Shown piece by piece: positions 1-64,000 of a stretch of DNA of 64,000 nucleotides. The stretch covers positions 29,682,402 to 29,746,401 of the forward strand of contig NC_088301.1 in the NCBI RefSeq assembly GCF_032854445.1, given 5' to 3'. The translations under genes were made by a program, and so were the position numbers. How positions within the stretch are numbered: the stretch's first letter is position 1; the number at the start of each line of letters is the position of its first letter. The DNA comes from Liolophura sinensis. Lineage: Eukaryota; Mollusca; Polyplacophora; Chitonida; Chitonidae. The notes below the pieces were generated by a model. That model did not search any database. It saw only the letters and a program-made list of their open reading frames with translations, and had not been told where the DNA came from.

Positions 1-459
1 AGCCGATACACACTTCAAGCTGGCTTAAGATACAGACAGTTGTCTGTCCCAGTTTTAAGTGCAACCCCGAAAAGACACATTCCCCCTTTAAGGTCCCCAA
101 TCAACTTTCCATTTCCTCCCAGACCACAATATACGCGTTATATATCGAGCGTACATGTATATGCAAAGAACTGACATGACAGGCTTAAGAGATACACAAG
201 ACACTGTTAAAATGTAGCGGATTACCAAAGTATATGCACACCACATCAGCTAAAATGAAACTATATAGATCAAAGCTTTGGCTTTAGAGCAGCTTTATAA
301 AGCGTAGACATTACCAATAATCTACGTAGTTGAATTTCTTCAACAATTTAACGACTGCTTAAATACTTGACCGTAACCTTCCTCTCAATCGACATCTCAG
401 AAGACCAATTAGATTGAAAAAAAGTATTTCTACTAAAGTCCTTTGGAAGGAATATGGAT

Positions 460-585
460 ATGAGATCTGCATGCTTCATTTCTTCTCAGTCCAGTTTTAA
501 CAAATACAGATCTGTACTCGGCTTCCATTCACTAACCTGGAACTCGGTGTTTTCGAGTGTGCTATCCACGATATATTAAAACTGT
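460..585 (+). repeat. Dispersed repeat, copy 1 of 2
   Basis: About 110 bp that reappear in inverted orientation near 45.04-45.17 kb at roughly 80% identity by eye. Both copies translate to a similar peptide (KYRSV..FHSLTWNSVFSSVLS in this copy). No longer reading frame or element ends were found. The rest of 1-974 holds nothing I recognise. Confidence 0.55.
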
Positions 586-974
586 TTCCTTTATTCCCAC
601 AGTAATAACTATGGTTTTACATAACTATGGCTTTACACTACCTATTCGTAAATAAAAACCATAACGTCACAATTATCACAAATGTACCTGACGCGTTGAC
701 AGTAAAACTACCATTTTCAGTTCAAGTCGGCATAATGCCTTAAGGTCACAGGACACCTGTGTTTGTCGCACACCTTTGGAATGCGACAGGACTGAGTTCC
801 AGGTTGGTGAATATAACTACCATCGAATTCAGAGTTTGAAGAAACTAGTCTCTACTCTGGTTGGACACTGAAGCAAACAGTGCCTCTCCCCGCATACATC
901 ATTTACTGAACATATAGTTTACATCTATGTTCAAAACAAGACAAAACAAAACCGTTCACAAATCCGCCACAGGA

Positions 975-1155
975 TTATTTAGCGCCACCGTTCACACAAG
1001 AAAAATTCGCGTCCGCAAGAAGACATATGCTGTTCTCCCGCGAAGTATCTTCATCTAACAGTGCTGGACTCAGGTATACTGTCAGATTTGGCGTGCGCCA
1101 GAGGCAAACATTAAACAACGATCTTACGTCTGGTAGATTCGCGGTGTTAACTGAC
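975..1155 (-). CDS. Possible terminal exon of EGF-repeat gene
   Basis: An open stretch of about 59 codons ending in TAA follows an acceptor-like cttgtcag. The preceding EGF exon ends on one base (G) and this stretch begins with TT, so the joined codon GTT is in frame and the exon would supply a C-terminal tail. The tail has three cysteines (NVCLW, SICLL, FSCVN) and no recognisable domain. A gtaaga donor 23 nt in could instead make this a very short exon. The call rests only on phase and the acceptor. Confidence 0.3.
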
Positions 1156-1318
1156 AAGCTGGCTGGCTAGACCACGCTTATGGGATGAAACCAACAAACA
1201 TTACCGGTATTATATACGTATATAGAAAATAAGGAGGGACTAAAACAAACCCACAGATATATAACATTAGTAAATATGCTTAACTATGGACACAGTTTAC
1301 TGCATTACTTCTGCTCAC

Positions 1319-1420
1319 CTTTGTCACAGATCTGGCCATAAAAACCAGGTGCACAGCCGTTCTTGCACGTCTTCCAACTTTCGTCGCAAGGCTCCCTCAT
1401 CCAGCACACGCCACAACGAA
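1319..1420 (-). CDS. EGF-like repeat exon (MEGF/SREC-like protein)
   Basis: A 102-nt exon between a cttattcgtag acceptor and a gtgagc donor. It encodes cysteines in the spacing of EGF-like/laminin-type repeats: RCGVC, then REPC, KTCKNGC, then APGFYGQIC. The GFYG..C ending is typical of the tandem repeats in multiple-EGF (MEGF) and scavenger receptor class F proteins, which are extracellular binding or adhesion proteins. It starts in phase 1 and ends with one base of a codon. The upstream exon at 2611-2660 ends with the complementary single base, and the joined reading continues the cysteine pattern. No transmembrane segment or signal peptide was found here, so membrane or secreted status is open. 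Confidence 0.65.
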
Positions 1421-1841
1421 CTACGAATAAGAGGAGTTACAATCAAAGGTTACGAGTGTCAAAGCCTTTCAACCCTGCTTTTCATAAACATCCAACATAC
1501 ATACGGGCCCACATGCAGTGGGATGGATAGACCAGAACTGTGCACCAACAACCTGTCACATATAATCATTGTTATAATATGTGAGTTTCATGATTCTCGT
1601 GTGATAAATTTTTAAGATCTGAGCAAATTTCGGCAAATGTAACTTATGGAAAAAAGCAACAGCTCTACGCTCCTCCTATTTTCAAGAAGGGGGATAACTA
1701 CAAAAATATACAGCGGAGGACACATTTTTAATTCATCAATTCATTTAATATTCATCAATTAATATCCTATAGCATTACTGAACGCGGAATATGACTGAAA
1801 AAAAATAGTACCGAAAATATTACAGGCAGATGCAATTTTGT

Positions 1842-1908
<67 letters not shown>

Positions 1909-2610
1909 ATGAAGTTACAGCTGGGTGCCCGACTAGCTGACGACATTCACATTTTTTCTTGTAGTTATCTTTATTCCAAATCAGATGTTATACCCCACAT
2001 CAACATTAACTGATGCTCTACAAAAAATCCAATGTCATTTTAAATACACCGGTAAGCACAGTATATAATTTTACACCTGGAAATTTCAGGACTCCATTGG
2101 TTTAATTTTGATGCTGTTGTGTTCAAAGCATTGTTTTTTTTTTTAAGGTATTCCATTTTAGAGAATTATACCCTGTAAACCTGTAAAAAAAATGCGCCTG
2201 GCGTAACGTCCATGGTAACATATATAGTGAGGAGATAAGTCACGATGGCAAATGCGCTTGACATAGCGTTGCGACGGCTTTACAAGACGAGGCTTCGACT
2301 CAGTTGTCTTGCCGAATTCTGTCTGGCTAAATTGTGTCCGAGAGCATTTATCCGACATGGTGCTCCTTTTATACGTGAAGTAAAATCTCAACCACAACTT
2401 GGATATTTATCCATGAACAAATGAATATAGCAAAGCCAACAATTTAGTTCTGACTGAACAATACACAGCACCAACATCATGATTACTGCATGCGGATGGC
2501 GCCAGCACGTTCTGGATGCATCAGTTACACACAGTTTAGTTTTCAATGTATAGGCCTTACACTGGTGTGATCTAAGGTAGGCTACATGCATGAGGGCTAA
2601 GCATACTTAC
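1421..2610 (-). other. Intron between the two EGF exons
   Basis: About 1.2 kb of AT-rich intron containing the TA microsatellite at 1847-1906. No coding sequence was recognised. Confidence 0.5.
1847..1906. repeat. (TA)n microsatellite
   Basis: A run of about 29 uninterrupted TA units. Confidence 0.95.
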
Positions 2611-2660
2611 TGTTACAGTTATTCCCTGACCATCCATCTGGACATCCAATCGACTGGCCA
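2611..2660 (-). CDS. EGF-like repeat exon, upstream part
   Basis: A 50-nt exon with a strong ctctttccag acceptor and a gtaagt donor. The frame reads GQSIGCPDGWSGNNCN, the second half of an EGF-like repeat (C-x-x-G-W-x-G-x-x-C). It enters after two bases of a codon and leaves one base (A). That base joins TT of the exon at 1319-1420 to give Ile, so the two exons make one continuous repeat array. The exon before it was not found; it should end in phase 2. Confidence 0.6.
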
Positions 2661-3551
2661 CTGGAAAGAGGCACACTATATTAACAACTTTTCCCACACG
2701 ACTGGAAAGCGCTGACAAATGAAATATGAAAGTGTGAACGTTATCCATGTATATACGTATTGCATATAATCGAATTTTGTATTACACGAACCACTTTGCG
2801 GAACAAAGCCATTTCTGTAGAGGACTGAAGATAAAAGGATGTTTTCCAATCACTCATTCACGTTTACAGGCTAGTTGTATGCCGAAAAATGTTGACTTTT
2901 CTCTTTCAAAATCGCGGTGTGCAGCCGCGACGCATCGGGTTGCAAAATCCACATTGTATTTTAGAAACATGTATAACGATAGCCACAAGCCTGAACTGGA
3001 AGCATTAGAATGAAGTTTTCTCGCTTGACTGACTGGGCAAATTGTTCTTTATATTCTTAGTGCCCTATATCCATGATGACATGTGAAATCATCGCTAAAC
3101 TTGTCATCTAAGACTGGTTGAGTGGTTTTGTTTTGTTAGGTTGATTTCCGTATCTTTTGGCGCCATTACCACGATTTTAGTACACCCGACTCGCCATGAC
3201 TGTACAAAATTATTTTGAAGAGCGAGAAGGAAAATATTTCTGTGGATTGCAACATTTCAATTCAGGGATAAATTTCCACTTGCAGGAGTGGTAATAAGGG
3301 TCCTACTCTGTTTAATGCGCACCGAAAATTGGCGTGTGCAGCCGTTTTAAGTGGATTTAAAGTTCCGCGATGTGCCTTTCGGAATGGACCAACTGTTTTT
3401 TTTTTTCACTTCAATTATTAAAGTTTAAATGTTGAGGTAAGTAAATATCCGAAATTCTTGAAAATTGGACGTTTAATTTAATTCAGCTAGGGGGTAAAGA
3501 ATACGGTCAAGAAACAAATGAGCTAACAAGAACATTGCAGCAACAACAACA

Positions 3552-3622
3552 ATGGAACAAACCCGCCTACCAAACAAATGTAGGGAGTGCAAGAGCAAAA
3601 ATGATGCGGGCACATCTTTTAA
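3552..3622 (+). CDS. Candidate first coding exon, function unknown
   Basis: An ATG in a CAACAATGG context opens 23 codons, including a C-x-x-C pair (KCRECKSK), and ends in a gtaagtgc donor. A nearby acceptor (gacatgcag, about 3.74 kb) would give a short protein that soon stops, so the true second exon may lie elsewhere. No family was recognised. Confidence 0.2.
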
Positions 3623-4074
3623 GTAAGTGCTTCATTTCGCAAGTGAACGTCGAGTATGTAGTGTAGAAGAGTTCCTAAAAGGGACATAACCGCATACTGC
3701 ATCCTTGCATCGAATCAAAGTTGTTTCCCTTGACATGCAGTTCACAGCGTGTTCACGGTTTTGTTGAGGCCCGTGCGGAGACCTGTAGTTGGATGATATG
3801 AAAATGTTAAATTTCCCAACGTATACTTTTATTTTATATTTCCAAAACTACGATAAGTGATGTGAGCATCGGATTAATCAATACCTGAGAGTGTCTATCC
3901 ACAGGGCGACTATAGTGACGATGCGTCATCATTAGCATCGAACTGATGACTCTGCGGATAATCTGTGACATAATATTTGTACATATACAATATATACAAT
4001 CAGTAAAAAATGAAAAATTAATCAACATAAATTATACAAGCACATGATATATCATGATATTATCAGATATGATA

Positions 4075-4940
4075 TTAGGGCCGATGACCATCATTGAGAC
4101 ATGGGTTGTATTTATTTATGAAGAAAGTTTCTTTTACGTCCAAAGTGGCTTGATTTCCATCTACTACTTTATAAAATGGAAAGACTTTAAACCAGGGAGT
4201 CAATGACAATAAGCGTATGTGCTTACTGACTGGAAGATGACAGTATTCTTCGCTGATATGTTGTCGATGCAGCGTCAATCTGGAGCGGAGATCTGAGGTC
4301 TGGCCAATATACTGTTTGCCACATCCCATGCAAACAAGTGCATATACAAACATTTTTTACAGTGCAGTACGTCAAATTTTACATTAACCAAAAAATCTTC
4401 TCTCTCAAATTGAAAGCTTGATCCTTCTAACATGTGTATGCATGCTCCACGTCTAGGTTTATTGTATTTAGAAACCGATGGAGTCACAGATTTTCTGAAA
4501 AGTGAGCGCGAGTTAACATTTTTTGAGGCTTGGAGCCTGTTGTTTGCTATTAATGACCTTAGACTTGGCTAGAATATCTTTTATTCCGTCACTGCTTTTT
4601 AGAATTGGAAAGCTATTCACAGTGATTGGGAAGATGTTGTTATTGTTGGGATTATGTGTTGAAACAAATGGAATTACCTTCTCGTCAGGTTTTTTTTTAT
4701 GAGGGTTCCCTCAGTTCAGTCAAGGAATCACTCTGAGCGATTCCAATCTCTCTCCCAATTCCTTTGTCAATTAGTTGTAGACCTACATCTTTTTACATAC
4801 TGTCAATTTGTCTGTAACGCAGAAAGAATTATTCCCCTTGAACCTCACTCAGTCTTATTTCCGGGTTCACACATATACCCAAGTTTGCAGTTATACGCGA
4901 AAATTGCCTTTGTGTTCATGAATAATTGGAGTTCACACTT
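4075..4940 (-). mobile_element. Penelope-like retroelement relic with GIY-YIG domain
   Basis: The best-kept part, about 4.08-4.35 kb, reads VYALVCMGCGKQYIGQTSDL and then LHRQHI and LPVSKHI. This is the GIY-YIG nuclease module seen at the C-terminus of Penelope-like elements. Upstream on the same strand, in three frames, are pieces of the linker: PDEKVIPFVSTHNPNN, SFPILKSSDGIKDILAKSK, and a GAC/EGSSFQFERE segment. A weak echo of the reverse-transcriptase end reaches about 4.94 kb. Frameshifts near 4355, 4520 and 4710 and several stops make it a dead copy. Another GIY-YIG retroelement class cannot be excluded without the reverse-transcriptase core. Confidence 0.65.
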
Positions 4941-5667
4941 TTAAGTTCAAACTAAGACATTTGTTCATTCTATTCTTATTTAAAACGACTATACCGGAGA
5001 ATTACCGTAAATTTTCTGGTTAAACCATTCAAGGGCTAATTTTTCCTCTGTAATATATCCGATGAATGCAGTCAGAAAATGTCGTCTTAGGCATCATGAG
5101 ATTTTCTCTTTTCACACAATGATCAAAATTATTTTAGTTTTAATTTGCCCCAAGTTACGAAAGTTAATGTATGTCCGAAAATTAATGAGCATTGGCATAA
5201 ATGGATATTTGTAGGTCACTCGACAAACTTCGTGCATAGGCCTATAGGCCTACTGAAACGCTTTGGGCCTACTGCTTGCTCCATTCTCGGCGAAAGCATG
5301 TGGCAGAAAGACTGAACATAGGGCCTATGTAAAAATGTGTGGGACATAGTATTTGCAACAATATTGATTAGTATTGATCACATGCATGCATGCGTGCTCT
5401 TGATTGACAGTTCAAAAAACGGTCCGCTTTAAAGTGAACATAGTCAGCCACTAATGCTGAATTGATTAATAAAATAGTATAACAGAAATGTTCAGAACTA
5501 TTTAAAACATTCTACACCGCTTGTCGACGAAATAAATAGCCAACAATCGTCAGTACCTAGCCACTCACTTGGTGACGCCATTTTCTCATGTTATAGCCAT
5601 CTAGAGTGACGTCACAAAACCACGGAGCTCCCCCGCACCATCTGTATTAAACAATATGACAGTAAGA

Positions 5668-5727
5668 TTTTTTTTTGATTGGTGTTTTACGCCGTAGTCA
5701 AGAATATTTCACTTATACGACGGCGGT
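5668..5727 (-). mobile_element. 5'-truncated SINE-A copy with target-site duplication
   Basis: Sixty bases matching the 3' end of the SINE-A family, read on minus as a body ending in a poly(A) tail (the T run on plus). The insertion is bracketed by a perfect 13-bp direct repeat, tatgacagtaaga, at 5655-5667 and 5728-5740. Truncation at the 5' end, an A tail and a target-site duplication are hallmarks of LINE-driven retroposition and fix the family's orientation. Confidence 0.85.
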
Positions 5728-7388
5728 TATGACAGTAAGAAAATACAAACAAAAACGCCCGATACCCAACCAAACATCAGCTCTGTTCCGTGTTCAAATA
5801 GCCGAAGTTTGTTTGGCGCACGGTCAGGACGATGTTCGTGAATACAAGCGTCGTGTTTTAGAGGTCCTGCTCGTCCTCATCCTGATAGGGTATAAGCCTC
5901 TGGCTGTACCGACTTCAGAAAATTTACCGAACACTGCATGATTGATAACAGGCCCTTTCATTCAGATTTTGGGAAGATAGTTTCGTAATAAATCTGACTT
6001 TGCTGAGGAAAAATAATGCAAAATCACAATATTTTTCTTCAAACAACGACTCTCCCCTAGCAGTTTTTTTTTTTTTTTTCTTGCCAGATCACCCTTACAA
6101 GTTACTGCAGTATCCTGGCAAACATGTATATACGCATTGTGACACGGGCAGCCGTTCTCAATTCCTTGCACATAAATGTGTGGTTCAAAATACATCAGTT
6201 TAACACTTAAACCAACCGCAAAATCCAATTTATTGCATCGATACCTGCCTATCCACTATTAGAAACCACGCTGACAACCGAGAGCTAATAGGTTTTTACA
6301 CGCGACAGCCAATTATCACGTGACGCTTTCAGCGCTAGTGATTGGCCAAGGTCATAAGGTCTTCTACAACATGGCTACTTGAGTGAATTTGTCCGTGGAC
6401 CGTCACTGCCATATCCCAAACGCTGTTCATCTTCTCGGCTTTCAATACTGTATAGAATTTTTTACATATTTTTCTGTGTCCTAAATCATTTTTTCTATGT
6501 ATATATAGTGGAAGACTTTGTGTTCGCTTCAACGGTTGGGTAAGAAATCCTGATGGTATATTATGGTCGTTTATGTTGCAGAGAAGTTCAGAGAAAGGCC
6601 GTTAAGTTCTAACCTGTTTTCAAACACTTCGAATTAAGCCTATGCGGCATGCAAAGCCAATTCAGGATAGGCCTATATATAATATATATAAAAAGAATTA
6701 CAGCATACATGTAAAGGCACATAGGGTGAGAACCAACCTCTTGTCAACTTACCTTATTTACGGTTTTATTCGAACTGCTCATTGTAGGCCTAATTGCTTA
6801 AATAGTAGCAAATTACCTAGTTAATAGCCGATTTTTTTTTTTTTTTTTTTTTTGGTATCTTATCTACTTTTACATGCAGGTATTATTAAAAGAATATTAA
6901 AGTTTCCTCAAATTTTATATATTTTTTTAAATTTGTAACTTTTAAGGATCACTTAGAATGATCTAAAATGAATATCAAAAATCTCTGCCACCGAAATCTC
7001 TGAGGTCGAATACATCGTATAATCTATAATATTGGTACTTTGACAGCTCGAATCATTGACCCAAAAGGGATCAAATCTGCCTCAATTCAGTGTTAACAAA
7101 TTCGTCAAAACAAAACTGCTGTTTCCGTTTAGGCCCCTATATCTGTTTTCACCTCTCTTCCGACTTATTATTTCTACGTCATTTATTTTAACGTAGAATT
7201 GCGATCTCAATTAAATCTGCAACAATTTCTGATTCATAATATAAAGAGTTTTACAAATGTGCAGCAATAACAGCTTCCTGATAATAAGTAAAAGTTAAGG
7301 GCGCTTTTGTGTTCATGGTCAAGGCCTTAAGTTTTATTACAGTTCATAGGTACATCCTAAATAACGTGTAAGACAGTTGTTTGTTCAC

Positions 7389-7666
7389 TTAACTTGAATT
7401 GGCACATCTTATGTGCTCTGCACTGATCAAAACAGCAAAACAAATAGGCCATATATACCAATGCGTCACATGCGGAGTTTGTTGAAAACAGAAACCAACA
7501 CTAGGTAAAAGGTTTTGTAGGCACGCCTTCCTCAACTGGGCGTCCAGTTTCAGGTGTCTCCTGATATGGCATTTATCAGAAAATATGCTTGTCAACATTT
7601 GACTCTTCGTCCCTGTTCCACACAGGACATCCAACCCATCAAAGTAATCCTCACAATACACAGAAA
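7389..7666 (-). CDS. Weak candidate exon, unknown protein
   Basis: An open stretch of about 90 codons follows an acceptor-like gttatccccag and reads VSVYCEDYFDGLDVLCGTGT at its start. No family, partner exon or convincing donor was found. It may be chance. Confidence 0.17.
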
Positions 7667-8338
7667 CTGGGGATAACACAACAGATATTATATATTAGTT
7701 CCAGATAGAATACACAGACTATGCACTAATGAAATCTTTTCTGGGTTTGTGATATTAACCACCATAACATGCACTAGAACATACAGAAGTTAAATTTTCA
7801 ACTTAATGACCCAGACCAGGACATAAAACAAATCTCTTGTATTCCTCTAGGGCACCCTGCCCACATTTTCACGTATTTCTGATAATAGTATAATGTCAAA
7901 GTAATCATTCAAAATTTACTGTACGTGTGAGAGGTTTTAGCATCTGGGTAACGTTTCCTTCTCTTTGGGTATGTAAACCCCTGTGAAGCATCTTTGCTGT
8001 GAAGCACAATATTTTAACTTAGTTCATAACATGTCGGTTAGATTATGTTTTTTTTTTTTTTTTCAGTAAAATGTTAGTGTTGTCTTTTTGCACTCTTTAG
8101 CTGCACGATACAAAATCGTTGCATTTCCAATGATTCGGCAAGGCCATGATTAAAAAAAAAAATGTTTGTTGCGGGTAACGTGACTGAGTTGCAAAACCTG
8201 GGCAGCTTGTTTTGCAGCCGATAGTCACAGATCCCCTGGACCTACAGTTTAATGCCACTAGTCAGTATGGCTCAGTATTGCTCGGTATGTCAGTGCATTG
8301 TTAGATCAGTTGACCCTCATTCGTGAGGCTAATACCTT

Positions 8339-8398
8339 ATATTCCTGCAATTGCACAACACTTTAACCTATATTCCTGCTATTGCACAACACTTTAAA
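8339..8398. repeat. 31-bp tandem duplication
   Basis: Two near-identical adjacent copies of a unit containing attcctgc.attgcacaac, with one internal difference. Confidence 0.8.
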
Positions 8399-9608
8399 AC
8401 CCATGGGCTCTGGTTTTTAGAAGATAATTAGATTAATCTTGATTACTGATGGTTTTCTATATGTGGCATATATTCGCTGTTCAATAAGGATCATTTTGAG
8501 CTCTTCATTGGTTTTCTATGCCATATATTTTTTCTATATCATAAAGCAAGATATGATCGAAAACAAATTTGCAGATATCTCACATCTGACAAGGTGACAA
8601 AGTGTAAGCAAATGTCACATTCAGTGGACAAGCAAATTTATGCATAGCTTGCAAGTCTATGCCATAAAACAATCACTGGTTGATCAACAACACAGTGAAC
8701 ATTCACAAAGAATAACATTTAATGTCCATATATGCAGATTTCAGACCAAATTAATCTAAATCAGGGTTTTATTTTAACTGTCAGTGTAAATGTGTCTAAG
8801 CTTGACAATACCCGTTAATTATACAGTAGCAATTCCCCTTTAAAAGCTTTGAAGTGGATTCTGTAAAAATAATTACAAAATTATGTAATAATACAGTAAT
8901 TCCATAACTTCTGAATGGCCCCTTAATCGATGACATCAAATAGTTTGAGTAAAACTCTAACTTACTACAAGTAAATCATAAAACCAATGAAATCACTGGA
9001 CACGTTAAGAAGATAAATGTTTAAAATTAAAAAAAATTTTATATGTGTACATCGTGTACAGAGCAGCCTGGTCATAGACATTATATGTATATCAGTTAAC
9101 ACTGTCCTCCTGATTTTGAACAAGACTAACATTAATGATACACTTAATTTAGGCTCGCATACTGTTGTAGCCATATGTATGACAGGTTGGGTGGAATGTT
9201 CCCAACATGGGCATGGGAGTGGAATTAGTGTCTCAGCACAAAGCCAGGGGTGGGTCCTGAGGTTTAGGACCCTGGAAGTTTTCCAACCACAGATCACCCC
9301 AGATCGCTTCACATGCATTCTAAGTGATTACTGGGGAGTAAACTATAATGATGCGTATCAAGCTGTAAACTGCAATACATGTGAAATTTCAAAGTCAAAA
9401 TTGTCCTGTATGTAAGATCAGCTGGCCATGTCTTTACATTTGTTCTAGGCTAACACAGAACATACCCCACCCCCGCTCCCCCCACATTAATTATTTCCAT
9501 TCTGCTCATCCCCTCCACATGCTCCGCCGGTACTGAATCATCTCTGTAGGCCTAATTTCCAATAAAATCAATTTAAAATAAAGCTTTGAATTTAAGACTT
9601 CATCCTGA

Positions 9609-10224
9609 TCAGTCTTGCTGAATTTTCAGATGCTTAACAGGTGATAAAGTGTCAGTACCACTGCGTGCCTTAGACACTAGGCAAAAGCTCTCTTTCAGTT
9701 CCATATTTATCAGTGTCCGGAAAAGATGAGAGCCACTATAGACAATCTCTAAGGGATCTCCACATCTGACAAAACCTAGTTTACTGAAAAATCCTTCAGC
9801 CCTCTGGGCACTTTGAACATGTATTGCTCGAGCTGGCAAGTATGTTCCCATCTTCTGCACCGCTTGTTCCATTAGTCTGGTCCCAATGCCATTCCCTTGG
9901 TAGTCTGATTCCCATCTTCTGCACTGCTTGTTCCATTAGTCTGGTCCCAATGCCATTCCCTTGGTAGTCTGATTTGACAAATAGAAATGTCACATGATGA
10001 AAAAAATCTGAAAGGAATTGTTTATCTTCTTTGTCCTTATTTGTGTCGGCCAGTTTAAAGGTAATACCTCCTACTGCTGTTATTTTGCCTTTCATATAAT
10101 CATATGCCATGATAATGGAATTCTCCTCTGGAATATCAAAGATTTCTCCACTTGTCTCCCTTGCTAATTGTCGAAACTTGTGTCTTGTCTTACTGTTCCG
10201 AAGTTCTTCCACAATCTCAACCAT
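9609..10224 (-). pseudogene. GNAT-family N-acetyltransferase, frame broken by 64-bp duplication
   Basis: GNAT enzymes transfer acetyl from acetyl-CoA to an amine; the substrate here cannot be told. The start is the ATG at 10224 in a CCAACATGG context, just inside a cttcttaacag acceptor at about 10229, so an upstream non-coding exon is likely. Residues 78-94 hold the acetyl-CoA-binding motif A (HVTFLFV..DYQGNGIGTRL, Q-x-x-G-x-G). After the break come the C-terminal RAEGFFSKLGF and a last strand, with TGA at 9609. A 64-bp direct duplication (9847-9910 and 9911-9974, one difference) shifts the frame directly after motif A, and the shifted frame stops near 9796. Counting one copy, the frame is open for 183 codons, a normal size for a single GNAT domain. 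Whether this is a real null allele, a young pseudogene or an assembly artefact is undecided. Confidence 0.75.
9847..9974. repeat. 64-bp tandem duplication inside GNAT exon
   Basis: Units 9847-9910 and 9911-9974 are identical except for c/t near 9861 and 9925. 64 is not a multiple of three, so the duplication destroys the reading frame. Confidence 0.95.
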
Positions 10225-11058
10225 GTTGGACCTGTTAAGAAGGCAATTAAGATATAAGAACAAGATCAAATTATTCCCAAAATGTTTCTACAACAGCTCT
10301 TATATTTAAGCTGCTTGTACAAATGAAAACAATTTGAAGTGATAAGAAATAAAGGAGAAAGAACGGTGGGAATAAGAAAACGATAAGGTTTAGATTTATA
10401 GCTGGCTAAAAAAAAAAAAAAGAGTTTGATACTGAGATATTTTATAAAGTTTAAAACTCAAAATATTCATGCAAATCATGTTGCAGCCTAACATGGCTAA
10501 CATGTACAGTAACTTTTAAGATAACCCAAAAAGTACATGTGCCTCACAATCCACTAAATACCCCTCAGTGATGCTTACTACATGCCTGATTATTATTATT
10601 AGGCTTCCCAGCTGTATATTAAAGTTGGAACCAAAACAGCATGAAGAAAACAACTGAATCAAGTTGTAGCTTGGATAAAAAAAACCATTCCTATCTATAT
10701 ATGATGGACATAAACAAAATGGCAGTTTGTTTAACATGGTAACAGAAATGTACCAAAGTAAGGCTTGGCACAGGACAGCCACAAACAGGATATCTGTGTG
10801 TCCACCAAACATTCAGATGGTACATGCAAAACAAGCTGCACACAAAGTCATACCTAATTGTATTAATCCAGTACATATTCATTTACAATTTGGGAACTTG
10901 TAAACTAGACATAAAGTGGTACCAATCTGATTTATACACTTAATGATATAGGGAAAAGGGCAATCCGGTATTGTAAGCCTCTCTGTACCTATGTTTCCAC
11001 CCAAAATTAAAACTGCACATACAAAACAACCCGAGTTGTAGTCTGACCAAAGACATGC
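10225..11058. other. Intron or upstream region of GNAT gene
   Basis: The acceptor at about 10230 implies an intron running to higher coordinates. No upstream exon was recognised. Confidence 0.35.
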
Positions 11059-11073
11059 TCATTGGTAGAAGAG

Positions 11074-12224
11074 TGAGTGATCATATACATCATTTCTACT
11101 ATTACATGTACATGATACTTGTACCAGCTGTATCACCTGTACCAGCTATATCACCTGTACCAGCTATATCACCTGTACCAGCTATATCACTTGTACCAGC
11201 TATATCATTTGTACCATCTATGTCACTTCTACCAGCTATATCATTTGTACCATCTATGTCACTTGTACCAGCTATATCACTTGTACCAGCTATAGCATTT
11301 GTACCATCTATGTCACTTGTACCAGCTATATCACTTGTACCAGCTGTATCACTTGTACCAGCTATATCATTTGTACCATCTATGTCACTTGTACCAGCTA
11401 TATCACTTGTACCAGCTATATCACTTGTACCAGCTATATCATTTGTACCAGCTATATCACTTGTACCAGCTATATCACTTGTACCAGCTATATCACCTGT
11501 ACCAGCTATATTAGGGGCATAGTCTAAATAGAAAATCTATTGCGGGACCATGCATATTTCACCAAAACTACAATAATCTTTATTACACTTATACCTGTAG
11601 CTGTAAAATAAAGACAAACAGTGGTAAGAATATATAATGTATGACCCCTAAAATAGTTTGCCATCTTTGATTCTGACATACTCCCGTCCATATTTCTAAA
11701 TCAATGGGCGAAAAGACAAGATGGGGTAAGACAGCTCTTCTAAATATCCAATTCACATATCCTTATTACGGTCAAAAAATGTATATAAAAGCGTGTTACA
11801 TGAAATTCTGTGTCTTTACGCCCAGGTAAAGGCACCCAACTTTCAATTTGGGATGCCCGGAAGTGCCATAAGCTTTCATTCTGACTTTGGACGATGCCCG
11901 GTAAGGAGTGAGTGAGTGTTTGGGGTTTAATGTCATACTTAACAAATTTTCAGTCATATGACAATGAAGGAATCCTTAGAGTGCATGTAATGTGCCTCCT
12001 TGATGCAGGATGGCTGAGACGTCTGACCGAAGACAAGAAAACCGCCTTGCCCGATCCATTATACTGATAAAGGTCAACCAGTCGTTGCACTATCCCCTTC
12101 ATGCTGTACGCCAAGCGAGGAAGTTATAACTTCCTCTTTTAAAGTTTTAGGTGTGACTTGACCCAGGACTGACCCTGGATCTACCGCTCCCGATCCGGAA
12201 GCTCTACCAACTGTGCTACCGGGG
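11074..12224 (-). mobile_element. Composite SINE-B retroposon with minisatellite tail (long copy)
   Basis: Read on minus, it starts with a tRNA-like head (ccccggtagcacagttggta, an A-box-like segment, then a B-box-like segment). It continues through the SINE-B body to about 11.91 kb, a unique body of about 400 bp, and an 18-bp minisatellite with about 22 units. It ends in gatgtatatgatcactca. A 15-bp direct repeat (tcattggYagaagag, one mismatch) lies at 11059-11073 and 12225-12239 and marks the whole 1.15 kb as one retroposed unit. A second copy in opposite orientation lies at 17.60-18.42 kb. Confidence 0.8.
11119..11511. repeat. 18-bp minisatellite, about 22 units
   Basis: Unit ttgtaccagctatatcac with variants (accatctatgtcac, accagctgtatcac). 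Because 18 is a multiple of three and the unit lacks stops, all copies stay open as V-P-A-I-S repeats on plus. There is no supporting gene structure. The unit is direct and spacer-free. Confidence 0.95.
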
Positions 12225-12239
12225 TCATTGGCAGAAGAG

Positions 12240-14988
12240 ACGTAGGGAAACAGCAGTCTTGTTATCATGGCAATCATAGAAATGGGCCAGTGTAACAAGT
12301 ATTAACTAACCTAGTGATCTAAAGTTTTGCACACAGATTTGCTATTCATATAGGGAAAATGGCAATCAAGTAGGTAATGGCAATACACTTTCAGAAGGAC
12401 AAGAAGGTCTTAAATTATACTTCTGATTCTAACATATTTCCTACAATAATCAAACTTCACCAAAAAGTATAAATGGCCCTATGATACAGACGAATAAGAC
12501 AAAATGTCTCACTTTAAAAATGCTAACCTTTAGGCCAGATATAGTGAATGTGTGATATGACACAGTGTCTGTGCATATACATGTAAGTATCCACAAAAAG
12601 CACACGCATTCACACGATTTCTGTCCTCCATCAACTGTGAATTGTTTTTTTTAAAAGCGATAAAAAGCATATATACTGCTGGACAAAAATGAATGAAGTG
12701 TAAATAGACAATTGTGCACCCCTCGCAAGTGTCTACTGCAAACAACATGGGTTCTAGAATCTTCCCTACCTTACTTTCCTTACATAAAAATGCACCTATT
12801 ATTGGACTTACATGCAACAAAGAAAAGAAAATTGGATAGGTCTGGCAAGGGCAAAAATAAGAAAAAATTAATATTTAGAGACACAAACTGAAGACAACCT
12901 GCACGTCTTGAACGTACAAATTCAGTAAGTTTTAGAAGCTTCCTTTGCTTTCTGTAGGAGTTGACTGGACAAAACATACTGAGTAAGAGATGGTCACACT
13001 GATGCCTGTTATGCCTAACTCCACCATGTCCACACAGAACATGCAGAACTATTCAAGATATATAGCCAGGGAATTGTTCCAGACAGACAAATGAATGGTC
13101 ATGACAGACAAAAAGACAATAGCCATATCATAATATGCTCCTCTGAATAACAGGCTTATAAAAAGGCACAACAGTTTTATAAGTAGTAATCTTCCTGTAT
13201 GAGCAGCAGAGTAATCAAACCCAACCACTGAATCAGAAAACTTTCAAGAAAACTGATTTTTTCATATACAGGTAAATAAAAATGCTTTAAGGTACACCAG
13301 ATGTTTTTCCTGGGTATATGTACCCAACTGACAGTCTTCCAGAACAGCTTTCTTCTAGTCTTTAGTCATATATTAGTAGACTGTCTTCTTAAATCTTGGA
13401 ACTTTGGAAGGGAACATGCAGGGGATGCTGTAGCCTAATAAATTACATCTCGTTGATCAAGTATTACTAATGTCTGACACTAACAGGAGCCCATCCTCTC
13501 CTCTCCATGTATTACGACGACACAAGCCATATACATATTACCTTAGCGTACAATAACTGTCACTTTCTTAATCAACATAGAGATGAGCATATTCTGGGTC
13601 AAATACAGCAAACACGGCGGTCTTGGTCGAAGGTAGTTACACCCCGCTTCAGCGGGCATGCGGGTGATTAGCTGTCGTGCTTCATGACTTCTGATACGAC
13701 TAATTGTTGACACATTAACGTTAAGGGCTTTGGTGACAGCTCAAAGGTTCATGCCAGCATCGAGTATGCTGATGGTGCGCTCTCGTTGGTTTTATGGCAG
13801 ACATTTCTGCGTTTTCGTAGCCCGAGTAAAATCCTACAGGCAGGTATGTTTAATTGATTAAAAGGTCAAAACATGCGCTGCCCGTGATTTCTGATGTTCC
13901 GAAAGCCTTCTAGCTTTCGCCTGTATTGCGAACAAAACTATTTTTGACCTTCACCAAACGAAAAGTCCACAATGTGGAGAACTCTTCAATAGACAAACAT
14001 GGCTGTCTACAGCAATTTTAACGGAGAAACATCATGAACATTGTAGGCCAGCGGTGTGGGCTTAATACTGAGAATAATACGTTATAGAGTGGGTTTCCCT
14101 GCTTTTCATAAGTGATTAAGAAGCACAGCCATGAAATAGTGTAGCTCTTTTTCTAAAAATCAAAAGCGTGCAGTCGACTGTGTACTACATGTATATACGC
14201 TAGACCGTAGACGCCAGGTTAACTCTATGATCAAACAAGTTCTCAGTTCCTAATCTAAAAATCCCTTTTTCACCATACAGGCCTCGCTATTGAAACTGAA
14301 ATGCATAAATCCCACATCGCTGGATTGTAACATGAGTAGGCAGCTGGGATGGCTCTAGTCGGGCAGCTGCATTCCAAAACACGACAATAACGATTCAATC
14401 AATGTGTAGGATTCGCTCCTTGTCAGTTGGTGTGCAGTCTTTCGTGTGTCGTCTTCAGACCTAGCATGTGCACGTAACTCGTGCACGCCACTTACTCGTG
14501 CACGCATTTTACGCGAGCAACGATCAACCTACCTAGCTATTCTATCTTCGGCTCTAGTTACATGTTAATGAGCAACATGGCGTTACAAACTCTCGCTGAT
14601 AAGCACATTGTCTGATACCTTCTCTTCCTCAACCTCGATAACAACCGATAAGTGGAGAGTGGGCTCGAAGATCCGGCTATTACCATGGAAACTACTTCGT
14701 TTGGCCAGATTTTTTAGCCTCCTGCCGTTTAACTCATTATGGTATATTAATACGCGCAGGACTGTAGTTTAAACGTTTTTTTCCATACCAGGTCCCTGAA
14801 ACAAATGGAAAATTATTAGTGTTTCAACCCATTTTGTGTAATCATACAATAGTCTCAAATTCTGGTATAACATCACAAAACCATTTATGATAAACAACGG
14901 AACTACTTTGTGTGCGGAGACCGACGTACAGCATTCTTCCAACGGGACGTGCGCACTCGGAGATCAGTGTGTGAATGTTTCAGTAATC
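12240..14988. other. Region upstream of MAPK15 exon 1
   Basis: About 2.7 kb holding the presumed MAPK15 promoter and 5' UTR. I see no clear TATA box, coding exon or repeat. A head-to-head promoter shared with the GNAT gene is possible but not shown. Confidence 0.35.
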
Positions 14989-15053
14989 ATGAGTTCCGAA
15001 ATTGAAGCCCACATTACCAAGAAGTATGAGATAAAAAGCGTTTGGGAAAAGGG
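14989..15053 (+). CDS. MAPK15: MAPK15 exon 1 (start codon; one base missing)
   Basis: The ATG at 14989 (aatcATGAG) opens residues 1-22, and the exon ends at gtaagtg. As written, the frame after the A5 run at 15033-15037 gives KSVWEKG and ends one base out of phase with exon 2. Reading the run as A6 gives IKKRLGKG, completes the glycine-rich loop with AYG of exon 2 and restores phase 0. The two independent agreements make a one-base deletion here almost certain, whether in the sequence or in the animal. Confidence 0.85.
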
Positions 15054-18000
15054 GTAAGTGAGAACATCTCTATAATTGTTTCAATTTTCCTGAATTTTGT
15101 TTGAGACGTCAACGCTTTGAAAATAGCTGTTCAAGAACTGAGAGAAAGATATTGCAACAACAACAACATTTTCGAAGTCATAACATCGCGTCTTCGAAGC
15201 ACAATTTCTTTGGTAAATTGTGGTTTGTTGACTTATCCACGCAGGGATGCAGTAGTAACTATCCTCAGAAATTCTTTTACAACCCGGCAATGATGGGATA
15301 CAGGAGAGACCTAAAGGCTATACATTGTTGCGATAGTTCCAGCACTCGGTCATATTAATATTAACGTACTTCCTGACAGCTTGAATACTGGGGCCACTTA
15401 CAAAATAACGTGCGACAAATGTATGATAAAAACATATTGTACGCCGCTTTATGCATGTGGCCCCAGGTCAGCTGCCCTACGACAACTGGTCCAATAGTTC
15501 AAGTTGTATGGTGCACGATTTTACATAGTTTGGGAAATAACATGTAGTTATTCTTACAATTCACACAATTTTCTGTAGTTATAAATTTGTTATGTCTGGG
15601 GCTATTTTATATGTACATAATATTCCCAGCTACTTTGGTGTCAAAATATCTGTCTTAAAGCAAGGTGAATTGATAAAGACGGGATAGTCTGAATTGCTTT
15701 TCTAAATTGTGAAAATATTGCAGCAAATTAAAACCGATATTGTACATTTTCTCAGAGTATACGGAAACAACATATTTCTGTCCCTTCCACTTTGCGTGAT
15801 GTGACGTCACCCATGGGCACATGACACATCTACAAATGACGCTGCCCTTTCAAATGCTCTTGATGTCATCCCTGCTAAATGCCTTACTCAGCGTCATATC
15901 TGACTGTTCGACGTCATGCAGGGAATGTTATCACGTCACATCAGGAAAATTTTATGGACACAGCTGAAGATTTTGTTTTTCAAACAATCTTCAGGTATAT
16001 AGGTTAAATAGTGTTATTCATCAAAATCCTATTGAAATGTGGTGTTAGGCTTAGTCCGTAGGATTTCTTTCATTGAAAATATTTCTACGTAATTTGTATT
16101 CTGACCAGAATATTCTGGCGCTTTAAGGGTTAGAATACATATTTCACTGTGTGGTCACACATTCAACTGTTTTGACAGATCTCACCAGACATTGGTACTT
16201 TTGCAGTGATGTTACAGCTGCTCTGAGCCAATCATCAGCACACTGTCTGGTCATGTGACTGAAGTACTGAAGGTGAAAACAAAACAAATTTAACCTAGGT
16301 GAGGTAGGCACTAACTGAGGTATATTTTAGCATGAAAAATAAAAAATATAGCTTATACAGTAAGAAATTCTTTCTGGAAAAGTAATCAGATTGTGTCTAT
16401 CCTTCAGATATGATAGTTTCAGTGTCATGTAGTATTATGAACTTGAGGAATCGACAAAAATTAGCATTTCGCTCATTTAGCCTTACATGTATGTAAATTA
16501 TTTATCACCTCCTGCTGCTTAATTGCCAGGAACCTAGGTGCTCAACACTATGAATAACTTGATGTAAGTACAGAAAATAGTGTGAATCTTAAGAAACCAA
16601 CGAGCCTGTAGTTACTCTAGATATCAGTTATTTTGAAAAAGACATTTTTCTCTGTAAAAGTGGATGATAAAACCGTTGCACCAGTCAGCGGTTGCATCAG
16701 TTGGCTGCATACCGACAGCTTGACCGTAAGTTGGGTAAAACTAAATATATCCAAGTCGTTAGGCAGTATGTCAGTTCCAGGCTGATTACTCAGACTACAA
16801 TGTTTTGACTTTCTGTGATCTTTTAACATTTCATGACATACATGTGACTATAACTGCAATGTGCTCCGATATCACTTTGCAATATATACATGCTGGAGGC
16901 CGGCTTGAGTTTTTTTTTTTGTTTTATTTTGATTGGTGTTTTATGCCGTACTCAAGAATATTTCGCTTATACATCGGCGGCCAGCATAATGGTGGGCGGA
17001 AACCCGGGGGAAACCCACAACCATCCGCAGGTTGCTGACAGACCTTCCCACATACAGCCAGAGAGGAAGCCAGCATGAGCTGGACTTGAACTCACAGCGA
17101 CTGCATTGGTGAGAGACTCCTAGGTCATTACGCTACGCTAGCGTGCTAACCTTGAGGTTTGAGTTCATATACATGTAGGTACTGAAAGACAAAGATGTCA
17201 GAGGAAAGGCAATGTCAAAAAAAAAAAAATAATTCAGTTTATTTTTTTGAATATTTTTAACATCTGATATATATGCACGTACTTCATTTTTTTGCCTTAA
17301 TCTACAAATTGATGGATGATAAAGTACTATGATATTCAGTTTTGGTACCTCAAATGGCAGATCAAAACAAAAAGAAACTAAATTTCAATTGAAAGAAAAA
17401 CCCGAGAGTGGAGGTGCCCTTGAAAAAATGACATTGACTGTGTGAACGGCTGACTTGGTATTTCTGGGAATCAAGAATGACTGTCGGTCACACAATTCCT
17501 TGTCTGTCTTTCTGTCGCATGAATCTTCAGTTGTTCAGGCCACTGATAAATGTGAGGCCATTCTGCATTTACTAGGCATTACAGGTCCTTACCGCGCACT
17601 GGCCCCAGTAACACGGTAGGGCGTCCGCTTTGGGAACGGTAGATCCAGAGTCAATCCTGGGTCAAGTCACACCTAAGACCTTAAAAAAGAAAGTTTTAAC
17701 TTCCTCGCTTGGCGTTCAGCATGAAGGGGATAGTGCAACGACTGGATGACCCATATCAGTATAATGGCTCAAGCGGGGTGGCTTACTTGCCTTCGGTAAG
17801 GTTTCTCAGTGAAGCATCACTAGATAAGAGAGCGGTGGAAATCCTTCCTGCAATAAGGAGGCGCATTACATGCATTCTAAGGATTCCTTCGTCATCACTG
17901 AAAATTTGTTAAGTACAACGATAAACCCCAAACACTCACTCACTCCTTACTGTGCATCGTCAAAAGTCAGAATGAAAGCTTATGGCCTTTCCGGGCATCT

Positions 18001-21000
18001 CGTCGAGAACCTTTGCTTGTGCGTAAAGACACAGAATTTCATGTGACATGCTTTTATATACATTTTTTTTACAGTAATAATGATATGTGAATTGGATATT
18101 TAGAAGATCTGTCTTACCCCATCTTGTCTTTTCGCCCATTGATTTAGAAATATGGACGGGAGTATGTCAGAATCAAAGATGGCAAACTATTCTAGGGGTC
18201 ATACATTATATATTCTTACCACTGTTTGTCTTTATTTTACAGCTACAGGTATAAGTGTAATAGAGATTATTGTAGTTTTGGTGAAATATGCATGGTCCTG
18301 CAGTAGATTTTCTATTTAGACTATGCCCCTGATATAGCTGGTACAAGTGATATAGCTGGTACAGGTGATATAGCTGGTACAAGTATCATGTACATGTAAT
18401 AGTAGAAATGATGTATATGATCATGATAATGTTCGTCAGTTTTATAGAGGAACTCAGAGCCCAGGAAAACCTCCATGTTATGGCAAGTCAGTGAGTGTAA
18501 CATGACGCAAATGGCTGCACGAGTGTTGTCAAGCTCTTATTGACACCAAACGCCCACAGACCAGGTTTCTTAAGGGGGTCTTGAAAAACTTAGAAAATCT
18601 GAAACTTGAAAGAAACTTTTCCAGGTTTTGGAAAATCAGGGGGTTTTGTAGTTGGGCCTGGAAAAACATTGAAATTGAGACTACAGAACCAAACTGAGCA
18701 ATTGCGTATAGTATATCCTCTTCACAAAATTTGTTTTGCGACGTTGAAATTCCTTAATGCAGTTCTATGTATATGAGAAAGACTGAAAATGCAACTAATT
18801 GGAGTCAATTTACATGGCTTTAAAGCTTGTATAAGCGTAGAATATTTATTCCAAATATCTTGGAAGGTACGTTCATTTATCCCCAATGCATAGCTTGCCA
18901 TTGACCACCAAGAGCACCAGCAATGTACAGCATGTGTAAATAAACAGACTACATGTGTCTTATGTACAGAAACATCTAACTGATGTTTTGTTAACATACG
19001 TACCTGTACATTCTTCATCACTTTAATTTCTTAGGCTTATGGCATTGTCTGGAAGGCCATTGACAGAAGAACAGGAGAGGTAGTGGCAGTTAAGAAGATA
19101 TTTGATGCTTTTCGTAATCAAACAGATGCCCAGGTAAGAGGATAATTTCCGTTCATCTTGTTTTTAAATGTTTCATGGGTAATAAATCAGCATGTGTGCC
19201 ATTGTTCTTTACAGCATGTGTGTTTTCAAATAAGGACCTATGTCATCTCAGTAATCAACCAGCTCAGGATTTGAGCTTAGACTGTTTAAAAGGAGGTTAT
19301 GTAGGGCTCGGTATTAAAATTACATCAACCCTCTAATCACTAGGTAATTTGTAGCAGCAATTTTTTCACTGCTGGAATGATATTGTGGAATGTGCAAAAG
19401 TATACTCTTAGCCATGTCTTGTCCCAATTTTTACACATGAATGGGTGTTTGTAGCTTATGGCTTAACAACAATGTTAGAGGCTACAAGTGCAGTAAAATC
19501 ACACTTTTTAGCTGTGTTAGTTTCCGACAGCCCCACCTTAACTTGTTTGCGTGAGCTCCTGTAATGTTGATTCGGTGTACATGCGTGACCTGTGCACATG
19601 TGCTGTATACATATGAACAAATACACTGTGTACATGTGCATATGATGTATATTTGTGAAAGCATTGTATATACCTTCATACTGCATATTAACACAACCAA
19701 ATTTGAGCAGATGCAAAATGCCCAAATTAATGCTACAAAAAGGCCCCAGTTACAAAGCTACGGTACATGTATATAAGGAAAGATGTTCAAACAAAATGTT
19801 TTAAATCGTAATCTCCTTATTCACTGAAAGTGATATTCCGATCAAAGCTGAAATACAACAGTGAAGCCACATTGGATGTACATGCATGTTAGACACTTCA
19901 CTTTGGAATCTATCTTTTTGTTAAATATATTGCATCTGTGATGTATTTTCTTGACTTTTCCCATTCTACGGATCTTCTTTAAATCTACATGTAAATCGCT
20001 GGTTTGTAGCTAAATTCTTTGTGACTTTAAATGTTTCAGTTCCAAAATTTTTATTCTAAATCTTGCCGTTATACGGTATTACAGTTTAGACTACGGCATA
20101 TCTAGGAAAAATAATGAAATTTAATGCACAAAGGTAAGTGAAAGGTTCTATATCTCACGCCATTGATTTGGTTAAGCAGCAATCAAATCCAACAATAACC
20201 TATTTATATCAATGATGTATAAACAAATGCAAGGTAAAATGTCATTTATATGATTAATGCAATATGTTAAATAGCATTCACGCCATTGAGCTTCTCTGTG
20301 AAAAAATGGATGTTATATAGGTTTGGGGTTCCCAAACAATGTTCAAACTGTATGATGGTCCTCAGTGGATCTCTTATTAGGCTTTGCAGTAAGGTGCAGA
20401 CTACTCTCAGGACTATAAACCACTGCTTGTACATCTAACATTCTTGTTCTGGTGTGCATTAAAATGTTCTTGTTTATTTCAGAGAACTTTTCGCGAGATC
20501 ATGTTTCTTCAAGAATTTGGTGAACATCCCAATATAATCAAATTGCATAATGTGATCAAGGCAGAGAACGACAAAGATATATATCTTGTTTTTGAGTTCA
20601 TGGGTAAGAATATGTGTATTACCTCTATAGTACACTAATTTTACTTATTTCTGTTTTATCTTAATTTAAGGGAATTAAAAATAGGAAGTGTGAAACATGA
20701 ATGGTGAGGTAAAAATTTGAAAGAAGCAATAAATATATTTTTGTCATAAAGCATAGACTGTTTTTATTATTGTCAGGTAGAGCCACCTGTTAAGGATAGA
20801 TTAGGAAGTTCTAAAGCTAACTTCACAAAAAATAGTTTTTAACTCCAGGAATTGATGACGGGTAGTGATGTTTAGAGGTTGTTTATGTTAAGCAATACTG
20901 TTTTTATAGCCTAGACTTAGCGTAGCAAATTAAAATGGTACTCTGCAGAAGATTACATGTAAACGGTCCATTTAGTAATTTATTCTTCATAGTCCTTCAA

Positions 21001-24000
21001 TACTGTTATTTTACAGGTACAGATAGAAAAAAATCTGTAATTTGTGAAATATCCACATTCTGCATGTAATTTGTTTTCATTTGATGTAAGAAGAGCTGGG
21101 TCATTCCACATCAAATCAGCCAAAAAAATTTTTTTTTGTGGTGACCATCTCGCATATTGCTGCAAAAATTCTTAAAAATTCCTTGACATATATGAGGAAG
21201 ATTTCCCAAGTTATAGCCCCAAATTCCAAGTGGTTTTTGAGATATGACCATCTAAAACATCCTATAAAGTTCATTTTCAACATATGCGAATAGGATATCT
21301 GTTCTGGAGGCATTTTTGGATGATCATAACTTCCAATTCAATGGGCCTAGAAAATCTACCTACAGGGTATTTTCTACCCTGGCTTTCAGAATATGGAATC
21401 AAAATATAAATATCTTCAATACTTTTTTTAGATATATGCCCCTAAATATTGTTCAACGTTCAACGCATACGCTATATTTTGTATTTTCAATGAGCTGCCA
21501 TAGGTCATGTGATAGATTTAGGAGATATGTGTTGCCTGATTAATATTGTTGATGTATATGACAATTTGCAGAAGAAAGTCTGACAACTTTGAGGCATTAT
21601 TATTCATGTAGTTGCTGTCTGAACTTTGCTCCAGGACAAAAAGTGGACATTTTACCTTGTTTTTGTCTTAAGTGATCCCCATGTTGACAGTTGAACACCT
21701 CTTTGAAATTTTTTTTCACATCTGGATACATCTATTAGCCAACTATGGTAGAAAATTCTAGAGCTGTTCTCAACTCCTCCTGCTGAAATTAAATTTTTGA
21801 AAAAGTCACGGAATTTTTAAGAATTTTTTCAGCAAAATCCAAGAGGGTCACCACAACAGCCAGCTGAACTGACACAGAATGACCCAGCTGCTTGTAAATG
21901 GACAATTTATGTCTATATTTATTTCACTGGTGTTCTATGCTAGACTCAGTTATAGTGTATCCCTATGACAGTTGCTTTGATGGGTATAATTACAATCCAG
22001 TTGAAATCACCTCACCTCTCCAGAGTCCTGTTTTGCAAAGTGGTTGTGTGACATATTTACCATGATAGTGACGTATGAATTTGCATTATGTTGGCATGAC
22101 ATTAAAACAAGCGCAAGTTAAGATCACTAGGTGAAACAGGTCCCTGGTGCAGGTAGCAGCCCGATAACTGACAGTAAAACCCTAGACCCTATAACCCTAG
22201 TAAAACTTCTAACACTCCATGTAAACTTATTGACAAAGGGCTATTCACCTCCTGATAGAACTCATTCCACAGCTCAGCCAGCATGGACATCTGAACTGTT
22301 TATAATCTGTTTTCTGTTGCTACTTGCTGGAAACATATTGGTACTAACGACAGTGCAGCATTTCATTACCTACCGATAGCTTTGTCACACACTCAAGGTG
22401 GGTTTTAGTTGGCAGTGGGCATTTGTTGCCCATGATCTTTGTCAAAATACATGTACACTGTACATGTGTACAGTGAGCATGTGTTAGCTGAGAATGAAGA
22501 ATTATTATTTCTTGTAGCTATATGAAGGAAATAATTACTTCAAGTAAGCATGCATTTCACAATTCAAACATTTCAGATACAGATCTGCACAATGTCATCA
22601 AACGGGGGAATATACTGAAGGATGTACACAAACGTTATATCATGTACCAGTTACTGAAGGCTATAAGTTATCTACACTCTGGCAATGTCATACATAGAGA
22701 TGCCAAGGTAAGCATTTGTTCCCATTATGGCTGTCACAGACTGTAACAATTGTGTGTATATTGGGACAGCACACAGAGTTAGAATTGCATGCATACTGTT
22801 TTGAGACTTCCAACACGGTCCTACATGCTGTATAAGCCTGTTTTCAGCTTGAGCACATCACCATAATGCATTACTATTTCAACATGCATTTAGCTAGCGA
22901 ATCGTGCAGCCGTGATTTGCACAGTCAAATCTGAGAAAACATGGCTGAATATTTCATGGACGGCTCAGCTGTTCTTGTGAAAAGCCTTGCATCTTTTACT
23001 TCACTGTGTTGGCATATAGATACAATGTAGTTGAAGTAGTCAAGCATGGAATTTACCAAAGATCGACTTTAGTGTTATCAACAACAACAACGGTGCAAGG
23101 AGCCAGCTTCGAAGGGAACTTGGCTGATCCCATAATATACTGTCTTTGGTTGGAATTTAACCCGCCTGCTAGTAAAACAGCTGTTATCTAATTCGATGTA
23201 GTTTGGCTAGTCAAAATAACTGCTGGCTGACCCATGGATAGGAAAAACTTTGCCGGGCTTTCAGGAGTTGTGTAAGAAACTCTGGGAGGCCAACTAAATT
23301 TTAACAGCTGTGAGGAAAATTTGGCTTTAAACACATATACATACTCTGGTGATTTAGGGCGTGATGGGTAAACAAATTGGGAGTTCATTCGTCTTAAGTT
23401 TGAGCAATCTTCGACATGCCAGTGAAAGTGAAAGAAAAGTAGATACCAACATGTATTGGCTTCCAAAGAACGTCGCTTTGATACATGCCATCCCACTGAC
23501 TGTGTCTCTGCTATGGACAAGCGAGTGAGCTTCTAACAAATTGTTGGAAATGTCAACTGTGTTTAACAACACAATGGCCGTTTGACGGCTACAGTAGTGG
23601 TAACTGTTCTAACTGGCTACAGAGGAAGATTAACCTGAAAGATATCCAAAGCTAATAGAAAGATTGCAACATAGAGCTATGAAAAGTGATGCATGAAGAC
23701 ATTTTTGTAAAAATCTGAGAACAGACCATTAAACACTGTCCACTTAAATAATTGGAATAATTATAGCAATTTTTTATGCGGATTCAATTTGCTTAAATTT
23801 TTTGAAACTATTCGAAGGAGAATCGTAAAACTCACAGGTTAAATTGACTATGCAAACTTTAGATCATGTTGGAAAACCAGTTGCTTACAACTGTAAGTAG
23901 CACTCTGTCTAAAGGTGTATGTGTTGATATTTCAATATGCCCATTTTTTTTCCTGACTATGCAGCCCTCCAATATCCTGCTGGACAGTGAGTGCTTAGTA

Positions 24001-27000
24001 AAGGTCTGTGACTTTGGACTGGCTCGCTCACTTTCTCAGATTGGTGTAGATGAAGAGACCGGAGACCCAAACCTGACAGAATATGTGGCCACAAGGTGGT
24101 ACAGAGCTCCTGAAATTCTTTTGGCTTCTCACAGGTGGGTTGGTCAACGTCAAGGTTAGACCATTGCGGTTGACCTTAATATTTTAAAGCTGCTTATGTA
24201 TGATGTCTTGTCTTATTGTTGCTTGACATCATACCACTGAGCTCATATGTCTCTTTTTCACGTCATGGTATCATCTGGGTGTAAAATGAGCCCCAGAGCT
24301 GTTTGAAAAATCATCTGTATTTGACATGTAGGGTTGTACACGGCCTGCAACTAACACCAGTGTGGAATGCAGAAATTACGTGATCAGTGTAAAAAAAAAA
24401 ATGTAAAAAGTAGTTTTTGTTTCTTTTCTGCTAAGAAAAGATTGTATGCATTGTCTTTATCATTGTATACATTTATATGGGCCACTATTTAGAAATTGTG
24501 ACATATTTTGTATATTTCAGGTACACAAAGGGAGTGGATATGTGGAGTTTAGGCTGTATTCTTGGGGAAATGTTACTGGGGCGCCCTTTGTTCCCAGGCT
24601 CATCCACCCTAAACCAAATTGAGAGAATCATGGCATCAATAGCCAAGCCCACCAGAGAAGGTACTGGGAAACATTGTCATTACAAAGCATCAAAAATATG
24701 TCGTAAAACACTACCTATATCATATATCAGGCAAATTTGATTTTTGTAGACTGCGCACGTAATTATATTTTCTTAAGGAATTTTGATAATTTAATGGGTC
24801 GAGAATTACACTGTATAAGCAGTTATTACAAAGGCTGAAATATTAGTAGAAAAATGGCCCGTTCTCATGTCAGCCAGTAATAGCATCCGAATGCCGAAAA
24901 TATGTACCCAGGGCATTTAATCCAATTACCGTTCACAGGACACAGACAAATCTGCTGAAGACCTGAAACTGGCTTAAATCCATGTTGCCAGCAGGGGCAA
25001 ATACACGGGGTTATATACCCCTGCTTTGCATTCACGGGAGCGATGTCAAACTGGCTCAAGCCAGCTTCGCATTTAAACCAGCTTAAATTAGTCAGTGTCA
25101 ACGGGGTAATAGAGAAAATAACAAATCCAGCCTACACCAATCATTTCTACATATATTTCTATCATTTAATGGATATTCTAACATACCTCCAAAAACTTTA
25201 ACACTGACACCAATGGTGAGGGAAGTGTGCTAAAAGTGTCTATAAACAGTTGCCTTCCTTGTCATGAATGCTGGGACAGTTCCATTTTGCTGATAAATTA
25301 GGGGGGCTGGGTTGTGCAGTCAGAATGTATTTTTTTTTCTTCAAAATTTGAAGGCTCACATTGTCCGAGGACAAAGGCAAAATGAATTTAGATATAATTG
25401 GTCAGGGAGTTAAGTTTAAAAGTGAATTATTTACCAGTACCGACATCATACGGCCAATTGCCACTTATCCTGTGTATCAGATATGAAGAGGTGGCATCAA
25501 ACAACAAGTATCTACATGTGGGTACTATATCTGGATAAGCGCAGCATGGGCAGTGATGCGTTTTTTCAACGTTCTCTTTACTTGTAACCCCTCCAAAAGC
25601 AGCGGTTTCTACATGAAATAGAACGTTCAGTTCTGACATGTTTTTTATTAGTTTGACCTAAAATTATTGTCCCTCTGTCATCGCAAAACTGTTATGTTTA
25701 AATTTAGAGCTCAAACTGACATGAAGTGATGCTGGCAGGAAATGTGCATTTATTGGTCAATAACTGTCACGTGCCTTGCTCTGATTGAATGATTTATTTT
25801 CCACTCATTCCATTGGCATGGACGTGCCCAAGATCATAACAAAACAACCTAGACTCTTACATTTTAACAAGGACAGAACGGTTGTTTTCAGTTTTGCAAT
25901 AGGCAAAATGGAGTTGCCCACAGCAGATTTTGGCACTGACTTTATTTATAATTTATCAACTTGAGGTAAATATTAGAATTTTTTTTATGGCATGCACCTG
26001 CAAGGAAATGCATACTCTTTTCAATGGTATTTGATTGATATTTAAATTTTCTTCGCCTTTAAATTGCCTTTGGCTGTCATCAGTCTAGATGATTGTTAAC
26101 TGCCGTGCTTTCATGCAGCATTTGTTGGTACTTTACAGACATTGACAGTATAAAGTCGGCATATGGAGCTTCAGTATTAGAGAAAACATCTATCAGGTAG
26201 AAAAAAAGTTTCTTTGTGTTATTAGTTGCTGTGAGGTAGGTTGATAATGTTCCAGGGATTTGTACATTTCGATTTTATGAACCAATATTAGGTTCATGCA
26301 ATTGAGTTCAAGATTGAATGTTGTGGTTGGAAACTAAATATGTCCACAGGTTTTTAATCCATTTTTTATTTTACATCATCTTTAATATATATATTTATTT
26401 ATGTATTTATTTATTTTAATCAGAAAAAAGTAAAGCTCTTTTTTTGTGGTGGTTGTTTTTTCCCGAGAATTAGTCACAGTGCACCTGCAGATGTTAAAAT
26501 CACTCAACAGTTAATGGGTGAAGGTGTGAAATGAATGTTGATACAAATTTATGGATAATGACACAATAGAACATTAAATTTGCCTTGGTTTGTAAATTAA
26601 ATTGACTTAATTGAGACCCCAAATTGGCCATTAGATAATTTTTCAACTCATTTGAAAATAAATTCGAATTTTGGTTTGTAGACTTTGGACTTTCGTGAAA
26701 CCCTGTGTTTTTAGCTTTGTTTCCACATTAACCACTCTGTAACTGAGTACATTTACTACTTTGACTGGCACTCATTTTGGCTGTCTTCAACATGTTATGA
26801 ATTCAAAGAATTCCAAATTCTCTCTACTGCATCAAAAGTTTTCTCTCTGTTTTGTGAAAGTGAAATTCAGTATAGTTTTTACCACCTACGTAATTCTTAT
26901 CATACGACGTAAAGATTCTCTTGTTAATAGGGTATGTTCAAAATGTTTTCAACTCCTGTGAAGACCTTCAGTTTTAGTTGATGCGTGTTAATGTTGTGTG

Positions 27001-30000
27001 GAATAAAAAGTTGGTGTGCAATTTAATGCTGTAAACATGTAAATAAACAAATTTTGTATGACAGGCCTAAACAGCGATTGGAGGATATGATTCCTGATGC
27101 TCCTCCAGAAGCCATAGACTTGATGAAGAAGTTGCTCCAGTTTAACCCTGACAAACGAATCACTGCTGATGATGCTCTCAAACATGCTTATGTCTGCAGG
27201 TTAGTCTTCTCCATGCAAATTATATGAAAAATTGGTATGAATTTGAATTAAGGTTAAAACCTGCGTGGTATATGGTATACTATGGAAAGACATAGATTGT
27301 TGTACAGTCATGGACATTGTATCAAATATATACAATGTAGTTAGTGAAGTCAAGATACAGTGTCACCTCATGTAAGAAAAGTTCAGTGTTCTGCTTTATT
27401 ATAGAGCAGTATAAATATTTATCCCAGTAAATTTATATTATGTTTGCTACAAGGTTCATTTTAAAGTTTCTAAAATGTAATTGTTTAGTAAGATATTGCC
27501 ATTAAAAACCTTCACAACAGCTATGTACACCTTTTCTCGACTCCACACTACGGTATGTTGTAGATTTCATAACCCAGCTGAAGAACTGTCATTGGATTAT
27601 GATGTGCTTCCACCACTGGCTGATGATGTTCAACTGACAATAGAAGAGTACAGGAATAAGTTGTATGAGGTATATAGGTGTTTGATAACAGGGCAAATGA
27701 CCTAAATGTTGCCCGAAAAGTACACATGTGGAGGCAAATAAAGGTCATAAACTATTGCTTTTGGTGCTAAAACTTACATTTTCCAGTAGGATATCATCCT
27801 ACCTTTTAAACAAACACTTCTCTAAGATAGATAGAACTCTCAGAATCTGGCAAAATTTGCAACTTAGTGATGGGCAAATTTAGGGTGTTACCTTAAATTT
27901 ATTGGATCTCTTCATATAATAATCATTTAATATGTTTGTGAATTTATCATTTATGTCGCTTTAATTGAGTTTATGAGATGTAGATATCTGTGAGAAGATA
28001 GCAGTTATACAAATGTGTTATTGGCCAAGTTTTCTTTGCCCACAAACTAGGAAGAGTGTCTCAGTAAAAATAATTAATAAATGCAATCTAGTTGTATTAA
28101 TGTGATAATGGCATGCTTATATTTGTTCAATTCGCAATTAAATATAGTCAAATTGTATGTGTAATGTAGAACTGACTGCCAATAAAACATGAAACTTTTT
28201 TGACGGGAGTGAAGCCAGTGTGGAAATTTATGCCCTATGTTTCCTGGACGTACTTGAGTGTCATCCAAGGTAATAGTCATGGGATGAAAACATCTTTGTG
28301 GTGGGGTTTCAGATGATTTCCCAGAAGAAGGCTGAGAGGAGAAGGAAGAGGCGGGAAGATAGAACAAGTGCACAGCAGGCAAATCGTCATGGTCACGGGG
28401 ATGGAAACGATGTATCTGCTGGGGAACCTACTCAGAAAGAGAACAGCCAAGTCAGACGGGGTGAGACTATATATAGAGCTGACTAATGGATAGAATGAAC
28501 TGTCAACACTATCTAGACCCAGACAAATTGTTTCTCTTTTCTGCTTTTGGTCAACAAATGTTTTTGTGAACTATTGTTTGAGGTTTTGTCTGTAAAGCAT
28601 GAGAGCCCCCAGCGGGATCATGTGAACAAAGCTAGCTATTCTTTCTTCAGGTAAGCTTTGATGGGTTATTATGCATTCATGTATCATGACAGTCGCTCAG
28701 GCCACATAATTTGGAGCGAACAAAACCATCGTTCGCTTGTCGGTTACGTGGAGTGTAATTGTGCAGTTATGCTGATCTGTCCCTGAAAAATTCCCACAGT
28801 TGCAGCGCTTGAACTGTGTAGTGTTCAGTGGGTATATTAGCCTTGCCCACAGAATGTTGCCCGCCATCCTCAGCAACAGCTACCACAAAACAGAAGTCAT
28901 GTCAGTTGTTAGAGCTACCTCTTCCCAGGTTGTGCTAATACTTGTCCGTTTGTAAAAAAAATAAGTGCAGAGACGACTGTGAACGAAAGTCGTCATTTGG
29001 TGCTGTGATGCTGTAAAGTGTTCTGTTGAACTTGAACTAAATACCATTAGGCACTAAAAGTTATGCAGTCACCAGCTTTCCGCCCTGAGCAATTTTCATT
29101 GAGGTCCACGCTCTGTTTATTATTCAAATTAAATAAATAAATCAAATTTATAACTTTCTGACGGTGTATAGGTAACGTCTGAGAAGGCTTCCATGTTAAA
29201 TATTAAACCTTTTGGCAAAGAAATTACTTTCAGCCACATTTTCCCACAGTGAGCATGTGCACTACATGTCTCCTTTGTTGTGTACACAGCACATGCTAGC
29301 TGGCAGCATTCGTCAGTTATAAATGTGCTCTTGGTGAGCTAGAGGTTGGTGGAGAAAGGTGACAATCCATTTGAACAGAATTTAAATTTTCACTGGTCAA
29401 CAGTTTCCCATGAGGTGGTCATGGTTATATTATTTCACCCTGGGAACAAAACCATTTTATCAAACAGGGATGGTGAGGGTTTCACAAGCCATTTGGATAT
29501 TACATACACTACAAGTAGCTAACTGTAAAAGTAATTATTAATCATCGAAAGAAAATGAATATACTTAGGAATATAACATATGCTGGTGTGGCTTTGAAAG
29601 TCATGTGATGCTCGGAGTGTATGACAGATATGTTTTATTATGGCTTCCTGATCAACCCTGATCTATGCTGATCACCGTTTATGCTGTGGCCATCGATGTA
29701 GCCATTGTGATATCTTAGAATTCCGCTGGACATGTATGATGGGGAACTGTACTGCAATACAACTAACTTTTGCCGAAGTTACAGTAAATGAAAGAAAAAA
29801 ATCTGCTAGGAAGTAGTGTGGATGACTTTATTAGTTTATGTGACCAATTTGCACAAATGATTGGTGTGTCTTCATGTTGTGGCAAAACAGGACGATCGGT
29901 TATTCAAGGCTTAAAACCCGTAATCGACTTGATTATGTCAACCATCCAAATTTCATGGCCTGGTCACTGTGAGTTCAAGTCCAGCTCGTGCTAACTGCTT

Positions 30001-32478
30001 CTCTGGCCGTATGTGGTAAGATCTTTCAGCAACCTGTGAATGGTCGTGGGTTTCCCCTCAGGCTCAGCCTGGTTTCCTCCCACTATAATGCTGGCCACCA
30101 TTATATGAGTGAAATACACCAATCAAGCACCAATCAAGTAAATAAATCAGATACTTTTCTTGCATTTTATTCCACTACTCTAATCTGAAACTAGTCATTG
30201 GATACTCAGGATATATGGCAAGTGGCTGTCCACTACTTGCTGATAACTTGACAAACATTTCTCATATATTTGAGAAATACTTTCAGGTGCAGTTTATGGT
30301 CAGCCCACCCATGAGCCCCCACCCAATGTGTCCGCCAAATCACGTGCCCTCATGAGGCAAAGGAGTTATGAGAACATGCAAGCAGTAAGTACTAAAAATT
30401 TGTCTATGACTTTAAATTTCGTCATGACCTTGGAAAAGAAAGGCCTGCCAGATAGGCTATAAGCAAGTAATATTAAAGCCAAGAGCCCTGCCTGAAAAAG
30501 CATTGTCAAACCATGTTGAAGGACACTCTTAGTAGCAGTGCAGTTAAAATATAGCATATTGTGTGATCTGGAATAATGGAAGTACAGTGTTTTGTACTCG
30601 TCAGTTTGAGTTTGTTGCCCCTGCATTACTGGAAGTGGTGCACCTCATGATTATGAGGTCAGCTATCTTAGTTTGAATAAGGTGTTGAAGGTTTTTAAAG
30701 TGTGTAGGTCCACTTCTAGTCCTAAATTGCATTTTTGTGGCAAAATTTTGTCATGGGATGAGTTCAGACCACTGGAGTTCTCATCAGATTGGAAGCGGAG
30801 TACAGGTTCATGGGATTAGTCTTGTTATTATAAAGTCAGTCTGACATCTTAACTTAGACTGTCTACCCAAATGATGTCACCAGGGCTCATTTGTTCAAGA
30901 CTTGATACCAGATTTAAGCCAAGCCTTCAATTTTGTACTTAGCCCAAAAATAATTGCGTAAAAATACCTTAAACACTGAGGAGCTGCCGCAGTTATACTT
31001 TGACTATAGACAACTGCATGGGCTGTTGAGGTTGGCAGAAATTTTAAATACATAGTATGACTTAATATCAGTATTAGCTTATACACTTGTGAACAACTGC
31101 TCCCAGGTACCAAGCCTAACCATGCCTGGTCGAAACTCAAGGCTGCTAAATACGCATTTTGGATAAGTACATTGCATTCTTTAACATTAACTAATTCACT
31201 GGTATATTAAAAATGCTCTGTTGATAACCTCTGAATAAAATGTTTATTTACACTGGGTTTACACATCATTCGTTAGGAAGCCAAACTGGTTGGAGCCCCT
31301 AAAGGCAGACAAGTGTCAGCCCCTGTGGGAGGCCGAGTGCAGAGCCGCCCTGTGTCCAGTTTCTACAGAGGAGCCAGTAACCCTGTCATAACAAGAGAGG
31401 ACACAAGGCCTGGTCTGTCTGTAACCAGCTCGAGAATGGTATGATTAATTAAGTTGAACTCATGACTCTTTGGAGTGGTTGGACAAAATATTTGTATGCT
31501 TTTTGTGAGAAAGAATTTAAACCTGTGGCCTTCAAACCTCTCTCGTATCTACATGTTTATACGTGTACATGTAGCTTGATGGACTGTGGATTGGCTTGTA
31601 TTGGACCACACTGAATTACTTCTGTTTAGAGCACTCTCCTATGTGAAAGGTGCTGTTGTTAGACTGAAATAATGGAGAAGCTTCGAGGTTTAAGCAGAAC
31701 AAGTTTACCTACATGTATAGCGGAAAGAGCTGGTGAATTCGAGAGAGAATTTCTCTTTCCGTCTCTCCTGCAGCTTTGCAAACAGATCAGGAAAGGCAAG
31801 ATTTTACTCACCCTTTTTGGGAAATTATAAATTGATTAAAACCGCCAACAATTATGCTATGCAACAATCAATTTAATAGGCAAACCTTGTGAAGTTGATA
31901 GGGGTTACCATTCTATCAGAGTTTGATAGAAACTATCAGAGTTTCTATCAAACATCTCTCACAGTTTCCCTGACTCTCAATGGCTGATGTCCTGGTTTTA
32001 CCATATTCTGTTCCCTGGAAGATTGTTATTACTATTTCAACAGAACCTAAACACTACATGCTCACGTTATTAGTTCCCGCTCATATTACCTCGTAGCTAT
32101 TGTGTGAAAGGGAAGTAACTCAGTGAAGGTCTGTTTTAAGTTGAAAAGTTTGTTCTTTTCTTAGTAATGGTTGTGGCGCATGAACTTAAGAATGCTTTTG
32201 CATGCAACCGTATCTTTTCCTGTTCTTTTATATTGAATTCCATGGAAATAATATAAGGTAACATTTTTTTGTGCTGTCTTTTGTTATTACAGATCCCTGG
32301 CCAGAGACCACTATCATCCAAAGACCCCTGCCCTAAGCCCATATATGGGAGAAAGCAATTCAGTAATGCTGTCAATCACCCATCTGCTGGTGACCCAAAG
32401 TCAACATTTGGCAGTTACACACAGAGCTATGGAACTATTTCATCCAGCAGTTTGGCGGCACTACAAGCAAAGAAGTGA
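14989..32478 (+). CDS. MAPK15: MAPK15 (ERK7/ERK8) atypical MAP kinase, 13 exons
   Basis: A serine/threonine kinase that in animals activates itself by phosphorylating its own TEY loop and acts in autophagy, ciliogenesis and genome maintenance. Thirteen exons splice in phase to about 539 residues; the human protein has 544. Visible residues, numbered with one base restored in exon 1: glycine loop LGKGAYG 19-25, ATP lysine K42 ([10 protein letters not shown]), catalytic HRD with D137 in the variant HRDAKPSN, DFG 155-157, activation TEY 177-179, then [11 protein letters not shown], and [15 protein letters not shown]. The kinase domain ends near 310. A YEMI at 341-344 matches the LC3-interacting YQMI of human MAPK15. 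The tail is basic (RRRKRRED) and then Ser/Pro-rich. ERK1/2 and CDKs are excluded by the [10 protein letters not shown] and TEY context. Oddities are the missing base in exon 1 and Ala in place of Leu/Gln after HRD. Confidence 0.93.
15740..16000 (+). repeat. Dispersed repeat, copy 1 (see 34270-34500)
   Basis: Shares tacggaaacaa, gacgtcacccatgg and tgacgctgc in the same order and orientation with 34.27-34.50 kb. Element ends were not determined. Confidence 0.45.
16909..17152 (-). mobile_element. SINE-A copy in MAPK15 intron 1
   Basis: On minus: a degenerate tRNA-like 3' half with a B-box-like gagttcaagtcc, then the body (catgctggcttcc, aacctgcggatggttgtggg), then the conserved end aatattcttgagtacggcat. 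The A-rich tail lies at 16911-16930 on the plus T run. It runs antisense to MAPK15. Confidence 0.8.
17600..18422 (+). mobile_element. Composite SINE-B retroposon, short-tail copy
   Basis: Same structure as 11074-12224 in opposite orientation: tRNA-like head, SINE-B body to about 17.95 kb, a unique body of about 400 bp at roughly 93% identity to the first copy, then only three 18-bp units (18330-18383) and a final gatgtatatgatca. No clear target-site duplication was seen. It lies sense-oriented in MAPK15 intron 1. Confidence 0.8.
19035..19133 (+). CDS. MAPK15: MAPK15 exon 2
   Basis: Residues 23-55, phase 0 to 0, between ttcttag and gtaaga. Encodes [15 protein letters not shown] and the ATP-binding [10 protein letters not shown] with K42. 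Confidence 0.95.
20483..20603 (+). CDS. MAPK15: MAPK15 exon 3
   Basis: Residues 56-95 plus one base. Contains the C-helix glutamate in [12 protein letters not shown] and IYLVFEFM leading to the hinge. Acceptor tatttcag, donor gtaaga. Confidence 0.95.
21094..21889. mobile_element. Inverted-repeat (MITE-like) element in MAPK15 intron 3
   Basis: A 796-bp unit whose ends both read agctgggtcattc inward. The inverted repeats extend imperfectly for about 100 bp (shared gtggtgacc, ttgctg, aaaattcttaaaaattcc). No transposase frame lies inside and no target-site duplication was resolved. It fits a non-autonomous DNA transposon or foldback element. Confidence 0.75.
22577..22707 (+). CDS. MAPK15: MAPK15 exon 4
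   Basis: Residues 96-139, from [10 protein letters not shown] to the catalytic loop VIHRDAK. Acceptor catttcag, donor gtaagc. The residue after HRD is Ala (GCC); it is usually Leu in MAP kinases and Gln in human MAPK15. Confidence 0.95.
23965..24134 (+). CDS. MAPK15: MAPK15 exon 5 (DFG and TEY)
   Basis: Residues 140-195 plus two bases. Begins PSNILLDSE, holds DFGLARSL and the activation motif [14 protein letters not shown], and ends LASH. Acceptor gactatgcag, donor gtgggt. Confidence 0.96.
24521..24660 (+). CDS. MAPK15: MAPK15 exon 6
   Basis: Residues 196-242 plus one base: [20 protein letters not shown], then [17 protein letters not shown]. Acceptor tatttcag, donor gtactg. Confidence 0.95.
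26139..26196 (+). CDS. MAPK15: MAPK15 exon 7 (58 nt)
   Basis: Found from phase and context: ctttacag acceptor, then [19 protein letters not shown], then a gtagaa donor. It joins TRE of exon 6 to RPKQRLEDM of exon 8 exactly as in other MAPK15 proteins. It is too short to show as a stand-alone reading frame. Confidence 0.9.
27065..27199 (+). CDS. MAPK15: MAPK15 exon 8
   Basis: Residues 262-306: [20 protein letters not shown], then [21 protein letters not shown], the end of the kinase C-lobe. Acceptor atgacag, donor gttagt. Confidence 0.95.
27564..27669 (+). CDS. MAPK15: MAPK15 exon 9
   Basis: Residues 307-342: [19 protein letters not shown], then [12 protein letters not shown]. The last two residues, YE, form the first half of the YEMI motif completed by exon 10. 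Confidence 0.94.
28313..28460 (+). CDS. MAPK15: MAPK15 exon 10 (LIR completion, basic tail)
   Basis: Begins [17 protein letters not shown], so the exon 9/10 junction creates YEMI at 341-344, followed by a lysine/arginine cluster that could serve in localisation. Ends CGG G before gtgaga. Confidence 0.9.
29955..30149 (+). mobile_element. SINE-A copy in MAPK15 intron 10
   Basis: Begins near the B-box-like gagttcaagtcc, carries the tggtcgtgggtttcccctc body and ends in caccaatcaagtaaataaatc. The 5' tRNA-like half is missing or decayed. Confidence 0.75.
30287..30384 (+). CDS. MAPK15: MAPK15 exon 11
   Basis: Tail exon rich in Pro/Ser ([18 protein letters not shown], then [14 protein letters not shown]). 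Phase 1 to 0, acceptor actttcag, donor gtaagt. Confidence 0.88.
31277..31438 (+). CDS. MAPK15: MAPK15 exon 12
   Basis: Fifty-four codons of low-complexity tail ([20 protein letters not shown], then [10 protein letters not shown]). Phase 0 to 0, acceptor cgttag, donor gtatga. Confidence 0.88.
32293..32478 (+). CDS. MAPK15: MAPK15 exon 13 (stop codon)
   Basis: Sixty-one codons then TGA at 32476. Ser/Pro-rich tail including [26 protein letters not shown] and a final LAALQAKK. Acceptor ttattacag. Confidence 0.9.
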   Translation: MPGQRPLSSKDPCPKPIYGRKQFSNAVNHPSAGDPKSTFGSYTQSYGTISSSSLAALQAKK

Positions 32479-32701
32479 TGACCTCATGACATTACCAATC
32501 TAACACCGTCTGCTCTCATTTCTCACATAGTATGTGATTGTATTGCAGGATAAGTAGTGTAGAATATCCTTACATTGATTTGCTCATTATCTAGATTCAT
32601 ATTGTAACGTGCATTTTTCACTGCCCATTTTTATTCATTTGTTCACTCTGGAGGGATCTGTTTGTCACAACTTGTGTATAATTTGAATGAGAAATGCCAT
32701 T

Positions 32702-32707
32702 ATTAAA
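32702..32707 (+). terminator. Possible MAPK15 polyadenylation signal (ATTAAA)
   Basis: The common variant ATTAAA lies 224 bases after the stop. No AATAAA is nearer. Confidence 0.35.
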
Positions 32708-34065
32708 ATAATTGACACTTTAATTAATGACTCATGAGCAGTTTAGAACAGTTTATCCAGGGGTACATCTTTCTGGTTTTAGAACTAAGTAAGAAAGTTA
32801 CTTTATTGTTATTAATTAACATTTTATGCAAAGGTAAAGATTTAAAATTGTGTATACAGGCTCATATTGGTGTTACCTATTTTAACATCTGCTGTTGGGG
32901 TCTAATTTCTAGGGCCCATTGTATGTTGATTCATATTGGTGTGGACCAGGCTTCTATATAAACAGTTATTTCTATATAAATTCTTTTGATCAATTTCCTG
33001 TGGTCCATGGTAACTACGTCTTCTTTAAGTCATTCCATTTCAGAGAAGATTGTGGTTAATTAGATTCATATTTAAACTGTAACGGTTTCACTCAGATTTA
33101 TAGTTTCCATAGCAATAGACTTAAGGTAGCAAAGTGGCCAATTTCAGTGATGTTAACCCATTAGAATTTCTACCGTTTTATGGAGAGATTCGAAAGTTTG
33201 GTAGACATGCTTATATTGGGTTAAAATACTTCCAATTTTAACTACAACTGAGTATGGATGATCTAGTTTCTACAACAGCAAATCTTATACAGCACATACA
33301 TATGCATGCTTTAGTTAATGAAATCCATGATGTCAAAGAAATATCTTGCAGTGTGAGAATTCATTAAGTTCATTTATTTATTTATTTATTTTGAGAAATA
33401 GTAATGAAATAGAATGTCTATACAAAGCAGTAGACTGTTGATCAGGTAACTTTATGTAAACTGTTTAAATTGATAATTGGTCTATAGGTGTAAACATGTC
33501 TCACTTCATGTAGGGATTTACTCGTCAATCCAAAGACAGATAATGGATTTTGAGTAATTTGAAAGCTTGTTTTGTAGATACTAGTACTCCTGTATTTGAT
33601 GATTTGAAGATATAACACAAATCTCAAATGCTTCATGTTGATTAAGGTGAGATGGTAAAATGCAATGTAATATATTTGAAGCGACAATGAAAGATACTGA
33701 AATCCCTAAATATAAAAGGGACTGGCTGACTTAGAGAAGCATCAAGACTGTCTCAGACAAATGAGGTTAAGTAATCATTCCTACCCCTTGCCACATGTAC
33801 ATGTGGGGCTTCACTTTAAGGCGAGTTAACTTCACCTGTAAACCTGACCAATTCCATATTCGTGAGAGGGAAGAATGATTCTTCCCCAAGACATAAATAC
33901 CAAGCAGATAAACACATTCAAAGAAATAAAACCAAATGCATGAATATGGTGTTTATTCTGCTGCTTAATATTGATTGACCTAGCCCATGTACTATCATGG
34001 TGAGATCCTGGCCATGTGAATAATATTGAAATCGAGGCTAAAACCAGTTCGCAAGTGTGTCCGGT

Positions 34066-34096
<31 letters not shown>

Positions 34097-36080
34097 GATG
34101 TAAGGTCATAATTTGTAAACAGTTTCATTTGTTATGTCAGAAGGTGTAAATTTTGTCATTCTTCATAATATAGTTTACCTAGAACATTATTTAATATTTT
34201 AAGAGCTAGACGGTAGTATGAATGGATTTCTTAGGTTGGACTTAAGATTCAGTGTATTAAAATCACTTAGTTTCGGAATATAGTACGGAAACAAAAGTTT
34301 TGTCTATTCCACAATTTCCTTTTGTGACGCCACGTAAGAAAACTTGACGTCACCCATGGCTGAGGTACAGTCACAATTGACGCTGCATGCTGTTGAAACC
34401 ATTCTAGCATGATTATCTTACTGGACGTTGTATCAGCTTGATTCAGCTTCACACACAAGAAATATGATCAAATTTTTCAGAAACCGCCAAAGATTTTTTA
34501 GTTTTGAGGATTCATCAGTTATTGGGGTTAGTGGTTTTCAGCATTAATCCTGTCCAACCGTAGTTCCTTCCCACGATTTTAATATTTTCACCTGGTTTCT
34601 AAGGGAACTGGGGTAGGACTTCAAATAAATACATATTCAGGTTTTGAAGATGTCAAAAAAGCAAGAAATGGCGGCACAGTAATTTTATATCGTTTTCTTT
34701 ATATGTACTAGCGTGTAAACGATATATCGTTTTGGGTGATATTTCTGATTCATATACTTGCATCTAAGATATTAATCAAATTATTGTTGTAAGTGTTGAA
34801 TTCATGTATTATTGATATCTCTCACCACTTTAAAATTCCGTTTCTGAACAATATCTCATACATGTTGTCATGCGTTATAGTTTTTCTCAAAGAAATATCC
34901 TGATCTTGGTGAAGTCATTTCAGTCAGTACTAAAGTCACTGTCTGTGTTATACATTTTGAGTGTTGAATAGACAGATGTAAAAAAAAAAAAGAAATGCTA
35001 GTATTAAACACATTGGAATCATGCAGTGGATCATGCTGTTCATAATCAGTCATGTGTGAGTTTTTGCCGCATAGTCCTCTGTAAGTGTGGTTTAAGGCCT
35101 TCTTATTTGCATTCCACACCTGAAATTTTCATGTATGCCTCACTTTGTTTCTTGTGTTAGGAATGTTATTTCATTCAAGACATAATTGTATGATGGTAAT
35201 ATTCTGACTTTTGATTTACGTCACCGCTGGGCAACTAAACATATGTAAATTTTCCCCAAACAAACATAGCTGTCTTGCGCAGGGGATATTACACGGGGAA
35301 TTCCAAAAACCTGGGAATGAATGCAAATGATTGATTTTGTAAATCAATATATGGTGTTTTTATACAACAAATGTATGTTTAAAACAGGTCTGTGATCAAG
35401 TTTTCTTTCCTTTTAACTAGTTTGTTGATTTTTACACATATTTATCATAATATGGTCTTTTCGTAAACGAAAGGGTTGTTACCGTCCAGTTATTCAATTC
35501 CATCCAGTGTTGTGTACATGTATTTTTAATAAATTATTTATTATTCATCTTTACGAAGATATGCTATATCTGGTTAACCCGTGTTGAAATGTTGTTACGG
35601 AATTAATGTATCACGTATTATATCATTTGATGACCATGGTTTTTACCCCTCTGCAGTCTGTATGGGAATCATATTGTCGTAGTCCGTGTTCATTTCACCT
35701 TACTGTCAGTCAACAAAAAATCTTAAAATGATTCAAATAGCTTTATGAAACTCAACGTTTTGACAATTTTTGTTGACCTCTGGCCTACTTTGGTGGTCAC
35801 CTACATTTATTCATTTACAGATTCCTTGTAACCCTGATTAGATTTTCGCATCTTCACGCCAGAGTTCATATTTTGCTTGAGAACGGAACATAGTATGCAA
35901 TGGGCCTCTTAAAGTAACACGGATTCGCAGGTGGCAGGGGTCGCATAATCCGGAGATCTGCGGATCAAAGCTTCAGCGTTTGAAGATAGTCTAGGAGACA
36001 AACCTTTGTTATTATAACTATATTTCTAGAGAGCAAGAGGCGTTGGCTGTTATATACCTAGTATAAGCTTTTCTCAAGAT
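32708..36080. other. Region 3' of MAPK15
   Basis: Contains a T run at about 34.07-34.09 kb and the dispersed repeat at 34270-34500. No gene was recognised. Confidence 0.45.
34270..34500 (+). repeat. Dispersed repeat, copy 2 (see 15740-16000)
   Basis: Same ordered matches as the intron 1 copy (tacggaaacaa, gacgtcacccatgg, tgacgctgc). Identity outside these blocks is low. Confidence 0.45.
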
Positions 36081-36225
36081 GTATTTGATTCGTGTTTTAC
36101 ACCGCACCCGACAATATTTCAGGCACTTATATTCACATATAGCCAGCAGTATGGTGGGAAGAAACCAGAGAGAAACCCATGATCATCTGCAGGTTGCTGG
36201 AAGACGTTCCCAGCTTCACTGGCTA
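36081..36225 (-). mobile_element. SINE-A fragment
   Basis: On plus it reads the reverse of the family 3' part (gattcgtgttttacaccgca, then aggttgctggaagacgttccca). It lacks the tRNA-like head. Confidence 0.7.
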
Positions 36226-37217
36226 ACCAAACAAGCATCTACCAATTGGAAAAAGGCTCGCCAAATACGTGTATACCTTTGTATCCCCCAAACCGTATAG
36301 AGGTCTGACAATCAAGCATCACATAATCCATATATGCACCTCCCGAAGAAACTTTCGTAGAACAAGCGTGGCAAAAACGGAAGACGATCGCGCCCGAAAC
36401 ATGGCGTCCTCTGGTGGAAGTGAAATTGAAAATCATTTTACACTGCGCATTATGGATATGATAAGGAGCCCACATGTTGCATATAGTGGCCTTGATATAT
36501 CTTCAGAGGGGACACATCTCGAGATTACCTCCCCAATTGGGAGTGGGGGGGGGAGGCGTACACTGTTGATCATCGAAAGTGGTTTATGTCCCTTAACCTT
36601 TATTCGGGACTTGCTATTTTGACAGACCTTCAAACAGTTTGGGAAATGCTTATTTGGCGAACCTTTTTAATTGGTGTGGGAGATGCTTATTTCGTAACCT
36701 TTAAACGGTTTGGGAAGTCCTTTTTAGGATCATTTCTTAATTGACTTGGGAGATGGTAATATCAATTTGGGACACATTCGTTTGATTTGTTAATCTGGTT
36801 TGGGAAATGCTTATTTCATGTTCGCCTCCCATACCGGAAGATCCGAAAAATGGAACTGAACCCACGTTTCCTGTGACCTGTAGTGATTGAAAGGCAAATA
36901 TCTTACCAGTCGGCATAGTCCGCTGCTCACAATCCTCCCCACCCCCATTCCAACCCACCCCAGTGTCTTCGTGAAATTGCATTTTTTATGAATTGTTCCG
37001 GTCACATCAGATCAAGCTGTGTCCAGAGACACTGAACTGACCCAGCTGTATTACTGCCAGTTTCATGCATAGATGGCATGTACATGAATGAGCTTACAGC
37101 AGAGTTTGAAAAACATTCCGGTAGAATTTGTTACCCATTTCCATTTTACCATAAATCAATACCAGTGATCATAGCTATGTGCAAAAAGTTTAAGTTTAAT
37201 TTTGCCAATATAAATCC

Positions 37218-37529
37218 CTAGCTCGACGCGATATAACCCCAAAATGATCCTTGACCAGATTTCCATCTAGAAATAGAAAAAGTCGATATTTTTAATTCCT
37301 CACAACCGGCAGCTTCTATATCGACAAATCCAAAGTCAAGAGGAACAGTAGCCGGCAGACATGAGCATACTCGTTGGATTACACAGCCCGGAAACTTTAT
37401 TATCTCTCGGCAAATACATTTGGCAAATCCAACAGCCGGGCTCAGCTTCGTGTAAACAACCTCTGCTATAGCTATACGACCGTGAAGGATGCAAAGTTGT
37501 GTGAATGGCACCCTATGCACAGACAATGC
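37218..37529 (-). CDS. Cysteine-rich putative terminal exon, family unknown
   Basis: After a good acceptor (gttaccattcag) the frame is open for 103 codons to TAG at 37218. It has a compact cysteine pattern: KCICREI, FPGC, QRVCSCLP, EAAGC, then STFSISRWKSG and FWGY at the end. Two C-x-C pairs and a C-terminal aromatic block suggest a disulfide-bonded secreted domain, but I recognise no family. No partner exon with a signal peptide was found at higher coordinates. The phase would be 0 if read from the acceptor. Confidence 0.35.
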   Translation of the reverse strand, partial: ALSVHRVPFTQLCILHGRIAIAEVVYTKLSPAVGFAKCICREIIKFPGCVIQRVCSCLPATVPLDFGFVDIEAAGCEELKISTFSISRWKSGQGSFWGYIASS

Positions 37530-38024
37530 CTGAATGGTAACAAGTAACGTTGTATGGCAATTCCATTTCGCATAACAAGAGCACTGTATCGCTTAGGCCT
37601 GCGTTATGCGATACATGTATATATACCTCCATCACAGTTTTGCATATATGCGGTAGGTCTGTATACTACACAAAATATTATTGAAGGTACGTATGCATGG
37701 CTTTTGAAATTATTAAGTGCAGATCAGAATTAAGATGACAGCCTTAGAAACATATTCTTCGATGTAGTGGAAAAGTGGAAACATTTAATTGCATGTGAAC
37801 GATGTAAATGTGTGTAATCCTACCCAACTGCAGTATATGCTCACAATCTGGTATTGATTTTATTCAGATGATGTTCGTACTCCAGGTTTTATTGTGCCTT
37901 ATTCCTTTGCCAGATAAAAGTCAGCGATCGAGTATCGCACCACTCTGAACTTGGCTGCCAGATATTCTCTTAAATGTCGACCCTATAGGAGTATTTGGCC
38001 CTTCCATGTGGCACCGTATGGAGC

Positions 38025-38040
38025 CCCCCCCCCCCCCCCC
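38025..38040. repeat. Poly(C) run
   Basis: Sixteen consecutive C residues, a likely length-error site. Confidence 0.9.
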
Positions 38041-38099
38041 AATCATATCAAAGGATTTCAAAGGAGTTTTCAAATATATTTTCATTTCACATTATATAT

Positions 38100-38290
38100 T
38101 TTCATTTCACATTTCACCTCGAGCTAATGTTTTTATACATGTCGATTGCACTCTTTCCTTTCGACATATTGGATTTCATTTCACATTTCACCTCAAGTCT
38201 AATGTTTTTATACATGTCGATTGTACTCTTTCCTTTCGGCATATTGGATTTCATTTCACATTTCACCTCAAGCTTAATGTTTTATACATT
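38100..38290. repeat. Minisatellite of about 75 bp, 2.5 units
   Basis: Units beginning ttcatttcacatttcacctc at 38101, 38175 and 38250, periods 74 and 75, the last unit truncated. Confidence 0.9.
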
Positions 38291-38496
38291 CCATTATACT
38301 TTGGGTATATTACATTTCATTCTGTTTAATGGCTATTTAAATTCTTACCTTATACGCATATGGTTTAACGGAACAGAAATTCATAGTGAAATGTTTTATA
38401 TACGTTCTAAGAGACGCGTTTGTTGTTGACACACGTAACGGTCGTTTCACGCCTCAAGTCGGACATTCTGTATAGCGGTATATCATTCTTAGATCA

Positions 38497-38530
38497 TCAT
38501 ATTTATCATCATATTTATCATCATATTTAG
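38497..38530. repeat. Short tandem atcatcatattt repeat
   Basis: Three near-perfect 12-bp units. Confidence 0.8.
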
Positions 38531-38611
38531 GTCATAAAACTGTTAAATTTACCATAAATGGTTATTTAGGGCTCACCAGACGAGGTCATTCCTCAATGTA
38601 ACGTTATGAAT

Positions 38612-38705
38612 TTATTAATTAATTAATTAATTTGATGATTGTTTAACGCCATATACTCAAGAGTGTTTTAATTATGCGGTGGCGATCTGTTTTACGGATG
38701 GAGTG
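38612..38705 (-). repeat. Diverged SINE-A relative
   Basis: An aattaatt run followed by gattgtttaacgccatatac, tcaaga and gcggtggcg, matching the order of the SINE-A 3' part read on plus. A similar stretch lies at 42090-42175. Confidence 0.45.
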
Positions 38706-40912
38706 TCCTTGAGAAACAACCTACTTACACAACGGTCACTGACAAAACTTTCCCACAGGGTCGTATACATATATATTTGCGCATCGTATTTGTGGTAAGC
38801 AAGTGACCTTCACTGAACGATAGACTGCGCATGCGGCGACAAGAGCGTCGTCCGGACCGTTTATCATCACCAAGGTTGTTCTTGGGGAAGTGTATAGGCC
38901 TAAGTCTTCTTTTGACAACGTCCTAAACAGAGCTATTTTTCTCACTCGTCTTGAGGAACTTGTGTCTGTTATATGTTTGTCCAATCCAACGTTTCGAATC
39001 CTTAGTTATTTGTTGTGCATTTAACAGAACACCCCATACTGATATTACGGTTGTTATTCTTGAAAATTTACGGCTATCTTAGTAAGGCAAATAATCACGA
39101 AGCATTGTTTGTATTAGAGTCAGCCAATCATTGCATGGTTAGATCAATACGCAGAGGTCAAGAAAACAGAGTTAGTGTTATGGAGAGTCAACAAAGAAAA
39201 AATTGTAAAAAAGGTAGAATGCGGAGCATTTTCATATCGATTACGAAAAGGTGTTTTGATTTTCACAAGTCAGCCAATTACCAAAACATTTGGGATGAAA
39301 GATCAGTGACAAAAATAAACAATGCTGTAAAGGCAATCAGTATAATTTTTGTTTTTCCATGCACGCAGGCGATGTATCTACACGCCGAAACCCCCTCTGA
39401 AGCTAATTATATCACACGTTTGCGATTTATAGAGCCTAGAAAGTTTGACGCAATTATTTGAATTACTTCTAAATATGCTATGATCACACGCGTATTTCTA
39501 CCAATCGAACGTTCTATAAAAATACACGTAGTAAACTCTATAGTCCGATGCACTTAGAATAAATAAATTTATACACTATATTAATGAAATAATGACGACG
39601 AAAATAATGACGACAAAAATAGGCGCCTGTGGAGCCGATTGTCTAATAAATGCAGTGTCATGCAGGTGTACTTTTAAAAATAAATATTGTGCAGAGGCAT
39701 TTCCGAAACCTACATTTATGTCAGATAATTCGAAAAGCCGCTTTTTTTTGGTAACGAGTCTTCGAGTTCTTATGGGAGTGTAACTCTATATACAGAAGAT
39801 GAATTGTGAGTAGAACGTAGTAGAAGGATATTTAGTAAAAGGTGAAGGTCGCTCTTAAAAACACAAGATGTCGCAAATAAACCATTCTTTTCTCCAGTAC
39901 CCAAAGATGTATAGGGTCACGACAGAAAAAACATGACTTGTTTCTAGACAGCCAGAGTTGCTGTTGTATAAACTGCTGGCTCCTTGGCGCGATGCCTCAA
40001 ACGTATAAATGTCTCCAGTGACCAATACAATTTCACATTTTGCATATCGTACGTAAACTAAATTGTAGTGTGGATATATGTTTTATCCCTCATGTGATTA
40101 TGTATATTTGCCTTTGGCAACGAACTACATATACCTGGAGAAGATAGGATAATCTAGATATTTCCTTACTGCTGATTGCATCTTTGAAATAGCCTATGTA
40201 CAACCAATCATATTGTCGACATTTTCTGGCTAAGTTAGCAAACATGGTGTTGATCTATCTGGAAGGACCATATTATACAAGCGGAAAGGTTGTTAATAAA
40301 TGTTTTTGTGGTATAAGGGCAAAATTGTGACTTTCTTATTCCCCTCCTTCATTTCAAGGGCAAGTGTATTGCAGAAGAACCAGATTACCGTTGTCCTCGC
40401 TGAGTAACTGCTACGGAACCTCAGCCAAAAGAAGCGGATTTTGGTGGGAGTATTCTTTTGACTTTGGCTATAGGCAAGAGATCAATTAATCGGCCGGCAA
40501 GCAAATTCTCCCAGTAATTCCATGAAGATCTTCAGACATATCGACGAGCTAAATTTAGAAGAAGGTGAGTCATCTAATCATCCATCAGTCAATTGAACAT
40601 GGGAAACTAACTCAGGATGTTGACGTCATTCACAGGCCGCTAAAATTACAGGCTGACGGCAAAGCACCTTAATCTGCAGGTCACTGGGCGTCTGTCGAAT
40701 ATTGTCGCGAAAGACACTTTATAGGCTATCTCGGTATATGAATTAGGTACCGGTAAGGCGTAATTTATAAAGGTACTAAGAATCAATAAATGCGCATAAA
40801 CAACATGTAAAAAATGCCTCACCTGTATAGGTAAAAATATTTTCAAGTAAGAGTCACTATATATGTCATTAGTAACGAAGAGTCATTATATGTCACTGTC
40901 TAAGCCTTTTAA
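38706..40912. other. Unassigned DNA
   Basis: Holds a plus-strand open stretch of 148 codons (39015-39461) with no recognised domain or splice context. No gene is called. Confidence 0.3.
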
Positions 40913-41252
40913 CCGACCCCGATAGCACAGTTGGTAGAGCGTCCGCTTCAGCAGTGGTAGATCCACGATCAATTCACACCTAAGACCATAAAGAGGCAGT
41001 TGTAACTTCCTTGCTTGGCGTTCAGCAAGGAGGGGATAGTGCAACGACTGGTTGACCCATACCCGTTGACCCGGGCGGGGTGGCTTACTTGCCTTCCGTA
41101 AGGTGTATCAGTGAAGCAGCACTAGATAAAAGAGCGGTGAAAATCCAACCTGCAACAAGGAGGCACATTACATGCACTCTAAGGATTCCTTCGTCGTCAT
41201 ATGACTGAAAAATTGTTAAGAACGACGTTAAACCCCAAGCACTCACTCAGTT
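40913..41252 (+). mobile_element. SINE-B head-only copy with target-site duplication
   Basis: Starts accccgatagcacagttggt (tRNA-like A-box region), continues through gcttggcgttcagca and cggggtggcttacttgcc, and ends cgttaaaccccaagcactca. Flanked by taagccttttaa at 40901-40912 and taagcctttaa at 41253-41263, one base different in length. It lacks the extra body and minisatellite of the long copies. Confidence 0.85.
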
Positions 41253-43200
41253 TAAGCCTTTAACAGTTCACTGCAGTAACCCTCCAAACTAGATCACGAC
41301 TCCTTGCTGTTCATCATTAGGAAAGCTGAGAAAACACCACCTTCTAAATCTCCGTAATGTCACTATTTGAAAGCCGGATAGTGTTGCGTTGGAGCACGCA
41401 CAGCTCAAAACGTCTGAAAATAAAAGACAAGTGTAAACAAGCGTTGAAACGTCAAGGGACGTGGACATTATCTGCAGGGATGTGTTTCCAGCTAGCCGTG
41501 TGTCTTTTATGTGTTCATATGCATATTACATCTTCCGTTCGATAACCTGGAATTTAGCCTAATAAAATGACTGTACAAATAGGCCTACAAACAGAGCAGG
41601 CTAACGCATTGGAAATCCTATATCAGCCGGCACAGGACGACAAAGTGCTAAGGCTTCTTAAATCACCAGAATTCCGAAGATTGAAATATCATCCTCGGCT
41701 GCTGAAGATTTCTGACAAACACAGTGACTGCCATTCAAGAAGACTTCGATTTCCAAGGATGACCAAATATCGCGGGTTCTGTACCCTATTACATGTGTAG
41801 CCCACACTACAAAATCATCCTTTTATCCCCAGTTGTCGGGTAGCAGAAGGTACACACAGAGAATAGACAAGTGTAACTTATATTGTGTGTACACTTGTGG
41901 GCATTGGTATGGACAGAGTGTACTTCTCTAGGGCCGTCATTCCGAACTTTTTGTTCGATCTTACAAACAGCAAATTGCATGGATGGTTTTTGTGTATGTA
42001 CATGCTTCTGTTTTGCGTGTTGCGTAATGAGAAATGTTTCCACATGTAGTCGAACATAAATACAATTTGAAATATGATTGATCAATTGATTGACTGACTG
42101 ATTGATACATAGTTTAATGCCATTCTCAAGAACTTTTCACTTAATAGGTGGCGGAGAGCTTTATGGACGCAGGAGCTGGAGTGCCTTTGGAAGATACCAA
42201 CGAATTTCCCCATGCCTGACGTGCATATTTGGACGCAATGCTAATGGGAAGATTGGTAGCCTTCAATGAACTTAAAACTACAGAAACGATTCTACCAGTG
42301 CAATCCATCGCTGATTTTCACGAAGGCCCCTAAAAACAACTAATAAGAGTGAAGAATTTCCCAATTCCTTTTCCAAGGCTGGTATTGATCTCGCGCCTCG
42401 TATGACTCTTGATTAAGAAAGTTAAACATGACATCTTACTCTGGAAAGTAGGTCAACCGACAGGCTTATTAGTGCTGGCTACAATCAAAAACAATTTGGG
42501 TATACCAGCAAAATTATGTGAAATTTGTCTCGATCGTTTTGAAAATGTAAAAAATTCAGACAAAAATATAACCATAACCCGAGAAAGTAGGCCAAGGCGA
42601 AAGGTCAGTCATGCGGTCGGTTATATATATAATCCGGTTTTGGTGATGTAAAAGTTCGATCTGAAGAAGTTCGATTGAATTTGACTCCGTTTTGGACATA
42701 TAGCGTTACAAATCTTCTCTAAACTCTAATCTGAGAGTGAAGTAGACCGTAGGTCATTGGCACACTGTAATACATTCACACATAAATCCCTGCATATGTA
42801 TAAACTTTCATTTACGGCCTGCTAGCAGTTTCGAGTGCACATCAGTATACATGCGCAGAACGCGTCATACGGTAGACAAACAAAAGCGCATATCATGATT
42901 TATGTTACAACCATGACACTTCGGTGATAAATGTGGGTTGAATGTTCTAACTTTATAAGTTGAAACTAAGCTCGAGTCCAAAGAAAACATTTGCATGTAA
43001 TGCGTGAAAGTTACTGGTGGAGGTTCATGGTTCAGGGTTACAGTGCTTTGTAGGTTAGCTGTACACTTGTCGAGACACATTAACCGATTATCATATACGG
43101 TCAAGTTCACTAGACAGTCAGGACCGAAATTACTTTTCAGGGTCACAAATGCGCAATTTTTGAAGAGTGGAGGGCCACTGATTGGATAATACTGACACAC

Positions 43201-43420
43201 AGACATTACATGTTGTTGATACATACTAAATTTCTGCACTGTTATTTTGACCTAGCCAAAATATATCCGATTTTTCTGTTTTGGATAAGACTGACACTTT
43301 TTGCTTGGTTACTACTACTATATATATATATATATATATTGTGACTGATGGCACATTTACTAAATAAATAGTAAGGAAAATCAGTGGGGTTCTGTAACCT
43401 ATAATACTTTTATATGAAGG
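43201..43420 (+). repeat. Diverged direct repeat, copy 1 (see 44148-44610)
   Basis: Shares ordered blocks (tttctgcactgttattttga, tagtaaggaaaatcagtg, tgtaacct) with the second segment at moderate identity. Confidence 0.4.
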
Positions 43421-44147
43421 CTGTTGGTAATCCCTCAATATAGCTTGACCATCGTATCAATGGTATCAGGCTGATCTGGATTGACCTGATCTTTCCTAAA
43501 TATTGTACATAAACAAAGCAAGAAACGAAGAATTTCTAACTCAGCTGAAATGATTCCCGTCACTGCGAAAACGAGGCAAACTCTCCTGGCATATATAGGT
43601 ACACCGCTGTTGTGAGATAAGACTACAGTAAAGAGCGTAAAACAAATGCAGCGACGACAGTGTGGTAGTTGGCATAACCGGTAAAAAGACGATCCGTCTC
43701 TTATCAGTTCACTTTATTTAGGGTTTTAACTGTTCGTGTACATGTTAAAACGCAACATTATACATGTCCCCCTTGAACCATGGCTAATGCAGAGTTATGT
43801 GCTGTGATATATTAGAAGTCACTGGTCTAGACTTACCAGTGAAATTATTGCTTCTGAAAGGAGAATTCGCTAACCCTATTAGTTTACATCTTTGCATTTA
43901 TGGCCTCTGACAATGTCTTAGTCAATGAACCAGTAGTGTTAGAAATATGGCGATAAAATGAACTGGACTACATATGTTGTTGAAACAGGGGAGGTCGCAA
44001 GTCTATACATGTAGGTACTAGGCAGCTTAAAGCAATCTCGGCCTATCTGGTATACATTACAGGTTACACATGCGCAAATCGTGCAATCAGGTGCCGAGCC
44101 ATTAAGCTTAGCTAGCAGGACAACCACTCGGCCACCCAGGCCCCATA

Positions 44148-44610
44148 TAAATATTATAGGTCGCTGATATACTACACATTTCTGTACTGTCATTTTGGAC
44201 CTAGTTAAATTATCTGAATTTTGTCTGATTTAGACAAAACATTTTGCCCAGGCTGTATCTGGAGGGAGGTGACTTAAGGTGACAAAATAATACGACTTCA
44301 TTTTCAGCAGCAACTGCTGAAAATGGTGGTCATCCTAGGTGAAATGTTTGATACGATGAAGGGAAAAGTGCAAGCTGAATGTGGTGATATGGTGTGGTAG
44401 TACGCAGAAGGAAATATATGTTTTCTGGGTTGAAGTTTACTACACAAATAGGTGCATTTTAATATGTTGTATAGAAAAAAGTGAAAGCTGTATGTAGTGA
44501 TATGGCACAGTACAGCGCGAAAGTGTGAGAACATCTGAGGGTTAATGTTGACAAATTTGCCAGATATATAGTAAGGAAAATCAATGCGCTCATGTAACCT
44601 AAACATGTAC
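44148..44610 (+). repeat. Diverged direct repeat, copy 2
   Basis: Same blocks as 43201-43420, spread over a longer stretch. Internally it has two related subunits around 44.35 and 44.48 kb (gctgaatgtggtgatatgg and gctgtatgtagtgatatgg). Confidence 0.4.
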
Positions 44611-45039
44611 GCTGGCCGGGGAATGCAGATCAAAGGTCATCTGTTCAACCTGCACACATTTTGGGGAAAACAATTTGGTGAACTGAAGTATGACGTGACA
44701 GGTCATTGAATTTTGCGCAACAGATTTGGAGAATTCTAGAGAGCCAAATTTGAAGAAAAGATATCCCGGTAAAGAACGTACGTATACGCACAAGACTGTG
44801 ATATATTCTTACGCCATTGTTGGCCGAGGGATGAAAAAGATCCGACAAGGGCTTTAATTATGTCTCAATCTTCATTTAGGCCATCGAGTGATGTACGCGT
44901 CGTGACGTGCCCGGGTGCGAGAGCTCTAGGCATAGACGGCTTTTTACTCCATAACTATCTGGAGAACAAAGGGCTTATACACTGATATAGTAGGATACTG
45001 CAGCGGGTATTCAGTATGGGTAAACCGAGCTGTGCTATC

Positions 45040-45170
45040 TGGACCGGTTTTACATATTGAAGACAGCACACTCGAAAACACAGAGTTCCAGGTTAATGAA
45101 TGGAAGATTACAGGTCTGTATTTCTGAACGCTGAGCTGGGAAAATGACACAGATCTCAGATCAAATGGAC
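45040..45170 (-). repeat. Dispersed repeat, copy 2 (see 460-585)
   Basis: On minus it matches 460-585 closely, with the conserved translation FHSLTWNSVFSSVLS. Confidence 0.55.
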
Positions 45171-45554
45171 TTGATCCTGTATACAGCCCTACACAGAATA
45201 GTCTGGTCCTTAGCTGTTCAATGTATAACACTGTGGGGTAACACCTAAAGAGGTCACCTTTTTATGCTTACACCTGTGATTCCAGCAAATACGCATATAG
45301 TATCCACGCTTGGCAAATTTAAATATATTAAACTTAACCGACTATTCGCCTTTACGCTTTGTTCACAAATGTTTTCACCGCTCCTACTTACTCCCTCCAG
45401 AAAAGGAAAATTATTATACCATAAGATTTTAAGCCAGGTCCATCATTATCACCTGGGGCCAATCCCTTTGATTCATATAGGTATGTGCCTTGCTGTAGAA
45501 CAGAACTGGGTCTTTACACTGCTAAAATGACAGGAGTAAGTCGTCGTGAATAGA

Positions 45555-45645
45555 AAACGACCATCCGCAAGCCGCCGAATGCCTTCCCACATAGGGCTGG
45601 AGAAGAAGTCAGCTTGAACTGAACTCACAGCTAGCGTTTTGGTGG
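45555..45645 (-). mobile_element. SINE-A internal fragment
   Basis: Plus strand reads cgaccatccgcaagccgccg, then ccttcccacatagggctgga and gaactcacagc, the family's middle portion reversed. Confidence 0.6.
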
Positions 45646-47420
45646 GGAGTTCCCACCGCCAATATTAAGATTATACACGATGTGGGCTATTCATTTGAGT
45701 ATATACTATACTGCAGTGTGCGTATGTACATGAATGCTGATTTTATTGATTGGTCGAATAAAATAAAAACACACAAAACACTTGTCTGGATCACGTTTCA
45801 AATTTCGGTCTAATGATATTTAGAGAACATTCTCAGGGTAACCCTTACATATTTGGTTTAATTACGCTCGTGTTCACAGCATTTGAAAATCGACCTAATT
45901 TCGACTCTCAGCTTTCTCCCAGGCTGCCTCCTTTTCCGGCCGCCTTCAGTATTTTTAGAACGGTGCTTAACAGTGAGGGATGCAAATTAATTACAATTAT
46001 CCAGCTAAGGACACATGCACCCATGAATCTGACTGCCATATAATGGAAACGCTCATAGCGCGGTATTAAAAACAAATAAAATAAATAATTTTTTTCCGAG
46101 TCTCGATGCATTCATGCATTACTGATCTGACCTAGAGTATACGCTGTGACATGGAGAGACGAAAACTTCATTGTCCGATCAGCTCTAACTATCTCAGACT
46201 AAATAAAGAGGTCGACAATATTTGGCAATATGTTTTTTTTTTAATGTCATTTAAAATTTTTATTTAGGAAAATATAATGCAAACTTCTTCTCATTGGTTA
46301 AAATACAAATCATTACGGAAAGAAGACATTTAAATAGTGGTGAATATCTGAAAGTCTAACTTGTCCTTGTTCAACTGTCATTCTTCTGTCATGCTGGTTA
46401 AATACAGACATAGAACAGGCCTAAGTCCTTTACACTGACGCTGACAGCGAGAGATGTACGGCGAGCACAATATTACAGAAATAGTTCACAATGATTATAC
46501 AAAGGTAGCTCAATCAAACGATGCCCAGGTATCGTATTAACAACAAAGTGGGCAACAATGGGAGAGGATAGGTACACCTGCACGCCACGATAGTAAGTAC
46601 AAACATTTCACCCATGCAAGACACTAAATACAAACATAACACTGAGGTCACAAAAATGTGAACCAGTGTTTATCAATATTGCAACGACTTAGTATATGCA
46701 TCAACTGTAAGGTATACTCTGACACAGATTTCTGTTATAGCAAGCAAACGGTTACAAACGACCATTTGTTCAACTGAATCACGTGAAGGGCTAAAAACTA
46801 TGACACATAAAACAAAACATCAAAATAGAAACCTGTAATAGTCAGAATGCCCCTCGATTCCACTCCGGAAACTTTTTCACTATTCGATATGAATGAATTC
46901 TATGGATCATCTCAGTTTGCGGGACGATAATTTACAAGAAATGGTTAGATATGAACAGATACATACAACACAAAATGACTCACAGACATGAGATGCCAAG
47001 CCAATTAAATACAATTAATTTCAATGGTACAGAAATGAAATCATGTGACGATGCTATGAAGTCAATTACTCTGGTGGACATATCCGTAAAACGTCTAGAA
47101 AGGCAAATTCTGAATATCCAAGACGCCCTCTTCCTAAGATTATTATATCGCTATAAACAATGTGATCAGATTGACTCTACTATGTATAAAAGTGTAAACG
47201 TGATGGGTAGTGAGGTGACGCATACGGGTAACTTCCAATCCACACGCATACAAGTACCAACACTCATCTTATATACATCTGGGAAACAAGACATCTTTGG
47301 TAAAGTTTTTCTTCCTATATAATAACGGCAATCAATGAGAGGATCTCGACTGAATTCTTAATGAAGCGTACCACCAACACGTTATAGGTATCAGGAGAGA
47401 TAGCATGGTCCCTTACGACT
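45646..47420. other. Unassigned DNA
   Basis: AT-rich sequence with no recognised gene or repeat. Confidence 0.35.
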
Positions 47421-47644
47421 CCTGGCCCGTATTTATCAAACGTCTTAAGACTGAAGTCAAGAATTCAAACAAGGCCACAAATAAAATGCTTTGCTCTAAA
47501 AAGTTTAAAATTTGTACACAGATTCTTTACTGCAAAACAATATACAAACCACAATTTGAGTTCTTTCCTCATCTGAGTTTAGCTTTTAAAGGACTTGGAA
47601 TTTATGACTTAAGGCTTAAGTTTCTGGATAAATACGGGTTCAGG
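47421..47644. mobile_element. MITE-like inverted-repeat element 1
   Basis: A 224-bp unit. Its left end, cctggcccgtatttatca, mirrors its right end (read inward as cctgaacccgtatttatcca). The arms share cttaag and gaattc-like blocks for about 45 bp. It has no coding capacity. Confidence 0.7.
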
Positions 47645-47707
47645 GGTCGATTCCACAAAGACATATCTGACTTAAGTCAAAATTTAAAACGTTGTCACAA
47701 TATTTAA

Positions 47708-47946
47708 TTTCCAGTAATGGAAGTTGAAATCTGGACACACATGTCTTAAGATAACACTGATGAGGTGGTCAAAATTTAAATTTAGAGGGCTATAAAACCA
47801 TATTTTAAATTTTTGACCAGTCAAAACTGGCTTTGTCAAACTTTGAAATGCGAGCTCATTTTTGGACTTTAGTACTTAAAATTGTGTCTACCGCATCAAT
47901 ATTATCTTAGGACAAACGTGTCCAAACTTCAACTTCCACGACTAAA
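47708..47946. mobile_element. MITE-like inverted-repeat element 2
   Basis: A 239-bp palindromic unit. The left arm tggaagttgaaatctggaca..atgtcttaagataa is mirrored by the right arm (inward: tggaagttgaagtttggaca..ttgtcctaagataa). It lies 63 bp from element 1 but is unrelated in sequence. Confidence 0.75.
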
Positions 47947-49028
47947 AATAAAGCGCTGTGAAGAAGATTTAAATTAAGTCAGAAATGGCTGGAATCTGCC
48001 ACTGAATGATATCATCAGCTTGGCTTGGGTTTGGACTGCTTTGTCGCGGTGCTCATTGCTGGCCCGTCAGTCGAGACTAGAACGAGGGACGGTGCTGAGA
48101 TCTGAGAGAGTCCTTAGAGCCAGCCTCTTCCACCAGGAAATCCTCCAAAAGTCATAGCTGGTCGCATGTCACAGAAAAGAACACCTGGCAATCTCTCTTC
48201 CAGGAAATCTTCTTAAAATGATAGCATGTCGCAATTCACAGAAAGGAAGGTTTGACAATCTTTACACCTCTCACGCTCGTATCATCACAATAAGTTCGGT
48301 ATATAATATGACAATAAAACTGAATAACAGAAAACTTAAACAGATCTTATAATGTACATGGAAAAACTCTGAAGCATTAAAGCTACTTCTGGCGCCGACG
48401 TATCACCAATATGTGATTTAGGGCGATGTTATTCCTCCCGGTCTGACCAGGAACCGTTCACAATTTGCATAGTTAGACACTGTCTAAAAAGCTATGTCGA
48501 AGCTGCAAGCGATGTATAAACCTTAGATGGAAGCAGCCTGAGATCTGTATTAAGTGGCATTTTGTACCACCTACAGAGCTGGCAACTCAAATCTCATGAA
48601 AAGACATAATAACCAGGTTGACGCACCTACATCCTGTCATTGGTGGCTTTTGCATTGTGCTACCGTACCTTTGCAAGAGACGTCAGTGTGTTCAATAATA
48701 TTTGGAGCCCCATGCTATTAATTGTTCTCCACAAAAATAAGGAAAGAAGAAATTCTCCTTCCTTACAGTATGCGGATGGTCCTCCTATAGAGCACATTCG
48801 CCTCCATCAACAGCAATGGTTTCAGTTCACGCAAATGGAAAACAATTTGGTTGGAAGATGGTCAAAAGACACAACAGAAACATGTCAGGAAGTCCACAGT
48901 AATCTTGCTATCCAGCAATTTCCTTTCAAAAATGTTCGTACTGTACGGTAAGTACAGTTCAGCACACTGACGCCATTGATTGAATTCGGTAGTCTTTTTA
49001 TATTACGATGGTCCAATTAACACGTGAT
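47947..49028. other. Unassigned DNA 3' of tetraspanin gene
   Basis: Includes the presumed 3' UTR of the tetraspanin. No AATAAA was seen close to its stop on minus, and no other gene was recognised. Confidence 0.35.
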
Positions 49029-49118
49029 TCACACATTACTCAATGAATCGTCATCATCGTCATCCGGGTCCTTCTCTACCTTAAAGCAGAGACAGCAGGA
49101 TATGACCACACCTATTAT
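49029..49118 (-). CDS. Tetraspanin exon 8 (end of TM4, tail, stop)
   Basis: Acceptor gtttattgcag. Reads IIGVVISCCLCFKVEKDP, then six Asp and SLSNV, stop TGA at 49029-49031. Confidence 0.88.
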   Translation of the reverse strand: MIGVVISCCLCFKVEKDPDDDDDDSLSNV

Positions 49119-52100
49119 CTGCAATAAACAAACATATAGCGACAAATAAATACTCCATCTATCTACCAAGTGAAACCAAATTCTCTTCACGATAATCAAA
49201 AGCCAATAGTTGGCAATTTCAATAAGTGAAAAATAGTTTGTTTTCTCAGATATGTAGGATGTTTAATAAAACAGAAGCATGGCGAACACTTTAACACGAA
49301 TAGGAGACACCAGACATGACACCCCACCCAGTCACATTATACTGACAGGGGGCCACCCAGTCCTGTTTACTTGCTGTAACGTCTCTGTGCTGAACGCCAA
49401 GCGAGGCAGCATCAAGTACCATTTTTTGGTATGACCGGACCCGGGTTTGATCCCGTAGAGTTCTCCCTCCGAGGTAGACGCTCTAAGCATTAGGCCAACA
49501 ATACAGTTACAAAATATTTTAGTTTTTACCCCAAACTTACCAAAAACAGAGGAATAGCGGCAGATATGAGACCGATTATTAATGCGTGTTCTCCTATCTT
49601 CTCCACAACTTTGTCATAGCACCCCTGAAACAAGACCAACATCATATACTTCTTCTGCGTTCGTCACTAATGCAAACTGTGAACATTGTTCATCACACTA
49701 CTCGTTGTGTAGAAATTCTGTGTTCTATACAAAATTATTATCCGTCCCTGGTTCATCAAGACATAGAATCATCAAAGTATTTTTTGTGCCATTTGAATTA
49801 ATGAAAAAATACATGTTGTTTCTCAACCATTTGTCTGCTGCAGTTTATTTTCGTATTTCATTTTGTTCTCTATCTTCTAACGCTTGTGGCGTAGAACACC
49901 ACATCAAATAAACAAATGAACAAATTAAAAAACTGGTACGTGCAAATCTCATGACAAGGGCTCTATATCATTTCAAGGGCTTGAAGGTCTCATTTGACAT
50001 CACGTCGTCTTTTCTTTGAAGTGTCTTCTGTCTCAAATCTCACGGTTATGCCGTGGATTTGTTTAGCACGCTATACATGGCATGGCTAGCTTGAAGTTCA
50101 CTCCAACAAAGGCCACCCAAGGATATGCTTCAGATTACAAATTCCATAGCAGTTTTAAACGTGGCCTGGACAGCCTTCAAAACCTAGACTTCATTGGGAC
50201 AAAGTTATCCTACACTTAAAGTATCACAGAAATCAGAGGTAACTTACATCAGAGGACAAGTGAGGGTTGACCTTGCGTCCTGCTACAGTATCTGAACCTA
50301 CAGCCGGTGGGCCCGGGAAAGGCTTGGATCCTGTACAGAGACCTATGTCAGCGTCCTTTTTACAACAGCTCTCAGGCACGTAAGGGACTTCTGCAAACAA
50401 TTAATAATGTATTGAAGTTTGCACGGATTGATTTGTCGCAAACACATAACAAGTGTGCCACAGATTTGCACATTTCATATATATTCACTGAAATAAATGC
50501 CGAATTATACCGTCTACATGTAGGAATTTTCACTTTCACATATAAGTACCTAAAATTATCACGGACAATGCAAATTCTTATCACATTCATCAGGTACTAC
50601 CATATGTAGATCATTGTAAGGGTCAGAAGGTCTATTATTCCTACAACCTTAGCGTACATGTAAGAAAGTCCGTCCAAAAAGGTCATTTTGGACACATATG
50701 GAAATCTATACATTTCACTAAATCACTGAAAATCAATATTACTGGCTTTAAACTGAACAGTAGTATATGCTACTGTTGTGAAAAGCCTGAATTCCGAACA
50801 GAAATAACTTTTGGTTTAAATTTTACAAGATGTGTGATATTTATGGTATGTGTTACTATTGGTAAGTGATATTTTTGGTATGGGTGAAACACATTGTAAA
50901 CAAGACAGGCATCAGCTAAGACCAGGAACTCTAAAAGTTACATCATTGTACAAATCAGACATCTATTAAAGCAGGTGCATACGTGGGAAGATCTCCCAGC
51001 AACCTGCGGATTGTCGTGGGTTTCCCCTGGGGCCAGCCCGACTTCCTCCCACCGTAATGCTGGCCGCCGTCGTATAAGTGAAATATTCTTGAGAACAGCG
51101 TAAAACACCAATCAAATAAAATAAATAAATAAATCATTTTCAATGCTAATCCCAGGTTGTGATTGCTTCGCAAATAACTGGTGTGGGATTTAACCTACGA
51201 TCTCCGAACACCAATCACATCAATAAATAAATAAATTAAAGTAGATGTACTGGTTCGATGAACAGTTTGATCATTTAAGCCATACTATGATTTTCTGTAT
51301 TTGTTTTATAACAGTTCAGTATATCCTTCTTCCTGCGCTTACTTTTTTCTTTCCGCCTGTGCCACTCGGTCTCTAATTTGTAGATTGACCAGGACAGTGT
51401 TCCTGTCACGTTGCCACTTACTCCACAACATTCCAGCTGTAAAACAAAGCATTACTACTATGCTTACATGTATTCTGACAACTCAATCCACCGTAAAGTA
51501 TTTTAGTCCTAGTGAAAAAAATAAACTTTTATTGAGAGTTATAAATTACAACTTACAATTTTTATAAATTACAATTTAATAATTCTGACCAGTTTTCTGG
51601 TCCATATTTGCTTGAAGATGTATCACTTTAAAGACCACAACTTTGAGCTTTTAAACAGTCAATGAAACAGAACCAAAGCACCTGCTAGTCAGAATAACGA
51701 ATTTTTCAATAATAACAAAAAAGAACAAAGATATCGACGACTGTTCAAACACCTCCACGCAAACTTCATACAGAATTGACATAAATGTAGATATTAAACG
51801 ATGATACAGGATGTAGCATCCTGCTCAGTCAATGGCCAACACGTTCCCATTTACTTACCTCTCTCTGCACGGAGTCCCAAGCGTCTGTGATCAACCTATT
51901 TTCAGATTTGGTTCGAATGTCCACACCATATTTTGTGACTAAATTATCTATAAACCTTTGCTCAAGCTTGTTTTCTAACTGCAAGTGAAAATATAAGAAA
52001 AAAATAAAAACCAAATATGGGACAAAGTACGTGTTTGATGACATTGGTTATCAACAGGTACAGGTATCTCCTCCAAGACGAGAAAACAGAGAGCAGGAAC

Positions 52101-55100
52101 GTTGGACAAAAACCAGTTTTCTATTTCTTAATACTCTATTCAGTTTTTAAGATATCCAGCCTGACTTTATGTCTAAAGCTTGTATTTCAAATTTATACAC
52201 ACAAACAAGCCGAAACATCACAGCATTATAAATTTTCTTTATAGTGAACTTCTTACCTATATGTATTGTAATACAATACACATGGAAATTTTATGTATAG
52301 TATTATGTTACCAAATTAAAGGCAGCTAGTTACTGAAATGTCAAATAATGTTATCAAATTTAAGGGTACCTATTGTTAGCTAGTTGTGTAGTCACCAATT
52401 AACAGTCGCCGTTCAAAGTTAATTGTTAACATTCCTGACCCTCCAAAAAACGTTGTTTCATATGGTTAATTACAGTTTTTAATTACAGTGGTTAATTATA
52501 GTTACTTACATATTGTTTTGAAATGAAGGCGATGGCACAACCGCCGACAGCATGATCAGCATGAGAGTTAACGTTGTAGCATACTGAAACAAAGTCACAA
52601 ATGATAATTAACTAAACAAAGCGCACGGTACGGTACTGAAACAAAGTAACAAAGGATAAGCAACTAAACTAAACAGAGGATGGATACAAGGGGCACACTT
52701 TAGGTGCTGAGCTTACAGTGGTTTCAAGTCCCTAACTGTAGAGCTCATGACCTCCACTATATAGTAGTCTACAGTGCAACAACTGTTTGCTTACATTGCA
52801 ACTTTTACGAACCTTTCCAGGGTTTTGGGAAGTAAAATATATTTAGATGAAGGAGATTCGACACTTTTTTCAGTTCGTCACTGTCAAGACCATCCTACTT
52901 TGTTTGCAAATCTTCCAGTAATGATAACCCATCCTACAAAAAAACGAACACAAAAGCGGACTTCCTATGGTTCAATCAGCCTCACGAGATAAGATTGGTA
53001 TGGCAGTCATGCAGTTCTTTGCACCTAGATTCTGTTTGTTTTGGGTAAACCTACTTAAAGAACCTTATATGTAATAAGGACAACTTACAAATCCTAGTAC
53101 ACATCTGTCTTCCTTCATAGTTCCACAACAGCCGCAGAAAGCCAGTAATGACACTACACCACCGCCTGCTATTAACAAATAGGAGGCAATTTCAAACATG
53201 TTCACGCCCACTAGTGCTGTCACTTCCCGGGCATTAAAGTCCTTCAGCATCAACCATACACCTGCCCCCAATCCACCGAGGCCAACGATCTGAAAAAAAC
53301 GAACAATGGAAATATTTAGTCACAAAGTTTTCTTTTCTGTTGCAGAAAATCTCCAGAATAAAAAAAGATTTTTGGACCAAAGCATGTTTCTCCTCTGCTC
53401 GCTTTCTTGAAAACTCGTGAAAGTATTAAGCATGTCATATGACGCAGAGAGAGAATAAAGTAAGAACACATGTTTTACCAAACTTGGATAACACCCGTGA
53501 AATTTTGGATGGTTGCTCATAAACAACAACGGTGTTTCCAATGGGATTAAGCTCCAAACATAATCAGTCTATGTCCGGCATTTATAGACAAAAAAGAGCT
53601 ATTATATAGTACAGATGAGCGGGCAAAAGAGCGAACACGCGTTGGTATATTCTAAATACATTATACAAAACTACAACAAAGAGAGTAAAACCAGAGTTGT
53701 AACGTCAGATTAAATGGTTAGCAAATAGTCACACACGTCAAAATACTGACGTTGACAAATATGGTGAGCATCGGCGCATCGAAGACATAGGAGGGGCGCC
53801 CGAGATTACAATCACAATGCTTCTTAAAAAATAGCAGATGGGGAGATAATATATGTACCTGAATATGTTGTTATATATGAAGAAGAAAAGCTTGTTTTGA
53901 CATATGGCCATCTCGTATGTCTGAGGTGAGAAAATCCCACGAACAGCTATGCATCCTTATCTAGTTTCACGCTTGTCAGATGTCATAATTCTGTCAGTGA
54001 TGAGTATAATCATAAACTTTGCAAGATAAGCATTAAGGCGAGGACAGGAAGTTTTATGGATTTACTATAGAATGGTCAAACGTCCGCTAAACACGAGATC
54101 GTTTCGTCTACGCATACATAGCTCAGCGAGACCTTTTGTTCATGTCTATACATTATCTCGGTCAAGTTAAAGCTGTGTTTTCGTTGGCAGCTAATTGCAG
54201 CTCGTGCTTTACTGATCTCCGCATGTCGAGCGGAGACTCCGCTTCGTAAGCCAGAACGTTTGCCACGAACCGATGTTGTCGCTCAATCCGCTCAGTGATG
54301 CCTGAATGACCGTGAATATCTCAGGCGCTATCGTGAATCTTCCATGGCACGCAAAATCATTGATTTTTGTTCCTCCTGAATTGATGGCTGGTACCTATCG
54401 GAAGATCCAATCACAGCAGGTCTAGCCATGCCAATTTCTGCTTCATTTTATTTCTCATTCTGAGATGGTGACAAGCAGATAGTCTGAATGACATGCTTAT
54501 CTTTCATATCTGGGAATTCAAAAGTAAACCTATAGCAAATCGGGTGTTTTGTTTGATCATGCTTTCCTGTAGGCCCAATTCAAAACGTAATTAACAAGCT
54601 TATCGCGATTTATTTCAGCGTAAATCTGCAAACTTGTACCTTTTGTGTTACACTCAGCTAGTTCCCAAGTACCTATACAATACAACGTGGCATAAAGCAC
54701 ATATTCCAGTATTATAACAGCGAGGACCTGTGATGGTTCAAAGCGCAGATAAGGTAGGAAAACAAGTAACATATTTATATAACGGTAAACACAAAGACTA
54801 TGGCAGACCGATGGGCACATGGGTTTGGATTTCAAACTCCAACGATGCTACACACACCAAAATATTAATAAAACCAAAAGACGCACAGTTCAAATATAAT
54901 GCGAACAGGGTAAACTATTTCACTGACTTTCATCGGACGGAGCCTCTCACCCTGATGGGTGTGTGTGCATACGATGTAAAACATTCCACATTTTACATTT
55001 CTACAATTAATTCGGTATTTTAACCAGCTTGATCCTCAGACGCTATCTTCTCCAGTAGAGTAATAGTTCTCCTTACGTTTTCATCAAACCTTCAATGTGA

Positions 55101-57054
55101 TCAAGCAGAATGCTGCTGCGTATGTGGAGGCGTGGAGGCATGGAATCACAGGGATTTGATGCATGGACGAATGGTTCCTACTTCACTAGTTATCAATGAC
55201 CTTACGGTCATGACAATGTAATGGCTGATTCCATATATTTTTATGTCATCTAGTGTGTCCAAGTTTCTCCATGGAAAGTCAAAAAGTCAGGTGGTAAAAT
55301 ACCAAAAAGGTATAACAAAACGATGACAACGCTAAAAGGTATAAAAAAAATATTGACTCTACAGAGCCCAATGAAGAATAAATTTGACTTTTGGAGAGCG
55401 CAGTGTCAAACTTTGCAGACAGTCCTTTGCACAATGCCTTGTGTTTATATGTCCGCGGATATTCAGGATGAACATATCTGAATGGAGAGACGGTTCAAAA
55501 TTGATTTCACATTGATTGACGGTCCACCATTATCCATTCGCTACATTAACATAAACAATGACAGAAACTTCTACTTAAAGCTTCAAAGCTTTATTCACTT
55601 TGATCATTGGTTGAGAAGATGTGAATTTCATCGGTATCGGTCAATATTATAAAAATAGCGGCATCTTCTCTACGCGGTCACGATCAATCTGATTTACCTG
55701 ACAGCGTGCATATCCCCTCCCCATACCCTGCTGCATGTTTATCCCCTCCCCACACCCTGCTGCGTGCATATTCCCCAGCGTGCAATGTCCTCTCCCCACA
55801 CCTGCTGCGTACCTATCCCCCTGCGTGCATATCCTCTTCCCACACCCTGCTGCGTGCATATCCCCTTTCCACACCCTGCTGCATCCACATCCCCTCCCCA
55901 CACTCTGCTGCGTCCACATCCCCTCCCCACACCCTGCTGCGTGCATATCCCCTCCACACCCTACTGGGTGCATTCCCCTCCCCACACCCTGCAGTGTGCA
56001 TATCCATTCATTCATATTCATTAACTTTGTGGGCTATTCAAACTGCACGATTGCGAATGGAAATTAGGTGAAAATAATTCGTGACAACTAGAACCATGTC
56101 ATGACATCTCTTCTAAAGACGAAAGAAAATGTCTTAAAACAATTTCTACAGAAAGGGGTAACCATTCGGTGAAATCACAAAGAGGAAAAAAGGTTTACTA
56201 ATACATGTCCAGACACAACAGATTCAAGCCAAATATCACAAAATCATAGGCCTACCTAAAATATACACTGTCATTATTGTGGATACAAACATTAATGACC
56301 ACCAGCACCTCTCATACCCCGCCACATATTTCCGTTTGAAAATAATTAACTGACTGCTGGGTTAGAAATACAGCTAAACGTTGCTTGATACACAATGCAT
56401 TCACATGCAGTAAAACGTACTGATTGAGAACTACACGTAGGATCTGTTTCCTTGATTACTTAGCGAGGATAAATTCTGTTGTTGTTGGCACACATCCTCC
56501 CCAACACCCATCCAGATAAGAATGCCTACACTACTTGCTACACACAACAAAACGTCCGTCTGACATTTACAACTCGTAGGTATGTTTTGGGGTTAGAATA
56601 CACGCATTACCGACATGTGATCTACCACTTCAACCACCGCGATCATCGTTCCAAAGAAAGGGCAGAGTGAGAAAAGTAGCAAGGATTACTAAAACATCTG
56701 GATGCAAGATGGAGAATTTGCACAAACGTAACTTGGAAATACTGTACTAGGACATGAAATGAGGCCAGAGTGAAAAGAGTACATTGCATGGAGGACCCAC
56801 TTAACAGGCTGTAGGTAATAAATTCACACGTTAATGCTCATAATTTGAGTCCCGAGTTAAAATGATGAGAACGTGTGGTATATGGTGGCACTATGTGTTC
56901 AGTATGCAGGACTTACCAGGAGTATCACGTTATAGCATGACATCGTCCCTCGTAGACATTTGAGACAGGTACTGGTGTCCCGCCGCCGGTTTCGAGGGTA
57001 TCCCCTGTCATCGATGCTGAAGGAGTCCTTGGACTTTTGGTGTGAGTTAAGAGG
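49029..57054 (-). CDS. Tetraspanin gene, eight exons located
   Basis: Tetraspanins are four-pass membrane proteins that organise receptors and integrins into microdomains. Eight exons join in phase to 314 residues plus a missing N-terminal exon. In order: a cytoplasmic N-tail ending TCLKCLRG; TM1 across exons 1/2 (YNVILL then IVGLGGLGAGVWLML); a small loop; TM2 (FEIASYLLIAGGGVV) ending in the signature CGCCGTMKED; TM3 (YATTLTLMLIML); a large extracellular loop of about 125 residues with CCG at 181-183, SCC at 217-219, C228 and C259 (six cysteines) and an N-V-T glycosylation site; TM4 (ALIIGLISAAIPLFL then IIGVVISCCLC); and an acidic tail with D6. Juxtamembrane cysteines could be palmitoylated. 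One base is missing in exon 3. The subfamily was not determined; VP..SCC resembles CD151/TSPAN11-type loops. Confidence 0.9.
49318..49502 (-). mobile_element. SINE-C, tRNA-headed, sharing the SINE-B core
   Basis: On minus: a tRNA-like head (ggcctaatgcttagagcgtc, B-box-like gggatcaaacccgggtc) and then a body with ctcgcttggcgttcagcaca, ctgtcagtataatg and actgggtgggg. The body motifs match SINE-B, while the head differs. It lies in tetraspanin intron 7 in the sense orientation. Confidence 0.65.
49541..49624 (-). CDS. Tetraspanin exon 7 (TM4)
   Basis: Twenty-eight codons between ttgtttcag and gtaagt: GCYDKVVEKIGEH, then ALIIGLISAAIPLFL. C259 is the last loop cysteine. Confidence 0.92.
50248..50390 (-). 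CDS. Tetraspanin exon 6 (large loop, SCC)
   Basis: Begins by completing a Lys codon, then VPYVPESCCKKDADIGLC and a Pro/Gly segment PFPGPPAVGS, ending HLSSD before gtaagt. Confidence 0.92.
50976..51135 (+). mobile_element. SINE-A copy in tetraspanin intron 5
   Basis: Reads cgtgggaagatctcccagca, then gtcgtgggtttcccctgggg and taatgctggccgccgtcgta, and ends caccaatcaaataaaataaat. The head is missing. Confidence 0.8.
51343..51436 (-). CDS. Tetraspanin exon 5 (CCG motif)
   Basis: Acceptor tgttttacag, then LECCGVSGNVTGTLSWSIYK and LETEWHRRKEK, donor gtaagc in phase 1. Holds the diagnostic CCG and the N-V-T sequon. Confidence 0.9.
51859..51978 (-). CDS. Tetraspanin exon 4 (large loop start)
   Basis: Forty codons: LENKLEQRFIDNLVTKYG, then ENRLITDAWDSVQRE. 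Acceptor cacttgcag, donor gtaagt. Amphipathic helices typical of the loop's constant region. Confidence 0.92.
52510..52583 (-). CDS. Tetraspanin exon 3 (TM3; one base missing)
   Basis: Acceptor tttgtttcag, donor gtaagt. It is 74 nt where 75 are needed. It reads YATTLTLMLIML and then, in the other frame, CAIAFISKQY. One added G near 52547 (CTG TCG read as CTG GTC G) gives LVGGCAIAFISKQY, a normal TM3, and restores phase 0 at both ends. Confidence 0.85.
53089..53289 (-). CDS. Tetraspanin exon 2 (TM1 end to TM2)
   Basis: Sixty-seven codons, phase 0 to 0, between gttttttcag and gtaagt. Contains GLGGLGAGVWLML, the small loop, FEIASYLLIAGGG and FCGCCGTMKEDRCVLGF. Confidence 0.95.
53290..56916 (-). 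other. Tetraspanin intron 1
   Basis: A 3.6-kb intron holding the 29-bp minisatellite at 55700-56010. A decoy first-exon-like stretch at 53859-53911 was examined and rejected. A plus-strand open stretch at 54730-55023 has no recognised domain. Confidence 0.6.
55700..56010. repeat. 29-bp minisatellite, about 10 units
   Basis: Unit tgcatatcccctccccacac plus cctgctgcg with variants, some units shortened. Because 29 is not a multiple of three and the unit lacks stops, several frames stay open on both strands. These are not genes. Confidence 0.93.
56917..57054 (-). CDS. Tetraspanin exon 1 of those located (N-tail, TM1 start)
   Basis: Acceptor ggtctctacag, then 46 codons: PLNSHQKSKDSFSIDD, a basic RNRRRD, then TCLKCLRGTMSCYNVILL, donor gtaagt. 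It joins exon 2 in phase 0 with TM1 spacing that matches other tetraspanins residue for residue. There is no suitable ATG, so the start codon lies in an exon further up, which was not found. Confidence 0.85.
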
Positions 57055-57610
57055 CTGTAGAGACCAAAGCAAGACAACAAGAACTTTACTCCATGTCGAA
57101 TATCATTCCTCAATCTCAACCAGGACTTTTTCGTCAGGAATCAATAAAATAAACAGGGTAGCCGGATAGCAGGCCAGTTTTCATCCAGGTGGGAATTTTT
57201 TTACACCCATGCTGAAACGAACTTACAAACTTACAAAAATTATTACATGTCATTAGCATGGGTAATACAGTAAAATGTTAATCAAGCTATCACAAGATTT
57301 GGTATACAAATTACCATCTACGCCAAACGATGAATAAACAAGAAATGAAGCAAGTGTCATCAAAAAGACCATGGACAACAATATCTGAAAATGTGTGTAC
57401 TAATGTTCTAGGCAAACTGCACATTTGTAGAGTCCATTTCTATGATGGTAACAAGATATGCCACCGAAACAGCTAAACCTGATATCATACACAACTTTAT
57501 TTACCATATTTTGGAATATTTTTGTTTCACCGTAAGCAGTGTTATATATATCAGAATCGGTGTTTTTACAGATTTAAATATATACAGTCCAGCTCATCCT
57601 TACTTTCTAT

Positions 57611-57738
57611 CCGGTCCTACGTGGGAAGGTCTACCAGCAGCCGGATTCTGTAAGGATCCCTCTCACAGTAATGCTGGCCGACGTTAGTATACGTGAAATA
57701 TTCTTGAGTATGGTGTAAAACACCATTCAAGTAAATAG
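57611..57738 (+). mobile_element. SINE-A copy, 5'-truncated
   Basis: Reads cgtgggaaggtctaccagca, then taatgctggccgacgttagt, and ends ggtgtaaaacaccattcaag. The tail is short. Confidence 0.75.
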
Positions 57739-58989
57739 TTACATACACTTTTTACTATAACATCATTTGCCATTGGAAGAATTCTTCAGAGGTACTGCTT
57801 CGGTATACTGTTTAATGTTGTATTAATCAACAATGAACAACAGAACAAGGGTGCAGTAACTGACAGTTCAGAGATAATTTTCTTGAGTTTTATATTTTAG
57901 TACACAATCAATGTAAAACGCGCTTATCAATGACTCGCTGAATGGGCGCCACTCAGGTCAGGTCCAGTTTATACTCCTGTCCCTTCACCAACTGGTTCGC
58001 GGGGCACTCCAACTGTGTACACAATGACTTAACACCCAGATATATCTGTCACACACTGTCTCAAAAGTATTATTAGGGTTCCTTATAGTTATCGGCAAAT
58101 ATCTGATAACTCCAATAAAAAAAAAGTGAGTGTGACACATTTAATCCCATCTGCAATACATTAGCATGCATGCTGTGCGTGTGAACGAGTGCAAGAAGTA
58201 ATTGAAGGATCTGGTACAAAATATTTAAACCTGTAGACCGCATGGTGAGGTAGTGTACATGTATAGACCAAAAATGTATAAACGAGCCCCTATTCAAATG
58301 TTGGTATGTGCGTTAGTATGTATGTACATTTGGATACAGACCCACATCACTACTTTATTATGTAGCTAATAAATCCACTAATTTGAATCAAATGGCCCCA
58401 TTTACATAAGAATGCAGATAAGTACAATATTAGCCAGATATAATACCCAATCTGAATATCGTATCTCGATCGATACGGTCGATTTCCTGTGCACATTGTA
58501 AATGTATACCTTATTTACTAATATAGTATTGTTATTATGTTGTCGCGGTCAACTGACCCAGGCCCAATCTAATTTAGCATAATTTAATCATCATACAAAA
58601 TTTAATCATCATACGAAATTTAAAAAAAAAAAAAAAAACACGTCTGAAAACGTATGGCATTTATCATATTTGACGTAGCCTATACCCAATGAACAATACA
58701 CCGTTAGAATACTAAATATAAGCAGTCAACAAACAGATTTCACCACCACCCACAAACAAAAAGAGAAGAATTCCAAGACCCAGGGAACCCAACGTAAGCC
58801 TCATGAGAGCGAAAGTTCAAAACTACAGTTGGAATACAACGATGTAAGGAGTTCAGAAATTAATCTGGTTATTCTTATACCCGTTGTCTACATGAGAAAA
58901 TTCAACTTTTTACCTATATATACATATATGTCTTTATTAGCCTGTTGAACTCCCACGGTACCAGCTGGGGATTACAGCGCATGCGCCAG

Positions 58990-59157
58990 TGGGCGCACTT
59001 ACCACACAGTCGCACTCACAAGATCTGTTGGGGCGGGCTTGCCAAATTTCGGTGGTTACGGCGGGCTCTCCGGTTTCCTCAACCCATAAAACTAACAGCC
59101 ATGATATAAGTGAAAAACTCTAAAGATTATAAACAACAATCAAATAAATAAATAAAG
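58990..59157 (+). mobile_element. Diverged SINE-A relative
   Basis: Contains gtttcctcaacccataaaac, then ccatgatataagtgaaaaac and the tail caatcaaataaataaataaa. Confidence 0.55.
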
Positions 59158-60526
59158 ACATTTTTTCAAACAAAACCTATGAAATAATATTCAGACAAAG
59201 AACCAGAATCTGATTTACGTAATAAATCAAAAGGTGCTCACAGAAAAAAAAAATAAAGAACTGCATTGAAGCATGTGGAACAAATGTGTTGCATTCCGAA
59301 TACCCCATTGTTTAACTCCGTTCTATAACTGACACATGACAACAAGGAGGAACCAGTGTGTACATTCTACTTGTCCTGTATACGTATCAGCCGCACTCAT
59401 AATATTTTGACCAAACAATTGTTTACATACCAAGCAGACTGCAGGCCTTTGTGATTTGCGCTGGTATAGCCCAAGCAGATAAATAAGTCTAGCTAAGTTA
59501 TACAAATAGGAATTAGAATAGGACTGGGCTCAGCAGTCAACCCTGCCGTAGGCCTTGAAGTACGTGCCAGGTCCACACACTCACTGACGGATACAGGAAC
59601 GGCTGTATACAACCGGGGTTAGGCTACAGCGTCACAACAAGTGGCGACAATTAGAGGGCTTCGGGTTTTTTTATCACGATTATTTTATAATCCCGGCCTC
59701 TCTACCGCACGGATAGTTTGTCTTGCACTATTTTAAACTTTCCAACGTAAACCAAAAACAAAACAAAAAATACACACACCACACTGCTATGAATTATGAA
59801 GTCCAAGACAGAACGTTTCATTAATGGCGGACTACGGCACTTAAAGTTCATTGTTACCGTCCTGTTAAAACGTACATGGTATATTAGGAGCGGCTTACAT
59901 GGCACAAAAGAAATTACTCTTTACAGGATGTGGATTTCGTTGAACTTACGTATTTTTTCTTCATCCTACTTTTGTCAATACCAGCATCAGAAAGGGCACA
60001 ATGACCGCTCGAAATCTCTCCGAGTTTCCCCCACCAGATGTCTCCCTATAGAATAACCCGCCTATATCCCTACTCCAGCTAACCAGGTCAATCGTCAAGC
60101 ATGCAGTGGATATAAATATCACAGCAGTTGTCGCAGGCAGTCGTCCTCCCAGAGAGCCCGGCTCATATACAGGACCACATGTCGAAATTTAGCACAGCTA
60201 ACCACCACGTCGAGCTTCTATACCGATGTCTAATGTTTATCCCTGTCTATGTTCTTAGTTTCAGTACTACAGCTAATGTCCCCCTATGGTCACATAAGGA
60301 CAGCCTCAAAAAGTGTCGCAATATCCTTTCATCAAATGATGCGCGTCCTGGTTCAAGTGTGACTAAATTAAAGTGTGTCCTTAAACGAACAAGATCCTGT
60401 TTTGCTTTAATAAAATCAGTGCACGTCATGTATACTTGTGTAAATCCATCACTGTCATCCATCAGCAGCAGCAGTATCATCATTACATACTAAATGATAA
60501 CGGATAACAGATAACCGTTATGGGAT

Positions 60527-60798
60527 TATGGGATACCCACACCGATATAACCGCGTGACACTCTTGGTCCGTATCTACACTATGGGATATCCACACAGAT
60601 ATAGCTGCGTGACACTCATTGTCCGTCTCCAGACTATGGGATACCGGCCCATACCGATATATCGTGAAACACTCCTCGTCGGTATCTACACTATGGGATA
60701 CCCACACAGATATAACCGTGTGACACTCCTCGTCGGTATCTACACTATGGGATACCCACACAGATATAACCGTGTGACACTCATCGTCCGTATTTATT
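60527..60798. repeat. 54-bp minisatellite, five units
   Basis: Units starting tatgggata at 60527, 60581, 60635, 60692 and 60746, so the periods are 54, 54, 57 and 54. The period is a multiple of three, so one frame stays open on each strand. No gene context. Confidence 0.93.
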
Positions 60799-60861
60799 AC
60801 AAAGGGATAATTGTACTGATGAGCCCGGGTAACCGTGAGACCGCCGCTATCTACAAAATGA

Positions 60862-61069
60862 TTTATTTATTTATTTGATTGGTGTTTTACGCCGTACTCA
60901 AGAATATTTCACATATACGACGGCGGCCAGCATTATGGTGGGTGGAAACCGGGCACAGCCCGCGGTAAACCCACGACCATCCGCAGGTTGCTGAGAGACC
61001 TTCCCACTTACGGCCGGAGAGGAAGCTAGCATGAGCTGGACTTGAACTCACACCGACCGCATTGGTGTT
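60862..61069 (-). mobile_element. SINE-A copy with target-site duplication
   Basis: Flanked by tacaaaatga at 60852-60861 and tacagaatga at 61070-61079. On minus it starts near the B-box-like gagttcaagtcc, runs through the standard body and ends in a caatcaaataaataaataaa tail. It is truncated at its 5' end. Confidence 0.85.
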
Positions 61070-62131
61070 TACAGAATGAGAATGCACGCTTAGAAACAAG
61101 CCGATATCGACAACTATCATCAACAGCTACGGTCCACGTTCCCAAATTACCGTGGTTTTTAAGGGATACCTGGAAAACTCGGGAAAATCAACGTAGTGGT
61201 TGTAGAACTAGATGTAATGGCTGGTGGATATATGGAGTGAATCGTTCGCAAATACCCGCAGCTTCGATTGTAGGTCAGTTAATCGCATTATGCTTTAAAG
61301 GTTAACATATTATAATATACCTAACCCAGTTGTGTACATACTTGTCGACATACCACAAGTAATGGTGTAGCTAGTTTCACGGCTTGGCTGCCAGCACACA
61401 AGCAACAAGGGACAGATCAGCAGACAAGCAGGCAACGACTTGGTTTGCATACAAGCAAACATGAGTTTGATCAATATATATTGGCACCAAGAGCTTGGTG
61501 TGCAACATGAGTTTGATCAATGTTTAAGTAGCAACACAGTGCTATGCACACAAGCAACAAAAGTCAAATCAGTTTATAAGCACACAACCAACACGCCTGA
61601 TCAACGCCCATGCAAGTGCATGGCTATACCGTACAAGCTATCGTACTCCGACGTATTGAAAGTGATATGTCTGGTAAGACAGCCCACGACATCTCTTGGT
61701 CAATTCTATTTAACAGATGGAGCAATTGTGTTACATCCAAGTCGAAGTCAACCTAGCTTACACATGTACCAATATTCGACAACGTGTGTGTATAGGTAAC
61801 ATAGTCGCAAATGACACGTCTAAAATAAATAATTTAACAGTGAACTGCCACAGGAAACATGTAACAATCGGTGATGATCAGTCAGCACATGTTTAAAATT
61901 TCTCAGATTGTTGCTATACACATCACTATTACGTCATCCATGACTATGGGTCCTCGTTACAAAATTCGTCACACTGGCTTAGTTTTAACAGCATGTTAGT
62001 AAATCTATTGACCATTGTTTACTTCAATTTATTTCGGCCAATGCATTAAGTACAACGTAAAGTGGATTGAGTTTATGTGTAACGTACACGTCTGCTTGGT
62101 TCAATGGTAAATACTGCATCGTAACTAATCT
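61070..62131. other. Unassigned DNA
   Basis: No gene was recognised. A short plus open stretch at 61440-61799 has no domain or splice support. Confidence 0.3.
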
Positions 62132-62200
62132 ACACTAATAAAGATAGCCCAAAACAGTAATAAAGATAGCCCAAAACAGTAATAAAGATAGCCCAAAACA
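62132..62200. repeat. 22-bp tandem repeat, three units
   Basis: Unit taataaagatagcccaaaac with two further bases, near-perfect. Confidence 0.9.
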
Positions 62201-62935
62201 TCATAAATCTCGTTGAGCATTGCGTATGGCCTTCAACATAACTTCACTTGTCTCCATGCAGCAGGACGATCCCAATGCCATCGTATTCATGATGCTGTTA
62301 ATATGGCACGGTTTGCTAAAATCCCTATAGATGAAGGACCACCAAGTCTGTGCTGTGACACAGAACTGACCAATTGCCTGCTCCATCAACGGGAATAACT
62401 TAAATGGGCGAGTCTGAACTCAGCAAAGCGGAGTTTTTAACTCCGTTGTCGTACGGTAAAGGAGTCTTGGCAATATAAGCCCCATACTGACTGGCAATCA
62501 CTTATCTACATTAGTTCATATTAAGAATATATTATATACCCATTTACGACGCTTACTTTTGCTATCTCTATAAACAGACGCCAAGTGTGGTGAATACTGA
62601 TGAGGAGATGAACGGATCGATCTCTTTTCCAATGCTTTACCCACTAATCTAAGAAAAGCCGCATAAATGACTATGACATGTACGTAGCACATATCCTTTC
62701 GATATAAAAAATGACAGACAGATAGATAGTTTATTTGACGCGAACAAAACTTTCTCCTTGTCACGCACCTAAAATACAACTGATGCTTTCATGACGGATT
62801 ACAAATAATCAATGAAGTGAAAACGATTTCTTAATTCAATGATATATAAAATGACAGGCCCAAGGGAGCGGCCATTTCACGGTGTGAAAATGTTCTGTCG
62901 CTAGCGGACATTTCCTTTTGCAACGAATTCAGCTG

Positions 62936-63206
62936 TGGGGGCCTCAGTGGCTTAAGGGATTAGCCTGTCAGCGCGAAGCAATGACTCGGCAGCCGCTCAC
63001 CAATGCGGTTGCCGAGAGTTCAAGTCCAGCTCATGTTGGCGTTCTCTCCGGTCGTAAATGGGAAGGTCTGTCACCAATCTGGGTATTGTCGTAGATTTCC
63101 CCCGGGCTCTGCCCGGTTTCCTCCCACTATAAGGCTGGCGGTCGTAGTATCAATGAAATATTCTTGAGTTCGCCGATGAAATAAATAAACAAATAAACAA
63201 ATAAAT
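62936..63206 (+). mobile_element. SINE-A, full-length copy with tRNA-like head
   Basis: Starts gggggcctcagtggcttaag (A-box-like), with gagttcaagtcc about 70 bp on (B-box-like). It then runs through the standard body (gggaaggtctgtcaccaatc, gtttcctcccactataaggc) and ends in an aataaataaac tail. This copy defines the family's 5' end and shows that truncated copies have lost the head. Confidence 0.88.
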
Positions 63207-64000
63207 TCTACCGTGAATAAGCCCGTAAACTCAAAACAAATCTTGTTGAACATCACACTTAATACACCAATAACGGTGTCGTGGATTTACTGTGGTGCAT
63301 AGATAAACAATGCATACATCCAGAAAAACAAGTGAAACAAGTAAATTTTACCAGAATTTTATCACGTAGAGGACAGATGTCTACAGTAGATGTCTGAAAT
63401 AAAATTTAAACCGGTTATGAACTGCCGAATAAACTACATCGTTTAAATATATATCCTGGTATAGGTAAAATGTAGAAGTTTCTAAAGTGGAGAACAGGTA
63501 TAAGCAAAAAAAAAAAAAAGAAAACATCAAATTTCAACATAATTATATTCCAACTTCAAGTCTGAACAGTCGCTTTCGTCAGGAGTGACCTGGTATATAT
63601 AAAGCTAATTCTATAACATTCATAAGAATGGTGACATATCTCCACTTTATCACAGATCTATAAAAATCTGAAAATGAGAAGTACAGTGCATTCTTCGAAG
63701 GCTGAGCAGGTGCGCTATGTATCGCTGAACCAAACAGCACAGCTGTTTATTTATTTTTTTATTTGAATGGTTTCAACAAATAAGATGAATCTGAAAACCG
63801 GTGCAGTCAACAATTCAGTAAGATTTGATACCACTTGCATTCCATCTCTGAAGTGCTCTGACCAATTTGCACACAATTACATCACAATCTAGTCATGCTT
63901 GGATATATGTAATATGCATACCACACAATATTTCAGACCATGCAGAATGCATACAGCTCAAGCTTAGTAGAGCTAATAGTCGCCGCTTTACACCTTTTAC
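63207..64000. other. Unassigned DNA at window end
   Basis: An A run at about 63510-63521 and a T-rich tract near 63750. Nothing else was recognised. Confidence 0.35.

Follow-up and report, generated by a model that had tools for sequence, protein, structure and literature searches.

SVA (SINE-VNTR-Alu) elements of hominids are described as composite retrotransposons (PMC12593883), and the composite examined here, A, resembles them in that a tandem repeat is attached to retroposon parts. SVA, however, has been amplified as a family, whereas the arrangement in this chiton, Liolophura sinensis, is found at two neighbouring places, A and B, and its repeat was found in no other copy. Accounts of 3′ DNA transduction by L1 and SVA describe flank of the source carried behind the copy and within the target-site duplication (PMC9311842). 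In A, similarly, the flank of B lies behind a SINE, inside the duplication and followed by a short CTCA; unlike L1 and SVA transductions, the copy lies 5.4 kb from its source, contains T6-T8 runs and has a mosaic pattern of divergence. A third described system, class 2 templated sequence insertion, involves patches that come from distant regions (PMC5110952). The origin that we favour for A shares with this class the copying of a patch from elsewhere in the genome during break repair, but its template would be an inverted copy nearby, paired through shared SINE sequence. Ectopic gene conversion and synthesis-dependent strand annealing likewise repair a break in one locus with sequence copied from a second one. 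The body of A, whose full-length relatives measure about 660 bp and carry 12-bp inverted repeats and 7-bp target duplications, matches miniature inverted-repeat transposable elements (MITEs), DNA transposons that are bounded by terminal inverted repeats and are not autonomous.

Composite A occupies positions 11059-12239, on the minus strand, of the window (the whole stretch of 64,000 nucleotides that was analysed), and consists of a SINE, a body of about 394 bp and 22 units of an 18-bp minisatellite within a 15-bp duplication. Read along the minus strand, the order is tRNA-like SINE, CTCA tail, body, 18-bp units, 40 bp of further sequence and lastly a short CTCA. The original prediction held that the duplication encloses the head, the SINE, the extra body and the whole array, and it does so with 14 of 15 bases matching between TCATTGGTAGAAGAG at 11059-11073 and TCATTGGCAGAAGAG at 12225-12239 (plus strand). 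Apart from A's own pair, no 15-mer within one mismatch of the copy at 12225 was found on either strand of the 64-kb window. The features of A, together with an ordinary copy of its SINE, are as follows.

11059-11073, minus strand: 3′ copy of the SINE A duplication, CTCTTCTACCAATGA on the minus strand, 14/15 against 12225-12239
11074-11077, minus strand: resumed SINE tail motif, a single CTCA running into the CTC of the duplication; B has TGATAATG here
11078-11117, minus strand: 40-bp segment right of the array, common to B; homology stops at ATGATCA
11118-11513, minus strand: 18-bp minisatellite, 22 units by unit map (TRF, 11117-11511)
11514-11907, minus strand: inner MITE fragment, the extra body of the original prediction (genome matches, 20-copy alignment)
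11908-12226, minus strand: SINE A, from tRNA-like head to (CTCA)n tail, with an internal deletion of about 33 bp
12225-12239, minus strand: 5′ copy of the SINE A duplication
40915-41250, plus strand: SINE C, an ordinary member of SINE A's family, with neither body nor array

The family to which these copies belong numbers 4,786 first-look candidates in the genome and consists of dispersed copies with a target-site duplication after a short repeated tail, as is characteristic of SINEs. The 40 copies fetched were drawn equally from two lists of 39 other rows each, one for C and one for SINE A (20 from each). The duplication (at least 11 matching bases, at most 2 mismatches) directly follows (CTCA)n in 34 of the 40, including L063, where it is of low complexity. 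Of the other six, L089 has 10/12 matching bases, and the rest match weakly, over 6-7 bases, in three cases at a distance of 33-46 nt. No convincing displaced duplication was present in the 40 copies within flanks of up to 70 nt, or less where the fetched stretch ended. Two stretches of family copies (TAGCACAGTTGG and GATCAATCC), candidate A and B boxes, fit the respective consensuses; in the 64-kb window ARAGORN found no tRNA, and a search of Rfam at gathering scores returned nothing. Copy C has its own duplication (TAAGCCTTTTAAC / TTAAGCCTTTAAC) and ends in its CTCA tail at the point where the body of A starts, which bears out the expectation of a head-only copy stopping there. The duplication of another copy, L085 (G000:C13:9958440-9958870), CACTTCTATCAATG, resembles that of A, CTCTTCTACCAATG, at 12 of 14 bases; the flanks look unrelated, and the likeness reflects coincidence or target preference.

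The body had been taken for a 3′ extension gained by the SINE, a claim that its distribution in the genome contradicts. When it was searched against the same genome (609 Mb, 632 contigs; 43 match rows, 40 of 70 candidates scored), the matches comprised A, B and at least 38 other places, and all 38 were fetched. A SINE at the A/B junction occurs in 0/38 of these other copies and the array in 0/38, with at least 38 such copies in the genome; that most body copies should lack the head or the array is the very pattern named by the original prediction as speaking against it. Full copies are about 660 bp long, starting with TAGGCATTACAG and ending with CTGTAATGCCTA, which form an exact 12-bp inverted repeat in the majority sequence of 20 copies. 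Both ends were located in 21 of the 38, and a 7-bp target duplication is exact in 6 of these 21 and matches at 6/7 or better in 9 (controls, 3/420 pairs), the other 12 falling below 6/7. One copy, L016, has a SINE of this family between its MITE ends, at a different position from the A/B junction; in L034, L041 and L043 the SINE matches, full or weak, fall inside or close to the MITE, none of them at that junction. A comparison of the body with a phage collection gave no match. Judged from its copies, the body belongs to the interior of an independent MITE and is no extension of the SINE.

The second copy of the SINE, body and array, B, was overlooked in the original prediction. It spans 17597-18423 on the plus strand, has three units of the minisatellite, and is preceded by the MITE's own 5′ end (17573-17585), upstream of the SINE.

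17573-17598, plus strand: MITE 5′ end in B with the terminal inverted repeat TAGGCATTACAG, then the 5′ SINE B duplication (matches the MITE 5′ end)
17586-17598, plus strand: 5′ copy of the SINE B duplication, TCCTTACCGCGCA
17599-17943, plus strand: SINE B, inserted within the MITE
17944-18329, plus strand: remaining MITE fragment in B, opening with the 13-base 3′ copy of the SINE B duplication, TCCTTACTGTGCA
18330-18383, plus strand: minisatellite in B, 3 units (TRF, unit map)
18384-18423, plus strand: sequence right of the array, also present in A

The two copies of the SINE B duplication (TCCTTACCGCGCA / TCCTTACTGTGCA) match at 11 of 13 bases, and both mismatches are C/T differences at CpG. 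The site of insertion is uninterrupted in 24 of the 38 other MITE copies by a 40-base match with at most 8 substitutions, a test that A and B fail; the remaining 14 are shortened at the site, carry indels or are too diverged for a 40-base match. Relaxing the limit to 10 substitutions raises the count to 26/38 and lets B pass as well, and a 31-base version, passed by 27/38, was unspecific in that A and B both passed, and was replaced by the 40-base test. Behind B no MITE 3′ end is recognisable, and its MITE runs into the local 18-bp array. Because the SINE of B lies within a MITE and has its own 13-bp duplication, B is, on the evidence of this nesting, the original arrangement of SINE, MITE and array. 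The body of A can be traced to the same place: compared with the majority of 18 other copies, 19 non-majority states are common to A and B, 8 are private to A and 15 to B, and the 19 shared states indicate that the MITE copy of B was the source of A's body. About 600 bp downstream of B, an exon-like MAP kinase stretch at 19035-19133 (plus strand) has as its best structure match 3oz6_A, Mitogen-activated protein kinase 1 (E 3e-15). The stretch resembles MAPK15/ERK7, and B may sit in an intron.

The minisatellite was originally proposed to be the 3′ end of a retroposon. By TRF the array in A extends over 11117-11511 with a period of 18 and 21.9 copies, corresponding to 22 units in the unit map (11118-11513). 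In a search of the 609 Mb that skips very common words, the array with its right flank (11 rows) matched at two places only, A and B, and under the same restriction no LINE carrying the 18-bp unit was seen. The unit maps read eaafaaabadabgabhbacccd in A and aca in B, so that some variants of A are absent from B, and copy number differs (22 vs 3) despite nearly identical flanks. Contrary to the proposal, the array seems to be a local tandem repeat. Two further tandem repeats were observed in the window, two 64-bp copies that are 98% alike at 9845-9974 and an array of 4.9 copies of a 54-bp unit at 60527-60793. The two SINE-body-array copies in the window are what could be expected of a SINE family that acquired a 3′ extension and a minisatellite tail and moves as one element. 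We nevertheless regard such a family as extremely improbable, given that the 38 other body copies include none with the junction SINE and none with the array, that the array was found at two places only, that the body is a MITE with inverted repeats and duplications of its own, and that the SINE duplication in B falls inside the MITE.

The question is then how the flank of B came to be in A, where the MITE fragment, the array and the 40 bp sit between the CTCA tail of the SINE and a further CTCA. Past ATGATCA, A reads CTCA and then the CTC of the duplication, and B reads TGATAATG. A and B are 5,358 bp apart and in opposite orientation; the chance of a uniform random insertion that near is 1.8e-5. 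Within the body there is a run of T8 on the transcript strand of B and a run of T6 in A, and runs of this kind should stop RNA polymerase III. The close range, the CTCA resumed after the insert and the T6-T8 runs together favour copying by repair over retroposition of a read-through RNA. We think it probable that A arose when B's flank was copied into the tail of a SINE A already in place, through a process like gene conversion between the two inverted SINEs. On this account A would have started as an ordinary SINE insertion with a 15-bp duplication. Repair of SINE A, after a break or the stalling of a fork there, would have used SINE B as template through pairing of the shared SINE sequence, and synthesis would have continued beyond SINE B into its flank. 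The new strand would then have rejoined the leftover tail of A at a TCA microhomology, by synthesis-dependent strand annealing or template switching. On this reading the minisatellite would be a passenger whose copy number changed, 22 vs 3, during or after copying. That the microhomology at the rejoining point amounts to 3 nt only counts against templated copying.

Differences between A and B are distributed unevenly, and they bear on how many events occurred. SINE A and SINE B differ at 45 of 307 sites, A and C at 46 of 299, and B and C at 45 of 326. With CpG sites set aside, the A-B figure for the SINEs is 27/262. The corresponding counts (all sites, then non-CpG) are 15/94 and 11/74 for body positions 1-105, 5/45 and 3/41 for 106-150, and 6/245 and 5/233 from 151 to the end; right of the array, all 38 aligned bases of the scored stretch are identical (0/38 differences). 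The distal part is thereby about 2% diverged, as against 10-15% for the proximal part and the SINEs. At non-CpG sites the distal body differs from the proximal body (p = 1.3e-4) and from the SINE (p = 1.8e-4), and SINE and proximal body do not differ detectably from each other (p = 0.30). The best single breakpoint, 466, lies about 140 nt inside the body, past the SINE/body junction. In B a deletion of about 10 bp in the MITE part is accompanied by a cluster of B-specific differences at 17944-18040; this cluster, possibly one complex mutation, accounts for some of the proximal excess.

A high-identity tract inside a more diverged homologous pair is the pattern expected of ectopic gene conversion or templated copying, and this mosaic implies at least one DNA-level exchange between A and B, in the distal part, after A existed. 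With the breakpoint about 140 nt inside the body, a single recent copying event is insufficient, and since divergence in the proximal body matches that of the SINEs, the first copying would be old and near the time of insertion. Copying of the flank into SINE A would accordingly need two stages, an early copying event and a later conversion of the distal part. An old first copying so close to the insertion counts against templated copying, and retroposition gives it for free. Divergence alone was considered as proof of copying into the SINE tail and dropped, the breakpoint being inside the body and not at the tail.

These observations keep in view, as the main rival, a one-off 3′ transduction, in which a transcript started in SINE B, continued across the MITE fragment and array and was retroposed 5.4 kb away by a helper LINE, which would have produced the 15-bp duplication; the distal part would have been homogenised later. 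A starts at the 5′ end of a SINE, the 15-bp duplication encloses everything and opens with CTC as do several family sites, a short CTCA closes the segment, and A-B divergence is alike in the proximal body and the SINE. Relationships among the SINEs leave room for such a descent: the tree of 27 copies is star-like, a clade of A and B is not rejected (p-AU 0.46), so that the two may be sisters, and they share 5 rare columns of the SINE alignment, where L085 shares 6 with each. B ranks 38th of 45 as a relative of SINE A and does not appear among the 39 other loci in the list for SINE A (40 of 5,053 candidates scored), both rankings being weak because young copies near the family majority stand closer to any old copy. 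The distances between the two SINEs fit independent insertions and equally a transduction very soon after the insertion of B; for want of any specific kinship of SINE A to SINE B, the event would have to follow that insertion almost immediately. The distance to the source, with its probability of 1.8e-5 under uniform random insertion, and the T6-T8 runs in the body weigh against transduction, as do the CTCA that B does not encode at that point and the lack of other offspring among the body and array matches found. Later conversion would be required in any case. On balance a one-off transduction is possible, though we do not consider it likely.

The unencoded CTCA might be accommodated if, in a 3′ transduction, RNA of a CTCA-tailed SINE ran on across hundreds of nucleotides of MITE and minisatellite and the helper reverse transcriptase added CTCA to a 3′ end that does not encode it, untemplated or by template jumping; A would then record the birth of an SVA-like composite, which strikes us as rather unlikely. 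Direct templating of the whole B segment, SINE included, into a staggered break at A, with fill-in producing the 15-bp repeat, would agree with the close range and inverted orientation. It is quite improbable, since a patch would hit the SINE 5′ end, where the insert starts, by chance only, 15 bp fits the usual duplications of the SINE family, and the CTCA after the insert is left unexplained. Proximity, tail and divergence thus move us from plain 3′ transduction to templated copying between the inverted SINEs.

In sum, the feature is real and is the product of nested insertion and, most likely, of local templated copying; the composite is not a new kind of retroposon. As to the proposal that the assembly was mobilised as one unit, the enclosing duplication stands, but a mobile element family does not, and for A itself movement as one unit is the less favoured account: there the duplication marks the insertion of the SINE, and the rest was most likely copied into its tail from B. 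A target-site duplication around a composite can therefore mislead, in that it dates the SINE and not necessarily its contents, and nested insertion with copying between near inverted SINEs can mimic a new transposon with a minisatellite tail. A and B also provide a pair of loci for studying change in minisatellite copy number (3 vs 22) after transfer.
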